DNA from: [Clostridium] aerotolerans DSM 5434
GTDB taxonomy: Bacteria > Bacillota > Clostridia > Lachnospirales > Lachnospiraceae
DNA length: 64,000 bases
Direction: 5' to 3'
NCBI RefSeq assembly: GCF_000687555.1
Contig: NZ_JHWJ01000001.1
Coordinates: 310,001 to 374,000 of the forward strand
In this document: positions 1 through 64,000 of the stretch, in pieces
Layout: each line of letters begins with the position of its first letter
Numbering within the stretch: the stretch's first letter is position 1
Position numbers and translations under genes: made by a program
Notes under the pieces: model-generated
Seen by the model: only the letters and a program-made list of their open reading frames with translations
Databases searched by the model: none
Told to the model about the DNA's origin: nothing

Positions 1-47
1 CTGAAATAGGAGCGTTCCTCTCTTTGCATCCAAATCTTATCTTTCAA

Positions 48-2699
48 TTAAAATCCCCATGGTCCAAACACTCCGCCTGGAGTCTGGGGGACATATCCTG
101 GCGGGGACTGACTGGGTCTGTCTTCTCCTGTTCCGGGACCTTCCGTATCATTACCCGGTGGTATGATAAAGGAATTTGCCGAATGGATGGTACAGTAGCC
201 AGGCATTGCATATTTCGAATCATCGGTAGCTGTCTCATCTCCGGAAGGGAGTGCGATAAATACTGCAGTGGTTCGCACAGGGCAGTAAGGAGTTGGAAGC
301 TTATGAGAAACAGAACAAACCGTAGCTCGTACATGATTGTTGCATACTTCCGTAGGTACCGTCCCTTTTGCAAAATATTCTGTATACACGGCATTGCCTC
401 TGGGATCATCGGTACAAACTCCTGTAACAGCAAGTTTTCCTGATTTTCTGCAAATCTGGGCCGTTTCTACACTATCCGGCACTGGAAAGCCGGGATCTGA
501 CATACCCTCGTGAACCCGGGTCATGATTTTTCGCCAGATTGCTTTATGAAACGACGTACCACCGTTTTGTTTGGTAAGCTTTTGATTGTCATCACATCCG
601 CCCCAGATACCTGCTGTATAGTAGGGAGTGTATCCCACGAACCAGATATCATTATTGGCTGACGTAGTTCCGCTTTTTCCTGCCGCGGACATGCCAGGGA
701 TGCTGGCGGCCGTACTGGTTGAAGATGGGCCGTTGCTTGAAAACTTTCTGCTGCTTTTCATAGAGTCAGCCATGGCATCTGTCAGGAGAAATGCAGTGGA
801 ATCCTTTAGCACCCGGTGGGTTTCCGGCTTGTTTTCAATCAGGATCTTTCCGTCATGATCCAGGATCTTTGTGAAAAATACAGGCTTTGTATAAACACCG
901 CCATTTGCCACAGTTGCAAAAGCTCCTGTCAGCTCCAGATTAGAAACACCCTTTGTAATACCTCCAAGTGCAAGCGCCGGATTAAAGTCCGTATCCGTAA
1001 GAGAAGTGATTCCAAAGTTTCTGGCATATTCCACTCCAAGCTGAGGAGTAACGGTCTCCATTAAGCAGCGGACTGCAACAATATTCATGGAATAGACAAT
1101 ACCATCCCGAATGCTTGAATATCCCTGATAGCCAGAGCTGTACCAGTTGGAAAATGTTTTATTACCTACTTTATAAAGGGAATCGTAGTAAACAGTTCCT
1201 AACGTTGCACCGCTTGTATCCATAGCAGGCGCAAACGAAGTAAGAATCTTAAAGGTAGAACCAGGCTGACGAAACGTGCCGGTAGCCCGGTTTAAGGTGA
1301 GGCTGGCGACCTTTGGCCCTCTGCCTCCGCTGATTGCCTTTACTTCACCGGTCCTTTGGTCCATCAGGACAAAGGAAGCCTGAGGTTCCAGGGTTTTATG
1401 AAGCCGTTCACCGATAATGGTATCCCCGTCTTTGACCACCTCTGCCTTGTAATCATTGATATCCGCATTGATTTCATCCTCATTATTATAAAGACCGTCA
1501 AATTGCTGATTCTTAATTTCTTTATGAAAGCTAATTACGTTTTTGTCAGAATAATGCTTCGTGGTACCGTCCTTATGAGTAACGGATAGGCGGTATTCAA
1601 TGGAATAGCGGGCAGCCGAATAATTCTCCGGATTGTTGATTTCTTCATCCACAATGGACTGCATATTAGGGTCCTGGGTAGTATAAATGGAAAGTCCGCC
1701 ACTGTAGAGCATGTTATGGGCCTGTGTTTCCGTATATCCAAGCTCCGATTTCATGGCCTGAATAACCTGCTCAACAAGTTCATCGGTAAAGTAGCTATAG
1801 GGAGTAGAAGTTTCCTTGGCAGCCGTGTCCACATTTTGGATTCTGGAATAGACATCGTCAGCCAAAGCCTTTTCTTCCTCATCGTTTGAAATATAACCCT
1901 GGTCATTCATATATTGAAGAATTACCTTCCGCTTGGCAGCGTTGGCTTTTTGTTCTGAAATTGGGTTGAATTTAGACGGATTCTGTGTAATTCCAGCCAA
2001 AACTGCACATTCTGACAGGGATAAATCCTTTACATCCTTATTAAAATATCTCTTTGCGGCTACCTTTACTCCCAAGGTGTTATTGCCCAGATTAATGGTG
2101 TTTAAATAATTGGTAATAATCTGTTCCTTTGACATGGCACCGTCAAGCTTGACCGCTAAATACCATTCCTGAAACTTACGTTCCAGACGCTCTCCAAAGC
2201 TTTTTTCCATACCGCCGCCAAATACGCTGTTCTTAATCAGCTGCTGAGTGATGGTGCTGCCTCCGCCTGCGGACGAATCATTGGTCAGAACACCCCTTAT
2301 GGCACGGAGTATGGACCGTAAGTCAATGCCGTTGTGCTCCCAGTACCTGGAATCTTCATAGGCTACGAATGCATTTATTAAATTCTTTGGAAGTTCCTCA
2401 TAAGTAGCTTCCTCTCTGTTAGAACCAGCTGTAACCAGGGTTTCTGTTACATTGCCTGCGCTGTCATAGACGGTGGAAGCGTATTCATTAGGTACGATTG
2501 TAGAGATATCTACATCAGGAGTATTGTCTATGATTCCTTTTACCATGCCGATTCCCACACTGGCAGCTACAATACCGCCGAATAAGCATAATACAAATAG
2601 ACTTTTTATAAAAGCCAGAAAAACCTTGGTGGTATATTTCCTTGCTTTTGAATTGGCAGATCGAATTTTCTTCTCTGTCGCGTGTTTGCCGTAATTCAT
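48..2699 (-). CDS. Class A penicillin-binding protein 1A (bifunctional transglycosylase/transpeptidase)
   Basis: This 883-residue protein should polymerise and cross-link peptidoglycan at the outer face of the membrane. The N-terminus is basic and cytoplasmic, followed by one membrane anchor at about residues 28-56. The glycosyltransferase-51 domain carries the catalytic motif EDSRYWEHNGID (Glu115) and GGSTITQQ (about 147-153). The transpeptidase domain shows all three penicillin-binding motifs: STFK at 481-484, SMN at 537-539 and KSGTT at 675-679. The C-terminal tail is rich in Pro, Gly and Thr and carries several Cys residues. The ATG follows AAAGGAGG closely, which fixes the start. It is divergent from the YigZ gene. 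I am confident of the class but not of the paralogue number. Confidence 0.95.
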   Translation of the reverse strand: MNYGKHATEKKIRSANSKARKYTTKVFLAFIKSLFVLCLFGGIVAASVGIGMVKGIIDNTPDVDISTIVPNEYASTVYDSAGNVTETLVTAGSNREEATYEELPKNLINAFVAYEDSRYWEHNGIDLRSILRAIRGVLTNDSSAGGGSTITQQLIKNSVFGGGMEKSFGERLERKFQEWYLAVKLDGAMSKEQIITNYLNTINLGNNTLGVKVAAKRYFNKDVKDLSLSECAVLAGITQNPSKFNPISEQKANAAKRKVILQYMNDQGYISNDEEEKALADDVYSRIQNVDTAAKETSTPYSYFTDELVEQVIQAMKSELGYTETQAHNMLYSGGLSIYTTQDPNMQSIVDEEINNPENYSAARYSIEYRLSVTHKDGTTKHYSDKNVISFHKEIKNQQFDGLYNNEDEINADINDYKAEVVKDGDTIIGERLHKTLEPQASFVLMDQRTGEVKAISGGRGPKVASLTLNRATGTFRQPGSTFKILTSFAPAMDTSGATLGTVYYDSLYKVGNKTFSNWYSSGYQGYSSIRDGIVYSMNIVAVRCLMETVTPQLGVEYARNFGITSLTDTDFNPALALGGITKGVSNLELTGAFATVANGGVYTKPVFFTKILDHDGKILIENKPETHRVLKDSTAFLLTDAMADSMKSSRKFSSNGPSSTSTAASIPGMSAAGKSGTTSANNDIWFVGYTPYYTAGIWGGCDDNQKLTKQNGGTSFHKAIWRKIMTRVHEGMSDPGFPVPDSVETAQICRKSGKLAVTGVCTDDPRGNAVYTEYFAKGTVPTEVCNNHVRATVCSVSHKLPTPYCPVRTTAVFIALPSGDETATDDSKYAMPGYCTIHSANSFIIPPGNDTEGPGTGEDRPSQSPPGYVPQTPGGVFGPWGF

Positions 2700-2795
2700 A
2701 GGAAACCTCCTTTACCGGTTCATTATACCAAAAATTGTATAGCAATTCAACACTTACCATTTTCGGAGAAAAAATGGGGAAATATACATGCAGGC

Positions 2796-2824
2796 TTGAT
2801 TGGTGACACAATTTTAGTTATAAT
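2796..2824 (+). promoter_or_regulatory. Sigma-A promoter of the YigZ gene
   Basis: TTGATT (2796-2801) and a perfect TATAAT (2819-2824) are separated by exactly 17 bp, about 40 bp before the YigZ reading frame. Confidence 0.7.
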
Positions 2825-2860
2825 GAGAGAAAATTTCCGAGATCAGGAAATAAGGAAGAA

Positions 2861-3529
2861 ATGAGGATGCTTATGAGAAACGCTTACCGGATTTTATATG
2901 AAGGAGCAGTGGGAGAGATTACAGAGAAAAAATCCCGTTTTATTGCAACGTTCCGGCCGGTAAAAACAGAAGAGGAAGCAGTGGCTTTCATTGATGAGCT
3001 TAGGAAGAAATATTGGGATGCCAGCCATAACTGCTATGCCTGGATCATAGGAAAGAACGGGGAAGAAAAACGTTCCAGTGATGACGGAGAACCCAGCCAG
3101 ACGGCGGGAAAGCCCATGTTAGATGTTCTGGAACGGGAGAATATCGTCAATATCTGTGTGGTGGTGACCCGTTATTTCGGAGGAACTCTCTTAGGGACAG
3201 GCGGCCTTGTAAGAGCTTATTCCGGTGCTGTAAAGGAAGGGCTGAATGCCTGTACGGTGCTTACCATCGAACCGGCAAAAAAAGTTTCCATCCTGACAGA
3301 TTATAATGGAATTGGTAAAATACAGTACATTCTTGGCCAGTTGGATATGAAAACGCTGGAAAGTAATTATACGGACCGGGTGGAACTCATTGTACTTGTG
3401 CCGGATGAGAAGCTTGGCAAATTAAATGCCGAAATTACAGAGGCTACCAGCGGAAAAGCTGTGATGACTGAATTATTTGAAGTCTATTACAGCATACTGA
3501 ATAAGGAAGTGATTCTGTTTGAGGAATAG
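2861..3529 (+). CDS. YigZ/IMPACT family protein
   Basis: This protein of up to 222 residues has the typical UPF0029 layout. The N-terminal IMPACT domain contains EKKSRFIA, ASHNCYAW, SSDDGEPSQTAGKP and RYFGGTLLGTGGLVRAY; these match the conserved core of the YigZ family. The shorter C-terminal domain is the DUF1949-like ferredoxin fold. The family is linked to translation-stress control in eukaryotes, but its bacterial role is not established. Three in-frame ATGs occur at 2861, 2867 and 2873. The first lies too close to AAGGA, so 2867 or 2873 (after GAGG) may be the true start. It has its own promoter and is monocistronic. Confidence 0.9.
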   Translation: MRMLMRNAYRILYEGAVGEITEKKSRFIATFRPVKTEEEAVAFIDELRKKYWDASHNCYAWIIGKNGEEKRSSDDGEPSQTAGKPMLDVLERENIVNICVVVTRYFGGTLLGTGGLVRAYSGAVKEGLNACTVLTIEPAKKVSILTDYNGIGKIQYILGQLDMKTLESNYTDRVELIVLVPDEKLGKLNAEITEATSGKAVMTELFEVYYSILNKEVILFEE

Positions 3530-3561
3530 GAACGTTCCTATAAAAAAACAAGAAAAAAATC

Positions 3562-3590
3562 TTGCAATATGAAAAACTGGATGTTATACT
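3562..3590 (+). promoter_or_regulatory. Sigma-A promoter upstream of typA
   Basis: TTGCAA (3562-3567), a 17-bp spacer and TATACT (3585-3590). The predicted start near 3597 lies before the hairpin at 3615, so that hairpin falls in the typA leader. Confidence 0.65.
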
Positions 3591-3614
3591 TGCTAATTGT
3601 GATAATGTTAATGG

Positions 3615-3644
3615 AACTAAGGGCAAAAATGTCCTTAGTTTTTT
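3615..3644 (+). terminator. Intrinsic hairpin in the typA leader
   Basis: An 8-bp stem (AACTAAGG with CCTTAGTT) is followed by a run of T. It could end the YigZ transcript. It also lies about 20 nt inside a transcript from the 3562 promoter, so it may attenuate typA. Confidence 0.65.
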
Positions 3645-3752
3645 ATGATATAGGATAGCAGAACCTGTATTATAAAAAGGTTCTCTGGCACTGTGCTTTT
3701 TGACGGCTGGGGGGCATTCTTTGTTGAAAGAAGAGAAAGAAGAGTACATTTT

Positions 3753-5594
3753 ATGAAGATGAAAAGAGAAGACGTAAGAAATGTGGCAATTATTGCCCAC
3801 GTCGACCACGGTAAAACCACATTAGTAGATGCCTTGTTAAAGCAAAGCGGTATTTTCCGTGAAAATCAGGAAGTTATGGAGCGCGTCATGGACTCCAATG
3901 ATATTGAACGAGAGCGTGGAATCACGATTCTGTCAAAAAATACAGCAGTTCACTACAAAGATACCAAAATCAACATCATTGATACACCTGGACATGCCGA
4001 TTTCGGTGGAGAAGTAGAACGAGTTTTAAAGCTTGTTAACGGTGTTGTACTTGTCGTTGATGCTTATGAAGGTGTTATGCCTCAGACAAAGTTCGTTCTT
4101 AGAAAAGCATTAGAGCTGGGACTTTCCGTAGTTACCTGTATTAATAAAATCGACCGTCCGGAAGCTAGAGCTGAAGAAGTTGAGGAAGAGATCTTAGAGC
4201 TTCTTATGGACCTTGATGCCACCGAGGAGCAGCTTGACTGTCCATTTGTTTACGCATCTGCGAAAACAGGATTTGCCAAAAAGACTCTGGATGACCCATC
4301 AGAGGATATGGCTCCTTTATTCCAGACTATTATCGACCAGATTCCAGCACCAGAAGGTGATCCGGATGCATCTACTCAGCTTTTAATCAGTACCATCGAT
4401 TATAATGAGTATGTAGGCCGTATTGGTGTAGGTAAAGTGGATAACGGCAAAATCCGTGTCAATCAGGACTGTGTTATCGTAAATCATCATGAACCTGACA
4501 AATTCCGCAAGGTTAAAGTAGGTAAGCTTTATGAGTATGAAGGTCTGAATAAGGTAGAAGTACAGGAAGCATCCATTGGTGCCATCGTAGCTATCTCTGG
4601 TATTGCTGATATCCATATCGGTGACACCCTCTGCTCTACAGAGAATCCGGAAGCTATCCCATTCCAGAAGATTTCTGAGCCTACCATTGCTATGAACTTT
4701 ATTATCAATGACAGCCCTCTCGCTGGCCAGGAAGGAAAATTCGTAACTTCCCGTCATATCAGAGAGCGTCTTTTCAGAGAATTAAATACAGACGTCAGCC
4801 TTCGTGTAGAAGAGACAGATTCTCCTGACAGCTTTAAGGTATCCGGTAGAGGAGAGCTTCACTTATCTGTTTTAATTGAGAACATGAGAAGAGAAGGCTT
4901 TGAATTCGCAGTTAGTAAGGCAGAGGTTCTCTATCATTACGATGAGAGAAACCAGAAGCTTGAACCTATGGAAATCGCTTATATCGATGTTCCGGAAGAA
5001 TTCACCGGAGCTGTTATCCAAAAGCTTACCAGCCGTAAGGGCGAGCTTCAGGGCATGAGTCCTGCCAACGGCGGATATACAAGGCTGGAAATCTCCATTC
5101 CTTCCAGAGGTCTTATTGGTTACCGTGGGGAATTCATGACAGATACTAAGGGAAATGGTATTATGAACACTGCTTTTGACGGTTATGCACCATATAAGGG
5201 AGAAATCTCTTACAGAAAGACTGGTTCCTTAATCGCTTATGAATCAGGAGAATCCATTACCTACGGTCTTTACAATGCTCAGGAAAGAGGTACTCTTTTC
5301 ATTGGCGCAGGCGTAAAGGTTTACTCTGGTATGGTAATCGGACAGAATCCAAAGGCAGAAGACATGGAAATCAATGTCTGCAAATCAAAAAAACTGACCA
5401 ACACTCGTTCTTCTGGTGCAGACGATGCTCTTAAGCTGACTCCTCCAAGAGATATGAGCTTAGAGCAGTGTCTTGATTTCATTGATACCGATGAGCTTTT
5501 AGAGATCACTCCTGTAAGCCTTCGTATCAGAAAGAAGATTCTTGATCCGACCGTTAGAAAAAGAACAACTGCTAATAAAAAATCTTTAGGTTAA
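3753..5594 (+). CDS. typA: Translational GTPase TypA/BipA
   Basis: This 613-residue ribosome-associated GTPase of the EF-G superfamily acts in ribosome assembly and stress or cold adaptation in other bacteria. The G domain shows AHVDHGKTT (G1), RGITILSKN (G2), [11 protein letters not shown] (G3) and NKIDRPEA (G4). Downstream are the beta-barrel domain II, the EF-G domain III and V-like regions, and the BipA-specific C-terminal domain (around GLYNAQERG). The open frame extends to a GTG at 3693, but the conserved family N-terminus starts at the ATG at 3753 (or 3759). The SD is weak and A/G-rich only. It is flanked by a leader hairpin and a strong terminator, so it is monocistronic. Confidence 0.97.
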
Positions 5595-5605
5595 TCTGTA
5601 ATATC

Positions 5606-5670
5606 ATGGGGAATGCTGACGTTCATCGCCGAGAAAACGGTGTTGGACCAGCATTCCCCATTATTTTTTG
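5606..5670 (+). terminator. Rho-independent terminator of typA
   Basis: A 13-bp perfect stem (5606-5618 with 5649-5661) has a 30-nt loop and is followed by TATTTTTT. Confidence 0.85.
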
Positions 5671-5796
5671 TGCATTATGCCTGGTCCTGTCGATATTTTT
5701 GGATTGTTTTATATCATTTTTGTGTGTTCTGCCTCATAAATTTAATAATAGCTGTGAAGCGTATTAGCAAATAAGTGAAAGAAGAGGAGAAATACA

Positions 5797-6423
5797 ATGT
5801 CAGAAAAAATGATTGAAAACAACAAAGTAAGCGTTATCGGGGAGATTGTCTCCGGCTTCACCTTTAGCCATGAGGTGTTTGGAGAAGGATTCTATATGGT
5901 GGATCTGGCAGTAAACCGTTTAAGCGATCAAGCTGATGTCATACCTCTCATGATTTCAGAACGCCTGATCGATGTCAATGGAGATTACTCTGGATGTACA
6001 ATCGAGGCAGTTGGACAGTTCCGTTCATACAATCGCCATGAAGGAACGAAAAACCGCCTGGTGCTTTCTGTGTTTGTAAGAGAGATCCATTTTATGGAAG
6101 AATTTACCGATTATACAAAGACCAATCAGATTTTACTGGATGGATACATATGTAAAGCTCCCATCTATAGAAAGACTCCCCTTGGAAGGGAAATCGCTGA
6201 TTTGCTGCTGGCAGTGAACCGGCCCTATGGGAAATCCGATTACATACCCTGTATTGCATGGGGAAGAAATGCCAGATATGCTTCCGGTTTCAACGTAGGC
6301 ACCAGAGTTAAGGTATGGGGCAGGGTTCAAAGCAGGGAGTATACCAAAAAATTAAGTGAGACAGAATGTGAAAAGCGTATTGCTTATGAAGTCTCCGTCA
6401 GCAAACTGGAATGTACAGAGTAA
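5797..6423 (+). CDS. Single-stranded DNA-binding protein with two OB-like halves
   Basis: This 208-residue protein resembles bacterial SSB but appears to hold two OB-fold units in one chain. The first spans about residues 8-105 (KVSVIGEIVSGF ... FVREIHF) and the second about 110-205 (NQILLDGYICKAPIYRKTPLGREIADLLLAVNR). The second half carries the usual SSB motif TPLGREIADLLLAVNR and IPCIAWGRNAR. There is no acidic DDDIPF-type C-terminal tail, so it is probably not the replicative SSB. A strong SD (GAAGAGGAGA) precedes the ATG. The gene stands alone. Function beyond ssDNA binding is inference. Confidence 0.75.
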   Translation: MSEKMIENNKVSVIGEIVSGFTFSHEVFGEGFYMVDLAVNRLSDQADVIPLMISERLIDVNGDYSGCTIEAVGQFRSYNRHEGTKNRLVLSVFVREIHFMEEFTDYTKTNQILLDGYICKAPIYRKTPLGREIADLLLAVNRPYGKSDYIPCIAWGRNARYASGFNVGTRVKVWGRVQSREYTKKLSETECEKRIAYEVSVSKLECTE

Positions 6424-6461
6424 AAACTGTGGCTCATATATTAAGAAAATGGTAAGAAAAC

Positions 6462-6490
6462 TTGCAAAAGTTTTAAATTTATGATACTAT
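6462..6490 (+). promoter_or_regulatory. Sigma-A promoter of the CobO-like gene
   Basis: TTGCAA (6462-6467), a 17-bp spacer and TACTAT (6485-6490), about 60 bp before the start. Confidence 0.6.
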
Positions 6491-6550
6491 AAGCAGGTTC
6501 TAACGTAATATGTATGTTATTGCATTTTAGCTGTTATGAGGTGCGAAAGG

Positions 6551-7057
6551 ATGAATAGAGGTACGATACAAGTAATATGCGGCGAAGGAAAAGGAAAGAC
6601 CACAGCTGCATTTGGTATGGGAATCGAAGCTCTTATGAAAAACAGGAGTGTTATCATTATACAGTTTTTAAAAGGCTGTACCGGAAGGGGTTCCCTTGAT
6701 ATTATCAAGCGCCTGGAACCGGAGATGAAGATATTCCGTTTCGAAAAAAGTGATGGTTTCTTTGAAAATCTGTCAAAGGAAGAGCAGGAAGAGGAGCGGA
6801 TGAACATCCGCAATGGTCTTAATTTTGCCAGAAAAGTCCTCTCCACAGGGGAATGCGATTTGCTTATCCTCGATGAGATTCTTGGAATACTGGACCAAAA
6901 CATTGTAGAGGCTGAGGAGCTGATCCGCCTGTTACAGTCAAAGGTTGATGACATGGAGGTCATATTGACCGGTAAGGTATTTTCCAAAGAGATAGAACCT
7001 TATGTAGACAGCATTTTGGAAATCAATCATGTTAAAGTTGACAACACAAAACAATAA
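6551..7057 (+). CDS. CobO/BtuR-like ATP:corrinoid adenosyltransferase family protein
   Basis: This 168-residue P-loop protein begins with GTIQVICGEGKGKTTAAFG, the modified Walker A motif of the CobA/CobO/BtuR family, which transfers the adenosyl group of ATP to cobalt in corrinoids. The Walker B-like LLILDEILGILD lies at about residues 106-117. The usual family length is 170-200. The frame opens at 6536, but GAGGTG (6538-6543) sits 7 nt before the ATG at 6551, which I prefer. No other cobalamin gene is visible nearby. Clostridial genomes often carry divergent paralogues, so the substrate is uncertain. Confidence 0.75.
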   Translation: MNRGTIQVICGEGKGKTTAAFGMGIEALMKNRSVIIIQFLKGCTGRGSLDIIKRLEPEMKIFRFEKSDGFFENLSKEEQEEERMNIRNGLNFARKVLSTGECDLLILDEILGILDQNIVEAEELIRLLQSKVDDMEVILTGKVFSKEIEPYVDSILEINHVKVDNTKQ

Positions 7058-7081
7058 TGATAGTATGGTAACATACATAAT

Positions 7082-7249
7082 AGAGTAGAGGTTGCGTTGC
7101 TTATTAGTACTCTGTCCGATGTATCAGGTACAGATGAGGGCAGAGGGAAGGAAGAGACGCCGAAGTTCGGTACGTCCTGAGCGTATCCGTTCTGGGCATA
7201 TGGTTAAGAGCCGTATGACTGTCATCCAAGTTGGATGGGGAGCTACTTA
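7082..7249 (+). ncRNA. Lysine riboswitch (L box) aptamer
   Basis: The conserved landmarks appear in the right order: AGAGGTTGCG, GGAAGGAAGAGACGCCGAAG, the GGTTAAGAGCC stem, GACTGTCAT and GGGGAGCTACTT. The 5' AGTAG and 3' CTACT segments form P1. The location directly before dapA agrees with lysine feedback on diaminopimelate synthesis. Confidence 0.95.
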
Positions 7250-7313
7250 AAGAGAGATGATATTACCAAATTCTGTACTTTAAGAGCTGACCCTGCTGTC
7301 AGCTCTGTTTTTT
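7241..7313 (+). promoter_or_regulatory. Riboswitch expression platform: antiterminator and terminator
   Basis: The terminator is a perfect 9-bp stem (AGAGCTGAC 7283-7291 with GTCAGCTCT 7298-7306) followed by TTTTTT. The P1 3' strand AGCTACTTAAAG (7241-7252) can instead pair with CTTTAAGAGCT (7278-7288), leaving one A bulged. This would consume the 5' side of the terminator. Lysine binding, by holding P1, should favour termination. Confidence 0.85.
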
Positions 7314-7450
7314 CGTTTACAGCCATTCAAATGCGCCAGCCAAAGTACTTGGTGGCTTTTGGAGACTGCCTACAGGAAAACAGTAAGAAGGCATTATTGC
7401 CGGATGAAGGTTTACTATGTATGATGAAAATGGATCAGGAGGATGAGATC

Positions 7451-8335
7451 ATGGCAATTTTTGAAGGCGCCGGTGTTGCGCTGGTAACACCATTTAAGGA
7501 AAACGGAGAAGTAAACTACGAAAAGCTGGAAGAGCTGGTCGAGGAACAGATTGCAGGAGGAACAGATTCCATCATAGCCTGTGGGACTACAGGAGAAGCT
7601 TCTACTATGACTCATGAGGAGCATGTGGATGTTATCAAATTCGTATGTGAGGTAACCAATAAGAGAATTCCGGTGATTGCCGGAACAGGCTCTAATTGTA
7701 CCGATACCGCTGTTTATCTGTCCCAGGAGGCGGAAAAATATGGTGCTGACGGACTTCTTTTAGTGTCTCCTTACTATAATAAAGCAACTCAAAAGGGTTT
7801 GAAAATCCATTTTAAAACCATTGCTGATCAGGTGAAGATTCCTATTTTATTATATAATGTTCCTTCCAGAACCGGTGTGGATATTAAAGCAGAGACCATA
7901 GCTGATTTATGCCTGAATGTGCCTAATATCTTAGGCGTAAAGGAAGCAAGCGGTAATTTCTGTGCAGTAGCAGACTTAATGTACTTAACTGATGGAAAGG
8001 CTGACGTATATTCCGGCAACGACAATCAGATCGTACCTATCTTATCCCTTGGCGGAAAAGGCGTGATCTCAGTCCTTTCCAATGTGGCTCCTTCCCAGAC
8101 TCACGAGATTTGCCAGGCTTATTTTGACGGTGATGTAAAGCGAAGTGCCAAATTACAGCTTGATGCCATTCCTCTTATTAATGCTCTCTTTTGTGAAGTA
8201 AATCCGATTCCGGTTAAGGCTGCTTTAAATTTAATGGGTAAGAATGCAGGACCGCTTCGTCTGCCTCTCACAGAGATGGAACCGAAGAATCAGGAGTGCT
8301 TGAAAAAAACCATGATAGAGTATGGAATTTTATAA
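7451..8335 (+). CDS. dapA: 4-hydroxy-tetrahydrodipicolinate synthase
   Basis: This 294-residue cytoplasmic enzyme condenses pyruvate with aspartate semialdehyde in the diaminopimelate/lysine pathway. It shows GTTGEASTMTHEEH, the catalytic Tyr in LLYNVPSRTG and the Schiff-base Lys in ILGVKEASGN. The reading frame is open back to 7235 inside the riboswitch, but that part is leader RNA: AGGAGG (7437-7442) sits 8 nt before the ATG at 7451, where the family N-terminus (IFEGAGVALVTPF) begins. dapB follows 29 nt later, so the two form an operon under the lysine riboswitch. Confidence 0.97.
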   Translation: MAIFEGAGVALVTPFKENGEVNYEKLEELVEEQIAGGTDSIIACGTTGEASTMTHEEHVDVIKFVCEVTNKRIPVIAGTGSNCTDTAVYLSQEAEKYGADGLLLVSPYYNKATQKGLKIHFKTIADQVKIPILLYNVPSRTGVDIKAETIADLCLNVPNILGVKEASGNFCAVADLMYLTDGKADVYSGNDNQIVPILSLGGKGVISVLSNVAPSQTHEICQAYFDGDVKRSAKLQLDAIPLINALFCEVNPIPVKAALNLMGKNAGPLRLPLTEMEPKNQECLKKTMIEYGIL

Positions 8336-8364
8336 TCGGTAAAAGATATACTTAGGAGGAAAAC

Positions 8365-9123
8365 ATGATTAAGATGATAATGCACGGCTGCAACGGGGCA
8401 ATGGGACAGGTCATTACCGGGCTTGCAGCAGAAGAAAAGAATATTACGATTGTGGCAGGAATCGATCCGCAGGACAGGAAGAATGATTCCTATCCCGTAT
8501 TCTCTTCCCTGGAAGAATGTGATGTTCCAGCTGATGTGATTGTTGACTTCGCTTCTGCCAAAGCAGTGGATGGACTTCTTGACTATAGCAGGGAGCATAA
8601 GATTCCTGTGGTGGTTTGTACCACTGGTCTGTCGGAAGAACAGATCAAAAAGATAGAAGAGACTTCTGATCATGTTGCAGTACTGCGGTCGGCCAATATG
8701 TCTCTGGGTGTAAACCTGCTTATGAAGCTGGTTAAGGAGGCTGCAGAAGTACTTGCTGTTGCTGGATTTGATATTGAAATTTTAGAAAAGCATCATAATA
8801 AGAAGCTGGATGCGCCAAGCGGGACTGCGCTTGCGCTGGCAGATTCTATTAATGAAGCAATGGACCAGGAATATCATTACGTTTATGACAGAAGCCAGGT
8901 AAGAAAAGCCAGAGATAAGAAAGAGATCGGAATTCAGGCGGTACGTGGTGGTACGATTGTGGGAGAGCATGATGTGATCTTTGCAGGGAAAGATGAAGTT
9001 GTTACCTTTAATCACACTGCTTATTCCAAGGCGATTTTTGCACAGGGAGCCGTATCTGCTGCAAAATTCCTGGCAGGAAAAGGTCCGGGATTATATACCA
9101 TGAAAGATGTAATTGAATCCTAA
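8365..9123 (+). CDS. dapB: 4-hydroxy-tetrahydrodipicolinate reductase
   Basis: This 252-residue NAD(P)H-dependent reductase takes the second step after DapA. The Rossmann motif is GCNGAMG near the N-terminus. The signature EKHHNKKLDAPSGTA, with the catalytic His pair and Lys, lies at about residues 138-152, and RGGTIVGEHDV follows. The length is typical of the family. AGGAGGAAAAC precedes the ATG. It is co-transcribed with dapA, so it falls under the lysine riboswitch. Confidence 0.97.
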   Translation: MIKMIMHGCNGAMGQVITGLAAEEKNITIVAGIDPQDRKNDSYPVFSSLEECDVPADVIVDFASAKAVDGLLDYSREHKIPVVVCTTGLSEEQIKKIEETSDHVAVLRSANMSLGVNLLMKLVKEAAEVLAVAGFDIEILEKHHNKKLDAPSGTALALADSINEAMDQEYHYVYDRSQVRKARDKKEIGIQAVRGGTIVGEHDVIFAGKDEVVTFNHTAYSKAIFAQGAVSAAKFLAGKGPGLYTMKDVIES

Positions 9124-9198
9124 ATTTCCAATATTTTCCACTATAATTCATTCTGCCTCTACACATACTAATCGTAGAAAATGAAAGGAGAATGTATT

Positions 9199-9504
9199 AT
9201 GAAAAGAATAAAACCATATGTTATTGCCCTTCTTGTAATTATTACAGTTTTGTCTCTTTCCGCTTGCGGAACAAAGAATAACGGCGGTACTTCCGCAGCT
9301 ACCACTGGAGCAACAACAACTACAGCAGCAGCTACCAAAGCTGACACAACCACAGCCAAAGAAACTACATCAGGAGCCGCTGGAGCAGGAACCGAAAGCA
9401 CTGGAGTTGTGAATGGTGTTGTCAATGATGTAGAAAAAGGTGTAGACAAAATTACAGGCGAAAGCAATGGCCAGCCAACCACTGAGACTACAGTAGCGAA
9501 ATAA
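9199..9504 (+). CDS. Small Thr/Ala-rich lipoprotein
   Basis: This 101-residue secreted protein has a lipoprotein signal: a basic start (MKRIKPY), a hydrophobic core and the lipobox LSAC at about residues 21-24. The mature part is mostly Thr, Ala, Gly and Lys in a low-complexity linker, with no recognisable domain. An in-frame ATG occurs at 9181, but AAGGAG (9185-9190) points to the ATG at 9199. It follows dapB by 75 nt without a clear terminator, so some read-through is possible. The function is unknown; it may be a surface-anchored spacer. Confidence 0.7.
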   Translation: MKRIKPYVIALLVIITVLSLSACGTKNNGGTSAATTGATTTTAAATKADTTTAKETTSGAAGAGTESTGVVNGVVNDVEKGVDKITGESNGQPTTETTVAK

Positions 9505-9523
9505 GCTGGATTATAACGGAAAG

Positions 9524-9559
9524 AGCTTCAGGCAAAATTTTGTGCTTGAAGCTTTTTTT
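9524..9559 (+). terminator. Rho-independent terminator after the lipoprotein gene
   Basis: An 11-bp stem (AGCTTCAGGCA with TGCTTGAAGCT, one G-U pair) is followed by seven T. Confidence 0.85.
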
Positions 9560-9574
9560 GTTATAAGGTATAAT
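9546..9574 (+). promoter_or_regulatory. Candidate promoter overlapping the preceding terminator
   Basis: TTGAAG (9546-9551), a 17-bp spacer and TATAAT (9569-9574). The -35 lies inside the terminator stem. It would drive the small membrane protein at 9679. Confidence 0.45.
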
Positions 9575-9678
9575 TAAGTGCAACATATCTCGCCTTATTT
9601 TAGGCTGTTTCTTTACTTATCAACCATTCCCATTTCCTTGTTCCCCTCAATTAATTGCTTTTTCAGGAGTCGTTTTTT

Positions 9679-10041
9679 ATGACAGAGAGATTTAAAAAGT
9701 ATAGAGTTACTTGTTATAATAATAGAAGAAAGCCCTGGAGAAGTGTTCATCTGACTGCTGACAAAGGAAAGGGCTTATTATATTCTGCCAGAATCTGCCT
9801 GATTTTGCTTGTTTTTTTAGAATCCGTCATTCTTTTTCCAAAATACAAAAAGGACATCCTTTATTATTCCAGATTCCTGTTTTCCATGAATCAGGAGCTG
9901 GAGCTTGAGACAAAAGACCATGGTCTAAACTCTGGTAAGGAAGGCGAAAGTAAGGAAAATGGATTTTTTCTGGATTTAAAAGAAGGAAAGGTGAAACTGT
10001 GGAGGAAGGTGGAGCGTTCCGCGTTCTTAAAACCTGATTGA
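9679..10041 (+). CDS. Hypothetical single-pass membrane protein
   Basis: I do not recognise this 120-residue protein. It has a strongly basic N-terminus, one hydrophobic segment at about residues 33-54 (GLLYSARICLILLVFLESVI) and a hydrophilic Glu/Lys-rich C-terminal half. The basic N-terminus predicts that the tail faces outward. AGGAG (9665-9669) sits 9 nt before the ATG at 9679, which is better than the first in-frame start at 9655. A plausible promoter lies at 9546-9574. With no known homologue it could be a lineage-specific gene; coding status is likely but not certain. Confidence 0.5.
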   Translation: MTERFKKYRVTCYNNRRKPWRSVHLTADKGKGLLYSARICLILLVFLESVILFPKYKKDILYYSRFLFSMNQELELETKDHGLNSGKEGESKENGFFLDLKEGKVKLWRKVERSAFLKPD

Positions 10042-10089
10042 GAAACAGAACCATGGGTTGGTCATTAGTATTTATAATAAGAAAATCAG

Positions 10090-10118
10090 TTGCAATCCTA
10101 TTTTTACTGTATTATAAT
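10090..10118 (+). promoter_or_regulatory. Sigma-A promoter of purC
   Basis: TTGCAA (10090-10095), a 17-bp spacer and a perfect TATAAT (10113-10118). No purine riboswitch or clear operator lies between it and purC. Confidence 0.7.
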
Positions 10119-10187
10119 TTCTACTGAAACACCAGAGTTTTATTTGAAAAACTTATAAATTAATTCAGAAAAGGACAGGTGGATGCC

Positions 10188-10895
10188 ATGGAGAAAAAAG
10201 AAATGCTGTATGAAGGAAAAGCAAAAAAGGTTTATACGACGGAAGATCCGGACGTATTAATTGTTTCATATAAAGATGATGCTACAGCGTTCAATGGTCT
10301 GAAAAAAGGCACTATCGTTGGAAAAGGTGCGATTAACAACCGAATGACCAATTTTATCTTCAAAAAGTTAGAAGCCAAAGGTGTTCCTACACATCTGGTA
10401 GAAGAATTAAATGACCGTGAAACAGCGGTAAAAAAAGTGGAGATCGTACCTCTTGAAGTAATTATCAGAAATTTCTCCGCCGGCAGCTTCGCCAAAAAGA
10501 TGGGAATGGAAGAAGGCATAAAGTTTTCTTGTCCGACTCTTGAATTCAGCTATAAAAACGATGACTTAGGTGACCCCTTCATCAACGATTACTACGCACT
10601 TGCCTTAAACCTTGCAACTCAGGAAGAAATTGATGCTATCTCAAAGTATGCATTTAAGGTAAATGAAGTGCTGATTGAATATTTTGACGCTTTAAATATT
10701 GATCTCATTGATTTTAAGATTGAATTCGGCCGATATCATGGAAGTATCATTCTGGCTGATGAGATTTCTCCGGATACCTGTAGATTATGGGATAAGGATA
10801 CCCATGAAAAACTGGACAAGGACCGTTTCCGCAGAGATATGGGAGATGTGGAAGGCGCATACGAGGAAGTTTTCCGCCGACTTGGAATCCAGTAA
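10188..10895 (+). CDS. purC: Phosphoribosylaminoimidazole-succinocarboxamide (SAICAR) synthase
   Basis: This 235-residue enzyme joins CAIR and aspartate with ATP in purine synthesis. Landmarks are the start [41 protein letters not shown] and [23 protein letters not shown] lies 5 nt before the ATG at 10188; a GTG at 10179 is the alternative. purF follows 25 nt later, so purC-purF form an operon driven by the promoter at 10090. Confidence 0.97.
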
Positions 10896-10920
10896 ACGCA
10901 CAGAGAGGGAAAATTAATAG

Positions 10921-12363
10921 ATGAGTAACGAATTGAACTTCAACATTGAGGAAGAGCTGCATGAGGAATGTGGCGTCTTCGGTATGTATGATTTTGACGG
11001 CGCTGACGTTGCATCTACCATTTATTACGGATTATTTGCTTTACAGCACAGAGGCCAGGAGAGCTGCGGAATTGCCGTCAGCGATACAGAAGGTCCCAAA
11101 GGGAAAGTAAGTGCCCATAAAGGGATGGGGTTATGTAATGAGGTATTTACTCCTGAGATAGTAGAAAGCCTTCACGGCAATATCGGAGTAGGTCATGTTC
11201 GTTATTCCACAGCTGGCAGCAGCACCAGAGAGAATGCGCAGCCTCTTGTTCTTAATTATGTAAAGGGTACTCTTGCCATGGCTCATAACGGTAATCTGGT
11301 GAATGCACCGGAGCTGCGAAAAGAGCTTGAGTATGATGGTGCTATCTTCCAGACAACCATAGATTCCGAGGTAATTGCTTACCACATCGCCAGGGAGCGT
11401 GTGAAAACACCTTCCGTCGAGGCGGCTGTAGCCAATGCCATGAAAAAAATCGTGGGAGCTTATTCCCTGGTGGTTATGAGCCCCCGTAAACTGATTGGGG
11501 CCAGAGATCCCTATGGTTTCAAGCCATTATGCATTGGAAAGAGAGATAATGCTTATATTATCGTATCGGAAAGCTGTGCTCTGGATACCATTGGAGCTGA
11601 GTTTGTACGGGACGTAAGGCCAGGAGAGATTGTTACCATTACAAAAGAAGGCATTAAATCAGATACCAGCCTTTGTCCAAAGGATACATCAAAAGAAGCA
11701 AGATGCGTCTTTGAATATATTTACTTTGCAAGACCTGACAGTGTGTTTGACGGAGTCAGTGTCTATCATGCCAGATTAAGCGCAGGCCGCGCCCTGGCCA
11801 TGGATTCGCCTATCGATGCGGATCTTGTAGTAGGAGTGCCTGAATCCGGCAATGCAGCAGCTCTTGGCTATTCCCTTCAATCAGGGATTCCCTATGGAAC
11901 TGCATTTGTAAAGAACTCTTACGTGGGCAGGACATTTATTAAGCCAAAGCAGAGCAACCGGGAATCCTCCGTAAGAATCAAGTTAAATGTCCTAAAAGAG
12001 GCGGTGGCAGGGAAACGTGTCATAATGATTGACGATTCCATTGTCAGAGGTACCACCAGCGCACTTATCGTCAATATGCTTCGGGAAGCAGGAGCAAAAG
12101 AAGTGCATGTACGAATCAGTGCCCCTCCGTTTCTCCACCCCTGTTACTTTGGAACCGACATTCCAGACCAGGATCAGCTCATTGCCCATAACCGGACCGT
12201 TGATGAGATCAGGGAGGTTTTGGGAGCGGATTCTCTTTCTTATTTGAAAATCGAGCGGCTTGCAGGCATGGCAGAAGGACTGCCTATCTGTACCGCATGC
12301 TTTAGCGGTAATTATCCCATTGAACCGCCAAAAGAGGATATCAGGGGAGAATACAACAAGTAA
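10921..12363 (+). CDS. purF: Amidophosphoribosyltransferase
   Basis: This 480-residue enzyme makes the first committed intermediate, 5-phosphoribosylamine, from PRPP and glutamine. A short propeptide ends in HEE just before Cys17, the glutaminase nucleophile (CGVFGMYDF), as in the Bacillus type with an Fe-S cluster. The PRPP loop is VIMIDDSIVRGTT. Later Cys residues in ICTACFSGNYP fit the [4Fe-4S] cluster found in this type. It follows purC directly with a moderate SD (GAGAGGGA). Confidence 0.97.
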   Translation: MSNELNFNIEEELHEECGVFGMYDFDGADVASTIYYGLFALQHRGQESCGIAVSDTEGPKGKVSAHKGMGLCNEVFTPEIVESLHGNIGVGHVRYSTAGSSTRENAQPLVLNYVKGTLAMAHNGNLVNAPELRKELEYDGAIFQTTIDSEVIAYHIARERVKTPSVEAAVANAMKKIVGAYSLVVMSPRKLIGARDPYGFKPLCIGKRDNAYIIVSESCALDTIGAEFVRDVRPGEIVTITKEGIKSDTSLCPKDTSKEARCVFEYIYFARPDSVFDGVSVYHARLSAGRALAMDSPIDADLVVGVPESGNAAALGYSLQSGIPYGTAFVKNSYVGRTFIKPKQSNRESSVRIKLNVLKEAVAGKRVIMIDDSIVRGTTSALIVNMLREAGAKEVHVRISAPPFLHPCYFGTDIPDQDQLIAHNRTVDEIREVLGADSLSYLKIERLAGMAEGLPICTACFSGNYPIEPPKEDIRGEYNK

Positions 12364-12445
12364 TAGCAGTTTCCCTTCCTCTTCCCAAATGTTTAAAAAT
12401 ATGATACCATTACATTAACATCACCCAAGGAGGAATATAGGAAAC

Positions 12446-13876
12446 ATGACAGATCGTTACCAAAGCCCGCTGTCTGAGCGATATGCCAGCAAAGAGATGC
12501 AGTACATTTTTTCACCGGATAAGAAATTTAAAACATGGAGAAAGCTGTGGATTGCACTTGCGGAAGCAGAAAAAGAACTGGGTCTTCCAGTAACGGAAGA
12601 ACAGATAGAAGAGTTAAAGGCGCACCAGGATGAGATTAATTATGATGTGGCCAGACAAAGGGAAAAAGAGGTCCGTCATGATGTTATGTCCCATGTTTAT
12701 GCATATGGTGTTCAGTGTCCTAAAGCAAAGGGCATCATTCATTTAGGAGCAACATCCTGCTACGTTGGGGATAATACGGATATTATTGTAATGACAGAGG
12801 CCCTTAAGCTTGTGAGAACGAAGCTGATTAATGTAATTGGAGAGTTAGCAAAATTCGCAGACGAATACAAAGAACTGCCTACCCTTGCATTTACTCATTT
12901 TCAGCCGGCACAGCCAACCACAGTAGGAAAGCGTGCCACTCTATGGATTCATGATCTGACCATGGATTTAGAAGATTTGGATTTTCTTCTGGATTCCATC
13001 CGTCTTCTTGGTTCCAAAGGAACGACAGGAACTCAGGCAAGCTTTTTAGAGCTGTTTGATGGAGATATGGAAAAGGTGAAGATGGTGGATACCCTGATCG
13101 CGGATAAGATGGGTTATGCCGGCTGCTATCCGGTTTCCGGACAGACCTATTCCAGAAAAGTGGACAGCCGTGTGGTCAATGTGTTAGCAGGCATTGCTCA
13201 GAGCGCCCATAAATTTTCCAACGACATCCGTCTGTTACAGCATTTAAAGGAAATTGAGGAGCCTTTTGAGAAGAGCCAGATCGGTTCTTCTGCTATGGCA
13301 TATAAAAGAAACCCAATGAGAAGCGAGAGAATTGCATCCCTTTCCAACTATGTAATGGCAGATGTGATGAATCCAATGCTTGTTTCTTCCACCCAGTGGT
13401 TTGAACGTACTCTTGACGATTCTGCCAATAAACGCCTTAGCATTCCGGAAGGATTTTTAGCCATTGACGGAATTTTAGATCTTTACTTAAATGTTGTGGA
13501 CGGACTTGTTGTTTATCCAAAAGTAATTGAAAAGCATATGATGGCAGAGCTTCCCTTTATGGCAACAGAAAACATTATGATGGACGCTGTAAAGGCTGGA
13601 GGAGACCGCCAGGAGCTTCATGAGAGAATCCGGGAGTTATCCATGGAAGCGGGACGTAATGTAAAAGAACGTGGTCTTGACAATAATCTTCTGGAGCTGA
13701 TTGCAGAAGATCCTACCTTTAATCTGACTCTTGAAGATTTAAATAAGAGCATGGAGATGAAAAAATACGTTGGCTGTGCCCCATACCAGGTATCCAACTA
13801 TCTGGAGGAGGTCATCAATCCTCTTCTTGAGAAGAATAAAGAGATCCTTGGTATGACAGCAGAAATTAACGTGTAG
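12446..13876 (+). CDS. purB: Adenylosuccinate lyase
   Basis: This 476-residue member of the fumarase/aspartase superfamily cleaves SAICAR and adenylosuccinate. It shows HLGATSCYVGDN, the catalytic His in THFQPAQPTTVGKR and the flexible signature loop GSSAMAYKRNPMRSE. The length is typical of the long clostridial form. AAGGAGG precedes the ATG. It lies 82 nt after purF and is followed by a terminator, so it may share the purC transcript or have its own weak promoter. Confidence 0.97.
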   Translation: MTDRYQSPLSERYASKEMQYIFSPDKKFKTWRKLWIALAEAEKELGLPVTEEQIEELKAHQDEINYDVARQREKEVRHDVMSHVYAYGVQCPKAKGIIHLGATSCYVGDNTDIIVMTEALKLVRTKLINVIGELAKFADEYKELPTLAFTHFQPAQPTTVGKRATLWIHDLTMDLEDLDFLLDSIRLLGSKGTTGTQASFLELFDGDMEKVKMVDTLIADKMGYAGCYPVSGQTYSRKVDSRVVNVLAGIAQSAHKFSNDIRLLQHLKEIEEPFEKSQIGSSAMAYKRNPMRSERIASLSNYVMADVMNPMLVSSTQWFERTLDDSANKRLSIPEGFLAIDGILDLYLNVVDGLVVYPKVIEKHMMAELPFMATENIMMDAVKAGGDRQELHERIRELSMEAGRNVKERGLDNNLLELIAEDPTFNLTLEDLNKSMEMKKYVGCAPYQVSNYLEEVINPLLEKNKEILGMTAEINV

Positions 13877-13886
13877 TCATAGTGCG

Positions 13887-13921
13887 GGCAGACTGAAATC
13901 ATTTTAGTCTGCCTGCCTTTT
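13887..13921 (+). terminator. Rho-independent terminator after purB
   Basis: GGCAGACT and AGTCTGCC form the stem, extended by A/T pairs, followed by TGCCTTTTG. It sits just before the LysR gene. Confidence 0.7.
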
Positions 13922-13941
13922 GTCGTTATCAGGAGGAATTC

Positions 13942-14835
13942 ATGAGCATTAATCTGGAATACTATAAAGTGTTTTATTATGTGGCTCAACTGGGAAGTAT
14001 AACATTGGCAGCAGAAAAATTGTGTATCTCGCAGCCGGCGGTAAGCCAGGCGGTGAGACAATTGGAGCAGGCCTTAGACAGCCAGCTTTTTTTAAGGACT
14101 TCAAAAGGTGTCCGGCTGACCAGAGAGGGAGAATTTTTCTACGATTATGTAAAAACCGGTTTGGACAGCATCTGGCATGGGGAGAATATGCTTAGCCGTA
14201 TGAAGGGTCTGGATACCGGAGAGGTTCGGATTGGGGCAAGTGATATGACCCTGCAATTTTATCTGCTTCCTTATCTGGAAAAGTTCCATGAGCTTCATCC
14301 TGGAATTAAGGTAACAGTATCCAACGGACCGACCTCGGAAACTCTTCGCTTTCTCTATGAGGGAAAAATTGATTTTGGAGTGGTGAGTACTCCTTTTGAT
14401 GCAAGACCTGAGGTCATTTCCACCCCTGTAAAGGAAATCGAGAATGTTTTTGTAGCGGGAGAGAAGTTCCGGTATTTGGAAGGGAAAAAGCTGGACTATG
14501 AAGTCTTAAAAGAACTTCCTTGTATTTTTCTGGAGAAAAATACGAGTACAAGAGCCTTTATGGATGGGTTCCTGGCGGAGCGAGGTGTGGAACTGGAACC
14601 TGAATTTGAACTGTCCACCAGCGATATGATCGTTCAGTTTGCCATGCGAAACCTTGGGATTGGCTGCGTGATGTCGGGATTTGCAAAGGTGGAGTTGGAA
14701 CGGGGGAATCTGATACAATTAAAGTTTCAGGAGGAAATGCCCAAACGTCATTTTTCCATTATTACAGATAAAAAAACGCCTGTGTCACCGGCTGGCAAGG
14801 GGCTATTGCAGCTCATGAATAATGATATAAGCTAA
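13942..14835 (+). CDS. LysR-family transcriptional regulator
   Basis: This 297-residue regulator has an N-terminal winged helix (residues about 1-60: YYVAQLGSITLAAEKLCISQPAVSQAVRQLEQ) and a type-2 periplasmic-binding-like effector domain from about residue 90. The target is unknown. It lies between purB and purA on the same strand, but nothing in the sequence ties it to purine control. AGGAGGAATTC precedes the ATG. A paralogue of the same family on the minus strand at 54771 is only distantly similar. Confidence 0.92.
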   Translation: MSINLEYYKVFYYVAQLGSITLAAEKLCISQPAVSQAVRQLEQALDSQLFLRTSKGVRLTREGEFFYDYVKTGLDSIWHGENMLSRMKGLDTGEVRIGASDMTLQFYLLPYLEKFHELHPGIKVTVSNGPTSETLRFLYEGKIDFGVVSTPFDARPEVISTPVKEIENVFVAGEKFRYLEGKKLDYEVLKELPCIFLEKNTSTRAFMDGFLAERGVELEPEFELSTSDMIVQFAMRNLGIGCVMSGFAKVELERGNLIQLKFQEEMPKRHFSIITDKKTPVSPAGKGLLQLMNNDIS

Positions 14836-14858
14836 GATTATGACAAATATAAATAATA

Positions 14859-14887
14859 TTGATTTTACTTATGCGGTTCTTTACGAT
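14859..14887 (+). promoter_or_regulatory. Candidate promoter of purA
   Basis: TTGATT (14859-14864), a 17-bp spacer and TACGAT (14882-14887), about 50 bp before purA. Confidence 0.55.
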
Positions 14888-14935
14888 ATCATATAGAAGT
14901 AAAAGGTATTTTTCACTCGAAGGAGGAACAATCAA

Positions 14936-16213
14936 ATGGTAAGAGCAATCGTAGGCGCCAACTGGGGCGACGAAGGAAAAGGCAAGATTACAGACATGCT
15001 GGCAAAGGAATCTGATATTATTGTACGTTACCAGGGAGGAAGCAACGCTGGACATACAATTATCAACAATTATGGCAAGTTCGCGCTTCACCTTCTGCCT
15101 TCCGGCGTATTCTACAATCATACAACAAGCATCATTGGTAATGGTGTTGCATTAAACATCCCGTTTCTTGTAAAAGAAGTGGGTGATCTGGTAAGCAAGG
15201 GCGTGCCAAGACCACAGGTACTTGTATCTGACCGTGCACAGATCCTGATGCCATACCACATTCTCTTTGATCAGTATGAAGAAGAGCGTCTTGGTAAACA
15301 GTCATTTGGTTCTACGAAATCAGGAATTGCTCCATTTTATTCAGATAAATACGCTAAGATCGGTTTTCAGGTAAGCGAGCTGTTTGATGAGGAAGCGTTA
15401 AAAGAAAAAGTAGTTCGTGTATGTGAAACTAAAAATATTCTTTTAGAGCATTTATATCATAAGCCATTGATTAGTCCGGACGAACTGCTGGCGACTCTCC
15501 TGGAATACCGCGAGATGGTAGAGCCATTCGTATGCGATGTATCCAAGTATCTTCATGATGCAATTAAAGAAGGAAAGAGCATTCTTTTGGAAGGACAGCT
15601 TGGCTCCTTAAAGGATACGGATCATGGAATTTATCCGATGGTAACCTCTTCCTCCACCCTTGCAGCTTATGGTGCTATTGGTGCCGGAATTCCTCCATAT
15701 GAAATCAAAAATATCACTACCGTTGTTAAGGCATATTCCAGCGCGGTTGGTGCTGGTGCATTTGTCAGTGAGATTTTTGGTGAGGAAGCGGATGAACTGA
15801 GAATAAGAGGCGGAGATGGCGGCGAGTTTGGCGCGACCACAGGACGTCCAAGACGTATGGGCTGGTTTGATGCCGTTGCTTCCAGATATGGTTGCCGGAT
15901 TCAGGGAGCTACAGAGGTTGCTTTAACGGTCCTCGATGTATTGGGTTATCTTGATGAGCTTCCAGTATGTATCGGATATGAGATTGACGGTGAGATCACA
16001 AAGGATTTCCCAACAACCTCTAAGCTTAACAAGGCAAAGCCAGTATACACCACACTTCCTGGCTGGAAATGTGAGATTCGTGGAATTACAAAATACGAAG
16101 AGCTTCCGGAAAACTGCAGAAAATACATTGAATTCATTGAAAAGGAACTGGAGACACCAATCACTATGGTTTCAAATGGTCCTGGAAGAGATGAGATTAT
16201 ATACCGTAAGTAA
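14936..16213 (+). CDS. purA: Adenylosuccinate synthetase
   Basis: This 425-residue GTP-dependent enzyme converts IMP and aspartate to adenylosuccinate. The N-terminus has the P-loop and catalytic Asp/His region (GANWGDEGKGKI, GGSNAGHTI). Further landmarks are GSTKSGIAP, LLEGQLGSLKD (usually EGAQG) and TTGRPRRMGWFDA. AAGGAGGAAC precedes the ATG. It has its own promoter and terminator. Confidence 0.97.
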   Translation: MVRAIVGANWGDEGKGKITDMLAKESDIIVRYQGGSNAGHTIINNYGKFALHLLPSGVFYNHTTSIIGNGVALNIPFLVKEVGDLVSKGVPRPQVLVSDRAQILMPYHILFDQYEEERLGKQSFGSTKSGIAPFYSDKYAKIGFQVSELFDEEALKEKVVRVCETKNILLEHLYHKPLISPDELLATLLEYREMVEPFVCDVSKYLHDAIKEGKSILLEGQLGSLKDTDHGIYPMVTSSSTLAAYGAIGAGIPPYEIKNITTVVKAYSSAVGAGAFVSEIFGEEADELRIRGGDGGEFGATTGRPRRMGWFDAVASRYGCRIQGATEVALTVLDVLGYLDELPVCIGYEIDGEITKDFPTTSKLNKAKPVYTTLPGWKCEIRGITKYEELPENCRKYIEFIEKELETPITMVSNGPGRDEIIYRK

Positions 16214-16226
16214 GATGATCGCTTAG

Positions 16227-16284
16227 AATAAAACGGAGAATAAGGATAAGGGCATATGCCCGGTCTTGTTCTCCGTTTTATTTT
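16227..16284. terminator. Bidirectional terminator between purA and the LacI gene
   Basis: A 14-bp stem (AATAAAACGGAGAA with TTCTCCGTTTTATT) is flanked by A on one side and T on the other, so it can serve both convergent genes. Confidence 0.8.
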
Positions 16285-16317
16285 ATATGCTAGAGATTAC
16301 GTTTCAAGGGATTATGT

Positions 16318-17316
16318 TTATGTTGTTTCCCGTTCTGCTAAAGAAGCGTGGAATATAATGTGCTGGTATGCCGGCACAATTTCCTGTTCTGACTCCATTT
16401 CCCCGATTAATAGCTGAACCGCCTTACTTCCCATTTCCATGGCTGGCATCTCCATGGAGGTCATGGGAGTTTCAAGCATATCACCAATACAATGTCCAGT
16501 CAGGCTCATGACTTTGATTTGTTCTGGAAATTGAAGTCCCTCTTTTTTCAGCGCCCGAAGAACGCCAATTCCATGCATATCCACCGCAGCCATAATGGCA
16601 TCCAGCTGAGGATCTTCTAAAAGCAGCTGAGCGACACCCTCGTAGCCTTCCTTAAAATAATTACGGGATGGGCCGGAAAGCCCCACCACGTTTTCGGTCA
16701 GACTGCATTCACTAATTGCATCATGATAGCCTCGATAGCGGTCGCGGTAGGGAATCAGTTTTGAAAAACCGTTAATTAAACCGATATGGCGGCAGCCTTT
16801 GGATACCAGATATTTGACTCCATTATAGGCGATCTCATGATAATCAGTTACAACACTGCTCATGGTCTTATCCTGTCGCCGTACCACTTGGACGACCGGT
16901 ATCCCATTGTCTCTGATATCCCGGATCATGCGGGAATTCTCACCGGTTGAAGCTATGATAATGCCGTCTCCGAACCCATTTCGCAGTCGATTTAAGCACT
17001 CCTTTTCAACATTTGGATCATCTGAGGTACAGCAGATCAATGTTTCATAGCCAAACTTACGGGCTTCCAGTTCTATGCCCTGGGTGATCTCCGAAAAAAC
17101 TGACATGCTGATACTGGGAACCACGACCCCTATGGTGTGTCGTTTCCCCTGGCGAAGGCCTTTGGCCAAAAGATTAGGGTGGTAACTGAGCTGCTTGACT
17201 GCAGCATAAACTCTTGCCTTTGTTTCGGGATGCACATAAGAAGAATTATTCAGTGCTCTGGACGCTGTACTGACATCAACACAGGCCAGTTTTGCTACAT
17301 CCTTTAAAGTGGCCAT
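16318..17316 (-). CDS. LacI-family repressor of the adjacent aldolase/transporter cluster
   Basis: This 332-residue repressor has an N-terminal LacI helix-turn-helix (TLKDVAKLACVDVSTASRALNN) with the usual hinge-helix region ending near PNLLAKGLRQG. A periplasmic-binding-like ligand domain follows (IGVVVPSISMSVFSEITQGIE). The frame opens at 17343, but the conserved start is the ATG at 17316, with AAAGGAG 11 nt upstream. It is divergent from the DapA-like gene. Near-identical CAAACGTTTG palindromes lie downstream of both divergent promoters, so it probably represses itself and the cluster. The inducer is unknown, likely a sugar acid or related compound. Confidence 0.92.
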   Translation of the reverse strand: MATLKDVAKLACVDVSTASRALNNSSYVHPETKARVYAAVKQLSYHPNLLAKGLRQGKRHTIGVVVPSISMSVFSEITQGIELEARKFGYETLICCTSDDPNVEKECLNRLRNGFGDGIIIASTGENSRMIRDIRDNGIPVVQVVRRQDKTMSSVVTDYHEIAYNGVKYLVSKGCRHIGLINGFSKLIPYRDRYRGYHDAISECSLTENVVGLSGPSRNYFKEGYEGVAQLLLEDPQLDAIMAAVDMHGIGVLRALKKEGLQFPEQIKVMSLTGHCIGDMLETPMTSMEMPAMEMGSKAVQLLIGEMESEQEIVPAYQHIIFHASLAERETT

Positions 17317-17412
17317 AAGCGGGCTGGCTCCTTTCTCTTTCAATCAGATATCATAGTAATCAGTTCTTTTATAGTGGAGGGAGGATCTATGTACAGGCTC
17401 ATATAGCGTGTG

Positions 17413-17422
17413 CAAACGTTTG
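17413..17422. promoter_or_regulatory. LacI-type operator at the repressor promoter
   Basis: The perfect palindrome CAAACGTTTG lies just downstream of the minus-strand promoter at 17437-17465, suiting autorepression. Confidence 0.75.
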
Positions 17423-17436
17423 TTATCCACGCTTTC

Positions 17437-17465
17437 ATTATAGTGTTTCTCTCTTTTTGTGTCAA
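17437..17465 (-). promoter_or_regulatory. Consensus sigma-A promoter of the LacI gene
   Basis: On the minus strand, perfect TTGACA (17465-17460) and perfect TATAAT (17442-17437) are separated by 17 bp. Confidence 0.85.
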
Positions 17466-17701
17466 TATGGGTACAGGGAGGGACACGGGTCTGCATTCGG
17501 TTTTTATCCTTCATTTATACCTTTTGATTTAGATGTTTTTCTGCACTTTCATTTATAAAAATACTTAAAAACCTTTATGTTATCTGGCTTTTGTGGGAAT
17601 TTTTTTTCTCCTTATGAAATGTAATTTTACCAATCTTCATTTTCCGTTACCGTGTCATGTTCTTTGATTTGTGCAAAAAATTGCAGGATACCTCTATAAT
17701 G

Positions 17702-17730
17702 TTGACGGTATAAAACTGGCATGATATAAA
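17702..17730 (+). promoter_or_regulatory. Sigma-A promoter of the DapA-like gene
   Basis: TTGACG (17702-17707), a 17-bp spacer and TATAAA (17725-17730). The operator palindrome follows at about +10 to +25. Confidence 0.75.
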
Positions 17731-17745
17731 AGAGTTACACAAGAT

Positions 17746-17761
17746 ATACAAACGTTTGTAT
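17746..17761. promoter_or_regulatory. LacI-type operator before the DapA-like gene
   Basis: The perfect 16-bp palindrome ATACAAACGTTTGTAT shares the CAAACGTTTG core with the site at 17413. It is placed to block elongation from the 17702 promoter. Confidence 0.8.
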
Positions 17762-17828
17762 TAAAACTTGAAGCATATGCGCAATGCTTACATATCAAAC
17801 AAATGGTCGAATGTAAGGAGAAAATATT

Positions 17829-18803
17829 ATGGCAAAAACTAAAAATTTCAAAACAATTTTCCCAGCTGTTTCTGTTCCGTTAAAAGATGATTATTCTATT
17901 GATGAAAAAGAGTTCCGTGCATATCTTCGTTGGCTTAAAACATTTTATGGTAAGGGAATTGAGGGGTTAGTATGTAATGGTCATACTGGTGAAATAACAG
18001 GTCTGTCACGTCCAGAACGTAAACGTGTCGTTGAAATCTGCAGCGAAGAGTGCGGTGATGTAATGACAATTATTTCCGGTATTAACTGCGAGAACACCGC
18101 AGAGTCCATTGAAATGGCAAAGGAAGCAAAGGAAGCTGGTGCAGATGGAATTCTGTTAATGCCTCCTCATATGTGGCTTCGTTTCGGAATGCATGGGGAT
18201 GCGCCGTTTGAGTATGTAAAGGATGTAGCAGAAGGCGCTGATATTGATATTATCATTCACTTATATCCAGCTATCAGCAAGGCATTTTATCCGGTAGAAA
18301 CTTTAATTAAAATGTGCAAAGAAATCGATCACGTAAAATGCATCAAGATGGGAACCCGTGTTACTTCCATTTATGAGCATGATGTACGTCTGCTTCGCCA
18401 GGAATGTCCTGATATCTCACTTATCACCTGCCACGATGAAACACTTTGTGTCAGCTGGTTCCCTGGAATGGATGGCGCATTAATCGGCTTTGCAGGCTGC
18501 GTTCCTGAGATTATCTGCCCGGCATGGGATGTGTTTAAGAATCCAGACAAACACACATTAAAAGAAGCACAGAACTGGTCCGATCGTATTTATCATATCT
18601 CCCAGGCAATCTATGGTGGCGGACAGCCGTCTGGTGAAGCTCATGCACGTTTAAAAGAGGCGCTGGTACAGCGAGGAGTCTTTACTTCCGGACTCATGCG
18701 CAAACCGGTATTGCCATTAAATCAAGAGGAAAAGGATTGGATTGCACTGGGTCTTGAGCGCAGTGAGCTTGCAAACGTTGATATGAAGCAGTTTCTGGAT
18801 TAA
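17829..18803 (+). CDS. DapA-superfamily aldolase/lyase of unknown substrate
   Basis: This 324-residue protein is a TIM-barrel member of the dihydrodipicolinate synthase/N-acetylneuraminate lyase family. It shows GHTGEITGLSRPERKRVVE, a Tyr in IIHLYPAIS and the probable Schiff-base Lys in VKCIKMGTR. It is longer than dapA in this window and diverges strongly from it, so it is not a lysine-pathway enzyme. Local LacI control and a downstream transporter suggest catabolism of an imported keto or sugar acid; that is inference. GTAAGGAG precedes the ATG. The real substrate is unknown. Confidence 0.88.
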   Translation: MAKTKNFKTIFPAVSVPLKDDYSIDEKEFRAYLRWLKTFYGKGIEGLVCNGHTGEITGLSRPERKRVVEICSEECGDVMTIISGINCENTAESIEMAKEAKEAGADGILLMPPHMWLRFGMHGDAPFEYVKDVAEGADIDIIIHLYPAISKAFYPVETLIKMCKEIDHVKCIKMGTRVTSIYEHDVRLLRQECPDISLITCHDETLCVSWFPGMDGALIGFAGCVPEIICPAWDVFKNPDKHTLKEAQNWSDRIYHISQAIYGGGQPSGEAHARLKEALVQRGVFTSGLMRKPVLPLNQEEKDWIALGLERSELANVDMKQFLD

Positions 18804-18847
18804 TCCGGACATTTAAAACAGGAACAATCCCATTTATAAAGGATAGG

Positions 18848-18892
18848 AAAGAGAGCTGGTTCTGGACATGATCCAAAATCAGCTTTCTTTTA
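18848..18892 (+). terminator. Probable terminator after the DapA-like gene
   Basis: AAAGAGAGCTG and CAGCTTTCTTT pair with one G-U and enclose an inner TGGA/TCCA stem, followed by a T-rich stretch. Nothing else is evident in 18893-19030. Confidence 0.6.
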
Positions 18893-19030
18893 TGGTCATG
18901 GCGCCTGTTTCGTTTAGATGGCCTGTGCTATTGAATCCGCAATTGATTTGATAGGAAAGGATTTGTAATTTAGTACTATTTAGACATAATTAATATTAAA
19001 TGCAACATATTGCAGAAACAGTTGTAAATA

Positions 19031-19058
19031 TTGACGGAATTAAGGGGAGTGTTATAAA
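19031..19058 (+). promoter_or_regulatory. Candidate promoter of the NRAMP-like gene
   Basis: TTGACG (19031-19036), a 16-bp spacer and TATAAA (19053-19058). The spacer contains AAGGGGAG, which could instead be the ribosome site of a 24-codon ORF at 19059, so the two readings compete. Confidence 0.5.
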
Positions 19059-19133
19059 ATGAATCAACAAAAACAAACGATTGCATGCATGCCTTGTTGT
19101 TTGATTTTTACAATTTACACAATACGTACATAA
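19059..19133 (+). CDS. Possible 24-residue leader peptide before the NRAMP-like gene
   Basis: An ATG with AAGGGGAG 9 nt upstream opens a 24-codon ORF (starts MNQQKQTIAC, then MPCCLIF, ends TIRT). It ends 31 nt before the transporter start. It contains three Cys and a hydrophobic middle. An imperfect hairpin with a T5 run overlaps it, so it may be part of an attenuator. If the promoter at 19031 is used, the transcript would start at or after the ATG and the ORF would not be translated. Confidence 0.25.
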   Translation: MNQQKQTIACMPCCLIFTIYTIRT

Positions 19134-19164
19134 TAATTATGCTCAAGCGATTAGGAGGGTATTT

Positions 19165-20511
19165 ATGGAAGGTAATTATGCGGGGGATTTAGTAATTACA
19201 CAAGAGTTCAATGATACGACGGAGGTTGCTGCTGATAATGTATTGGGGTTTGATCCAAAGACCGTTAAACGTCTTCCTCTTGGGGAACTGTTAAAAAAAG
19301 TAGGACCGGGGTTTATTTTAGCAGGTATCGTACTCGGGCCGGGATCATTGACAACTTCAGCCATGATCGGTGCTCAATTCGGATACCGTTTGCTTTGGAT
19401 CATGATTCCTGTTTTATTTATGGGAACTACATTTATGCTGACAACTTATAGACTGTCGATGCTGACTGGGATGCCGTCCATTCATGCGATCCGTCATTAT
19501 TACGGTAAGACTGCTGCTGGTTTCGTTGGCATTGCTACATTCTTAGCCTGCATGTTTTTTACGATTGGAAACATCTCTGGCATCGGAGCCGGAATGAATC
19601 TGATTTTTGGAATCAACTGGAAGCTTGGAGCTGTCATTATCATGGCTGCGGTAATATTCTGCTATTTTTCTAAGAATGTTTATAATAAGATAGAAAAAGG
19701 AATTATGGTTGCGCTATGTGCTATGACAATTGCTTTCCTGGTTGTTCTGGTCATGTCTGGCGGGCCTGATACCAGGGAAACTGCCAGAGGACTTGTTCAG
19801 TGGAAGTTTCCAGTGGGAAGTCTTCCGGTGATCATTGGATTCATTGGTTCCAGTGCCTCATTAACGACTGGAATTTATGGAACCTATCTCGGCAATGAAA
19901 AGAAGTGGAAAAAGCAGGATTTATTCAACGGCGTAATGATGACTGATGCAGCCGCACATATTTTTGGAGTTGTCGTTATCAGTATTGCAATTATCCTGGT
20001 CGGAGCCATCGTTATGAATCCCACGGGAGCGACCATTAACGCCCCGGCTGATCTGGCAGCTATGCTGATTCCAGTACTTGGAAATGCAGCTCCGCTTGTT
20101 ATGGGGATTGCCCTGCTTTCCGCAGCGTTCTCCGCTATTTTAGGAAATACTGCAAGAGGAGTTGTACTGTTTAGTGCAGGTGTGAATCAGCCAACGGCAT
20201 TGGACGGAAAGAACATTAAAATTGGTTCCATGATTGTTCTTGCCATTGGTACGGCCATTTGTTTCAGCTATGGAAAATCTCCGGTTCAATTGATCTATTT
20301 ATCCAATGTTGCCACCGGGGTAGCAACACCTGTTGCAGGATTATTTATTACAAGGATGATCTGGAGAAAGGATATTAACCGTGGGATTAAAGAACCAAGG
20401 GCATTACAGATCTGTATGACCATCAGTTACATATTCTATTTATTTGTGACCATATATGCATTAGCTGGTGCAGTACCGAAATTTATCCATTCTATGGCAG
20501 CGCTGTTCTAA
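19165..20511 (+). CDS. NRAMP-fold membrane transporter lacking the metal-binding motifs
   Basis: This 448-residue protein has about eleven hydrophobic segments and the NRAMP layout: GPGFILAG in TM1 and the MTDAAAHIFGVV region further along. The canonical TM1 DPGN is replaced by GPGS (residues 58-61), losing the metal-ligating Asp and Asn. The TM6 MPH is absent; the equivalent stretch reads GSSASLTTGIYG. Transition-metal transport is therefore unlikely. It follows the DapA-like aldolase and may import its substrate, which is inference. TAGGAGGGT precedes the ATG. Annotation pipelines would probably call it a divalent-metal or MntH-like transporter. Confidence 0.85.
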   Translation: MEGNYAGDLVITQEFNDTTEVAADNVLGFDPKTVKRLPLGELLKKVGPGFILAGIVLGPGSLTTSAMIGAQFGYRLLWIMIPVLFMGTTFMLTTYRLSMLTGMPSIHAIRHYYGKTAAGFVGIATFLACMFFTIGNISGIGAGMNLIFGINWKLGAVIIMAAVIFCYFSKNVYNKIEKGIMVALCAMTIAFLVVLVMSGGPDTRETARGLVQWKFPVGSLPVIIGFIGSSASLTTGIYGTYLGNEKKWKKQDLFNGVMMTDAAAHIFGVVVISIAIILVGAIVMNPTGATINAPADLAAMLIPVLGNAAPLVMGIALLSAAFSAILGNTARGVVLFSAGVNQPTALDGKNIKIGSMIVLAIGTAICFSYGKSPVQLIYLSNVATGVATPVAGLFITRMIWRKDINRGIKEPRALQICMTISYIFYLFVTIYALAGAVPKFIHSMAALF

Positions 20512-20535
20512 AACGAAATACCTTGTTATCATTAG

Positions 20536-20614
20536 AATACATCTATAGGTTTTCACCCGCTTAGTATGAGGCTTTGGTATGGCTCATAAGGGAGGATTCT
20601 TATAGATGTATTTT
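20536..20614 (+). terminator. Terminator after the NRAMP-like gene
   Basis: A 12-bp stem (AATACATCTATA with TATAGATGTATT) encloses a long loop and is followed by TTTTATT. Confidence 0.65.
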
Positions 20615-20675
20615 ATTGCAATAAAAAATGCTGGAAGTGCTCTTTGAAACATCTCCCAACATTCCCATAGAAATT

Positions 20676-20909
20676 TTAAACTTCCTTGTCTTCCCGGTTG
20701 TTTTTTTTATCTCGTTCCTCCGGCTTTAAGACGCGGGCCACCAGCTGCACCACATATAGAAAGACAGGAACAGCAACCGTTGAAAAAATAGCAGCCAACA
20801 GCCAGTTCTTTGAATCCGGATGCCGGGAAAATGCAGCGAATAACGCAATGATATACATGGATATGATTAAGATGACTCCGATCATTGCCAGAGGGCGTTT
20901 CCATTTCAT
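20676..20909 (-). CDS. Small two-helix membrane protein
   Basis: This 77-residue protein has two hydrophobic segments (about residues 8-28 and 37-59) and a charged C-terminal tail (KPEERDKKNNRED). I do not recognise a named family. On the minus strand GAGGT lies about 9 nt before the ATG, and a TATAAT-type -10 (20955-20950) lies about 40 bp upstream. It is convergent with the NRAMP-like gene and divergent from the cell-wall-repeat protein. The function is unknown. Confidence 0.6.
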   Translation of the reverse strand: MKWKRPLAMIGVILIISMYIIALFAAFSRHPDSKNWLLAAIFSTVAVPVFLYVVQLVARVLKPEERDKKNNREDKEV

Positions 20910-20949
20910 AGGTAAAGTACCTCGCTTTCTGAACCTGAGTATTGTTTCT

Positions 20950-20978
20950 ATTATATCCCATAAAATGGAAAATGAAAA
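20950..20978 (-). promoter_or_regulatory. Candidate promoter of the small membrane protein
   Basis: Minus-strand TTTTCA (20978-20973), a 17-bp spacer and perfect TATAAT (20955-20950). Confidence 0.45.
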
Positions 20979-21094
20979 GAATCCCTTACAGAATCTTAAT
21001 AAAAAGTTTTGGCTTCTGTCCTGTACTTTTTACCTAAATTATAGTAGAATTTCTATTAAATAACAGGGACAGCTTGGAAGGGGTGTTACAATCC

Positions 21095-22174
21095 TTGAAG
21101 AAAACATGGATAACGGTGTCTGTCTGTATCCTCATAAGCCTGGGTTGTATCACGGTATCTGCCGCAGAGGAAACAGATTCCACACCATTAAGCGGCCAAT
21201 CCTTGGCACCGGAAACAGAGTGGAACTGGCAAAAGGATTTTGATGGCTGGAAATATATCGATGGCCAGGGAGGCTTTAAAAGGAATACCTGGGAAAGTAT
21301 AAACGGCAGCTGGTATTATTTTGACAACGATGGTTATATGGCTACGGACTGGCTGAAGATCAAGGGAGTGGAATACTGCTTTGCTGAAACCGGGGAGCAG
21401 GAGATTGGCTGGTGCTACAATGAAGATGATGAAAAGTGGCATTATTACGGCATGGATGGGAAGGCGCAAAAAGGCTGGTTTCAGGATGATGACGGAAGCT
21501 GGTATTGGTTCTCTACAAAAGGAGAGATGGCTTCTTCCGGCTATAAGAACATATCTGGAAATCGGTACTATTTCTTCGATAACGGGCAGATGGCTGCCAA
21601 TCAGTATGTAGGACTTGCCTATATGGATGAGAAGGGGGTACGAAACCGGGAGCTGGATATCATTGTAAAGGCGAAGAAAAGCTCTTATTCTCTGCCTGCC
21701 GATGTAAAGGAGGCATTTACAGAATCTTCTAAAAACGTTCCAAGACAGTGGGTCAAGAAGTTTGTTGACCAGGGCTGGCAGATTCTTTATTATCCGGATA
21801 AGCAGTATTTTGAAGCGCCAATGACAGGAAACGGCATCTATTACGTTGGTCATAAGCTGGATATCAATTATAAAAAGATTAAGATCTGCAACCCGGGCGA
21901 GCTTTCCCAGGCATTCGGTGAGTATATCGGTTATGCCTCCGGCTGTTATAAAAGCAACAGCAAATCAGGCACGGATCTTATGATGTATCGTGATCTTTTG
22001 GAGGATTTTATTTACATACCGGATTACTATTCCGATGATATGACATTTTATTTTGGTAAGCTGGTAGGAGCCTATGTGGAATCCCCTTACACAAGATCGG
22101 AGATGGAAGCGGCAGCCCCGGAGGCAATTGGTATATTAAAAGACATTTTGTATGAGCAGAAAACAGATAAATGA
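21095..22174 (+). CDS. Secreted protein with cell-wall-binding repeats and a degenerate protease-like C-terminus
   Basis: This 359-residue protein has a signal peptide (KKTWITVSVCILISLGCITVSA), then about five aromatic choline/glucan-binding-type repeats (about residues 45-170, such as GSWYYFDNDGYMATDWLK and GSWYWFSTKGEMASSGY). The C-terminal region of about 160 residues resembles anthrax-lethal-factor-like (ATLF) zinc peptidases in outline, but HExxH is replaced by QAFGE, so it should be catalytically inactive. That comparison is inference. The frame opens at 21074, yet GAAGGGGTG (21077-21085) points to the TTG at 21095. It probably sits on the cell surface. Confidence 0.75.
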   Translation: MKKTWITVSVCILISLGCITVSAAEETDSTPLSGQSLAPETEWNWQKDFDGWKYIDGQGGFKRNTWESINGSWYYFDNDGYMATDWLKIKGVEYCFAETGEQEIGWCYNEDDEKWHYYGMDGKAQKGWFQDDDGSWYWFSTKGEMASSGYKNISGNRYYFFDNGQMAANQYVGLAYMDEKGVRNRELDIIVKAKKSSYSLPADVKEAFTESSKNVPRQWVKKFVDQGWQILYYPDKQYFEAPMTGNGIYYVGHKLDINYKKIKICNPGELSQAFGEYIGYASGCYKSNSKSGTDLMMYRDLLEDFIYIPDYYSDDMTFYFGKLVGAYVESPYTRSEMEAAAPEAIGILKDILYEQKTDK

Positions 22175-22228
22175 GCGGCTTTGGACGAACCGGGGCCGCT
22201 TTTGTCGTATAAAAAAGTAAATTTATAA

Positions 22229-22257
22229 TTGACAAATGGTAGTAGATGGTATATTAT
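22229..22257 (+). promoter_or_regulatory. Sigma-A promoter of the DUF1304 gene
   Basis: Perfect TTGACA (22229-22234), a 17-bp spacer and TATTAT (22252-22257). Confidence 0.75.
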
Positions 22258-22312
22258 CGATATATAGATTTAATGCAATTTAATTTAATAAAATTAAAAA
22301 GGAAGTGAAACG

Positions 22313-22678
22313 ATGGCATTATTGACTAAAGCATTGATAGCTGTCATTGCAGCAGAGCATTTGTACATTCTTTGGGTAGAAATGTTTGCATGGACAACAA
22401 CCGGTAAGCGTATATTTACCTCTATAGACCATACGCTTTTTGAAAAGACAAAGGGTCTTGCGGCAAATCAGGGACTGTATAATGGATTTTTATCTGCCGG
22501 CCTTATTTGGTCCTTATTCATTGGGGATCCCATATGGGCGGCGAACATAGCCGTATTTTTCCTGTCATGCGTTGTTATTGCCGGAAGCTACGGTGCTCTG
22601 ACTTCCTCAAAGTCAATCTTTTTCAAGCAGGCACTGCCGGCACTTTTGGTACTATTAGTAGTTATATTAATCCCGTAA
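22313..22678 (+). CDS. DUF1304 membrane protein
   Basis: This 121-residue protein has four hydrophobic helices and matches the DUF1304 pattern: AAEHLYILWVEMFAW at the N-terminus, LAANQGLYNGFLSAGL in the middle and GSYGALTSS near the third helix. The family function is unknown. AAGGAAGTG precedes the ATG. The nitroreductase starts 32 nt downstream, so both are probably on one transcript from the promoter at 22229. Confidence 0.85.
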   Translation: MALLTKALIAVIAAEHLYILWVEMFAWTTTGKRIFTSIDHTLFEKTKGLAANQGLYNGFLSAGLIWSLFIGDPIWAANIAVFFLSCVVIAGSYGALTSSKSIFFKQALPALLVLLVVILIP

Positions 22679-22710
22679 TGGGGAAAATAAAGAAATAGGA
22701 GAGAGAAAAC

Positions 22711-23451
22711 ATGAACGAGACAATCAAATTAATCCAGGACCACAGATCCATAAGAAGCTTTCTTGACAAGGACGTTGACGATGCCGTGATTGATGAAATT
22801 TTAAGATCAGCTCAGGCTATGCCAAATTCCATCAATGGGCAGCAGACTTCTGTCATTGTAATAAAAGATAAAGATACCAAGAAAAAAATTGCTGAGTATA
22901 CAGGAAACCAGACCTGGATTGAGAATGCGCCTGTATTTTTACTGTTTCTTATTGATTTTTACAAGACAAAGTTAGCTGCTGAGAAGAATGGTCTTACTCA
23001 GGCGATTCATGAAAGCGTAGAGGGAACCATGGTTGGTACCTTTGATGCAGGACTTCAGATGGGAGCTGCTATTATTTCAGCAGAATCTCTGGGACTTGGA
23101 ATCGTTCCCATTGGCGGAGTGCGAAAGAACCCGGCAGAGCTGATTGAATTATTAAAGCTTCCGGAGTACACATATCCTGTCGTTGGTCTTGCTTTAGGAT
23201 ATCCGAAGGATCATTCCCATAAGAAACCAAGACTTCCCTTTGATACCTTTAAGCACGAGGAAGTCTATCATACCAGTGGTCTTTTAGAGTCCATGGAACA
23301 GTATGATAAGGATATGGAAGACTATTTAAAAGAGATTGGCCGGGAACAGGAAGGAAACTGGAGCAAGTTCACCTCCGGCATTTACCAGAGTATATACTAT
23401 CCTGAGGTATATCCCACTATGAAGAAACAAAAATTTTTGAATGATAAATAG
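22711..23451 (+). CDS. NfsA-type FMN nitroreductase/NADPH oxidoreductase
   Basis: This 246-residue flavoprotein has the nitroreductase N-terminus (DHRSIRSFLDKDV) and AMPNSINGQQTSVIVI, which binds FMN. The later GLGIVPIGGVRKNP and LPVVGLALGYP-like segment (YPVVGLALGYPKDHSHKKPR) match the NfsA/FRP subgroup that reduces quinones or nitro compounds. The physiological substrate is unknown. AGGAGAG precedes the ATG. It is the second gene after the DUF1304 protein. Confidence 0.9.
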   Translation: MNETIKLIQDHRSIRSFLDKDVDDAVIDEILRSAQAMPNSINGQQTSVIVIKDKDTKKKIAEYTGNQTWIENAPVFLLFLIDFYKTKLAAEKNGLTQAIHESVEGTMVGTFDAGLQMGAAIISAESLGLGIVPIGGVRKNPAELIELLKLPEYTYPVVGLALGYPKDHSHKKPRLPFDTFKHEEVYHTSGLLESMEQYDKDMEDYLKEIGREQEGNWSKFTSGIYQSIYYPEVYPTMKKQKFLNDK

Positions 23452-23461
23452 AACATAAATA

Positions 23462-23491
23462 CAGGCAGCCGAATCTTCGGCTGCCTGATGT
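23462..23491. terminator. Bidirectional terminator between the nitroreductase and ABC-F genes
   Basis: An 11-bp perfect stem (CAGGCAGCCGA with TCGGCTGCCTG) has a 4-nt loop and is followed by ATGTTTTATT. Confidence 0.75.
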
Positions 23492-23492
23492 T

Positions 23493-25406
23493 TTATTCCG
23501 CCAGTTCCTCCCACTGCTGATATAACGACTCCAGCTGCTTTCCGATGGCATCTTTTTCCTGATTCAGTTCCATAAGCTTTGGTACATCAGTAAAAATTTC
23601 TTCTTTTACAAGAAGTTCATCGATTTCCCCATCCCTGGTCTCCAGCTTGTGAATCTCATCCTCAATCTTCTTAAGCTCGTTTTGGCGCTTTCTTAAGCGG
23701 GCCTGTTCTTCTTTTTGAGCCTTCCAGTCCAGCTTTGTCTCAGTGGTATCTTCCCTGAGAGCTTCCGCTGTTACAGGGGAAGCGGCATAAAGGCTTGTCA
23801 TCAGTTCTCTTTTTTCCAGATAATAATCGTAATTACCGATATAGTTTACCATAGTCTGATTGGTTAAATCCAGGATCCTTGTAGCAGTCCGGTTAATGAA
23901 ATAACGGTCATGGGATACGTAAAGTACGGTTCCTGTATAATTGTTCAGTGCCTCCTCAAGAATCTCCTTTGAGGTAATATCCAGATGGTTGGTAGGCTCA
24001 TCGAGGATGAGGAAATTGGCCTCAGAAAGCATGAGCTTTGCAAGAGAGACTCGTCCCCGTTCTCCACCGCTTAAGTCCTTGACTCGCTTGTACACATCGT
24101 CACCGGTAAATAAGAATGCGGCCAGTATGTTTCTGATCTGGGTATTATTCATGGAAGGATACGTATCCTGAAGCTCATCAAATAGAGTTTTATCCATATG
24201 AAGAACCTGGTGCTCCTGGTCATAGTACCCGATATGTACCTTGGAGCCTAATATAATTTCACCCTGGTCTGCGCCCAGAATGCCATTTAACATCTTTAAT
24301 ATAGTGGTTTTTCCTGTGCCGTTGCCGCCGATGATGGCAACCCGTTCTCCACGTTTGATCTCAAAATCCACGTGATCGAACAGGAGGTTCTGATCAAAGG
24401 CTTTTTTTAGATTCCGTACGGTCAGAACATCATTTCCGCTGATAATATTGGGTTCCAGCCTGATTTTCATCTCATCATTTACTTCGCTGGGCTTATCCAG
24501 GCGTTCTATCTTATCCAGCATCTTTTCCCGGCTTTCTGCCCGACGGATGGATTTTTCCCTGTTAAAGGATTTTAATTTTGTGATTACTTCTTCCTGATGT
24601 TTGATTTCCTGCTGCTGATTGAGATAAGCTTTCATCTTTGCTTCCCGGATCATGGCTCTTTTGCCGCTGTAATCCGTATAGTTTCCCTGATAAACACTCA
24701 TAATGCCATTATCAAGCTCAACGATTTTTGTAACCACCCGGTCTAAGAAGTAACGGTCATGGGCAACGATGATTACGCTCCCGTCGTAGTTGACCAGATA
24801 GCCCTCCAGCCAGGCAATGGATTCCATATCCAGATGGTTGGTAGGCTCGTCAAGGAGAATGATATCCGGCTTTGACAGAAGAAGGCGTCCTAAAGCAACA
24901 CGGGTCTTTTGTCCTCCGGATAAAGCACTGACAGGCTTTTTAAAATCTTCCTCAACAAATCCAAGTCCTTTTAATACACCGGTCACCTCACTTTGATAAG
25001 CGTAACCGTTTTGCTGTTCAAATTCATGATTCAGCCGGCTGTAGGAGGATAGCATATCATTAAGCTCATCGCCTGTAAGGTGTTTCATATCCAGTTCCAT
25101 CTGGCGGATCTTTGCTTCCATCTCAATAATGGGCCGTTTGATTTCAAGGACCTCTTCAAAAACAGTGCGCTCACCGGAAAGGTCCTGGTGCTGGGATAAG
25201 TATCCCATGGTTTTCCCTTTGGAGATGACTACCTCTCCCTCGTCGGAAGGCATTTCTCCAATGATGATTTTTAATAGAGTAGATTTCCCAGCGCCGTTGA
25301 TTCCAACGATTGCTGCTTTTTCATGCTCCTCTATATGAAAGGAAGCGTGCTTTATGACTTCATTGCTTCCAAATGCTTTGCTTATGTTACTGCATGACAA
25401 AATCAT
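23493..25406 (-). CDS. ABC-F family ribosome-associated ATPase
   Basis: This 637-residue protein carries two ABC nucleotide-binding domains and no membrane segment. Domain 1 has GINGAGKS, LSGGQKTRVALG and LLDEPTNHLD; domain 2 has GGNGTGKTT, LSGGERGRVSLA and ILDEPTNHLD. The linker is basic and helical (about residues 240-300) and the C-terminus is a charged coiled coil. ABC-F proteins act on the ribosome in translation control or antibiotic protection; this looks like a housekeeping YdiF/Uup-type member. The frame opens at 25475, but GGGAGGAA lies 8 nt before the ATG at 25406. Confidence 0.93.
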   Translation of the reverse strand: MILSCSNISKAFGSNEVIKHASFHIEEHEKAAIVGINGAGKSTLLKIIIGEMPSDEGEVVISKGKTMGYLSQHQDLSGERTVFEEVLEIKRPIIEMEAKIRQMELDMKHLTGDELNDMLSSYSRLNHEFEQQNGYAYQSEVTGVLKGLGFVEEDFKKPVSALSGGQKTRVALGRLLLSKPDIILLDEPTNHLDMESIAWLEGYLVNYDGSVIIVAHDRYFLDRVVTKIVELDNGIMSVYQGNYTDYSGKRAMIREAKMKAYLNQQQEIKHQEEVITKLKSFNREKSIRRAESREKMLDKIERLDKPSEVNDEMKIRLEPNIISGNDVLTVRNLKKAFDQNLLFDHVDFEIKRGERVAIIGGNGTGKTTILKMLNGILGADQGEIILGSKVHIGYYDQEHQVLHMDKTLFDELQDTYPSMNNTQIRNILAAFLFTGDDVYKRVKDLSGGERGRVSLAKLMLSEANFLILDEPTNHLDITSKEILEEALNNYTGTVLYVSHDRYFINRTATRILDLTNQTMVNYIGNYDYYLEKRELMTSLYAASPVTAEALREDTTETKLDWKAQKEEQARLRKRQNELKKIEDEIHKLETRDGEIDELLVKEEIFTDVPKLMELNQEKDAIGKQLESLYQQWEELAE

Positions 25407-25446
25407 GTTATAATTTCCTCCCGAATAAGTGTAAGACAATAGGATT

Positions 25447-25475
25447 AGTATAATATAGGTCTTTTGTTTTTTCAA
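25447..25475 (-). promoter_or_regulatory. Promoter of the ABC-F gene
   Basis: Minus-strand TTGAAA (25475-25470), a 17-bp spacer and TATACT (25452-25447). It lies back to back with the rex promoter. Confidence 0.65.
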
Positions 25476-25496
25476 GGATTCAATAGAAAAACTAGT

Positions 25497-25525
25497 TTGA
25501 CATTATTTTGACGTGAAGTTATAAT
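25497..25525 (+). promoter_or_regulatory. Consensus sigma-A promoter of rex
   Basis: Perfect TTGACA (25497-25502), a 17-bp spacer and perfect TATAAT (25520-25525). Confidence 0.85.
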
Positions 25526-25561
25526 AATGATAGTTTATTCTGAGTAAAAGAAGGTGAAGAT

Positions 25562-26218
25562 GTGGCAGATAAAGAAATTTCAAAAGCAGTGATTGCCAGG
25601 CTTCCTAGATATTACCGATATCTTGGAGAGCTGCTGGAAGAAGGAGTGGAACGGATTTCCTCCAATGATTTAAGCATACGAATGAAGGTGACCGCTTCTC
25701 AGATCCGTCAGGATTTGAATAACTTCGGTGGGTTCGGTCAACAGGGCTATGGCTATAACGTGAAATATTTATATACGGAGATAGCAAAGATACTGGGAAT
25801 CGACAGGCAGCATAATCTTGTCATCATTGGCGCAGGAAACTTAGGTCAGGCCATTGCCAATTATGCCAATTTTGAAAAGCGTGGTTTTCTGATTAAAGGA
25901 ATGTTCGATATCAATCCGCGTCTGATCGGGCTTGTTGTCCGCGGAATTGAAATTCGAAGCGTGGACGATCTGGAAACCTTTGTGAGAGAGAATGACGTCC
26001 AGATTGCAGCCCTGACCATACCAAAGACCAAGGCGCCGGAAATTGCAGACCGCCTTGTTCAGGCAGGAATCAAGGCTATCTGGAATTTTGCCCATACAGA
26101 TTTAACAGTACCTGATGATGTTGTAGTAGAGAATGTACATTTATCAGAAAGTCTTATGCGTCTGTCTTACCGTGTATGCAGCATGCAGGATGGTACTGCT
26201 GATTTAGAGGACAGATAA
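25562..26218 (+). CDS. rex: Redox-sensing transcriptional repressor Rex
   Basis: This 218-residue repressor senses the NADH/NAD+ ratio and controls fermentation genes in Gram-positive bacteria. The N-terminal winged helix contains RLPRYYRYL and ASQIRQDLNNFGGFGQQGYGYNV. The Rossmann motif GAGNLGQAIANY lies at about residues 91-102, and the C-terminal swapped helix is present. The start is GTG at 25562, 5 nt after AAGGTG. No Rex palindrome (TTGTTAAN4TTAACAA) was found in its own promoter. A terminator follows. Confidence 0.96.
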   Translation: MADKEISKAVIARLPRYYRYLGELLEEGVERISSNDLSIRMKVTASQIRQDLNNFGGFGQQGYGYNVKYLYTEIAKILGIDRQHNLVIIGAGNLGQAIANYANFEKRGFLIKGMFDINPRLIGLVVRGIEIRSVDDLETFVRENDVQIAALTIPKTKAPEIADRLVQAGIKAIWNFAHTDLTVPDDVVVENVHLSESLMRLSYRVCSMQDGTADLEDR

Positions 26219-26240
26219 TCTGGATAAATAGTGAATGAGC

Positions 26241-26285
26241 CTGCCGGCAGACAGAGAGGAAGAACTCTTGGCTGCCGGCTGTTTT
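26241..26285 (+). terminator. Rho-independent terminator after rex
   Basis: CTGCCGGCAG and CTGCCGGCTG pair at nine of ten positions and are followed by TTTT. Confidence 0.7.
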
Positions 26286-26311
26286 CTATATGAAAGAAAG
26301 GTGAATGCATT

Positions 26312-27835
26312 TTGAGAAATCTGGTGACTGGAGATCAGATGAAAGAAGTGGATCGCTATACCATAGAAACCATTGGAATCCCTTCTCTGGTTCTTATGGA
26401 GCGGGCGGCTTTGGCCGTTGTCAGTGAGATAGAAGCGCTGGTTAATAAGAAAAGCAATATCTGGGTTCTATGCGGCAATGGAAATAATGGAGGAGATGGC
26501 ATTGCCGTTGCCAGGCTCCTTCATTTAAAAGGATACAAGACCTGGGCAATCCTTGCTGGAACCAGGGAGAATGGAAGCAGGGAATGGCTGGTGCAGCTTG
26601 ACATAGCCAAAAAGCTTGGAGTCCAATTGGTAAACTGCCCGGAATTTCCCCCTGGAGACTGCGATCTGCTTGTAGATGCTCTGTTTGGCGTTGGTCTTAA
26701 CAGGGAGGTACTTGGCACCTATAAGGAAATTATGGAAAAGGCCATCGCTTTAAGGCCTGAAATTACGGTAGCAGTGGATATTCCCTCCGGCATACATTCT
26801 GACTCAGGGCAGATCATGGGGACAGCGTTACGGGCAGATGTAACGGTCACCTTTGGCTTTGAGAAGCTTGGAACCATGCTGTATCCGGGAAAAGAGTACA
26901 GCGGCAGGGTTGTGATAGCGGACATCGGTTTTCCTGATCAAAGTCTTTCCGCCATCAAGCCAAGCTTTTTTACCTTTGAATCAGGGGATACAAAGGAAAT
27001 TCCTCTGCGTCCGGCCTATTCCAACAAAGGCAGCTTCGGCAAGGTCCTGGTGGTTGCGGGAGGGCGTAATATGAGCGGTGCGGCCTACTTAAGCGCCCTT
27101 GCAGCTTACCGGACCGGGGCGGGCCTTGTGAAGATATTTACAATAGAAGAAAACCGTACAATTCTTCAGTCAGGGCTGCCGGAGGCAATTATTGCAACGT
27201 ATGACCCGGAAGAAGCCGCAGCAGATACGACAGCCTTTAAGGAACTTTTGAAAAAACAGTGTGAGTGGGCCAGTGTCATCGTTCTTGGGCCTGGACTTGG
27301 GCGAGAGCCTTATGTGAAGAATCTGGTGGAAGAGGTGCTTACAAACGCCTATGTCCCGATTATCCTGGATGCAGATGGACTGGGTGCCATTGCCGATCAT
27401 CCGGATCTGACCGGATATTTTACTGAAAATATTATAGTGACTCCCCACCTTGGGGAGATGGCAAGACTGACCGGAAGCTCGGTGGAGGCCATTAAAAAGA
27501 ATTTAATTGCGGCAGCCAGGGAATACGCAGACCGTTTTGGCATCACCTGCGTTTTAAAGGATGCCGTGACCATAGGCGCGCTAAAGAATCAGAGGACCTA
27601 TGTAAATTCCTCCGGTAACAGTGCCATGGCAAAAGCAGGATCCGGTGATGTTTTAACAGGGATCATAGCCGGACTTTTAGCTCTTGGGCTTGAGGAATCC
27701 GATGGGGCAGCATTAGGGGTCTGGCTTCATGGGCTGGCCGGAGATGCCGTGCGGGAAAAATACGGAAGTTACAGTCTTTTAGCAAGTCAGCTGACAGAAG
27801 AAATTTATACAATATTGCAGGAGCAAACGAGGTAA
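26312..27835 (+). CDS. Bifunctional NAD(P)H-hydrate epimerase / ADP-dependent NAD(P)H-hydrate dehydratase
   Basis: This 507-residue fused protein repairs damaged NAD(P)HX. The N-terminal YjeF domain (about 1-210) has VLCGNGNNGGDGIAVARLL and DALFGVGLNR. The C-terminal ribokinase-like domain (about 225-505) has GRNMSGAAYLSALAAYRTGAGLVK, VILGPGLGREP and the catalytic GNSAMAKAGSGDVLTGII. The start is TTG at 26312, 8 nt after AAAGGTGA; an ATG at 26339 would cut into the domain. alr starts 7 nt downstream, so the two are an operon. Confidence 0.95.
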   Translation: MRNLVTGDQMKEVDRYTIETIGIPSLVLMERAALAVVSEIEALVNKKSNIWVLCGNGNNGGDGIAVARLLHLKGYKTWAILAGTRENGSREWLVQLDIAKKLGVQLVNCPEFPPGDCDLLVDALFGVGLNREVLGTYKEIMEKAIALRPEITVAVDIPSGIHSDSGQIMGTALRADVTVTFGFEKLGTMLYPGKEYSGRVVIADIGFPDQSLSAIKPSFFTFESGDTKEIPLRPAYSNKGSFGKVLVVAGGRNMSGAAYLSALAAYRTGAGLVKIFTIEENRTILQSGLPEAIIATYDPEEAAADTTAFKELLKKQCEWASVIVLGPGLGREPYVKNLVEEVLTNAYVPIILDADGLGAIADHPDLTGYFTENIIVTPHLGEMARLTGSSVEAIKKNLIAAAREYADRFGITCVLKDAVTIGALKNQRTYVNSSGNSAMAKAGSGDVLTGIIAGLLALGLEESDGAALGVWLHGLAGDAVREKYGSYSLLASQLTEEIYTILQEQTR

Positions 27836-27842
27836 CAGGAAG

Positions 27843-29030
27843 ATGAGATTATATGGCAGGGTTTTTGAAACGGTGGATTTGGATGCAGTCAGACACAATA
27901 TGGAGGCCATGAGAGCAAATCTGACAGAAGGAACGAAGATGATCGGCGTTGTGAAGTCAGATGGTTATGGACATGGATCGGTTCCTGTTGCCATGGCAAT
28001 CGACCCTTATGTGTGGGGATATGCAGTCGCTACCGTAGAGGAGGGGGTTATTTTAAGAAAGCACGGCATTGAAAAGCCCATTCTGGTGCTTGGTGTCGTT
28101 CCTGCTGACGGCTACGACCTTTTGATCCAGTATGGAATCGCATCGGCAGTGTTCCAATATAAAAGAGCCAGCCTTCTTTCAGAAGCAGCTCTGAGGGCAG
28201 GAAAAAAAGCCGTCATTCATTTAGTGGTGGATACTGGTATGAGCCGGATCGGACTTCCTGTAACGGAGGAAGCTGCCGATGAGGCGGTGAAGATAAAAAG
28301 TCTTTCAGGAATTGAAGTGGAAGGATTATTCACTCATTTTGCAAAGGCAGATGAGACAGATAAGACGGCTACCAACAGGCAGATGGAGGAGTACCGGAGA
28401 TTTACAGACCTGCTTTTGGAAAGAGGTGTAGAGATTCCTATCCTTCACTGTTCCAACAGTGCCGGTATCCTGGATCTTCCGGCTGCTAATTTCCATGCGG
28501 TCCGGGCCGGTATCTCTATTTATGGTCTTTATCCTTCCCATGAGGTTGACAAAGAGACCGTAAAGCTTAGACCTGTCATGGGGTTAAAAAGCGTGGTTAC
28601 TTACATAAAAACAATCGCACCAGGTACGGCTGTAAGCTATGGAGGCACCTTTGTTGCTGATAAAGAAATGGTGATAGCCACCATACCCGTAGGATATGGG
28701 GACGGGTATCCCAGAAACCTTTCCGGTAAAGGTGAGGTACTGATCCGGGGTCAGAGAGCCAGGATTCTTGGAAGGGTGTGCATGGATCAGTTCATGGTGG
28801 ATGTCACGGACATTGAAGGCGTGGAGGAAGATGACGAAGCTGTTTTGATTGGGAAACAGGGAGAGAATGAGATTACCGTAGAGGACATAGCAGAAGCCTG
28901 CGGTGGATTTCATTACGAAATTTTATGTGATATCGGCAAACGGGTCCCCAGAGTCTACATTCAGGGAGGCGAGGTAGCAGGTACCAAGGATTATTTTGAT
29001 GATATTTATAAAGGGTTTCAAAAGGTGTGA
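27843..29030 (+). CDS. alr: Alanine racemase
   Basis: This 395-residue PLP enzyme makes D-alanine for peptidoglycan. The PLP Lys lies in GVVKSDGYGHG and the second catalytic base, Tyr, lies in TAVSYGGTFVA. The product-binding segment VCMDQFMVDVT is present. ACAGGAAG precedes the ATG. It sits between the NAD(P)HX repair gene and mazF, a common Firmicute order. Confidence 0.96.
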   Translation: MRLYGRVFETVDLDAVRHNMEAMRANLTEGTKMIGVVKSDGYGHGSVPVAMAIDPYVWGYAVATVEEGVILRKHGIEKPILVLGVVPADGYDLLIQYGIASAVFQYKRASLLSEAALRAGKKAVIHLVVDTGMSRIGLPVTEEAADEAVKIKSLSGIEVEGLFTHFAKADETDKTATNRQMEEYRRFTDLLLERGVEIPILHCSNSAGILDLPAANFHAVRAGISIYGLYPSHEVDKETVKLRPVMGLKSVVTYIKTIAPGTAVSYGGTFVADKEMVIATIPVGYGDGYPRNLSGKGEVLIRGQRARILGRVCMDQFMVDVTDIEGVEEDDEAVLIGKQGENEITVEDIAEACGGFHYEILCDIGKRVPRVYIQGGEVAGTKDYFDDIYKGFQKV

Positions 29031-29145
29031 TAACAAACTCCATGTCCAAAACATATCATAAGGTATGCAGTGGAAAAACTTAAGTGTATACACGAGTCAA
29101 AGAAGGTCAATAATAGACTTAAATAAATTGACGGAGTGTGATAAT

Positions 29146-29493
29146 GTGATAATCAGACGTGGAGACATCTATTATGCCGATTTGAGACCGGTGGTAGGTT
29201 CTGAACAAGGCGGTATTCGCCCGGTTCTTATTATACAGAACGACATAGGAAATAAGCACAGCCCAACGGTGATCTGTGCAGCGATTACTTCCAGAATGAA
29301 CAAGGCTAAGCTCCCCACCCATGTGGAGCTCGATACAAAAAAATGCGACATGATTAAAGATTCGGTAATTCTTTTAGAGCAGCTGCGTACCATTGATAAG
29401 CAGAGGCTGAAAGAGAAGATTTGCCATATCGATGAAGAACTTCAGCAGGAAGTGGACTGTGCATTGAGGGTCAGCCTGGAACTGGGTACATAG
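29146..29493 (+). CDS. MazF/NdoA-type endoribonuclease toxin without an adjacent antitoxin
   Basis: This 115-residue PemK/MazF protein cleaves mRNA at short sequence motifs in related species. It starts [32 protein letters not shown], with the active-site Arg/Thr region in [20 protein letters not shown]. The start is GTG at 29146 after GGAG (29133-29136); upstream in-frame codons lack a ribosome site and encode unrelated sequence. In Bacillus the antitoxin gene lies between alr and ndoA. Here only 115 nt separate them and no antitoxin frame is present. Confidence 0.92.
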
Positions 29494-29500
29494 TTCATTA

Positions 29501-29529
29501 TTGACGGAATGCTGATAAAATGGTATATT
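29501..29529 (+). promoter_or_regulatory. Promoter of the CNNM/CBS protein gene
   Basis: TTGACG (29501-29506), a 17-bp spacer and TATATT (29524-29529). Confidence 0.65.
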
Positions 29530-29587
29530 TTTATTTAGTTGCATGAAAAATACGAATGATAATGAACAAAAGGAGTCGATAGTTAGA

Positions 29588-30994
29588 ATGGACGATGGCA
29601 ATCCGCTTATACGCGTGATTATTTTTATTGCTTTTATCGTATTAGACGCAATATTTTATGGTTTTGGAGCAGCAATCCAAAATGTGAATTCAAGCGAACT
29701 GGAGCACCAGATGGAGAATGGGAGTGAAAAGGCCAGGAAGCTGTTACATATTGTTAACAGACCTACGCCTTTCGTAAATACCATTCAGATTACTACTAAT
29801 TTAATCGGTATGATTACCGGAGCCTTTGTACTGGAAGAGCTGGGAGCCAACTTAGGGAATATTTTAATTGGAAATCATGCATTTCCTGGAAAGTGGATCT
29901 CTCTTTTAAGTCTTTTTGTAGTGGCATTGGCACTGATTGTGCTGCTCATCAGCTTTGGTATTATTATACCAAAACGCTGTGCAGCGAAGAATCCAGAGAA
30001 GTGGGGATTTGCACTTTTGCCGGTCGTAAGCATTCTTATGATTCCGGTGAGGCCAGTAGCCTGGCTTGCAAACCTGGTAGCATTTTTTGTCTTGAAACTG
30101 CTTGGAATCGGTATGGCAACAGATAATGAGAACGTTACAGAAGAGGACATCATGTCTATGGTTAACGAGGGTCATGAGCAAGGCGTGTTAGAGGCCAGGG
30201 AAGCGGAGATGATTACCAACATCTTTGAGCTGAACGACAAAGAGGCCGGCGATATCATGACTCATAGAAAAAGCCTTGTGGCTTTGGATGGAGATATGCC
30301 CCTTCGGGAAGCAGTTGATTTTATTCTCAAGGAAGGGCTTAATTCCCGTTATCCCATCTACAGAAAAGATGTGGATGACATCATTGGTATCCTTCATATG
30401 AAAGATGCCCTTATTGCCGTGGAGCACAGAAAGAATGTGTCCCGGAAGTTGTGGGAGATAGAAGGTCTTTTGCGGGAGGCTGTCTTTATTCCGGAAACCA
30501 GAAATATCAACGAACTGTTTAAAGAGATGCAGTCCGAGAAAATTCATATGGTAATCGTGGTAGATGAGTATGGCCAGACGGCAGGTATCGTTACCATGGA
30601 AGATATTCTGGAAGAAATCGTAGGTAATATTTTAGATGAATACGATCTGGATGAGGAGTATATTATTCCTTCCGAGGATGGTTCCTATGTCATGAATGGC
30701 ATGACGCTTTTGGAAGATGTGGAAAAGGCATTGGATATTGAATTTGAGGAAGAGGATTTTGATTCCTACGATACCATAAGCGGCCTTTTGATTTCAAAGC
30801 TGGACCGAATCCCTCAGGAGGGAGAACAGACGGAGGTATCGATTCTTGGATACCGGTTTAAGATTCTCCAGGTAAAAAATAAAATCATTCAGTCAATTCT
30901 GGTCCGGAAGGAAGAAACCGATGAGCCTAAGGGAGAAGTGGATTCATTAAATAAGATGGAAACAGAGAAGGATCATTCCGAAGCTCTGTCTTAA
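29588..30994 (+). CDS. CNNM/CorC-HlyC family membrane protein with CBS domains
   Basis: This 468-residue protein has an N-terminal CNNM membrane domain of about four helices (residues 5-180). A paired CBS module follows (about 195-320: EAEMITNIFELNDKEAGDIMTHRKSLVALD ... MHVIVVDEYGQTAGIVTMEDILEEIVG, approximate). The C-terminal CorC/HlyC domain has the usual DEYDLDEEYI and DTISGLLISKLDRIPQEGE. Homologues are linked to Mg2+ or Co2+ efflux; the hemolysin name is historical. ATG at 29588 lies 12 nt after AGGAG; the upstream ATG at 29543 lacks a ribosome site. Confidence 0.9.
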   Translation: MDDGNPLIRVIIFIAFIVLDAIFYGFGAAIQNVNSSELEHQMENGSEKARKLLHIVNRPTPFVNTIQITTNLIGMITGAFVLEELGANLGNILIGNHAFPGKWISLLSLFVVALALIVLLISFGIIIPKRCAAKNPEKWGFALLPVVSILMIPVRPVAWLANLVAFFVLKLLGIGMATDNENVTEEDIMSMVNEGHEQGVLEAREAEMITNIFELNDKEAGDIMTHRKSLVALDGDMPLREAVDFILKEGLNSRYPIYRKDVDDIIGILHMKDALIAVEHRKNVSRKLWEIEGLLREAVFIPETRNINELFKEMQSEKIHMVIVVDEYGQTAGIVTMEDILEEIVGNILDEYDLDEEYIIPSEDGSYVMNGMTLLEDVEKALDIEFEEEDFDSYDTISGLLISKLDRIPQEGEQTEVSILGYRFKILQVKNKIIQSILVRKEETDEPKGEVDSLNKMETEKDHSEALS

Positions 30995-31000
30995 TATTTG

Positions 31001-31063
31001 CACAGTCTCTAAAGTATTCCTGCTGTTATGCAGGGGTTCTTTAGAGACTGTGTATTATTTTTT
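31001..31063 (+). terminator. Rho-independent terminator after the CNNM gene
   Basis: A 14-bp stem (CACAGTCTCTAAAG with CTTTAGAGACTGTG) is followed by TATTATTTTTT. Confidence 0.85.
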
Positions 31064-31064
31064 C

Positions 31065-31093
31065 TTGCCAGATGAAATAATAAGTGCTAAAAT
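31065..31093 (+). promoter_or_regulatory. Promoter of the YebC gene
   Basis: TTGCCA (31065-31070), a 17-bp spacer and TAAAAT (31088-31093), starting right after the preceding terminator. Confidence 0.6.
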
Positions 31094-31156
31094 AGAAAAG
31101 ATGTATTTTCTGAAAATAAAGGACGAAATAGAGAAAGAAAAGGAGTGCTTTAAACA

Positions 31157-31885
31157 ATGTCAGGACATTCAAAGTTCGCAAATATCAAACACAAAAAAGA
31201 GAGAAACGATTCTGCAAAAGGTAAGATCTTTACTGTCATCGGAAGAGAGATTGCAGTTGCAGTAAAAGAAGGCGGACCAGACCCTGCAAACAATAGTAGG
31301 CTCCGTGACGTGATTGCAAAGGCCAAGGCAAACAATATGCCTAATGATACCATTGACCGCGGAATCAAAAAAGCGGCTGGTGAGGCTGGTACTGTCAACT
31401 ATGAAACCATTACATACGAAGGTTACGGCCCCAATGGAGTCGCAATTATCGTAGATACATTGACAGACAATAAAAACCGTACGGCGGCAAATGTAAAGAA
31501 TGCATTTACTAAGGGCGGCGGTAATGTAGGAACACCTGGTTGTGTTTCTTTTATGTTTGATAAAAAAGGTCAGATTATTATAGATAAAGAAGAGTGTGAC
31601 ATGGATCCGGATGAGCTTATGATGATCGCTCTGGATGCTGGCGCCGAAGACTTTTCTGAGGAAGAGGACAGCTTTGAAGTAGTAACGGCTCCAGAAGAGT
31701 TCAGTGCGGTAAGAGAAGCGCTGGAGGCAGCGAAAATTCCTATGGTCGAAGCAGATATCACCATGATTCCTCAGACCTGGGCTGAGCTTACCGATGAAGA
31801 TTCCATTAAGAAGATGAACCGGATTTTAGACCTTCTTGATGTAGAAGATGATGTGCAGGCGACCTATCATAACTGGGACGAATAA
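31157..31885 (+). CDS. YebC/PmpR family protein
   Basis: This 242-residue protein begins [18 protein letters not shown], the family signature, and has the three YebC domains with [17 protein letters not shown] and [21 protein letters not shown]. Members act as transcription factors or, more recently shown, help translation of proline-rich stretches. AAAAGGAGTG precedes the ATG. It is monocistronic with its own promoter and terminator. Confidence 0.95.
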
Positions 31886-31896
31886 AGAAGAATAAA

Positions 31897-31930
31897 AAGA
31901 GCGGGAAAACCTTTGTTTTCCCGCTCTTTC
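31897..31930. terminator. Bidirectional terminator after the YebC gene
   Basis: A 14-bp stem (AAGAGCGGGAAAAC with GTTTTCCCGCTCTT) has a CTTT loop. It serves the convergent YebC and PocR-MCP genes. Confidence 0.85.
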
Positions 31931-32710
31931 TTAAATGGCACCAGTTAACTTACTTACAGAAGTGTTTATGGATCCAACCAGCTCATGAATTCTCTGGTAG
32001 ACACCTCCCGAATTTTTTGAGATTTCACCAAACTCTCTTGCGACCACCGCAAACCCCACTCCAGCATCCCCGGCTCTTGCGGCTTCGATGGAGGCGTTTA
32101 TGGAAAGTATATTTTCCATGGAGGCGACCTTTTGTAAATCCCGGGTTTTTTCTGTGACTTCATCCAATGATTTCTGAATATGTTCAATTTCCACATCGAG
32201 AATATCGTTTCTTTTTTGTGTCGCCGTTTTCATGTATTCTAAGTTGACCAGCTGATTGACCACATTGCCAAGCATCTCTGCAGATGCACGAATCATGGAT
32301 TCCGAACGAACCGGAACCTTTTTTAAAGCAGCCAGGTAATCGTTTTCCGGTATGCCAAGCTCTCTGGCAATATCCCGGAATTTGTTTTCATCTGGTACAC
32401 CTGGTAAAACCTGTCCCCCGATAATGGCTCCAACTTTCTCTCCTTGAACGATAATATCTGTGGAAAAATCCATCAGCCCTGCATGGCAGTAATAAGTACC
32501 GTTCCCTTCGGCGTCACATTTCTGACACCGCTTTGCTCCTTCTTCATTCTTTCTGGTATGCTTCATGCAAAAATCTGTGAAATTACTTCCCTTGGTTAAG
32601 TATTTGCCTTCTCCATCCACTGCGATGGCTGCCAGACCCGTGGCCTCGGAAAACTGATCCTGGATTTTTTGAAGCACATTAAGATCAATAAATTTTCTTA
32701 AGTCTATCAT
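31931..32710 (-). CDS. Soluble PocR-domain sensor with a short chemoreceptor signalling tip
   Basis: This 259-residue cytoplasmic protein has an N-terminal PocR ligand-binding domain (about residues 5-165). The domain carries a Cys/His set (DFCMKHTRKNEEGAKRCQKCD and YYCHAGLMDF) that in this family can bind small molecules or a metal. A shortened methyl-accepting signalling segment follows (about 175-255), keeping the tip ILSINASIEAARAGDAGVGFAVVA. There is no membrane segment or HAMP domain. It probably couples an internal metabolite to the CheA arrays. A promoter lies at 32760-32788 on the minus strand. Confidence 0.88.
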   Translation of the reverse strand: MIDLRKFIDLNVLQKIQDQFSEATGLAAIAVDGEGKYLTKGSNFTDFCMKHTRKNEEGAKRCQKCDAEGNGTYYCHAGLMDFSTDIIVQGEKVGAIIGGQVLPGVPDENKFRDIARELGIPENDYLAALKKVPVRSESMIRASAEMLGNVVNQLVNLEYMKTATQKRNDILDVEIEHIQKSLDEVTEKTRDLQKVASMENILSINASIEAARAGDAGVGFAVVAREFGEISKNSGGVYQRIHELVGSINTSVSKLTGAI

Positions 32711-32759
32711 ATGTATTCCCCGCCTTCTCCCATAAGAATTGGAAACGATTGTAAATATT

Positions 32760-32788
32760 ATTATATAATATTAGTAGAGCAAATACAA
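32760..32788 (-). promoter_or_regulatory. Promoter of the PocR-MCP gene
   Basis: Minus-strand TTGTAT (32788-32783), a 17-bp spacer and perfect TATAAT (32765-32760). Confidence 0.65.
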
Positions 32789-32897
32789 GTAAGGAAGATG
32801 GAATATAGCTTGTAAAAACCCATGGCACAAGGCAAAAGATTGTGCTGCAATCGACCGTGTCAAAAATGTTAAAAAGAAGAAAAAGAGGCATAAGACC

Positions 32898-33533
32898 ATG
32901 GACAGTGACCGGTTGTACCGGGTAAAAAAAGAAGATGTGGACAAATTAAAGGAACTGCTGACGGAATGCTTTGGATCGGATCCTCTCTATAGCAGGCTTA
33001 TACCGGATAAAGAGACAAGGGACCGCTTGCTGCCGGAGCTGTTCGCTTGCGATATGGAAGAATTTCTTCTTACCTGTGAGATTTATGCGGACAGCGAAGA
33101 AATTCACGGCATTATCGTAGTGGAGGATGAATCAGAATCCTTTCATTCCTTAAAGCGTTATGTTTCGGAGGCCATGGCATATGTAAAGACAAAAGGGTAT
33201 CTGATCAAGGAGGATCCATCTCTTAAGACCTTGTGGAATTTCTTCCAGTTCAGGGATTATTTAAACTCCAAATGGACAGAAAAGCTCCATACTCAAAACC
33301 GGCTGCATATCATATATCTTGCGGTGAGACCTGCCATGCAGCGTCATGGCATCTCAGCCTTTTTGTTAAAGGAAACGATGGAATATGCGGATAAGAACGG
33401 GCTCATAATCACCCTGGAAACCCATAAAGAGGGGAATGTATCTTTTTATCAGCATTTTGGCTTTGAACTATACGAAGTTGTTGAAAAGCAATTTGACTTA
33501 AAACAGTATTGCCTGATTCGTAATCATAAATGA
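32898..33533 (+). CDS. GNAT-family acetyltransferase
   Basis: This 211-residue protein has the GNAT acetyl-CoA region in its second half: LHIIYLAVRPAMQRHGISAFLLKETMEYA, followed by LETHKEGNVSFYQHFGFELYEVV. The first half is less conserved and may bind the acceptor, which cannot be inferred. AGAGG lies before the ATG. It is convergent with the next GNAT gene; the two stop codons are only 2 nt apart, with no terminator between. Confidence 0.85.
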   Translation: MDSDRLYRVKKEDVDKLKELLTECFGSDPLYSRLIPDKETRDRLLPELFACDMEEFLLTCEIYADSEEIHGIIVVEDESESFHSLKRYVSEAMAYVKTKGYLIKEDPSLKTLWNFFQFRDYLNSKWTEKLHTQNRLHIIYLAVRPAMQRHGISAFLLKETMEYADKNGLIITLETHKEGNVSFYQHFGFELYEVVEKQFDLKQYCLIRNHK

Positions 33534-33535
33534 GT

Positions 33536-34303
33536 TTAATATACATAATAGGACAGGCTTTCAGTGATCTGAAATCCTGCTTTTTTATAGAGTGAAATAG
33601 CTGGCTTGTTGAGGCCGGAAACCTGGAGAAACAGCTTTTTAAACCGTCTTGCATTGGGATGGGCAAAATACGTATCTAAAAAAAGGGAAAGACAGGCACT
33701 TCCCAGTCCCTGGTTTCTGTAAGGTTCTGAAATTTCAAAACCATAAAAATAAGCTCCATGTTCCAGAGAGTCGAGACAGCAGGATCCCACCTGCTCTCCA
33801 TCAAGCAAAAAGACGCACTGAATCGGGGTCTCTTCCGGAGAAGAGGCGATGGAGAGGGATAGGGCATCAAAAGAAGGCCCCTCCTTTAGACGGCTTGTCT
33901 TTATGGATTGGGTCAGCGGTAGCTCCATGATGTGCTCCTGATACCAAAAGGAAGCATCCATGGCACGTAATGCGTGGATGGTATCCTTACAGGATTCATC
34001 TACGGGAAATATAAGATCACTGTCTCCTGTTTCATCTAAAAGCGTTTCGATCAGCCTGGTAAAATATCCTTTTTGTCTGTGCCCGGGGTGAGTGAATCCA
34101 CTGCATTCATAATCCATATTTTCGGTAAAAAATGCACAGAGGACGGATAAGAGGGTTTCTTCGTCGTATAATAAGAAGTAAATACAATCTTCTTCCGTTG
34201 GAAGTGTCAGAGAAATATGATCATGACTTTTGCAAACTTCCTGAAGCGTGATTGCATCATTTTTTTGTGTTTGACTTGGGGCATTGGTGCGGATTACATT
34301 CAT
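33536..34303 (-). CDS. Tandem-GNAT acetyltransferase
   Basis: This 255-residue protein appears to hold two GNAT units. Each has its own acetyl-CoA loop: HPGHRQKGYFTRLIETLLDE at about residues 88-107, and the EPYRNQGLGSACLSLFLD region at about 193-210. A classical C-terminal end (GLNKPAISLYKKAGFQI) follows. The acceptor is unknown. The frame is open back to 34477, which would overlap the oligopeptidase gene, but AGGAG (34315-34311) sits 7 nt before the ATG at 34303. Confidence 0.82.
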   Translation of the reverse strand: MNVIRTNAPSQTQKNDAITLQEVCKSHDHISLTLPTEEDCIYFLLYDEETLLSVLCAFFTENMDYECSGFTHPGHRQKGYFTRLIETLLDETGDSDLIFPVDESCKDTIHALRAMDASFWYQEHIMELPLTQSIKTSRLKEGPSFDALSLSIASSPEETPIQCVFLLDGEQVGSCCLDSLEHGAYFYGFEISEPYRNQGLGSACLSLFLDTYFAHPNARRFKKLFLQVSGLNKPAISLYKKAGFQITESLSYYVY

Positions 34304-34330
34304 ATCATGGCTCCTGATTTGTTTTCCTAT

Positions 34331-34360
34331 AGTATAATACAAAAAAACATGAAAATTCAA
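34331..34360 (-). promoter_or_regulatory. Candidate promoter of the tandem-GNAT gene
   Basis: Minus-strand TTGAAT (34360-34355), an 18-bp spacer and TATACT (34336-34331). Confidence 0.5.
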
Positions 34361-34382
34361 TGAAATATTTCCATATTTCCAG

Positions 34383-34411
34383 TTGTTTCTTTGAAATATG
34401 GGTGATAGAAT
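34383..34411 (+). promoter_or_regulatory. Candidate promoter of the oligopeptidase F gene
   Basis: TTGTTT (34383-34388), a 17-bp spacer and TAGAAT (34406-34411). The implied start near 34418 excludes the ATG at 34398 as start codon. Confidence 0.55.
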
Positions 34412-34442
34412 AAACACAAGTAAAGCAGTTGGAGGGATATCA

Positions 34443-36227
34443 TTGAAAAAGAGAGATGAAATACCGGTAAGCGACACCTGGAACCTGGCGGATATATTGC
34501 CGTCTGAAGCAGCCTGGGAGGATTTATTCCGTGAAACAGAGCAGGCAATTGCAGGTTATAAAAGATATGAAGGACATCTTGCAGAGTCCGGCGAGATGCT
34601 TTTTTCCTGTCTGAAATTTGACGAGGAGGTATCCTTAAAGATAGAGACTCTGTTCGTATATGGAAAACAGAAGTCAGATGAAGATACAGGGAATGCAAGA
34701 TATCAGGAATTTGCAGCAAAAGCAAGAGCCTTATCCTATCAGGCGGCAAGTCTTTCTGCTTTTTTAGTGCCTGAGATATTGACAATTCCAGAAAATACTC
34801 TTTCGGAATATCAGGAGAAATTACCGGAGCTAAAGCGTTATAAAAGAACCCTTGAAATTATCATGAAAAAGAAGGAGCATACCTTATCTGCTGCAGAAGA
34901 GGCCCTTCTTGCCAAATCCCTGGAAGCGACATCAGGGGCATCTGATATTTTCAATATGTTCAATAATGCAGATGCCAAATTCCCTGAGATTCTTGATGAG
35001 AACCAGGAGCCGGTTAAAATTACCCATGGCAACTATATCGCCCTTATGGAAAAGCAGGACAGAAGAGTGCGAAAGTCAGCATTTGAAGCGCTATATAGCA
35101 TCTACAAGCAGTTTGGAAACACGCTGGCGTCTACCTTTTTTTCCAATGTAAAACAGGCAGCTTTCTATGCATCAGCAAGAAATTACACATCGTCAAGGGC
35201 ACACTCCTTATCCGAGAACGAAATACCGGAAGAAGTCTATGACAATCTGATAAAGGCTGTCCGGGAAGGGATTTCTTATCTTCATGAGTACGTATCCATC
35301 CGTAAGGAAGCTCTGGGAGTAGATGAGCTTCATATGTACGATTTATATGTGCCAATGGTATCTTTGGAAGAAAAGAAAATATCCTTTGACGAAGCGAAAA
35401 CCATGGTTCTTGAGGGATTAAAGCCTTTGGGAGAGGAATATCTGGCTCTTTTAAAGGAAGGCTTTGATAACCGATGGATCGATGTGTATGAGAATGAAGG
35501 AAAGAGAAGCGGAGCTTATTCCTGGGGAGTTTACGGAATCCATCCTTACGTTCTCCTTAATTTTAATGGAACCTTAGACAGCGTATTTACCCTGGCTCAT
35601 GAGATGGGGCATGCACTTCATAGCTGGTTTTCGGATAAAAATCAGTCCTATGTGGATGCAGGCTATAAAATATTTGTTGCAGAGGTAGCTTCCACCTGTA
35701 ATGAAGCGCTCTTAATCCGCCACCTTTTAGATACAACGAAAGATAAGAGTGAGCGTGCTTATCTGGTAAATCATTTTATGGATAGCTTCCGTGGAACACT
35801 TTACCGTCAGGCAATGTTTGCGGAGTTTGAGGCTGAGACTCACCGCCTGGTAAAAGAGGGGCAGATACTGACGGCGGATCTTCTTGGTCAGACATACCAT
35901 AAGCTCAATGAATTTTATTTTGGTCCGGATATGGTGGTTGATCCGGAGATTGATTTCGAGTGGTCCAGAATTCCTCATTTCTATACACCATTTTATGTAT
36001 ATCAGTATGCAACAGGCTTTTCTGCTGCTGTAGCTATCAGCAGCAAGATCCTTTCCGGGGATCAGGAAGTGATTGAGGGTTATTTTAAATTTTTAAGCGG
36101 CGGAAATTCCATGACTCCCATTGATTTATTAAAGCTTTGCGGAGTGGATATGTCCACAGCAGAGCCGGTAAAGGATGCGCTTTTGGTATTTGCCGGGCTA
36201 TTAAAAGAAATGAGAGGGCTGATTTAG
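34443..36227 (+). CDS. pepF: Oligoendopeptidase F (M3B metallopeptidase)
   Basis: This 594-residue zinc peptidase hydrolyses short peptides in the cytoplasm. The zinc-binding motif HEMGH lies in TLAHEMGHALHSWFSD, at about residue 395, with the downstream Glu in FVAEVASTCNEALL. The C-terminal region carries HFYTPFYVYQYATGF, typical of M3B. The length matches the family. GGAGGG (34432-34437) lies 5 nt before the TTG at 34443; this is preferred over the ATG at 34398, which has no ribosome site and lies before the likely transcription start. Confidence 0.95.
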   Translation: MKKRDEIPVSDTWNLADILPSEAAWEDLFRETEQAIAGYKRYEGHLAESGEMLFSCLKFDEEVSLKIETLFVYGKQKSDEDTGNARYQEFAAKARALSYQAASLSAFLVPEILTIPENTLSEYQEKLPELKRYKRTLEIIMKKKEHTLSAAEEALLAKSLEATSGASDIFNMFNNADAKFPEILDENQEPVKITHGNYIALMEKQDRRVRKSAFEALYSIYKQFGNTLASTFFSNVKQAAFYASARNYTSSRAHSLSENEIPEEVYDNLIKAVREGISYLHEYVSIRKEALGVDELHMYDLYVPMVSLEEKKISFDEAKTMVLEGLKPLGEEYLALLKEGFDNRWIDVYENEGKRSGAYSWGVYGIHPYVLLNFNGTLDSVFTLAHEMGHALHSWFSDKNQSYVDAGYKIFVAEVASTCNEALLIRHLLDTTKDKSERAYLVNHFMDSFRGTLYRQAMFAEFEAETHRLVKEGQILTADLLGQTYHKLNEFYFGPDMVVDPEIDFEWSRIPHFYTPFYVYQYATGFSAAVAISSKILSGDQEVIEGYFKFLSGGNSMTPIDLLKLCGVDMSTAEPVKDALLVFAGLLKEMRGLI

Positions 36228-36261
36228 GTCCAATTGCTGGTTGGGAAAGAGGGGAGCAGGT

Positions 36262-37035
36262 ATGAATCTTTATCAGATGATATTTAAAAGAAGATCCATC
36301 AGAAAATTTAAAAAGGAACAGATCCCGGAACAGCTTTTAAAGGATATTCTTTATTTCGGGAGCTGTGTATTGAAGCTTCATGCGGACATTTCAGTGAAAA
36401 TGGAAATATGTGACAACTTAGATGGCCATCTTCCAGTGAAAGGCTTATGGAAAGTAGAGGCTCCCTATTATCTGGTATTTTATTCCGAGGAAAAAGAAGG
36501 GTATCTGACAAACGCAGGATATATCCTGGAGCCGATTCTCTTATATATGACAGGGAAGGGCATTGGATCCTGCTATCTGGGGAATACCAGAATCACTGGT
36601 CATGAGATGGAAGGGGTTAAGCAGGTCGTCGCAATAGCTTTTGGCTATCCCAAAACACTTCTGTACCGGGATCCGGCTACGGCAAAGCGCTTGCCGTTAA
36701 AGGAGCTGTGCGTATTTAAAGAAGAAATCGGAGAGCCGATGAAAAATATATTAAAAGCTGCAAGGCTGTCTCCGTCGGCTATGAATAACCAGCCCTGGCG
36801 GTTTATTGTATACCACGACAGGATTTATATCTTTGCCTGCAGAGAATTTCTGCCTTCTGCCCCCTTAGTTTCCATGCGTGATATCAGTATTGGGATTATG
36901 TTGTCCCATCTAACCATAGCCGCGGAAGAGATGTGGATGAACATCAAGCTGGAAGCAGAAGAAACAATGCTTAAAAAGTCCTTTAAAAGCGGGACTTATG
37001 TTACGACTGCGTACGTCAAAGAATTCAACTGCTGA
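36262..37035 (+). CDS. Nitroreductase-family protein (TM1586-like)
   Basis: This 257-residue protein has the nitroreductase FMN-binding start (YQMIFKRRSIRKFKKEQIPE) and a second related segment (LKAARLSPSAMNNQPWRFIVY) near residue 170. This arrangement is seen in the TM1586-like subgroup. The substrate is unknown. GGGGAGCAGG precedes the ATG at 36262; the TTG at 36241 is a weaker alternative. It follows pepF closely with no terminator between, so co-transcription is likely. Confidence 0.85.
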   Translation: MNLYQMIFKRRSIRKFKKEQIPEQLLKDILYFGSCVLKLHADISVKMEICDNLDGHLPVKGLWKVEAPYYLVFYSEEKEGYLTNAGYILEPILLYMTGKGIGSCYLGNTRITGHEMEGVKQVVAIAFGYPKTLLYRDPATAKRLPLKELCVFKEEIGEPMKNILKAARLSPSAMNNQPWRFIVYHDRIYIFACREFLPSAPLVSMRDISIGIMLSHLTIAAEEMWMNIKLEAEETMLKKSFKSGTYVTTAYVKEFNC

Positions 37036-37098
37036 TCACATGTTATTTCATATAAAAAGGAGAAGGGCCAATGGTATGGTCCTTCTCCTTTTTCATGC

Positions 37099-37512
37099 CT
37101 ATTCAATTGGAATATAACGGTTTTCTTCAATTTCCTTGGGAGCTTCCTTGGGAAGCATAAGCTTTAAGATTCCGTTTTCAAACGATGCCTTAATATCTTC
37201 CTGTCTGATTCTGGTTCCTACGTAAAAGCTTCTCTTTAAAGAACTGTGATACCGCTCTCTGCGGATATAGTTCTTTTCTTCATCGGAGTTATTTTCTGAA
37301 CTGTTTTCAGCGAGGATGGTGAGATACCCATCTTTTAGCTCTGCCTTTACCATATCCTTCTGAAAGCCAGGCAGTTCCATATCTATAACATAGTGGTCAC
37401 CGCTGTCTTCAATATCGGTTTTCATTAAGGGTTGCTTGTTTAAATATGAATCTGTAAAAAACGGATCATTGAAAAAATCATCAAATAAATTGTTTCTTCT
37501 GGATAATAACAT
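37099..37512 (-). CDS. Hsp20/alpha-crystallin small heat-shock protein
   Basis: This 137-residue holdase chaperone begins LLSRRNNLFDDFFNDPFF and has the alpha-crystallin domain at about residues 30-125 (DHYVIDMELPGFQKDMVKAEL ... FENGILKLMLPKE). The C-terminal I-x-I-type anchor reads YIPIE. AAGGAGGAAC precedes the ATG. A CIRCE element overlaps the -35 of its promoter, so HrcA should repress it. Confidence 0.95.
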   Translation of the reverse strand: MLLSRRNNLFDDFFNDPFFTDSYLNKQPLMKTDIEDSGDHYVIDMELPGFQKDMVKAELKDGYLTILAENSSENNSDEEKNYIRRERYHSSLKRSFYVGTRIRQEDIKASFENGILKLMLPKEAPKEIEENRYIPIE

Positions 37513-37563
37513 ATCAGTTCCTCCTTTTTATTCGATAGATGCAGCACCGTTCATTGGTGTTCT

Positions 37564-37594
37564 ATATGTGTTATACATGTAATATAACACATAT
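37564..37594. repeat. Perfect 12-bp inverted repeat at the hsp20 transcription start
   Basis: ATATGTGTTATA (37564-37575) is the exact inverse of TATAACACATAT (37583-37594) with a 7-nt gap. It spans the -10 and start site of the hsp20 promoter. It is distinct from CIRCE and could be a second operator or an RNA hairpin. Confidence 0.6.
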
Positions 37595-37609
37595 TATTAG
37601 CACTGTCAA
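37581..37609 (-). promoter_or_regulatory. Promoter of hsp20
   Basis: Minus-strand perfect TTGACA (37609-37604), a 17-bp spacer and TATATT (37586-37581). Confidence 0.75.
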
Positions 37610-37623
37610 TAGGTGAGTGCTAA
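37597..37623. promoter_or_regulatory. CIRCE element (HrcA operator)
   Basis: TTAGCACTG and GAGTGCTAA are separated by 9 bp, one base off the CIRCE consensus (TTAGCACTC-N9-GAGTGCTAA). It overlaps the -35 of hsp20. Confidence 0.88.
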
Positions 37624-37643
37624 TATTTTTCGTCGAAACTACG

Positions 37644-37672
37644 TTGCTAGTATGAATAGAAAATGATAAAAT
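37644..37672 (+). promoter_or_regulatory. Promoter of the YkgJ-type gene
   Basis: TTGCTA (37644-37649), a 17-bp spacer and TAAAAT (37667-37672). Confidence 0.6.
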
Positions 37673-37711
37673 AACCATGTTTGAAATATTTTAAAGTGAG
37701 GAATGGGATCC

Positions 37712-38368
37712 ATGAAACGGGAAGTTGACTTAAATGAGATTTCCGATGGGAAATTATATGGCATAAATGATATGGTAAAGGCGGACTGTAAGGATTGCAG
37801 GGGCTGTTCTGACTGCTGTCAGGGGATGGGACAATCTGTTACCCTGGATCCTCTTGACTGTTACCGTTTGTGTGAAAATCTGTCCTGCACCATGGAAGCA
37901 TTGCTTCAGGATAAGCTTGAATTAAATGTAGTGGATGGAATCGTACTTCCCAATCTAAAAATGGCAGGTGAGGCTGAACGGTGCAGTTTCCTAAATCATC
38001 GGGGAAGATGCAGCATCCATAGCTTCCGCCCCGGAATCTGCCGTCTGTTTCCTTTGGGAAGGGTTTACGGGGAACAGGAAATGAAGTATTTTCTTCAATT
38101 ACATGAATGCAGAATGGAAGAACGGACAAAGGTAAAGGTGAAAAAATGGCTGGATACATCTGATGTGAAACAGTATGAAGCCTTTGTGCTAAAATGGTAT
38201 CATTATTTGAAAAATCTAGAAAAACGCATCAAAACAGAAAATGACCCTTCCTTTGCCAATCAGGTCAGCATGTACGTGTTAAAAAACTTTTATTTGGTAC
38301 CCTATGAAATGGAACAGGATTTTTACAGTCAGTTTGAAAGAAGGCTTGAAGCGAGTACCTTCTTATGA
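37712..38368 (+). CDS. YkgJ-family Cys-cluster protein
   Basis: This 218-residue protein has the Cys-rich UPF0153/YkgJ pattern. An N-terminal CKDCRGCSDCC lies at about residues 26-36, and later CSFLNHRGRCSIHSFRPGICRLFPLGR. Such clusters are thought to bind zinc or an Fe-S centre. The role is unknown. GAGG (37699-37702) sits 9 nt before the ATG at 37712; the ATG at 37703 is too close. pyrF follows 54 nt downstream, so it may lead the pyr transcript. Confidence 0.85.
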   Translation: MKREVDLNEISDGKLYGINDMVKADCKDCRGCSDCCQGMGQSVTLDPLDCYRLCENLSCTMEALLQDKLELNVVDGIVLPNLKMAGEAERCSFLNHRGRCSIHSFRPGICRLFPLGRVYGEQEMKYFLQLHECRMEERTKVKVKKWLDTSDVKQYEAFVLKWYHYLKNLEKRIKTENDPSFANQVSMYVLKNFYLVPYEMEQDFYSQFERRLEASTFL

Positions 38369-38422
38369 TAGAATTGGTAAGAATAGAGAATAATAAGAAT
38401 AAATGGAACCCAGGAGGAGACA

Positions 38423-39340
38423 ATGATCAGGCAATTAATTGAAAAAATCCAGAAGACAAAGGCACCGATCTGTGTAGGACTTGACCCCATGCTTGACTAT
38501 ATACCAGAACATGTCCTAAGCAAGGCATTGGAAGAGTTTGGTGAGACTCTGGAAGGTGCTGCAGAAGCAATCTGGCAGTATAATAAAGAAATTATAGATC
38601 ATGTATACGATTTAATCCCCTCCGTAAAGCCTCAGATCGCCATGTATGAACAGTTTGGCATTGAAGGATTGCAGGCTTATGTAAAAACAGTAAACTATTG
38701 TCAGGAAAAAGGCCTTCTTGTGATTGGCGATGCAAAACGAGGCGATATCGGTTCTACTTCATCTGCGTATGCTACCGCTCATATTGGTAAAGTAAAGGTA
38801 GGAAGCAATCGTCTCACCGCATTTGGGACAGATTTTCTTACCATCAATCCCTATCTGGGAACGGATGGCGTGAAACCCTTTGTGGACGTATGTAAGGAAG
38901 AGGATAAGGGACTGTTTGTTCTTGTTAAGACCTCCAATCCCTCCAGCGGAGAATTTCAGGATCGGCTGATTGATGGACGTCCTTTGTACGAGCTGGTAGC
39001 CGAAAAGGTAGTAGAATGGGGAGCCCAGTCCATGGACGGAACCTACAGCAACGTAGGTGCAGTGGTAGGAGCTACTTATCCAGAGATGAGCAGAATTCTC
39101 CGTAAGCTTATGCCAAATACCTATTTCCTGGTACCAGGTTATGGTGCTCAGGGAGGAACGGCTGAAGATTTAAAGCCCTGTTTTAATGAAGATGGATTAG
39201 GCGCTGTGGTAAACTCCTCCAGAGGAATCATTGCTGCATATAAGCAGGATAAATATAAGAAATATGGTGCAGAGCACTTTGGTGAGGCCTCAAGACAGGC
39301 AGTCATCGATATGGTAACAGACATCAACCGGGTATTATAG
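38423..39340 (+). CDS. pyrF: Orotidine-5'-phosphate decarboxylase (type 2)
   Basis: This 305-residue enzyme makes UMP from OMP. It belongs to the longer type-2 group, with the catalytic segment VIGDAKRGDIGSTSSAYA (Lys and Asp residues) and the phosphate loop VPGYGAQGG. AGGAGGAGAC precedes the ATG. pyrK begins 9 nt downstream, so the gene opens the pyrF-K-D-E operon. Confidence 0.96.
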   Translation: MIRQLIEKIQKTKAPICVGLDPMLDYIPEHVLSKALEEFGETLEGAAEAIWQYNKEIIDHVYDLIPSVKPQIAMYEQFGIEGLQAYVKTVNYCQEKGLLVIGDAKRGDIGSTSSAYATAHIGKVKVGSNRLTAFGTDFLTINPYLGTDGVKPFVDVCKEEDKGLFVLVKTSNPSSGEFQDRLIDGRPLYELVAEKVVEWGAQSMDGTYSNVGAVVGATYPEMSRILRKLMPNTYFLVPGYGAQGGTAEDLKPCFNEDGLGAVVNSSRGIIAAYKQDKYKKYGAEHFGEASRQAVIDMVTDINRVL

Positions 39341-39349
39341 GGGGACATC

Positions 39350-40126
39350 ATGGCGAAAGTAATGGAATCAGCAAGGGTCGCCAGTCAGGAAAAGCTGGCT
39401 GATGGCGTATACAGCATGTGGATTGAAACAGAGAAGATAGCAAGAGAAGCAGTACCAGGCCAGTTTATTTCTTTGTATACAAAGGATAATTCCAAACTTC
39501 TGCCCCGTCCCATCAGTATATGTGAGATTGACAGGGAAAAGGGTCTGATCCGTATCGTATACCGGGTATTAGGCAGTGGTACAGAGGAATTCTCCTATTA
39601 TAAAGAAGGGGATTATGCAGAGATCCTTGGCCCCCTTGGCAATGGTTTCCCTCTGGAAGCCGGAGCAGCAGGTAAGCGGGCATTCATCATTGGCGGAGGA
39701 ATTGGAATTCCTCCTATGCTGGAGCTGTCTAAGCATCTTGACTGTGAAAAACAGATCATTCTTGGTTACCGGGATACCATGTTCTTAGAAGATGAATTCA
39801 CTCCCTATGGTACCACCTTTGTAGCCACAGAAGATGGCAGTCAGGGAACAAAAGGGAATGTACTGGACGCAGTGAGAGAACATGGCCTGAGCGCAGATGT
39901 AATTTTTGCCTGTGGCCCGACCCCCATGTTAAAAGCAATAAAGGCATATGCCGAGGAGAACGGAATTGAGTGCTATCTCTCTTTGGAGGAACGTATGGCA
40001 TGTGGCATCGGTGCGTGTCTGGCCTGCGTCTGCAAAAGCAGTGAGGTGGATGAGCATTCCATGGTTCATAATAAGCGGGTCTGCAAAGACGGCCCGGTAT
40101 TCCGGGCAGAGGAGGTAGACTTTTAG
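39350..40126 (+). CDS. pyrK: Dihydroorotate dehydrogenase electron-transfer subunit
   Basis: This 258-residue protein passes electrons from PyrD to NAD+. It has FAD-binding RPISICEID, NAD-binding GGGIGIPPMLEL and the [2Fe-2S] Cys cluster ACGIGACLACVCKS near residue 220 plus a later Cys in VCKDGPVF. The stop codon is followed immediately by the pyrD ATG, so the two are tightly coupled. Confidence 0.96.
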   Translation: MAKVMESARVASQEKLADGVYSMWIETEKIAREAVPGQFISLYTKDNSKLLPRPISICEIDREKGLIRIVYRVLGSGTEEFSYYKEGDYAEILGPLGNGFPLEAGAAGKRAFIIGGGIGIPPMLELSKHLDCEKQIILGYRDTMFLEDEFTPYGTTFVATEDGSQGTKGNVLDAVREHGLSADVIFACGPTPMLKAIKAYAEENGIECYLSLEERMACGIGACLACVCKSSEVDEHSMVHNKRVCKDGPVFRAEEVDF

Positions 40127-41029
40127 ATGAATACAAAAGTAAATCTGGCTGGGATTGAACTGAAAAATCCTGTTATGACAGCCTCCGGAACCTTTGGCTC
40201 AGGAGAAGAGTACAGTGAGATGTTCGATTTAGGCTATCTTGGTGCTGTGGTCACAAAAGGCGTTGCAAATGTGGCCTGGCCGGGTAACCCTACGCCAAGA
40301 ATTGCGGAAACATACGGCGGTATGCTCAATGCCATTGGACTTCAAAATCCTGGTATGGAGGTTTTTGCTCAAAGAGACATTCCGTTTTTAAAGAAGTATG
40401 ATACAAAGATAATCGTCAATGTCTGCGGAAAGACAACAGAAGATTACCTTGCAGTAGTGGAGCGGCTTTCAGAGGAGCCAGTGGATATGCTGGAGATCAA
40501 TATCTCCTGCCCCAATGTGAAAGAGGGCGGAATCGCCTTCGGACAGGATCCAAAAGCAGTGGAAGCCATTACCCGTGAAGTGAAAAAGTATGCAAAGCAG
40601 CCGGTTATCATGAAATTAAGCCCCAATGTGACTGATATTGGAGTCATGGCAAAAGCGGCAGAAGCAGGCGGCGCTGATGTTATTTCCCTTATTAACACAC
40701 TGACTGGAATGAAGATCGATATTAACCGCCGTACCTTTGCGGTTGCGAATAAAACAGGCGGACTTTCCGGTCCCGCGATTAAACCCATTGCAGTCCGTAT
40801 GGTATACCAGGCAGCCAATGCCGTGAAGATTCCAGTCATCGGTATGGGTGGTATTATGGATGCAGATGATGCCATTGAGTTTATTCTGGCAGGAGCCACA
40901 GCTGTATCTGTAGGAACCGTCAATTTCAGAAATCCATATGCAGCCGAAGAGGTGGTAAAAGGCATTGAGGCTTATATGGAGCGATACGGTGTGAAGGATA
41001 TTAAGGAACTGATCGGTGCTGTAAGGTAG
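40127..41029 (+). CDS. pyrD: Dihydroorotate dehydrogenase B, catalytic subunit
   Basis: This 300-residue FMN enzyme oxidises dihydroorotate. It shows ELKNPVMTASGTFGSGEEY and EINISCPNVKEGG with the catalytic Cys nearby. Further on are MKLSPNVTD and GMGGIMDADDAIEFILAGATAVSVGT. It is the NAD-linked class 1B, which needs PyrK. Its ATG abuts the pyrK stop; AGAGGAGG lies inside the end of pyrK. Confidence 0.96.
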   Translation: MNTKVNLAGIELKNPVMTASGTFGSGEEYSEMFDLGYLGAVVTKGVANVAWPGNPTPRIAETYGGMLNAIGLQNPGMEVFAQRDIPFLKKYDTKIIVNVCGKTTEDYLAVVERLSEEPVDMLEINISCPNVKEGGIAFGQDPKAVEAITREVKKYAKQPVIMKLSPNVTDIGVMAKAAEAGGADVISLINTLTGMKIDINRRTFAVANKTGGLSGPAIKPIAVRMVYQAANAVKIPVIGMGGIMDADDAIEFILAGATAVSVGTVNFRNPYAAEEVVKGIEAYMERYGVKDIKELIGAVR

Positions 41030-41074
41030 ATGGCAGGAATATAAGCAAGAACTTTTTGAATAGAGAGGATAAAA

Positions 41075-41749
41075 ATGGAACAGTATAAACAGGAATTTAT
41101 AGAATTTATGGTGGACAGCAATGTTCTTAAATTCGGCGACTTTACACTGAAAAGCGGAAGAAAATCGCCATTTTTTATGAATGCAGGTTCTTATGTAACA
41201 GGAGCCCAGTTAAAAAAGCTGGGAGAATATTATGCAAAGGCCATACATGAAACCTTTGGCGATGATTTTGACGTATTATTCGGACCTGCCTATAAAGGAA
41301 TTCCCTTAAGTGTTGCTACGACCATTGCCTTTCATGAACTCTATGGCAAGGAAATTAAATATTGTTCCAACCGGAAAGAAGAAAAGGATCATGGCGATAC
41401 AGGAATTCTTCTTGGAAGTCCCATAAAGGATGGGGACCGTGTGGTAATTATTGAAGATGTGACCACCTCTGGAAAATCGATTGAAGAGACATTTCCTATT
41501 ATTAAGGCACAGGGAGATGTAGAAATATTAGGACTTATGGTTTCCTTAAACCGTATGGAAAAAGGAAAGGGTGATAAAAGCGCCCTTGATGAAATCCAGG
41601 AGAAGTATGGTTTTAAGGCGTCAGCCATCGTTTCTATGGCAGAGGTCATCGAACATTTATACAATAGAGAATATGACGGTAAAATCATCATTGATGATGC
41701 TCTGAAAGCTGCGATTGATACTTATTATGAAATCTATGGAGTGAGATAA
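41075..41749 (+). CDS. pyrE: Orotate phosphoribosyltransferase
   Basis: This 224-residue enzyme joins PRPP and orotate. The PRPP loop is VVIIEDVTTSGKS and the N-terminal segment LKSGRKSPFFMNAG binds orotate. GAGAGGAT lies before the ATG. It is the last pyrimidine gene here; pyrB, pyrC and carAB are not in the window, and no pyr attenuator was found upstream. Confidence 0.96.
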   Translation: MEQYKQEFIEFMVDSNVLKFGDFTLKSGRKSPFFMNAGSYVTGAQLKKLGEYYAKAIHETFGDDFDVLFGPAYKGIPLSVATTIAFHELYGKEIKYCSNRKEEKDHGDTGILLGSPIKDGDRVVIIEDVTTSGKSIEETFPIIKAQGDVEILGLMVSLNRMEKGKGDKSALDEIQEKYGFKASAIVSMAEVIEHLYNREYDGKIIIDDALKAAIDTYYEIYGVR

Positions 41750-41761
41750 GGAGAGCCTGAT

Positions 41762-41911
41762 ATGGAAAGAGTTTACAAGACTATGAGAAATGTTGGAGCG
41801 TTAAGCCTTGGAGTTGGAATTGTTATCACGGTAATTGGCGTTGCTGCCGGAGTTATTTCCATCATCAATGGAGCTTTTCTGCTGAAAAGAAAATCTGAAA
41901 TCACATTTTAA
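41762..41911 (+). CDS. Small single-helix membrane protein (49 aa)
   Basis: This 49-residue ORF starts MERVYKTMRN and has one Gly/Ala/Ile-rich membrane helix, about residues 12-42 (GIVITVIGVAAGVISIING). It ends with a basic LLKRKSE. AAGGAGAG precedes the ATG, and it starts 13 nt after pyrE, so it is probably translated from the pyr transcript. No family name is recognised. A terminator follows. Confidence 0.65.
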   Translation: MERVYKTMRNVGALSLGVGIVITVIGVAAGVISIINGAFLLKRKSEITF

Positions 41912-41931
41912 TGTTATTATGTTAAGAGGAA

Positions 41932-41972
41932 GCTGTAGGAAACAATGGTTTTCCGGCAGCCTTTCTCTTTTT
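41932..41972 (+). terminator. Terminator of the pyr transcript
   Basis: GCTGTAGGAAA and TTTCCGGCAGC form the stem (nine of eleven pairs), followed by a T/C-rich tract with TTTTT. Confidence 0.75.
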
Positions 41973-41989
41973 ATAAAGATGGAGCTGTT

Positions 41990-42481
41990 ATGATTAAAAA
42001 TGCGACAAAGCGGCAGAAGATGGGATGGGTGATCTTTTTAGTATACGTAATCTTTTTGGTCTACTTTCTGTTTTTCTCTGATTATTTTGGAAGAGGAAGT
42101 CATATCCGGGAAAATTACGCCTACAACCTGGTTCCATTCAAGGAGATACGGCGTTTTATTGTTTACCGTAAAGTGGTTGGACTGGAGTCTTTTCTTCTTA
42201 ATATCGTAGGAAATATAGCAGGATTTATGCCGTTTGGTTTTTTCCTTCCTGTCATTAGCCGCAGGAGCCGCCGTTTTTTTAATACGGTACTATTAAGCTT
42301 TCTTTTCAGCTTAAGTATTGAGACCATTCAGCTCGTGTTTAAAGTTGGCAGCTTTGATGTAGACGACATGATTTTAAACACGGCCGGAGGTATCCTTGGC
42401 TATATTCTGTATAAGATTGTGCAGCGCATAAGAGTAAGGAGGAAAAGGCGTGAAAAAGCAGAAAAAAGTATCCTACATTAG
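41990..42481 (+). CDS. VanZ-family membrane protein
   Basis: This 163-residue protein has about four hydrophobic helices and the VanZ-like core NLVPFKEIRRFI, NIVGNIAGFMPFGFFLP, SLSIETIQL and SFDVDDMILNTAGGILGY. VanZ proteins raise teicoplanin tolerance in enterococci; housekeeping members are of unknown role. An upstream ATG at 41945 lies within the terminator hairpin, so ATG 41990 with GGAGC is used. It overlaps the next gene by 32 nt. Confidence 0.88.
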   Translation: MIKNATKRQKMGWVIFLVYVIFLVYFLFFSDYFGRGSHIRENYAYNLVPFKEIRRFIVYRKVVGLESFLLNIVGNIAGFMPFGFFLPVISRRSRRFFNTVLLSFLFSLSIETIQLVFKVGSFDVDDMILNTAGGILGYILYKIVQRIRVRRKRREKAEKSILH

Positions 42482-42770
42482 AAAGCCTTTTGCAAAAAAG
42501 AGCTTTTTGTCCCTGGGACTTTCTGTGGGAGCGCTGGTATTGGGAATCATTGGAATCACAAGCTCTGTAATGGCGGCAGGGCAGGCGCAGCTTAATGTTG
42601 CGGCTGTCTGCTTTTGCAGTTTGCTGATCTCTTTTTTTTCCATTGGTTACGGCGTCCTTTCCTTTTTTGAAAAGGAAAAGAAATATATACTGGCCCAGAT
42701 TGGCATAGCAGTCAGTGCTGTCCTTGTCATTCTCTGGGTGGTACTCATTATAATAGGAATAAGGGGGTAG
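42450..42770 (+). CDS. DUF6142-like small membrane protein
   Basis: This 106-residue protein has three hydrophobic helices (about residues 19-42, 50-72 and 82-104) and a basic N-terminus (KKQKKVSYIRKPFAKK). It starts at GTG 42450 after AAGGAGGAAA, within the end of the VanZ gene, and ends 4 nt before the M29-like gene. The layout suggests translational coupling in one operon. I think of DUF6142 but cannot verify it. The function is unknown. Confidence 0.7.
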   Translation: MKKQKKVSYIRKPFAKKSFLSLGLSVGALVLGIIGITSSVMAAGQAQLNVAAVCFCSLLISFFSIGYGVLSFFEKEKKYILAQIGIAVSAVLVILWVVLIIIGIRG

Positions 42771-42774
42771 CAAT

Positions 42775-44859
42775 ATGGATTATCGCAAGATGTTTCAGCA
42801 GGACAATGAAACTGTTATGGAACGTTTTGAACTGTCAATGGACAGGATTAAGGAAATTGTTTTAGAAGATACGGTGAAGGAACCATATCTGGATTATTTT
42901 AAAAAGACAGCTTCCTTCATTCAGATGATAGGAGAATACTATCAGTTTTTGGAAGAAGGAAAGCAAAAGGCCGCTTCCATTGAGGAGTTAAAGACCTGGA
43001 ATCATAAGCTGTATGAGGATATCTTCCCTGGCAATTATGAACGCAGCTATGCAGACCCAGCCTATGCGGCAGTCAAGCTGGGAGAAGAATATGGAAAGCT
43101 CCTTTCCTTTTTGTATAAGGAAATAAGGGGAGACATTATTTTTGTTCACGAATACAGGCTTACAGATATCACTATTTTAAATGAAGCATTTATAGAAATC
43201 TATAATATGTTTGAGGAAGAGGCTCCGGAGGTTACTGCCATTAAGGAAGTGCTCTACTGGTTTGTCAGTGATTATACCGACCATACGGTTTCATACCGGG
43301 TCAGAGAAAGTCTTGATCCCTCCTTATCCTATGCTGCGGATATTATTAAGGAGAATGATCTTAATGACCTTCGTTACCTCTATTACTTTGGAGATTATAT
43401 TTCCGATTCAGAGCTTAAGATAGCTGCTTTCTTAAATTCTCTTCCAGAGGAAAAAGTCCGCCTCATGGCAGACACCTACACCGAAGGTTACCGCAAGGGA
43501 TTTGAGGTCATGGGCAGGGATTTATCAAAGAAAAAATCGGTACAGATCCGTTACGAGCTTGGATTTGAACGTATGATTAAATACGCCATGGAAAATTTTG
43601 AAAAGATGGGCCTTAAAATTATTCTCTGCCGTGCAGCCGTTTGGTCTGTGAATGTAAACGTGGGGCGCAGAGGCGGATTTTTTGGAACTTCTGCTAACCG
43701 GCAGTATGATTATGATCACCGCTATGACAATGCCATCTATTTAAATAAAGCATTTAAGGACCGCAGAGCCGCTGTGATGAAGGTGGCTTATGAAACTTAT
43801 AAGGACCTTGCGTCTGAGTTCGCAGGACCTGCTGTTATGGAGACCTTTGGAAAAGAAGGCTTTAAGCCGGTGAATAAAGCCGAGGCAAATATTCTGGATG
43901 CGAAGCAGGAAAAACTGGCGGCAGAGATGGCCAACGAATCATCAAGAATCGTAAACCAGTTTGTCCGTGGAGATGAAATCAGCTTTACCATTATCGCGTT
44001 CCCGGTTCCTGAAATCGGAGAACGGTTTGAAGAAATCTTTGAAGAGACCATTGCCATCAATACTCTGGATTATGAAAAGTATAAAGACCTTCAGCAGATC
44101 ATCATCGATGCCCTTGACGAAGCGGAATATGTGGAAGTGACCGGAAGCGGGGATAACAAGACTAACTTACGGGTGGCTCTTCATGCTCTTAATAACAGGG
44201 AAAAGGAAACCAATTTTGAGAACTGTGTGGCGGATGTGAATATCCCTCTGGGAGAAGTGTTCACCTCTCCAGTGCTTGCCGGTACAGAAGGTACGCTGTT
44301 TGTAAGTACGGTATACATTGGTGATTTTCAGTTTAAAGACCTTATGATGACCTTTGAAAACGGTATGATTAAGGATTATTCCTGCAGCAATTTTGAAGAT
44401 CCAAGCCAGGGAAAGGCCCTCATTAAGCAAGTGATTTTAAAGAATCATGAGACCCTTCCTATGGGAGAGTTTGCCATTGGAACTAATACCACAGCCTATA
44501 AGATGGCAAGAAAGTTTGGTATTCTGGATAAGCTTCCTATATTAATCGTAGAGAAGATGGGACCTCATTTTGCAGTGGGAGATACGTGTTACAGCTGGTC
44601 AGAGGACAGTCCTGTGTATAATCCCAATGGAAAAGAAGTGATTGCCAGGGATAACGAAGTGTCAGAGCTTAGAAAGCTGGATTTAACAAAGGCATATTAT
44701 AGCTGCCATACGGATATTACCATTCCTTATGCAGAGCTGGATACCATTGAAACCGTAGCGAAAGATGGCAAAAGAGTTGCGATTATTAAGGACGGTAAGT
44801 TTGTTTTAGACGGAATTGAGGAGTTGAATCTTCCGTTATTAGAGGTTTCTCAGTCATAA
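42775..44859 (+). CDS. M29-type aminopeptidase fused to a large unknown N-terminal half
   Basis: This 694-residue cytoplasmic protein has two parts. The C-terminal part (about 400-690) resembles the thermophilic M29 aminopeptidases (AmpS/PepS), with likely metal ligands Glu494 in GEVFTSP, Glu565 in GEFAIGTN, His598 in MGPHFAVGD, and His645 and Asp647 in SCHTDITIPY. The N-terminal part (about 1-395) is helical and unrecognised. AAGGGGGT lies before the ATG. M29 enzymes are usually about 410 residues, so the extra half is notable. It follows the DUF6142-like gene by 4 nt. Confidence 0.8.
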   Translation: MDYRKMFQQDNETVMERFELSMDRIKEIVLEDTVKEPYLDYFKKTASFIQMIGEYYQFLEEGKQKAASIEELKTWNHKLYEDIFPGNYERSYADPAYAAVKLGEEYGKLLSFLYKEIRGDIIFVHEYRLTDITILNEAFIEIYNMFEEEAPEVTAIKEVLYWFVSDYTDHTVSYRVRESLDPSLSYAADIIKENDLNDLRYLYYFGDYISDSELKIAAFLNSLPEEKVRLMADTYTEGYRKGFEVMGRDLSKKKSVQIRYELGFERMIKYAMENFEKMGLKIILCRAAVWSVNVNVGRRGGFFGTSANRQYDYDHRYDNAIYLNKAFKDRRAAVMKVAYETYKDLASEFAGPAVMETFGKEGFKPVNKAEANILDAKQEKLAAEMANESSRIVNQFVRGDEISFTIIAFPVPEIGERFEEIFEETIAINTLDYEKYKDLQQIIIDALDEAEYVEVTGSGDNKTNLRVALHALNNREKETNFENCVADVNIPLGEVFTSPVLAGTEGTLFVSTVYIGDFQFKDLMMTFENGMIKDYSCSNFEDPSQGKALIKQVILKNHETLPMGEFAIGTNTTAYKMARKFGILDKLPILIVEKMGPHFAVGDTCYSWSEDSPVYNPNGKEVIARDNEVSELRKLDLTKAYYSCHTDITIPYAELDTIETVAKDGKRVAIIKDGKFVLDGIEELNLPLLEVSQS

Positions 44860-44915
44860 AAAAAACAAACTGAACAAAAAAATACAATTATTGCCAGAAA
44901 ACTTGTAAAAATACT

Positions 44916-44941
44916 TAAGAATTCCGCTAAGATGCCGATAA
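44916..44941 (+). promoter_or_regulatory. Sigma-28 (motility) promoter of the chemoreceptor gene
   Basis: TAAG (44916-44919) and GCCGATAA (44934-44941) are separated by 14 bp, close to the sigma-28 consensus TAAA-N15-GCCGATAA. No sigma-A promoter is evident. Confidence 0.75.
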
Positions 44942-44988
44942 TGGCATAGAAGATACAGAGAAAGATGATGTCTCATGGAGGGAACTAG

Positions 44989-46800
44989 ATGAAAAATTTA
45001 AAGATTGGTAAAAGAATTACAATTGCGTTTGGAATTGTTTTTGCTTTGTTTTTGATTGTTTCTTGTACTTCTTTGTATGGCTTGATAACGAATAACAGTA
45101 AGTTTGTAAAGTTTTATAATAATGGTCATGAGATTACTCTGCTGGCAGCTGATATGAGACGTGATTTACAGTCTTCCGCCAAGAACGTAAGCTATGCGAC
45201 CATGAGTCTTGATATTAATACAACGAATAAGTACATTGAGACCGCAGAAAGTGATTTTAAAAAGCTTGACGAAGGAATTCAGTATTTAAGGGAGAACTTC
45301 AAAGGGGATCAGGCTCTTGTTGATGATATTGCCAATACCTTAAAAGAGGCAGAGCCATTTAAGGAAGAGGTGTATAACCAGTCAAAGGAGAATAAAAACC
45401 GTCAGGCTTCCAATCTTTTTTTCGATAAGCTGGAGCCGCTGTTTACCAAGATGCAGGATGATCTTGTGAAGATCAGCGATACCGTTCAGGCCAGCGCGGA
45501 TCAGGACTATAAACAGTCCCAGTCCCTTATGATGGTGTCTGAAATCATCATTGTTCTCTTTCAGATCTTAGCAGTGGTAGCAACCATAGTACTTGCAACT
45601 ACCATTACCAGAAGCATTGTAAAGCCGGTGCGTGAGATTGAAAAGGCAGCCGGAGAGATGTCAAAGGGAAGTCTGCATGTGGATTTAAATTACGAGTCAA
45701 AGGATGAGCTTGGAAATCTTGCAGACAGCATGAGAAAGACCATATCAAATATAGGTAATATTATTGATGATATTACTTATCTGTTAGGTGCCATGGCCTC
45801 CGGAGATTTCCAGGTGGGATCCAAGTGCAGAGAGCAGTATGTCTATGATTATGAGCCGATTATGGAAGCGCTTCGCAATATCCGTAATAATTTAAGCGAT
45901 GCTCTTTTCCGCATCAATGAATCGGCTGATCAGGTGGCCAGCGGTTCGGAGCAGGTCTCCTCTGGTGCACAGGCTCTGTCTCAGGGAGCAACAGAGCAGG
46001 CGTCTTCCATTCAGGAGCTTGCGGCTACGATTAACGATATCTCAAATCAGATTAACAGCAATGCTCAGAATGCCAAAGAAGCCCGTATGGAAGCTGAGAA
46101 AGCAGAGCAGAATGTAATGGTCAGCAATGAGAAGATGGTAGAGATGAATCAGGCCATGATGCAGATCAGCGATAAGTCCAATGAAATCGGTAAGATTATT
46201 AAGACCATTGAAGATATTGCATTCCAGACCAATATTCTGGCCCTTAACGCTGCTGTAGAGGCAGCCAGGGCAGGAGAGGCAGGGAAAGGCTTTGCAGTGG
46301 TTGCAGATGAAGTCCGTAACCTTGCCAGCAAGTCTGGGGAAGCAGCAAAGAATACCACATTACTCATAGAAGAGAGCATGCATGCGGTAGAAAACGGCAC
46401 CAGAATTTCCACAGAGACAGCAAAATCCATGCAGCAGGTGGTAGAAGGAACAAAACGCATCAACACAATTATTGAAAATGTTGCAGGAGCTTCCGATATG
46501 CAGGCCATTGCTGTCAATCAGGTCACCCAGGGAATCGACCAGATTTCCAGCGTGGTTCAGACAAATTCAGCAACGGCAGAGCAGAGTGCGGCAGCCAGCG
46601 AAGAGCTGTCAGGTCAGGCCCAGATCATGAAGGGACTGGTACAGCAGTTCAAGCTCTATGATGGAAGTGAAAATATTACTGCCAAAGAAGAGCCTCTGCC
46701 TCAGATTACACACTATGAGGAAGAAGCTGAGCTTCCACAGATAAAAATTGATCCGGTATATTTTGAAGATACGTCATCTTATGGCGGCAGTAAATATTAA
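44989..46800 (+). CDS. Methyl-accepting chemotaxis protein
   Basis: This 603-residue chemoreceptor has two membrane helices (about 10-32 and 185-207). The external four-helix-bundle type sensor lies between them. A HAMP domain (about 208-262) follows, and then the signalling domain with the conserved tip [30 protein letters not shown] at about residues 409-440 (given as [15 protein letters not shown] then [10 protein letters not shown]). Gln/Glu methylation sites surround it. No CheR-binding pentapeptide is seen. GGAGGGAAC precedes the ATG. The ligand is unknown. The sigma-28 promoter ties it to motility. Confidence 0.96.
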
Positions 46801-46813
46801 TATTACATAGTGA

Positions 46814-46859
46814 GGCGCATGGCGGAAGGATTCACTTCCTGTCATGCGCCATTGTTTTT
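46814..46859 (+). terminator. Terminator after the chemoreceptor gene
   Basis: GGCGCATG and CATGCGCC pair around an inner GGAAG/CTTCC stem, followed by TTGTTTTT. Confidence 0.85.
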
Positions 46860-46896
46860 GCCATTTTGGATATACTTAAAAATGTGAAGAAAACCA

Positions 46897-46925
46897 TTGA
46901 CGAAGAAGAGAAAAACTAGTATTAT
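46897..46925 (+). promoter_or_regulatory. Promoter of the purE-M-N-D operon
   Basis: TTGACG (46897-46902), a 17-bp spacer and TATTAT (46920-46925). The leader of about 105 nt is very A/T-rich with no recognised purine riboswitch. Confidence 0.65.
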
Positions 46926-47037
46926 AATTAATAAGTAGTGATTGATTAGTGGGCACAATATATTAATTAAACTAATTAATAATATAACCGTTAATAATGA
47001 ATTATCATATATTACAAAGCGAAAAGGAGAATTTACT

Positions 47038-47556
47038 ATGGCAAAGGTTTCAATTGTTATGGGAAGCGATTCTGATATGCCTATTATGGCTCAGGCGGCA
47101 GAGATTTTAGAGAAGCTTGGTGTGGAGTTCGAGATGACTGTAATTTCAGCTCACAGAGAGCCTGATATATTTTTTGAATATGCAAAGACAGCAGAAGCAA
47201 GAGGAGTAAAGGTAATCATTGCTGGTGCCGGTAAAGCAGCTCATCTTCCAGGTATGTGTGCAGCTCTCTTTCCAATGCCAGTCATCGGAATCCCCATGAA
47301 AACTTCTGATCTTGGCGGAGTGGATTCTCTTTATTCCATCGTTCAGATGCCATCTGGCATACCGGTAGCTACCGTTGCCATTAATGGAGGAACCAATGCA
47401 GGTATTCTGGCTGCAAAGATTCTGGCTGCCAGCGATGAAGAGCTCTTAAAGAGGTTAAAGGACTATTCTGAGAATTTAAAGAACGATGTGGTGAAGAAGG
47501 CCGAAAAACTGGACCAGATCGGTTATAAGGAATATGTATCCCAGATGAAAAAGTAA
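47038..47556 (+). CDS. purE: N5-carboxyaminoimidazole ribonucleotide mutase
   Basis: This 172-residue class I PurE shows [13 protein letters not shown], the catalytic SAHREPD and [12 protein letters not shown]. The length matches class I. The frame runs back to 46942, but AAAGGAG precedes the ATG at 47038, where the family N-terminus begins. purM begins 25 nt downstream, opening the purE-M-N-D operon. Confidence 0.97.
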
Positions 47557-47581
47557 AATATCAGAAGCGGAGGAAAAAGGT

Positions 47582-48607
47582 ATGGATTATAAGAATGCTG
47601 GAGTTGACATAGAAGCCGGATACCGGTCAGTGGAATTAATGAAAAAGCATGTAAAGGAGACCATGAGACCAGAGGTTCTTGGAGGCCTTGGAGGATTCTC
47701 AGGCGCATTTTCCATGTCAGCATTTAAAAATATGGAAAAGCCCACCCTGGTTTCTGGTACCGATGGGGTTGGCACTAAGCTTAAGCTGGCTTTTCTTATG
47801 GACAAGCATGATACGGTCGGCATTGACTGTGTGGCCATGTGCGTTAACGACATTGCCTGCGCGGGCGGTGAGCCCTTATTTTTCCTTGATTACATTGCCT
47901 GTGGAAAGAATTTCCCGGAGAAGATCGCTGAGATAGTAGGCGGAGTTGCAGAAGGCTGTAAGCAGGCTGGCGCAGCCTTGATCGGTGGAGAGACTGCCGA
48001 GATGCCGGGCTTTTATCCGGAAGATGAATATGACCTTGCCGGATTTGCGGTTGGTGTTGTGGATGAAAAGGACTTGATTACAGGAGCTTCCTTAAAGGCT
48101 GGAGACGTACTGATCGGAATCGCCTCCTCCGGTGTTCACAGCAATGGTTTTTCTCTGGTCCGCAAAGTATTTGATGTCTCCAAAGAAAGCCTTGGCACTT
48201 ATTATGAGGAACTTGGAAAGACACTTGGGGAAGCATTGATTGTTCCTACAAAGATTTATGTAAAAGCGCTTAAGAGTGTAAAGGAAAGCGGTGTGGTAAT
48301 CAAGGCTTGCAGCCATATTACCGGCGGCGGCTTCTATGAAAATATTCCCAGGATGCTTCCAGATGGTATCACTGCCATCGTGGAAAAGAACAGTTATGAA
48401 GTGCCGGCGATTTTTAAGCTTATGGCAAAGAAGGGTGAGATTACAGAAGAGATGATGTATAACACCTACAACATGGGAATTGGCATGATTCTGGCAGTGG
48501 ATGAAAAAGATGTGGACGCAGCTATGGAAGCCATTGGTAAGGCAGGAGAGACTGCTTATGTAATCGGACGCACGGCTGAGGGCGAAAAAGGTGTGACTCT
48601 ATGCTAA
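47582..48607 (+). CDS. purM: Phosphoribosylformylglycinamidine cyclo-ligase (AIR synthetase)
   Basis: This 341-residue ATP-dependent enzyme closes the imidazole ring. Landmarks are [39 protein letters not shown] (read as two parts) and [11 protein letters not shown], followed by [24 protein letters not shown] precedes the ATG. It overlaps purN by 7 nt. Confidence 0.97.
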
Positions 48608-49203
48608 GGATCGGCGTACTCGTTTCCGGGGGTGGCACCAATCTTCAGGCAGTGTTAGATGCCATAGATCAAGGAACCATTACAAACGCAGAGGTGAATG
48701 TAGTCATAAGCAACAATAAGAATGCTTATGCACTGAAACGGGCCGAGGAATGTGGAATCGATGCGGTCTGTATTTCTCCCAAAGACTATGAAAGCAGAGA
48801 AGAGTTTTATCACGCTCTGCTTGAAAAAACCGATGAATACCGGCTTGATCTTATTGTTCTTGCCGGTTTCCTTGTTGCCATACCAGATATCATGATCAAA
48901 AAATACCGTAATCGGATTATTAACGTACATCCCTCTCTCATACCAGCATTCTGCGGTGTGGGATACTATGGGCTGAAGGTCCATGAGGCTGCCCTGGAGC
49001 GGGGCGTGAAGATAACAGGAGCAACCGTACATTATGTAGATGAGGGAACGGATACCGGACCAATTATTCTTCAAAAAGCAGTAGAGGTGCATAAAGGAGA
49101 TACTCCGAAGGAACTCCAACAAAGAGTGATGGAAGAGGCAGAATGGGTCATTTTGCCGAAGGCCATTCATATGATTGCAAATGGACAGGAGGAGATAGGA
49201 TGA
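48601..49203 (+). CDS. purN: Phosphoribosylglycinamide formyltransferase
   Basis: This 200-residue enzyme transfers a formyl group from 10-formyl-THF to GAR. It begins [20 protein letters not shown] and has the catalytic Asn-His-Asp set in [10 protein letters not shown] and [15 protein letters not shown]. Its ATG lies within purM and its stop overlaps the purD start (ATGA), so translation is coupled. Confidence 0.97.
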
Positions 49204-50474
49204 AAGTTCTGATCATAGGAGGCGGCGGAAGAGAGCATGCCATTGCCTGGAAAGTAGCTCAAAGCCCAAAGGTTGAAACGATTTATTGCGCGCCTGGAAA
49301 TGCTGGGATTGCAGAATTTGCAGAGTGTGTGGATATTTCTGTTCTTGATTTTGACAGACAGGTGGCTTTCGCCAGGGAGCATGACATTGACTTGACCATT
49401 GTAGGCCCTGACGATCCATTGGTAGCTGGCGCAGCAGATGCATTTGCAAAAGCAGATCTTCGTGTTTTTGGACCGAATCAAAGCGCTGCCCGTTTGGAGG
49501 GTTCTAAATCCTTCTCTAAGGATCTGATGAAAAAATACGGGATTCCCACAGCTGGATATGAGACCTTTGATTCCCCGGAGGAGGCTTTAAGCTACTTGGA
49601 AACCGCCAGGATGCCCATTGTACTGAAGGCAGACGGACTGGCACTTGGAAAAGGAGTTCTCATCTGCAATACGAGGGAAGAGGCCAAAGAGGGAGTAAAA
49701 GCTCTTATGCTGGATAAGCAGTTTGGTTCTTCTGGTGACCGGATCGTGGCCGAGGAATTTATGACCGGACGTGAAGTCTCGGTTCTTTCTTTTGTAGATG
49801 GAAAAACCATTAAGATCATGACCTCAGCCCAGGATCATAAAAGGGCAAAAGATGGGGATCAGGGACTTAACACAGGAGGAATGGGTACTTTTTCTCCAAG
49901 TCCATTCTATACCGAGGAAATAGATGCCTACTGCCAAAAACATATTTATGAGCCAACGGTTGGGGCATTAAGATCTGAAGGGATCGAGTTTAAAGGCATC
50001 ATATTCTTTGGGCTCATGCTGACAGAAGACGGACCTAAGGTCCTTGAATACAATGCCAGATTCGGTGACCCTGAGACTCAGGTAGTGCTTCCCCGTATGA
50101 AGAATGATATTGTGGAAGTATTTGAAGCCTGTATTGACGGTACCCTTGATCAGATTGATCTGCAGTTTGAAGAGAATGCAGCGGTCTGTGTGGTTCTGGC
50201 ATCCAAGGGCTACCCGGAGCACTACGAGAAGGGCTTCCCCATAAAAGGGTTGTCAAATTTTAGGGAAAAAGATGGTTATTATGCCTTCCATGCCGGCAGC
50301 AGCTTCAATGAGAAGGGAGAACCTGTCACAAACGGGGGCAGGGTTCTTGGTATCACCGCACTTGGTTCGGACCTAAAGGAAGCAAGAAAGCATGCCTATG
50401 AAGCTGCCCAGTGGGTTTCTTTTGAAAATAAATACATGAGAAATGATATTGGAAAAGCAATTGATGATGTCTGA
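49200..50474 (+). CDS. purD: Phosphoribosylamine-glycine ligase (GAR synthetase)
   Basis: This 424-residue ATP-grasp enzyme begins [17 protein letters not shown] and has IVLKADGLALGKGV, the ATP-binding loop, and KVLEYNARFGDPETQ, the metal site. AGGAGGAGATAGG precedes the ATG at 49200; the open frame runs back to 49143 within purN. It ends the purE-M-N-D operon. purL and purH are not in the window. Confidence 0.97.
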   Translation: MKVLIIGGGGREHAIAWKVAQSPKVETIYCAPGNAGIAEFAECVDISVLDFDRQVAFAREHDIDLTIVGPDDPLVAGAADAFAKADLRVFGPNQSAARLEGSKSFSKDLMKKYGIPTAGYETFDSPEEALSYLETARMPIVLKADGLALGKGVLICNTREEAKEGVKALMLDKQFGSSGDRIVAEEFMTGREVSVLSFVDGKTIKIMTSAQDHKRAKDGDQGLNTGGMGTFSPSPFYTEEIDAYCQKHIYEPTVGALRSEGIEFKGIIFFGLMLTEDGPKVLEYNARFGDPETQVVLPRMKNDIVEVFEACIDGTLDQIDLQFEENAAVCVVLASKGYPEHYEKGFPIKGLSNFREKDGYYAFHAGSSFNEKGEPVTNGGRVLGITALGSDLKEARKHAYEAAQWVSFENKYMRNDIGKAIDDV

Positions 50475-50534
50475 ATGATATTTAAAATATCTTAATAAAT
50501 ATTAATAAAAATGGCCTGGTTTGTTAAAAAATCG

Positions 50535-50563
50535 TTGACATGATGTCCATTTCATGATATGTT
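50535..50563 (+). promoter_or_regulatory. Promoter of the candidate noncoding RNA
   Basis: Perfect TTGACA (50535-50540), a 17-bp spacer and TATGTT (50558-50563). A Rex-like half site TTGTTAA lies just before it, but a full Rex palindrome is absent. Confidence 0.6.
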
Positions 50564-50569
50564 ATTTCT

Positions 50570-51011
50570 AATGCGTGATGTATATGGAGTATATAAAAGG
50601 TGTATATCAGACGATGGACAAATTCTGGGAAATCTACATTTTTTATCAATAGTCGAATGCTGTAATTCTATAAGTATCAGCTGATTCAAAATCGCATAAT
50701 CGTCGGTGATACAGGCATTTTTCGTAATTGTATCAGATTGACGGAGCCTTTACAAACGGTTTTTTATATACAGGATTTTACTTATTTTAACGAACGAAGA
50801 CATTTGAAAATAGTAACGGATATCATGGATGTTGTAATCACAAGTACCCACTCTGATATAAAACCAAAACAGGTGAATGGTTATTCTTATAACTGTGAAT
50901 AGATATTAAGAAACACCTAATACAGTTAAATAGTACCGGAAGACATCACAAAGTAGGGATTGTTCTAAGTTGTAGGTAAGCCGATATCCAAGTTTTGGAT
51001 ATCGGCTTTTT
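50570..51011 (+). ncRNA. Candidate long noncoding RNA or orphan leader
   Basis: A promoter at 50535 and a strong terminator at 50979 frame about 440 nt with no credible gene. A 25-codon ORF at 50825-50902 lacks a good ribosome site. GTATCA (50674-50679) can pair with TGATAC (50707-50712). That same segment, as TGATACA (50707-50713), can instead pair with TGTATCA (50729-50735), giving alternative folds. It does not show RNase P, tmRNA, T-box or known riboswitch landmarks. Its class is unknown. Confidence 0.4.
50979..51011 (+). terminator. Strong terminator before the DUF4914 gene
   Basis: A 13-bp perfect stem (AGCCGATATCCAA with TTGGATATCGGCT) has a 3-nt loop and a TTTTT tail. The rest of the gap to 51253 holds only a five-codon ORF at 51041 and A/T-rich leader. 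Confidence 0.92.
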
Positions 51012-51040
51012 ATAATTTTAGCCGTAAAGGAGGCTGATCA

Positions 51041-51058
51041 ATGGTTCATAATAAGTAA
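51041..51058 (+). other. Five-codon ORF with a strong ribosome site
   Basis: AAGGAGG lies a few nucleotides before ATG, followed by codons for MVHNK and a stop. It may be a leader peptide or a decayed gene start; there is no further support. Confidence 0.25.
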
Positions 51059-51253
51059 GACATAAGTTTAAGAACATGGATTCTAAGAAAGACAGGAAGG
51101 ATTTCAGGAAAAATTATTAACTATATGTTTCCGCTTTAAAAGGGGATTAGTAATACTTGGGAAAATTGGGTACTTAACTACTATGCTTTGATCGGAGGAA
51201 CCTTCGGTTTAAGTGTAAGATGTGCATAGATATGCGCAGGATTGGAGGAAAAA

Positions 51254-53128
51254 ATGCTTGAATGTTTACGTAAATTGAATTTGCCGGAGTATGTACAGGA
51301 TATATTGAACCATTCCAAAGGGGTTATTGTTCCAAAGACGAGGGAAGAGCTTTTAGATCTTGCTATGGGAAATGGAACAAATAACGAGTATAAAATCGAA
51401 TATGATGTTAAAGGCAAAGGCAGGGTACTGGAAGCAACTGCAACCCGCTGTACCAATGGTATCGTAGTTAATTATGTCGAAGATTACATGAGAAGACGTG
51501 ATCCGAACTGTATGTACATTGCAGATAACAAACCTACCGATAAACCAAGATATGAGGAGGTTTTTCATAGCGATTTTGATTCCTTAAGAACAGAAACCTT
51601 TGATTGGCTGAAAGAACAGGAACTGATTTTTTTCCCGTTTAAATCAGGCGGAGTAGAATACGGTTATGATTCTGTACTTATCTCACCGTTAAATGCAGGC
51701 TTTTTTGCGGCTGGATTAGCAGACCTTCAGGGATTTGAAAATATTGATGACATCACTGATTTTGATTTAAAAGCAATTGTTTATCTGGCACCTCCGTTCC
51801 GTCATACGCATTTTAATGGAAGACAGGCAGTCATTCATAACCGTCTTGATGGTATGCATGAAGTTTATTCCTATAACCTCTATCCAGGTCCAAGCGCAAA
51901 AAAAGGTATTTACAGCGTGTTGCTAGACATCGGAGAATCTGAGGGCTGGGTAACCGCACATGCCTCAACGGTTAAGGTAATCACTCCTTATGACAATGAG
52001 ATCGTTATCATGCACGAAGGTGCTTCTGGCGGCGGAAAGAGTGAGATGATTGAGGACATTCATAGAGAGATGGATGGCAGGACCATATTTGGAGTTAACA
52101 CAGTAACAGGAGAGAAAAGTTATCTGGTTCTGAGTGAGACCTGCGAATTGATTCCGGTAACGGATGATATGGCATTATGCCCAGCGTCTATCCAAAATGA
52201 GAGCAAGAAGCTGGTTGTAACTGATGCAGAATCTTCCTGGTTCATTCGTCTTGACAATATTAAGAGCTATGGATCTTCTCCTCAGTATGAAAAATTGCTG
52301 ATTCAGACAAAAGAACCTCTTGTTTACTTGAATATGAAGGCAATTCCTGGTGCAACTACCCTTCCATGGGAGCACACACTGGATTCTAATGGTAAGCCAT
52401 GTCCAAACCCAAGAGTTATTCTGCCAAGAAAGATGATTGAAAAAGCATATCAAGGATCCGTAGAAGTAGATGTAAGAAGCTTTGGTGTTCGTACACCTGC
52501 ATGTACCAAGGAAAATCCGTCTTATGGTATTATGGGCATTTTCCAGGTTCTGCCACCTGCACTAGCATGGCTGTGGCGTTTGGTTGCTCCTCGTGGTTAC
52601 AACAACCCAAGTATCATTGACTCTTTGGAGATGACAAGTGAAGGTGTTGGATCTTACTGGCCCTTTGCTACTGGCAAAAAGGTAACACAGGCAAATCTTC
52701 TTTTAGATCAGATCGTGAACTCAAGCAATACCCGCTATGTATTGATTCCGAATCAGCATATTGGTGCTTATGAAGTGAGCTTTATGCCACAGTGGGTATC
52801 CAGGGAATACATTGCAAGACGAGGCAGTGCAAAGTTTAAACCAGAGCATTTGGTTGAGTGCCGTTGTCCTCTTTTAGGTTTTGGATTAGAATCCTTAAAG
52901 ATTGACGGACAGTATATCAGTAGAGCATTCTTAAGACCAGAAACTCAGCAGGAAGTTGGACTGGAAGGCTACGATGCTGGTGCGAAGATACTGACAGATT
53001 TCTTTAAACAAGAGCTTATGCAGTTTAATACAGACGAATTAAATCCTCTTGGAAAACAAATCATTGAAATGTTCTATAACGGAGCTACCGTAGAAGATTA
53101 CATGAATGTGATTCCAATGAGATATTAA
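51254..53128 (+). CDS. DUF4914 family PEPCK-like P-loop protein
   Basis: This 624-residue protein resembles the DUF4914 family, whose function is not described. A PEP-carboxykinase-like phosphate loop, HEGASGGGKSEM, lies near residues 257-268. Other distinct segments are YLAPPFRHTHFNGRQAVIHN, TLPWEHTLDSNGKPCPNPR and PQWVSREYIARRG. This suggests an ATP- or GTP-dependent kinase or carboxykinase-like enzyme; the substrate is unknown. GGAGG (51244-51248) precedes the ATG at 51254. It stands alone between two terminators, just before the microcompartment trio. Confidence 0.8.
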   Translation: MLECLRKLNLPEYVQDILNHSKGVIVPKTREELLDLAMGNGTNNEYKIEYDVKGKGRVLEATATRCTNGIVVNYVEDYMRRRDPNCMYIADNKPTDKPRYEEVFHSDFDSLRTETFDWLKEQELIFFPFKSGGVEYGYDSVLISPLNAGFFAAGLADLQGFENIDDITDFDLKAIVYLAPPFRHTHFNGRQAVIHNRLDGMHEVYSYNLYPGPSAKKGIYSVLLDIGESEGWVTAHASTVKVITPYDNEIVIMHEGASGGGKSEMIEDIHREMDGRTIFGVNTVTGEKSYLVLSETCELIPVTDDMALCPASIQNESKKLVVTDAESSWFIRLDNIKSYGSSPQYEKLLIQTKEPLVYLNMKAIPGATTLPWEHTLDSNGKPCPNPRVILPRKMIEKAYQGSVEVDVRSFGVRTPACTKENPSYGIMGIFQVLPPALAWLWRLVAPRGYNNPSIIDSLEMTSEGVGSYWPFATGKKVTQANLLLDQIVNSSNTRYVLIPNQHIGAYEVSFMPQWVSREYIARRGSAKFKPEHLVECRCPLLGFGLESLKIDGQYISRAFLRPETQQEVGLEGYDAGAKILTDFFKQELMQFNTDELNPLGKQIIEMFYNGATVEDYMNVIPMRY

Positions 53129-53139
53129 TAGAGTGGGAT

Positions 53140-53178
53140 GCAAAGAACCTTCCTTATATAGGGAAGGTTCTTTGCTAT
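53140..53178 (+). terminator. Terminator after the DUF4914 gene
   Basis: A 14-bp stem (GCAAAGAACCTTCC with GGAAGGTTCTTTGC) encloses an 8-nt loop. The T-tract is short (TATTT), so termination may be partial. Confidence 0.7.
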
Positions 53179-53393
53179 TTCTCTCTCAAATTGCAATTGC
53201 AGTGATAAATTTTTAAATCTGACAAAAAAATATCCGATTATTTTGATGATTTTTATAGATTCTGTGTTCAATAAATTGTGAAATATAAAAATGAGGAAAA
53301 GAATTTTCACATATTATCATTGACATTGCCCTTATGGTCAAAGGTTATAATAAAACCATAGATATACTTTTTAGAAAAAATGAGGTGGTTGTA

Positions 53394-53759
53394 ATGGAAA
53401 GAGAAAACGGAGAGCAGATCCGCATCGTACAGGAAACCGTAGCCGGAAGAGAAATCACGCTGGCACATATCATTGGAGGACCATTACCAATTGTATACCG
53501 TAAACTGGGCCTTAATCCGGAGATTGATTACCGTTCCTCTGCAATTGGAATTATGAACATGACGCCCCCGGAATCCGCAGTTATAGCCTCTGATATTGCA
53601 GTAAAGAGCGGAGATATTTATCTTGGCTTTGCAGACAGATTCAGCGGAACTCTCATCATCACAGGGGAAATCGCAGATGTAATGGCTGCAATTACGGAAA
53701 TTGTGGATTATTTTCACAATTCCTTAGGATACGTGACCTGTCCGATTACAAAGCGGTGA
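53394..53759 (+). CDS. EutS/PduU-type bacterial microcompartment shell protein (first copy)
   Basis: This 121-residue protein has the circularly permuted BMC fold of EutS/PduU: EQIRIVQETVAGREITLAHIIGG, then GIMNMTPPESAVIASDIAVKSGDIYLGFADRFSGTLIITG, split by a short loop. In enterics such hexamers close the shell. TGAGGTGG precedes the ATG at 53394; the upstream frame to 53334 is not conserved. It starts a three-gene unit (eutS-eutP-eutS). No other BMC shell or enzyme gene is in the window, so this is a satellite locus. Confidence 0.9.
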   Translation: MERENGEQIRIVQETVAGREITLAHIIGGPLPIVYRKLGLNPEIDYRSSAIGIMNMTPPESAVIASDIAVKSGDIYLGFADRFSGTLIITGEIADVMAAITEIVDYFHNSLGYVTCPITKR

Positions 53760-53763
53760 TGCT

Positions 53764-54261
53764 ATGAAGAAATTATTTTTGTGCGGCAGGAGTGAAGCCG
53801 GTAAGACCTCCCTCACTCAGGCATTAAAAGGAGAGCCGGTGGTCTATCATAAGACTCAGTACGTCAATCATTGGGATATTACCATAGATACACCAGGCGA
53901 ATACGTGGAAAATAAAAATCTGGCCCTCCAGGGCCTTTGTTGTTTTACCTATGAATCGGACGTCATAGGTCTTCTTTGCAGTGCCAATGAACCCTTTAAC
54001 CTATTTCCTCCCGGTGTCTCTAATGCCTGCAACCGGCCGGTCATCGGCATTATTACAAAAATCGACTGCAAGGATGCCAAGGTTCCCATGGTCAGGCAGT
54101 GGCTGGAGGAAGCTGGTTGTGAGAAGATATTTCCGGTGAGCAGCATAACGGGGGAGGGAATGGATGAACTCCTTTCCTTCTTAAAGGAAGAAAAAGAAGC
54201 ACTGACCTGGGAAGAAATTATGGAGGCCCAGGAAAAAGGCCTTCGGGAGTGGAATTTATAA
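53764..54261 (+). CDS. EutP/PduV-family small GTPase-like protein
   Basis: This 165-residue P-loop protein has GRSEAGKTSLTQAL at residues 8-21, a short G3 equivalent TIDTPGEYVENK and G4-like ITKIDCKDA. The family is associated with ethanolamine and propanediol microcompartments; its PduV member sits on the shell and influences compartment placement. It starts 5 nt after the first eutS-like gene. The nearby SD is weak, so coupling from the upstream gene is likely. Confidence 0.9.
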   Translation: MKKLFLCGRSEAGKTSLTQALKGEPVVYHKTQYVNHWDITIDTPGEYVENKNLALQGLCCFTYESDVIGLLCSANEPFNLFPPGVSNACNRPVIGIITKIDCKDAKVPMVRQWLEEAGCEKIFPVSSITGEGMDELLSFLKEEKEALTWEEIMEAQEKGLREWNL

Positions 54262-54294
54262 GCAGTAAAACAACAAGGATGAAAGTGTGATAAG

Positions 54295-54726
54295 ATGTCA
54301 GATAAGATAGAAACTGAATTGGACGTACTAAGTGTCTTTGCCCGGGGGAATGAATCAGCAAGTACCGGACGGAGGCGCGTGGTTAATATGACTGTGGCAG
54401 GACGGGAGATTTCTCTGGCCCATGTAATTGGTGTTTCCGAGGCGTCGGTATATAAGAATCTGGGACTTGACATCGGAACCAATGCTGATGTTGATTTTAC
54501 TGGTATGTCCATTGGAACCATTAATATAACGCCTCCGGAATCCGCTGTGATCGGGGCAGATATCGGAGTGAAAAGTGCAGATGTTACTATTGGCTTTCTG
54601 GATCGGTTCAGTGGAACTTTAATACTTACCGGCCCCAGGATTGAAGTAAGAACTGCTGTGGAAGAAATTGTAACTTACTTTAAAGAAGAACTTAAATATA
54701 AGACCTGCCCGGTAACGGAGCGATAA
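54295..54726 (+). CDS. EutS/PduU-type shell protein with an N-terminal extension (second copy)
   Basis: This 143-residue protein has the same EutS/PduU core as the first copy (MTVAGREISLAHVIGV, ITPPESAVIGADIGVKSADV, GFLDRFSGTLILTG) but begins about 22 residues earlier with KIETELDVLSVFARGNESAS. The extension could be an amphipathic targeting helix. It has an extra loop (IGTNADVDFTG). It lies 33 nt after the EutP-like gene. Together the two copies could form mixed hexamers. Confidence 0.9.
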   Translation: MSDKIETELDVLSVFARGNESASTGRRRVVNMTVAGREISLAHVIGVSEASVYKNLGLDIGTNADVDFTGMSIGTINITPPESAVIGADIGVKSADVTIGFLDRFSGTLILTGPRIEVRTAVEEIVTYFKEELKYKTCPVTER

Positions 54727-54767
54727 AAAAGCAGCATTGTCAAAAAAGGCAATGCTGCTTTTTTATC
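54722..54767. terminator. Bidirectional terminator after the eutS-eutP-eutS trio
   Basis: An 18-bp perfect stem (54722-54739 with 54750-54767) with A- and T-runs at its base serves both the shell operon and the convergent LysR gene. Confidence 0.9.
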
Positions 54768-54770
54768 GTA

Positions 54771-55700
54771 TCATTCCTCGTCACACAGATGAAGGCCGTC
54801 ACTTATAATCAGGCTTTTCAGCTCTTTCAGATAATTTTCCGCAAAGATACTTAAATGAACTCTGGGATTTTCAATCCAGCCAATCCTCATATATTCAGTG
54901 GTCTTTAATGGAATGGCTATGATGTTATCTCCGTTTAAATTGCTGTTTAAGATTCCGCTGCAAATGGTATAGCCATTTAAGCCAATGAGCAGATTAAAGA
55001 GGGTGGCACGGTCGCTGACATAGATGATTTTTTTGCGGGGAACCGTACTAAGTATTTCTTCAGAAAAATAAAATGAGTTCTTTTCTCCCTGTTCAAAAGC
55101 CAGAAATGGGAATGGATCCAAATCATTCATTGTAACAAAATCCCTGGAAGAGAGAGGATGAGAAGAGCTTATAAATACATGAGGGGATGCGTCGAATAAA
55201 GGATGAAACAAGAGTCCGCTTTCTTTAAACAGCTTTCTTAAAACCTTTTCATTAAAATCGTTTAAATATAAGATTCCAAGCTCGCTTCTAAAATTCTTCA
55301 CATCTTCAATGATTTCATATGTCCTGGCTTCCCGAAGGGTGAATTCGTATTCCTCGTGATCCTGTCTGGACACCAGATTTACAAACGCATTTACGGCAAA
55401 GGCATAATGCTGCGTGGAAATAGAACAGATTCGTTTCAAGGGTTTTTTGTGTAAGTAATGCTGCTCCATTAAATCCGTCTGTTCCAGTACCTGTCTGGCA
55501 TAGGAAAGGAATTCCGTTCCATCGGAGGATAAAGAAATGCCTTTGGAGGTTCTGTTAAAGATCGAGATGCCATACTCCTGTTCCAGATCCTTTACAGCAT
55601 TTGAAAGGCTGGGCTGAGTGATATACAGTTGTTTGGCTGCTTCTGATATGGAACCGCAGTTGACAATGGTTATGATGTAACGAAGCTGTTGTAAGGTCAT
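54771..55700 (-). CDS. LysR-family regulator divergent from the MetE-like gene
   Basis: This 309-residue protein has the LysR helix-turn-helix (QQLRYIITIVNCGSISEAAKQLYITQPSLSNAVKDLEQEYG) split over residues 3-43. The effector domain runs from about residue 90. AAAGGAGCC precedes the ATG. It faces the MetE-like gene, and a LysR-type palindrome (TATAGTTT-A-AAACTATA) lies in the shared control region, so it probably regulates that gene and itself. The coinducer could be a thiol or amino-acid metabolite; this is inference. Confidence 0.9.
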   Translation of the reverse strand: MTLQQLRYIITIVNCGSISEAAKQLYITQPSLSNAVKDLEQEYGISIFNRTSKGISLSSDGTEFLSYARQVLEQTDLMEQHYLHKKPLKRICSISTQHYAFAVNAFVNLVSRQDHEEYEFTLREARTYEIIEDVKNFRSELGILYLNDFNEKVLRKLFKESGLLFHPLFDASPHVFISSSHPLSSRDFVTMNDLDPFPFLAFEQGEKNSFYFSEEILSTVPRKKIIYVSDRATLFNLLIGLNGYTICSGILNSNLNGDNIIAIPLKTTEYMRIGWIENPRVHLSIFAENYLKELKSLIISDGLHLCDEE

Positions 55701-55745
55701 GGGGGCTCCTTTCTCTGGTGTTTTTTGTAGTTTACCACAAATCGC

Positions 55746-55762
55746 TATAGTTTAAAACTATA
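55746..55762. promoter_or_regulatory. Candidate LysR operator
   Basis: TATAGTTT and AAACTATA form a perfect 8-1-8 inverted repeat containing the LysR T-N11-A form, centred between the divergent genes. Confidence 0.6.
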
Positions 55763-55784
55763 TCAGGCCATAATTTAATAGAAT

Positions 55785-55813
55785 TTTACAGATTCTCCAA
55801 CATAAGATATTAT
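55785..55813 (+). promoter_or_regulatory. Promoter of the MetE-like gene
   Basis: TTTACA (55785-55790), a 17-bp spacer and TATTAT (55808-55813). Confidence 0.6.
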
Positions 55814-55847
55814 TTAGGAAAGAGAAGAAAACATGGAGGATTAAAAT

Positions 55848-56966
55848 ATGAGTCAGATAAAAAATAGAGCCCCTTTTAAATTTGATATTGTTGGAAGCTT
55901 CTTAAGACCGGAGTATTTAAAGGAAGCAAGAGAAGGTTTTAAAAATGGAACTGTCACTGCAGAGGAATTAAGAGCGACGGAAGACAAAGCCATTAAGGAA
56001 CTGATTGAAAAGCAGAAGGAAGTCGGACTTCCCGTAATTACAGATGGAGAATTCCGAAGGAGCTGGTGGCATCTTGATTTTATGTGGGGGCTAAAGGGAG
56101 TAGAAAAGCTGGAGCTTTCCCGTGGTTATGCATTTCAAGGTGAGGTGACGAGAGGAGAGTCTGCAGGTCTTTCTGGAAAAATTTCCGGAGAAAATCACCC
56201 CTTTGTGGAGCATTTCAAGTTTGTAAAACTGTTTGAAGATGAAAATGTAACAGCCAGACAGACCATACCTGCTCCGGCTCAGTTTTTGGCAGAGCTTGAA
56301 AGGGGAGACAATCTGGAAAGAACCAAAGCCATTTATGAGGATGAGGAAAGTCTGTTACAAGATATTGCAGCAGCTTACCGGACTGTACTTGCTGATCTCT
56401 ATGAGGCAGGCTGCAGAAATGTACAGTTTGATGACTGCACCTGGGGAATGTTCTGTGACACAAAATACTGGGAAGCCAGACAGAGCGGAAAAAAATCTGT
56501 GGAAGAGGAAGCTAAAAAGTATGTCAGAATCAATAATCTTGCCATAGAGGGACAGCCGGAAGATCTGGTTATCAACACCCATGTGTGCAGAGGAAATTAT
56601 CACTCTACCTGGGCATCTTCCGGAGGATATGCTCCCATTGCACCCCACCTATTTGGAGAGGAGCATGTATCTGCATATTATCTGGAATATGACGATGACC
56701 GTTCCGGTGACTTTGAGCCCTTAAAGTATGTAGATGGTGACAAACAGGTAGTTCTTGGCCTCATTACTTCAAAATCTCCAAAGCTGGAGGAAAAACAAGA
56801 GATCATTGCAAAGATCAGAAAGGCCTCCAAATACGTTCCTCTTGAGCGTCTTGCCTTAAGTCCTCAGTGTGGCTTTGCTTCTACCGAGGAGGGGAATATT
56901 TTAACAGAAGAAGATCAGTGGAATAAGCTAAGACTGGTAAAAGAGATTTCAGAAGAAATCTGGTAA
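55848..56966 (+). CDS. MetE-C-terminal-like (YxjG/YxjH-type) methyltransferase
   Basis: This 372-residue protein matches the catalytic half of cobalamin-independent methionine synthase, without the N-terminal half. Likely zinc ligands are His245 and Cys247 (INTHVCRGN), Glu280 and Cys341 (SPQCGFAS). The start has FDIVGSFLRPEYL and ITDGEFRR. Such proteins in Firmicutes are related to YxjG/YxjH, and some transfer methyl groups between S-methyl donors and homocysteine. AGGATT and ATGGAGGA precede the ATG. Regulation by the divergent LysR protein is likely. Confidence 0.88.
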   Translation: MSQIKNRAPFKFDIVGSFLRPEYLKEAREGFKNGTVTAEELRATEDKAIKELIEKQKEVGLPVITDGEFRRSWWHLDFMWGLKGVEKLELSRGYAFQGEVTRGESAGLSGKISGENHPFVEHFKFVKLFEDENVTARQTIPAPAQFLAELERGDNLERTKAIYEDEESLLQDIAAAYRTVLADLYEAGCRNVQFDDCTWGMFCDTKYWEARQSGKKSVEEEAKKYVRINNLAIEGQPEDLVINTHVCRGNYHSTWASSGGYAPIAPHLFGEEHVSAYYLEYDDDRSGDFEPLKYVDGDKQVVLGLITSKSPKLEEKQEIIAKIRKASKYVPLERLALSPQCGFASTEEGNILTEEDQWNKLRLVKEISEEIW

Positions 56967-56979
56967 ATAAAAAAGTAAG

Positions 56980-57023
56980 AAAGTGCTGTAGGAGAGCCAT
57001 GCTCCTTAAGCACTTTTTCTTTT
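56980..57023 (+). terminator. Terminator after the MetE-like gene
   Basis: AAAGTGCT and AGCACTTT pair around an inner GGAG/CTCC stem, followed by TTTTCTTTT. Confidence 0.8.
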
Positions 57024-57029
57024 GGGTAG

Positions 57030-57041
57030 CTGGTATACCAG
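57030..57041. promoter_or_regulatory. UxuR-type operator at the GntR promoter
   Basis: The 12-bp palindrome CTGGTATACCAG lies directly before the -35 of the GntR gene. It matches the hexuronate-repressor core TTGGTATACCAA known from enterics. Confidence 0.7.
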
Positions 57042-57044
57042 TGC

Positions 57045-57073
57045 TTGACAGCCGTCCCTATTTCGCTTATGCT
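57045..57073 (+). promoter_or_regulatory. Promoter of the GntR gene
   Basis: Perfect TTGACA (57045-57050), a 17-bp spacer and TATGCT (57068-57073). Confidence 0.65.
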
Positions 57074-57101
57074 AAAATAGATGAAAAAAAGGGGGCTGAC
57101 A

Positions 57102-57776
57102 ATGAGGCTAACAGAACGAAACGTAAAAGAAACAGGGCGGGAGTACGCTCTTCGTATGTTAAAGGAGAATATCATTAACCTGGATCTGGCACCAGGCAGC
57201 ATGTTAAGTGAGAACGAATTATCTGCTGAGATGAGTTTATCCAGGACTCCGGTTCGGGAAGCCTTGATTGAGCTTTCCCGGGTGAAAATCGTTGAGGTGT
57301 ATCCGCAAAAGGGCAGTGCGGTTGCTTTTATAGATTATGAGCTGGTAGAAGAAGCTAGGTTTATGAGGGATGTGCTGGAGGGGGCTGTGGTTGAGCTGGC
57401 CTGCCGTATGGCGACGGAGCAGGATATCGCCGCTCTTACCGAGAACGTAAGGCTTCAGGAATTTTATATGGAAAACCGTTTTCCCCAGAAGCTTTTGGAG
57501 CTGGATAATGAATTTCACCAGATTTTGTTTCATATCACCAGCAAGGATCAGGTCTACCATCTCATGGACAGCATCACCATACACTTTGACCGGGTGCGCA
57601 GTATGTCCCTGTCAGCGGTTAAGGATTTGAAGACAATCTCTGACCACTGGGAAATCGTAGAGGCTATCACTGCGAAAAATGGGGAAGAGGCAAAACGATT
57701 AATGGAAAAGCATCTGTCCAGATATAAATTTGATGAAGAAGCATTACGAAACGAGTATCCTGGATATTTTAAGTGA
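57102..57776 (+). CDS. GntR/FadR-family (FCD) regulator, probably of hexuronate genes
   Basis: This 224-residue repressor has a winged helix at residues 5-70 (KENIINLDLAPGSMLSENELSAEMSLSRTPVREALIELS) and an FCD domain (about 80-210) with metal-binding Asp/His residues, such as LELDNEFHQILFH. AAGGGGG lies 6 nt before the ATG at 57102. The first in-frame ATG at 57081 is less well placed. It precedes uxuA-uxuB, and related palindromes lie before both, so it likely acts as the UxuR/ExuR counterpart. Confidence 0.9.
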   Translation: MRLTERNVKETGREYALRMLKENIINLDLAPGSMLSENELSAEMSLSRTPVREALIELSRVKIVEVYPQKGSAVAFIDYELVEEARFMRDVLEGAVVELACRMATEQDIAALTENVRLQEFYMENRFPQKLLELDNEFHQILFHITSKDQVYHLMDSITIHFDRVRSMSLSAVKDLKTISDHWEIVEAITAKNGEEAKRLMEKHLSRYKFDEEALRNEYPGYFK

Positions 57777-57800
57777 TTTTCCCCATACTAAAAATGAATG

Positions 57801-57838
57801 CGGTAATAAAAGGAACATTCCTTCTATTACCGTTTTTT
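57801..57838 (+). terminator. Terminator after the GntR gene
   Basis: CGGTAATA and TATTACCG pair around an inner AGGAA/TTCCT stem, followed by TTTTTT. Confidence 0.85.
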
Positions 57839-57900
57839 GTACCCATTCCAATTTGTGCAGGTTATATAGAAATTATTTTAAAATTTATTTAAAATAGAGG

Positions 57901-57929
57901 TTGAAATACTAGTATACAAGTTATATACT
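57901..57929 (+). promoter_or_regulatory. Promoter of uxuA-uxuB
   Basis: TTGAAA (57901-57906), a 17-bp spacer and TATACT (57924-57929). The candidate operator at 57909 lies in the spacer. Confidence 0.65.
57909..57920. promoter_or_regulatory. Second UxuR-type operator, inside the uxuA promoter
   Basis: CTAGTATACAAG matches CTGGTATACCAG at ten of twelve positions and sits between the -35 and -10, an ideal place for repression. Confidence 0.55.
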
Positions 57930-57974
57930 TAAGGCAAGTTACAAAATCTATGTAAGAAAAGGAGGATATAGACC

Positions 57975-59057
57975 ATGAAAATGATCATGCGTTGGTTCCC
58001 TTTTGGGGATGACAGCGTTACTCTGGCCCAGATCCGTCAGACCCCAGGTGTTTCGGGTGTTGCCACCTGCCTTCCAAAGATACCGGTAGGAGAGGTCTGG
58101 CCGCTTCCGATACTCGAGTCCCTCAGAGATGAAATTCATGAGGCTGGTCTTGAGATGGAGGTAATTGAAAGCGTAAACATCCATGAAGATATTAAAAAGG
58201 GCCTGCCCACCAGGGATAAGTACATCGAAGCCTATCAAAAAACTCTGGAGCATCTAAGAGATGTAGGGGTGAAATGCCTTTGCTATAACTTCATGCCGGT
58301 CATGGACTGGGCAAGAAGTGATTTATCCTATGTGACGGAAGATGGAAGCAGTGTCATGGCCTACCGCCATGAAGAAGTGCTTCAGATGAATCCGGAAAAG
58401 ATGGCAAAAGCCATGAAAGGAAAAGCAAGGGGCTATTCTCTGCCGGGCTGGGAGCCGGAACGTCTTCATGCCATGGCTCAGGACATTGAATTCTATCAGA
58501 GCATGACAAGAGAGCAGTATTGGGATAATATGAAGTATTTTCTGGATGCCGTCATTCCTTATGCGGAGAAATACGATATCAAGATGGCCATTCATCCCGA
58601 CGATCCGCCCTGGCCGCTGTACGGACTTCCAAAAGTCATAACAAATGCAGAGAACATCCGCACCTTCCTTTCTTTAAATGAAAGCCCATATAATGGACTG
58701 ACCTTATGTACAGGAAGCTTAGGAAGCGATCTAAGCAATGATCTGCCGGCAATGATGAGAGAATTCGGAGGAATGAAACGGATTCATTTTGCCCATCTTC
58801 GCAATGTAAAGCATATATCCGAAAAGGATTTTGACGAAGCTGCCCACCTTTCTTCCTGCGGCGATCTGGATATGTATGAGATTGTAAACGCTCTTTATGA
58901 ATCCGGATTTGAAGGATATATCCGGCCCGATCATGGACGAATGATTTGGGGAGAGCAGGCCCGTCCAGGCTATGGCCTTTATGACCGGGCTATCGGAGCA
59001 AATTACCTGCTGGGATTATGGGAAGCGATTGACAAATCTCATAAAAACAAAAGATAG
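57975..59057 (+). CDS. uxuA: D-mannonate dehydratase
   Basis: This 360-residue enzyme converts D-mannonate to 2-keto-3-deoxygluconate in glucuronate catabolism. It has the family start MRWFPFGDDSVTLAQIRQTPGVSGV, divided over residues 5-29, plus LCYNFMPVMDWAR and MAIHPDDPPWPLYGLPKV. The His/Asp metal residues lie near HFAHLRNV. AAAAGGAGG precedes the ATG. uxuB follows by 12 nt. Confidence 0.96.
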   Translation: MKMIMRWFPFGDDSVTLAQIRQTPGVSGVATCLPKIPVGEVWPLPILESLRDEIHEAGLEMEVIESVNIHEDIKKGLPTRDKYIEAYQKTLEHLRDVGVKCLCYNFMPVMDWARSDLSYVTEDGSSVMAYRHEEVLQMNPEKMAKAMKGKARGYSLPGWEPERLHAMAQDIEFYQSMTREQYWDNMKYFLDAVIPYAEKYDIKMAIHPDDPPWPLYGLPKVITNAENIRTFLSLNESPYNGLTLCTGSLGSDLSNDLPAMMREFGGMKRIHFAHLRNVKHISEKDFDEAAHLSSCGDLDMYEIVNALYESGFEGYIRPDHGRMIWGEQARPGYGLYDRAIGANYLLGLWEAIDKSHKNKR

Positions 59058-59069
59058 GAGGAACATATT

Positions 59070-60680
59070 ATGAAGCTGAATCGTTCATGTCTAAAGAACC
59101 GGGAAGCCTTTGAACAGATTTCCGTAAAGCTCCCTGACTATGATTGGGACCGTATGGTACAGGCTACGGAGGAGGCGCCAAGATGGATCCATTTTGGTGC
59201 AGGTAATATTTTCAGAGGCTTTATTGCAGAACTGCAGCAGCGCCTTTTAGAAGAAGGACTGGAAGAGACCGGTATCATAGCGGCAGATACCTTTGATTTT
59301 GATATCATCGATAAAATATACCACCCTTACGATAACATGACCATGATGGTGCGTTTAAAGCCCGATGGCACCATGGAGCGGGAGGTTATCGCCAGCATTG
59401 CAAAAGGGGTGAAAGCGGATACTAAAAATGCAGAAGATTTTGGTTATCTGGTCAAAGCCTTCGAAAAGCCATCTCTTCAGATGGTGAGCTTTACCATAAC
59501 AGAAAAAGGCTATGCACTTACTGACTTTAAAGGCGAATTCTTCCCATTTGTGAAAAAGGATATGGAAGAAGGACCGGAAAAGGCATCTCATGCCATGAGC
59601 GTGGTAACAGCCCTTCTTTTAAAACGTTATCAGGCAGGCGGCTATCCCCTTGCACTTGTGAGCATGGATAATTGCAGCCATAATGGTGAAAAACTGAAAT
59701 CCAGTGTGGTAACCATTGCAGAAGCATGGGTAAAAGCAGGCTTTGCACCGGCAGAGTTTAAGGCATGGGCAGAGGATGAATCCAAAGTATCCTATCCCTG
59801 GTCCATGATTGATAAAATCACACCAAGACCGGCTGAAGTAGTGGAAAAGGCGCTGAAAGCAGTCGGGATTGAGGATATGGCACCTGTTATCACCAGCAAG
59901 AACACCTATATTGCACCTTTTGTGAACGCAGAGGTTCCACAGTATCTTGTAGTAGAAGACCGTTTTCCAGCTGGCAGACCTGCCCTTGAAAAGGCTGGAG
60001 TCTATATGACAGACCGGGATACGGTAAACAAAACAGAGCGAATGAAGGTCACTACCTGTTTAAATCCACTTCATACGGCATTGGCTGTATACGGCTGTCT
60101 TCTCGGATACAACAGCATTGCAGCAGAGATGAAGGATGAGGATTTAAAAGCCCTTGTGGAGCGGATTGGATATGTGGAAGGAATGCCGGTAGTGACAGAT
60201 CCCGGAATTTTAAAGCCGGTAGATTTCTTAAAAGAGGTCATCGAATATCGTCTTCCAAATCCATTTATCCCAGATACGCCTCAGAGAATTGCTACGGATA
60301 CCAGCCAGAAGATCCCCATTCGTTTTGGGGAGACCATTAAAGCCTATATGGAGGATGAGAAGCTGAATGTGGATGATTTAGCAGCCATTCCTCTTGCCAT
60401 TGCCGGATGGCTTCGCTATCTTCTGGAAGTAGATGATGAAGGAAATACCATGGAAATCAGCAGCGACCCTATGCTTTCTGAGCTGAAAGAGCAGTTAAAG
60501 GATATAAAATTCGGGGAGCCAGATTCCATGAAAGATGGATTAAATGGAATCCTTTCAAATCCTGTACTCTTTGGCACCGATCTTGTAAAGGCTGGTCTTT
60601 CCGGTAAGATAGAAACGATGCTTCATAAGATGATTGCCGGACCAGGTGCAGTGCGCCGGACGCTGCATGAATATTTATAG
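59070..60680 (+). CDS. uxuB: Mannitol-dehydrogenase family oxidoreductase, probably D-fructuronate reductase
   Basis: This 536-residue NAD-dependent enzyme has an N-terminal Rossmann region (IHFGAGNIFRGFIAEL) and the C-terminal catalytic helical domain with PWSMIDKITPRP and TVNKTERMKVTTCLNPLHTALA (in parts). Family members reduce fructuronate, tagaturonate or fructose; the operon with uxuA supports fructuronate reductase. ATAGGAGGAAC precedes the ATG. Length is somewhat above the usual 490, typical of the Firmicute type. Confidence 0.92.
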   Translation: MKLNRSCLKNREAFEQISVKLPDYDWDRMVQATEEAPRWIHFGAGNIFRGFIAELQQRLLEEGLEETGIIAADTFDFDIIDKIYHPYDNMTMMVRLKPDGTMEREVIASIAKGVKADTKNAEDFGYLVKAFEKPSLQMVSFTITEKGYALTDFKGEFFPFVKKDMEEGPEKASHAMSVVTALLLKRYQAGGYPLALVSMDNCSHNGEKLKSSVVTIAEAWVKAGFAPAEFKAWAEDESKVSYPWSMIDKITPRPAEVVEKALKAVGIEDMAPVITSKNTYIAPFVNAEVPQYLVVEDRFPAGRPALEKAGVYMTDRDTVNKTERMKVTTCLNPLHTALAVYGCLLGYNSIAAEMKDEDLKALVERIGYVEGMPVVTDPGILKPVDFLKEVIEYRLPNPFIPDTPQRIATDTSQKIPIRFGETIKAYMEDEKLNVDDLAAIPLAIAGWLRYLLEVDDEGNTMEISSDPMLSELKEQLKDIKFGEPDSMKDGLNGILSNPVLFGTDLVKAGLSGKIETMLHKMIAGPGAVRRTLHEYL

Positions 60681-60688
60681 TCCTCTCA

Positions 60689-60717
60689 TTGAATTTGATG
60701 ATTCTCTGTGCTAAAAT
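60689..60717 (+). promoter_or_regulatory. Promoter of the ArsC-like gene
   Basis: TTGAAT (60689-60694), a 17-bp spacer and TAAAAT (60712-60717). Confidence 0.55.
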
Positions 60718-60756
60718 AGGACATGAATTAGAACATGTTTGAAAGGCAGACAGACC

Positions 60757-61098
60757 ATGAATATACAAATCTTTGGAACCAGAAAATGCTTTGAAACCAA
60801 AAAGGCGGAGCGGTATTTTAAAGAGCGGGGCGTCAAATACCAGTTCATAGACTTAAAGGAAAAGGGTTTGAGCAAAGGGGAATATCAGAGTGTGAGACAG
60901 GCAGTGGGAGGCAGAGATGCCATGCTTTGCACCGATTGCCGGGATCAGGATACCCTTCTTCTCATTAAGTACACCGCTGAGGAAGACAAGGACGAGAAGA
61001 TTCTGGAAAACCAGCAGGTTTTAAAAACCCCTATCGTAAGGAATGGAAAGATGGCAACCGTGGGGTATCAACCTGAGATTTGGAAGGGCTGGGAATAA
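60757..61098 (+). CDS. ArsC/Spx-family thioredoxin-fold protein
   Basis: This 113-residue protein has the ArsC/Spx fold: the active-site region QIFGTRKCFETKKAERYFKERG with one Cys near residue 10, and the conserved LKTPIVRNGKMATVGYQPEIW close to the end. There is no CxxC motif, so it is not a typical Spx. It may be a thiol reductase; arsenate reduction is not supported. The start is ATG 60757 after GAAAGG. The cupin gene starts 10 nt downstream. Confidence 0.85.
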   Translation: MNIQIFGTRKCFETKKAERYFKERGVKYQFIDLKEKGLSKGEYQSVRQAVGGRDAMLCTDCRDQDTLLLIKYTAEEDKDEKILENQQVLKTPIVRNGKMATVGYQPEIWKGWE

Positions 61099-61108
61099 GG
61101 AGACCGTA

Positions 61109-61453
61109 ATGAGAAAACCGGAAAAGGGACAGAATTGGGTATTTAATGAGGAAATCAGGAGCGAGCAGGCATCAGAAGGTGTGGAGCGAAAGATACTGGC
61201 ATATTGCGATGAGATGATGTGCGTGGAAAATCACTTTGAAACGGGTGCCATTGGTAAACTTCATCATCACCCCCATACTCAGATCACTTATGTGGCAAGC
61301 GGAGCTTTTGAGTTTACCATTGGGGAAGAGACAAAAGTTGTAAAGGCTGGAGACACCCTGTTAAAGCAGGATGGCATCGTTCATGGCTGTGTTTGTTTAG
61401 AAAAAGGAATCCTGGTTGATATTTTCACTCCTATGAGGGAAGACTTCTTATAA
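61109..61453 (+). CDS. Small cupin-domain protein
   Basis: This 114-residue single-domain cupin has the metal-binding motif KLHHHPHTQITYVASGAFEF in the first barrel half and DGIVHGCVCLEKG in the second. Cupins bind metals and small acids; here the role is unknown. Its start at 61109 follows ATAAGGAG and lies 10 nt after the ArsC-like gene, so the two are co-transcribed. The frame is open back to 61043 but that region belongs to the previous gene. Confidence 0.88.
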   Translation: MRKPEKGQNWVFNEEIRSEQASEGVERKILAYCDEMMCVENHFETGAIGKLHHHPHTQITYVASGAFEFTIGEETKVVKAGDTLLKQDGIVHGCVCLEKGILVDIFTPMREDFL

Positions 61454-61485
61454 GCAGTGTGTCCATGAAAAAATGTATAAACCTA

Positions 61486-61514
61486 TTGATAAAAATGGTA
61501 TAATATGCTATAAA
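61486..61514 (+). promoter_or_regulatory. Promoter of the rubredoxin gene
   Basis: TTGATA (61486-61491), a 17-bp spacer and TATAAA (61509-61514). Confidence 0.6.
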
Positions 61515-61547
61515 TGATACACATTGTGAATAAAGGAGGTGACTAGA

Positions 61548-61709
61548 ATGGCAAAGTATGTTTGTGAGCCATGCGGATATGTATATGATCCTGAAATCGG
61601 TGATCCAGATTCCGGAATCGAGCCAGGTACAGCATTTGAGGATATTCCAGATGATTGGGTTTGCCCAGTTTGCGGTGTAGGTAAAGATATGTTCGTAGTA
61701 GAAGAATAA
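61548..61709 (+). CDS. Rubredoxin
   Basis: This 53-residue iron protein carries one FeS4 site with Cys6-x2-Cys9 ([12 protein letters not shown]) and Cys39-x2-Cys42 ([10 protein letters not shown]). Rubredoxins are low-potential electron carriers for anaerobic oxygen and peroxide defence. AAAGGAGGT precedes the ATG. It has its own promoter and terminator. The gene is short but unmistakable. Confidence 0.98.
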
Positions 61710-61711
61710 AG

Positions 61712-61767
61712 ATAAAACCTTCAAGCAGTTGATGAGCAGTCAGCTGACTTGAAGGTTTTATTTTTTG
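61712..61767. terminator. Terminator after rubredoxin
   Basis: A 14-bp stem (ATAAAACCTTCAAG with CTTGAAGGTTTTAT) is followed by TTTTTT; it may also serve the convergent S8 gene. Confidence 0.85.
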
Positions 61768-61773
61768 TATCCT

Positions 61774-63447
61774 TTAGGGAGGTAAAAGCCGTTCAAACAA
61801 ACGGTTTACTTCCACCTGACCGTATCCCCAGATATTATTGGGATAAGAGTAGGCAGGATTTCGGACCGCTCCGCTTATCATAAGGCGATTGGCATCATTT
61901 CCAGTCATTCTTAAATAATTTTCTCTTACAATGGCCCATTCAAAGACCATGGCAAGAATTCCGGCTGCATGGGCAGCAGCGGCTCCTGTACCTGTAGCTG
62001 TGCCGTATAGATTACCTGGCACAGCACATGTAAGCTGATACCCTGGTGCTGCAATATCTGGCTTTATCTGCCCGGTCCTTGTATAACCTCTGCTGGAGGT
62101 AGGAAGAATGCTGTCGTTATCTTGATTATAGGCAGTGACCGTCAAAGTGTGTCTTGTGTTTCCAGGTGCGGTAATGGTCGTATCCGGGTTAGAATTTAAG
62201 AAAAAGGTTCCATTTGATAAAAGGTCCCCGGAAGGGAGCCAGGAATGGAAGGAAAAAGGTTCATTTTCAGTTGCCTGGATGCGTAGATACCAGATTCCGG
62301 GAAGAGGATTATTAAAACGCAGAAGAATCATCTGATCTCCAGTTTGTTCTTCAAAGATCGTGTTATTTACGTAGATGGTAGTCTGGTTGAAAATGAAAGT
62401 AAATCTCCTGCACTGGTTCAAGGTGGGATAGATGGGCTGTGTGGATTCCCGGTTTGGAGAAGATATATCTATGGTAAGTCTGGCTGGCGAAAAGGACCAG
62501 ATTTCCAGAAAGAACATGGTGTCCTCCTCACCGATTCTGAGCTCCACATCATTATAGAACGGAGGAGCGGCAGTAGAATTGAAATAATGCCTCTGATTAT
62601 TTCCTTCATTCCCTGCGGATACAGAGACTCCATTGCCGGGCAGAAGGGTAAGATGGTCAAGATAATCACTTAATGGCCCTCGTCCAGTATGCCCACCTTG
62701 GCTGGTGCCCATAGCGATGCATATGACCACGGGGCGATTAAGGCGTGCTGCCACCGTTATAGCATACCGGGAACCCAGGATCAGATCAGACTCCTGATAA
62801 CATACTTTATTTTGAGGCACAAAAAAGATAGATTTTAAGCTTTCTTTCGCCTCTTTTAACTTAACGATAATATATTCAGCCTGGGGAGCAACTCCCCGGA
62901 AGGATTGCTCTTCATCAGGAGTGCCTGCCAGAATGCTGGCGATAGCAGTTCCGTGACCATTGGTATCCGTTGTGGGAACAATGGAAAGAGGGTCTTCCGC
63001 GTTTAATGCTGTATTAATTTCATCCCTGCTGTATTCAGATCCAAAGGTAAACTCTTCAGGAATGGTCCCGGTTTGCACGGTCTGATCCCAGATGGATACA
63101 ATCCGTGTGGTCCCATCGCTGTTTCTGAATGCCGGATGCCTGTAATCAATGCCGGTATCAATAACAGCCACTAACACTCCGCTTCCGAAAAAGGCAAGGT
63201 CAGGATTATTCTGTACCGCATTAACACCAGATTTTTCAAGGCTGACAGTGGAAGTCTGGGTAAACAAATATGGAAAACTGCTGTAAGAATGACGTCCTAA
63301 ATCACAGGGGTTTGGGGTTCCAATGGGAATATGAAGCAACGAGTTTTGACGGTTCAAATAAGTAATGTTGTCACCCGTATCGTAAGTGGGAGCCAAAGCT
63401 GTAGTGATCATTAAGTCGTAGTAACCATTATCTAGAATTTTGGACAA
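61774..63447 (-). CDS. Csp-like S8 subtilisin with a Ser-to-Gly catalytic change (pseudoprotease)
   Basis: This 557-residue protein resembles the clostridial Csp-type subtilases. Catalytic Asp97 (VAVIDTGIDYRHP), His165 (DTNGHGTAIAS) and the oxyanion Asn280 (SAGNEGN) are present. The serine motif, normally GTSxAxPH, reads GTGAAAAH: residue 488 is Gly (codon GGA at 61986-61984), so proteolysis should be lost. There is no signal peptide, as in the Csp family. The TTG at 63447 has AGGGGGG 6 nt upstream and is the likely start. A pseudoprotease role in spore germination, as for CspC of Clostridioides difficile, is inference. Confidence 0.9.
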   Translation of the reverse strand: MSKILDNGYYDLMITTALAPTYDTGDNITYLNRQNSLLHIPIGTPNPCDLGRHSYSSFPYLFTQTSTVSLEKSGVNAVQNNPDLAFFGSGVLVAVIDTGIDYRHPAFRNSDGTTRIVSIWDQTVQTGTIPEEFTFGSEYSRDEINTALNAEDPLSIVPTTDTNGHGTAIASILAGTPDEEQSFRGVAPQAEYIIVKLKEAKESLKSIFFVPQNKVCYQESDLILGSRYAITVAARLNRPVVICIAMGTSQGGHTGRGPLSDYLDHLTLLPGNGVSVSAGNEGNNQRHYFNSTAAPPFYNDVELRIGEEDTMFFLEIWSFSPARLTIDISSPNRESTQPIYPTLNQCRRFTFIFNQTTIYVNNTIFEEQTGDQMILLRFNNPLPGIWYLRIQATENEPFSFHSWLPSGDLLSNGTFFLNSNPDTTITAPGNTRHTLTVTAYNQDNDSILPTSSRGYTRTGQIKPDIAAPGYQLTCAVPGNLYGTATGTGAAAAHAAGILAMVFEWAIVRENYLRMTGNDANRLMISGAVRNPAYSYPNNIWGYGQVEVNRLFERLLPP

Positions 63448-63507
63448 AATTAACCCCCCTGCCAATTTAGCAAAGTATATGCTATATCTTATGCAGAGGG
63501 GCTTAGA

Positions 63508-64000
63508 TTATGAGTTTTGGCTGCCTGTTTGTGGGGCAGCCGCAGCTGGTCCTGAAGATCCATTGACAGGTGCTCCTTCCACTGGAGGTACCTGAGCTGC
63601 TTCTGTGCTTGGGGTAAAGGTTGATTTACCGGCTTTCTTTAAATATTCTATAATTCCCTTGGCATCGGCTTCTCCAAGGGCTTTGTAAGACTCCTCAGTG
63701 GAGAGATAAGAGGTTAAATCGCTGGTGTGATTAATAAATCCGTGCTCAATGATAAATCCTCTGATGCCATACATCTGGGAGTAACGAGGAATTGCATAGT
63801 AATCCGCCAGGCTTCCATCCGGGAACATGGTTCCATTTTGAGAATCTCTAAGGATCAGCCCTCTGTTATGAAGCCCTATTGAGCTGAGCTGTCCTAAAAT
63901 AGTATTGGCGGCTTCCTGGGACTGAAGAGCAAGCTCGTTGTTGAAGCGGCCTGTTTTCGGTGCCATGGAGCTTACTCCATAGGCATTTTTAGTTACTCCA
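63508..64000 (-). CDS. N-acetylmuramoyl-L-alanine amidase (partial, enters the window at its right edge)
   Basis: This is the C-terminal part of an Amidase_3-type cell-wall hydrolase. The frame stays open past the internal Met at 63966 to position 64000, so the start lies beyond the window. The visible part has GLHNRGLILRDS and the catalytic Glu segment IIEHGFINHTSDLTSYLS. A Pro/Ala/Gly-rich tail (PPVEGAPVNGSSGPAAAAP) ends it. It cleaves the amide bond between MurNAc and L-Ala. The S8 gene lies 60 nt downstream on the same strand. Confidence 0.88.
   Translation of the reverse strand, partial: GVTKNAYGVSSMAPKTGRFNNELALQSQEAANTILGQLSSIGLHNRGLILRDSQNGTMFPDGSLADYYAIPRYSQMYGIRGFIIEHGFINHTSDLTSYLSTEESYKALGEADAKGIIEYLKKAGKSTFTPSTEAAQVPPVEGAPVNGSSGPAAAAPQTGSQNS

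Follow-up and report, generated by a model that had tools for sequence, protein, structure and literature searches.

In Clostridioides difficile, the pseudoprotease CspC (PDB 6mw4) is implicated in bile-acid germinant sensing, and CspA (PDB 9pr8 and 9pr9) is its pseudoprotease partner. Both are soluble and are thought to relay germinant signals to CspB and then to SleC, according to the parts of PMC12880746 that treat them. In the relevant passages of PMC6636752 and PMC12880746 (February 2026), pseudoprotease Csps are described as particular to Peptostreptococcaceae, and the Csps of Lachnospiraceae as having intact triads or being predicted to be active; for the intact triads, PMC6636752 there cites Kevorkian et al. 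Csp proteins in gut spore formers are mentioned in the sections concerned of PMC8401671 and PMC8953710, which do not mention Ser-less Csps of Lachnospiraceae, and excerpts of the open-licence literature yielded no report of such proteins.

Here we analyse a csp-like gene of a 4.73 Mb genome whose genus was taken as Lacrimispora. The gene lies in a stretch of 64,000 nucleotides, which was analysed as a whole and is called the window below.

Results

A Csp-family protein with glycine at the nucleophile position

The gene occupies 61774..63447 on the minus strand and encodes, as judged by translation, Pfam and predicted fold, a Csp-family S8 pseudoprotease of 557 amino acids followed by a stop. 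Its longest ORF opens at a TTG at 63465, and the TTG start at 63447 agrees with the MxKILDN start common to the paralogues. The catalytic Asp97 (63157..63159), the catalytic His165 (62953..62955) and the oxyanion Asn280 (62608..62610) are encoded on the same strand, and a GGA codon at 61984..61986 places Gly488 at the nucleophile position within the motif GTGAAAAH. A sequence-only reading of this DNA had claimed exactly this combination of three intact residues and a GGA codon (61986-61984) for the nucleophilic Ser, and both the translation and a column alignment bear it out. When aligned with CspA, CspB and CspC, the window protein has Gly in the nucleophile column 488, and residues D105, T170 and G485 of C. 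difficile CspC fall into columns 97, 165 and 488. Across the Asp, His, Asn and nucleophile columns, the four PDB references read DQNA (CspA), DTNG (CspC), DHNS (CspB of C. difficile) and DHNS (CspB of C. perfringens).

The assignment to Csp-type subtilases, also made by that reading, agrees with both sequence matches and predicted fold. The protein contains an S8 subtilase domain (PF00082, E 2.8e-33), and its best eight sequence matches among solved structures are Csp germination proteins, with CspA at the top. A Foldseek search with its AlphaFold2 model (mean pLDDT 93.8) returned Csp chains in the 11 best rows (E 8.8e-49 to 6.4e-43), the next row following at 9.1e-13, and a structure alignment took in 90 of the 95 listed sequences. 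The predicted model aligns to CspC over residues 9-557 and to CspA over residues 10-555, and it has the jelly-roll insertion and N-terminal prodomain expected of the Csp family. The protein scored 294 bits with the NCBIfam CspC model NF040808, below the cut-off of 675, and 316 bits with the CspBA fusion model NF040809 (cut-off 1250), where the best stretch covered profile positions 628-1098 only. Neither of the two marks of CspB, an intact Asp-His-Ser triad and a CspB_prodomain (PF18425), was found in it, the latter being absent from its Pfam matches at E up to 1. The missing catalytic nucleophile (Gly488) is the mark of Csp pseudoproteases of the CspA/CspC kind, and His165 is present, unlike the catalytic His lost from C. 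difficile CspC.

Age of the serine loss

We aligned 172 ORFs; the trees exclude 10 that exceed 750 amino acids, most of them apparently Csp fusions. Thinning of the other 162 plus four references gave first 145 and finally 99 sequences, and IQ-TREE was run on these 99 after removal of the four catalytic columns. The Ser-less Lacrimispora proteins grouped with proteins of Eisenbergiella tayi, [Clostridium] fimetarium and C. aminobutyricum in 29 rows with an SH-aLRT support of 100. The nucleophile position in these rows is Gly in 27, Cys in one and Ala in one, and Ser in 0/29. A fuller clade of 83 distinct members, composed of a FastTree clade of 62 rows (support 1.0) and 21 rows assigned to their nearest row, has Gly in 80, Cys in two, Ala in one and Ser in none. 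All four Gly codons occur at position 488, which, together with the 80 of 83 relatives carrying Gly, rules out a single base-calling error. The catalytic Asp is kept in 83/83 clade rows, and the catalytic His and oxyanion Asn in 82/83 each. Between the window gene and its three nearest orthologues (dS under 1.6), dN/dS was 0.05-0.07, and the median over 95 clade pairs was 0.08. On the evidence of the tree, the Ser was lost before the seven paralogues arose by duplication and before the lineages of E. tayi, [C.] fimetarium and C. aminobutyricum separated from theirs; judged by its dN/dS, the window gene is under strong purifying selection.

The inactivation, proposed earlier to be independent, is probably independent of that in C. 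difficile CspA/CspC as far as the tree can tell. The tree itself separates the clade from these two proteins, its nearest neighbours being Ser-type Csps (those with Ser at the nucleophile position) of other clostridia, but an AU test of uniting the clade with CspA/CspC did not reject the union (p 0.116). Ser is also replaced outside the clade, by Gly in loci L135 and L075 and by Cys in locus L103. In L135, from a Candidatus Epulonipiscium MAG, a Csp at 4602-7241 (plus strand) with Ser replaced by Ala, His by Ser and Asn by Glu adjoins the Ser-to-Gly Csp, and from their residues the two are perhaps another Csp pseudoprotease pair outside Peptostreptococcaceae.

Conserved core and clade cysteines

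In 77 Ser-type Csps, 39 columns reach a conservation of at least 97%. All but two of them (488 and 333) also reach at least 90% in the clade, leaving 37 retained. The conserved core is thus without decay beyond the nucleophile, unlike that of C. difficile CspA/CspC. Column 333 was considered as a second hallmark and rejected. It is Gly in all Ser-type rows and Arg in 64/83 clade rows, but Gly in 5/83 (E. tayi, [C.] fimetarium and C. aminobutyricum among them), and the remaining 14 rows divide among nine other residues.

Five cysteines, all encoded on the minus strand, are invariant in the clade. Cys48 (63304..63306), in the prodomain, occurs in all 81 clade rows with a residue there as against 0/72 Ser-type rows, and Cys346 (62410..62412), placed in the jelly-roll region by alignment to Csp structures, in 83/83 as against 0/77; these two are clade-specific. 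Cys474 (62026..62028) lies in predicted strand 472-476, 14 residues before Gly488 (83/83 versus 2/77 Ser-type rows). The other two are more widespread: Cys243 (62719..62721; predicted strand 240-244) is found in 83/83 clade and 52/77 Ser-type rows, and Cys216 (62800..62802), at the end of a loop that is perhaps the counterpart of the clamping loop of CspC, in 83/83 and 30/76. All five together occur in none of the 77 Ser-type rows. According to the predicted model, they would sit in the prodomain, a loop, a core strand, the jelly roll and the active-site loop, and we propose, from their conservation, that they may form disulfides or bind a metal.

Paralogues in the genome and the genus

Nine Csp-like S8 genes were found in the genome, seven of the Ser-to-Gly form, one of the Ser-type and one CspB with an intact triad. 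The other six Ser-to-Gly paralogues are 55-64% identical to the window protein, and two pairs of the Csp-like genes are adjacent (contig C1, 288-292 kb; contig C3, 104-108 kb). On contig C10, about 3 kb separate the Csp gene from the end of a preceding RHS-like ORF of 1041 amino acids, recognised by eye (L162:47-3172, plus strand). In genome G010, four such genes stand in a row. The state of the nucleophile was read from fetched loci among the Csp matches, and Ser-less Csps are present in every Lacrimispora genome whose loci were read. Among the matches listed, Csp matches per genome number from at least 4 to 14 over 19 Lacrimispora genomes, Ser-type included, and Ser-type Csps other than CspB also occur in at least four Lacrimispora genomes.

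The Ser-type Csp of the same genome (L027:1504-3225, minus strand, contig C18) has the oxyanion Asn280 replaced by Gln, a different active-site change within the genome that carries the Ser-to-Gly paralogues, and it has Cys243 and Cys474. Among the matches listed for the 18 other Lacrimispora genomes, a 91% identical fragment of it appeared only in G010. In genome G013, a Ser-to-Gly Csp that lacks the full set of five cysteines (L239:1480-3198, minus strand) lies beside a Ser-type Csp and possibly represents another independent loss. A Csp pair in a record titled Paenibacillaceae bacterium SIG288 (L065) shares its catalytic motifs with the Csp pair of Lacrimispora defluvii (L064); probably the record name is wrong or the contig is foreign.

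Putative germination partners and receptors

The genome is of the Lachnospiraceae type, as had been supposed from the sequence, and a search for a second, active Csp found that it encodes an intact CspB (L159:4026-5753) with Asp-His-Ser in place and a CspB_prodomain. Of 19 Lacrimispora genomes, 18 have CspB and the one without it is 67% complete; the nucleophile is Ser in 19/19 Lacrimispora CspB sequences. The gene immediately upstream of cspB, with which it shares the strand, encodes a 758-residue SpoIID/LytB-domain protein (L159:5778-8054, minus strand, contig C3) with an N-terminal stretch that looks membrane-like by eye. SleC is found in 19/19 Lacrimispora genomes, in two pieces in two of them, and that of the genome studied here matches the solved pre-pro SleC (PDB 9h68) at E 1.3e-129.

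GerAC had no match in 17/17 Lacrimispora genomes, nor in 113 of the 120 Lachnospiraceae genera sampled. Its lack is hence a family trait and no pointer to pseudoproteases in particular; as a specific link to them it was ruled out, since most sampled Lachnospiraceae share it. Weak GerAB matches in 6/17 Lacrimispora genomes (E 1.9e-5 to 2.1e-4; frames of 463-468 amino acids; two over the Pfam cut-off) are presumed to be other permeases. Each of the 12 Lacrimispora genomes searched has one GerA-family match, which spans a stop in four. In the genome studied here it is an ORF at L158:4621-6114 (plus strand, contig C2) that has neither gerB nor gerC beside it and, from its sequence, could be an orphan receptor.

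Of the 120 genera, 77 gave a Csp match with an E value of 1e-100 or lower. From these 77, we read 30 loci, one per genus, and 26 of the 29 other than our own hold Ser-type Csps. The best loci of three genera other than Lacrimispora show the Ser-less form; these perhaps include E. tayi, [C.] fimetarium and C. aminobutyricum. The loci read agree with the published view of active Lachnospiraceae Csps for 26 genera, and disagree with it for Lacrimispora and three others.

Neighbourhood and a sigma-E-like element

An Amidase_3 gene (63508..63999, 3' part only in the window; 315 amino acids in the genome) immediately precedes the csp gene on the same strand at a distance of 60 bases, and its product has a signal-like N-terminus by eye. 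The cell-wall amidase neighbour seen by the sequence-only reading is thus confirmed, and amidase, csp and dus stay together in 8 of 18 hand-picked candidate-orthologue loci. Elsewhere in the window, at 53334-54726, a small EutP/PduV-like GTPase is encoded between two short proteins that resemble microcompartment shell proteins, all three recognised by eye.

In C. difficile, sigma-E promoters have an ATA motif at -35 and the csp operon has a sigma-E promoter (PMC3789822, in the part concerned), and cspBAC is listed in the SigE regulon in the pertinent section of PMC7438776. We searched for the pattern ATA, 14-17 bases, CATA. A sigma-E-like element, ATA-N15-CATAAGAT, was found at 63486..63511 on the minus strand, its first base 64 bases before the start codon. 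The element overlaps the end of the upstream amidase gene, so the window csp gene may, on the strength of this motif, have its own promoter. Between -100 and -40, such an element is present in 63 of 81 testable clade genes (two of the 83 had fewer than 100 bases upstream and were excluded) versus 4 of 133 other ORFs of the Lacrimispora loci (Fisher p 1.7e-32), and 52 of the 63 elements fall at -62 to -68. The control ORFs were taken at their longest-ORF starts, some of which may be misplaced, and were reduced from 134 to 133 because one of five control hits was itself a Csp. Within 250 bases, 68/83 clade genes have the element, compared with a mean of 9.0 and a maximum of 15 in 50 shuffles, and 22 of 30 clade genes retain it after thinning at 75% identity. 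These counts are inflated by the shared descent of the paralogues and are support, not proof. Patterns for sigma-K, sigma-G and sigma-F occurred before 10, 7 and 0 of the 83 genes versus shuffle means of 7.2, 0.6 and 0.5. In the same genome, the search for the sigma-E pattern gave no site ahead of cspB, sleC, the amidase gene or the GerA-like gene, and only 22/75 Ser-type Csps have it within 300 bases of the first ATG. The motif suggests sigma-E control of the clade genes.

Discussion

By alignment, tree and substitution rates, the Ser-less Csp family is real, old and conserved, and the Lachnospiraceae genus Lacrimispora has its own large family of pseudoproteases in addition to an intact CspB. 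By analogy with C. difficile, a role in germination is likely. Our preferred reading, to which we give a probability of about 60%, is that the seven dead Csps are sigma-E-made, spore-borne germinant sensors or relays that stay unprocessed and act on CspB and, through it, on SleC. They would be made in the mother cell from a sigma-E-type promoter and would keep their prodomain, there being no self-processing without the nucleophile. A CspB serine mutant does not self-process (PMC3567191, in the portion on this mutant), so the prodomain of Ser-less Csps should stay in place. Presumably packed into the spore as soluble sensors or signal relays, they would target the single active protease CspB, which would then mature pro-SleC for cortex degradation; with several divergent pseudoproteases acting on one CspB-SleC pair, the spore would have several inputs. 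Spore presence, an uncleaved prodomain, CspB interaction and ligand sensing are what we infer here; the open-licence literature yielded no experiment on any clade member and, by title and abstract, no Lacrimispora germination paper.

The Csp fold, the expression signal and the partners would also fit spore proteins that are not sensors, which might help to pack or stabilise their partners or, as stoichiometric inhibitors, keep CspB inactive. Such roles would be consistent with the retention of 37 of the 39 core columns, as a substrate-like cleft could, for example, hold a prodomain, and with the need of C. difficile CspC for CspA to enter the spore (PMC12880746, in the passage on the pair). 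Seven divergent paralogues (55-64% identity) and several Csps per genome, however, fit several inputs better than one packing task, and we regard a purely non-sensory role as unlikely, though it is the strongest of the alternatives. Much further down we place the reading that the proteins are still enzymes, with the nucleophile moved to position 487 (Thr, Ser or Cys) or to Cys474, or with a different reaction carried out by the Asp-His pair. D97, H165 and N280 are indeed kept, residue 487 is T, S or C in 83/83 clade rows, and Cys474 is fixed near Gly488. However, residue 487 is also T or S in 74/77 Ser-type Csps and is thus an ordinary residue there, the Cys at 488 in two members and Ala in one are unlike one conserved new chemistry, and a need in folding or prodomain binding may be why Asp and His persist. 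The sequence-only reading had allowed for a different chemistry; we found no positive evidence for it and consider this enzymatic reading quite improbable. The sequence-only reading had also suggested a recent inactivation. A recent loss, or a sequencing error, in one gene would suit the intact remaining active-site residues of the window protein, but Gly in nearly all relatives through all four codons with Ser in none, the clade support of 100, the low dN/dS and a loss older than both the duplication and the split from other clostridia contradict it, and we give it practically no chance.

A more speculative extension of the sensor reading concerns the cysteines. Ser loss and the gain of Cys48, Cys346 and Cys474 might be one transition to a cysteine-gated switch, with low redox or metal as germination signal; we consider this doubtful. 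These bacteria are anaerobes. Disulfides or a bound metal would hold the prodomain, jelly roll and cleft to one another while the dormant spore is oxidised. Reduction would free them once the spore is back in an anoxic habitat, or losing the metal would, whereupon CspB would act. Low redox or metal would then be sensed in parallel through seven paralogues.

If the clade works like CspC/CspA, soluble dead-protease sensing would be a more general germination solution, possibly evolved more than once, and the control of CspB by dead proteases would be open to study in a genus with several natural paralogues. For Lachnospiraceae, where 113 of the 120 genera sampled gave no GerAC match, Ser-less Csp genes help to bring the question of the germinant receptors within reach of experiment.

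Among known systems, CspA is structurally the closest, with the highest Z (52.5) to the window model and the nucleophile lost in both. In CspA, however, Ser is replaced by Ala and His by Gln, whereas the window protein has Gly for Ser and keeps His. CspA is made as a CspBA fusion (PMC12880746, in the part describing it), whereas the window gene encodes a single Csp, and it lacks the four comparable clade cysteines. CspC, too, lacks these four cysteines; it has also lost the catalytic His (T170), which the clade keeps, and is encoded in a cspBA-cspC locus, in contrast to the seven scattered paralogues here. Its interface residues differ as well. The residues that form the hydrogen-bond network and salt bridges of the CspC:CspA interface, as given in the relevant section of PMC12880746 (Q516, T520, D429 and R456 of CspC; R896, D1008, R1036, Q1090, Q1094 and T1098 of CspA), lack conservation in the clade; a dimer of this form should therefore not be taken for granted. 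A differing interface, a retained His and seven members argue against a system that simply replicates that of C. difficile. CspB (PDB 4i0w, C. perfringens; L159:4026-5753 in the genome studied here) keeps Asp-His-Ser, of which the window protein lacks the Ser, and the CspB of this genome has the CspB_prodomain that Pfam did not find in the window protein. The Ser-type Csps of Anaerocolumna, Lachnotalea, Blautia, Robinsoniella and others share D, H, N and the 37 of 39 core columns with the clade, but have Ser.
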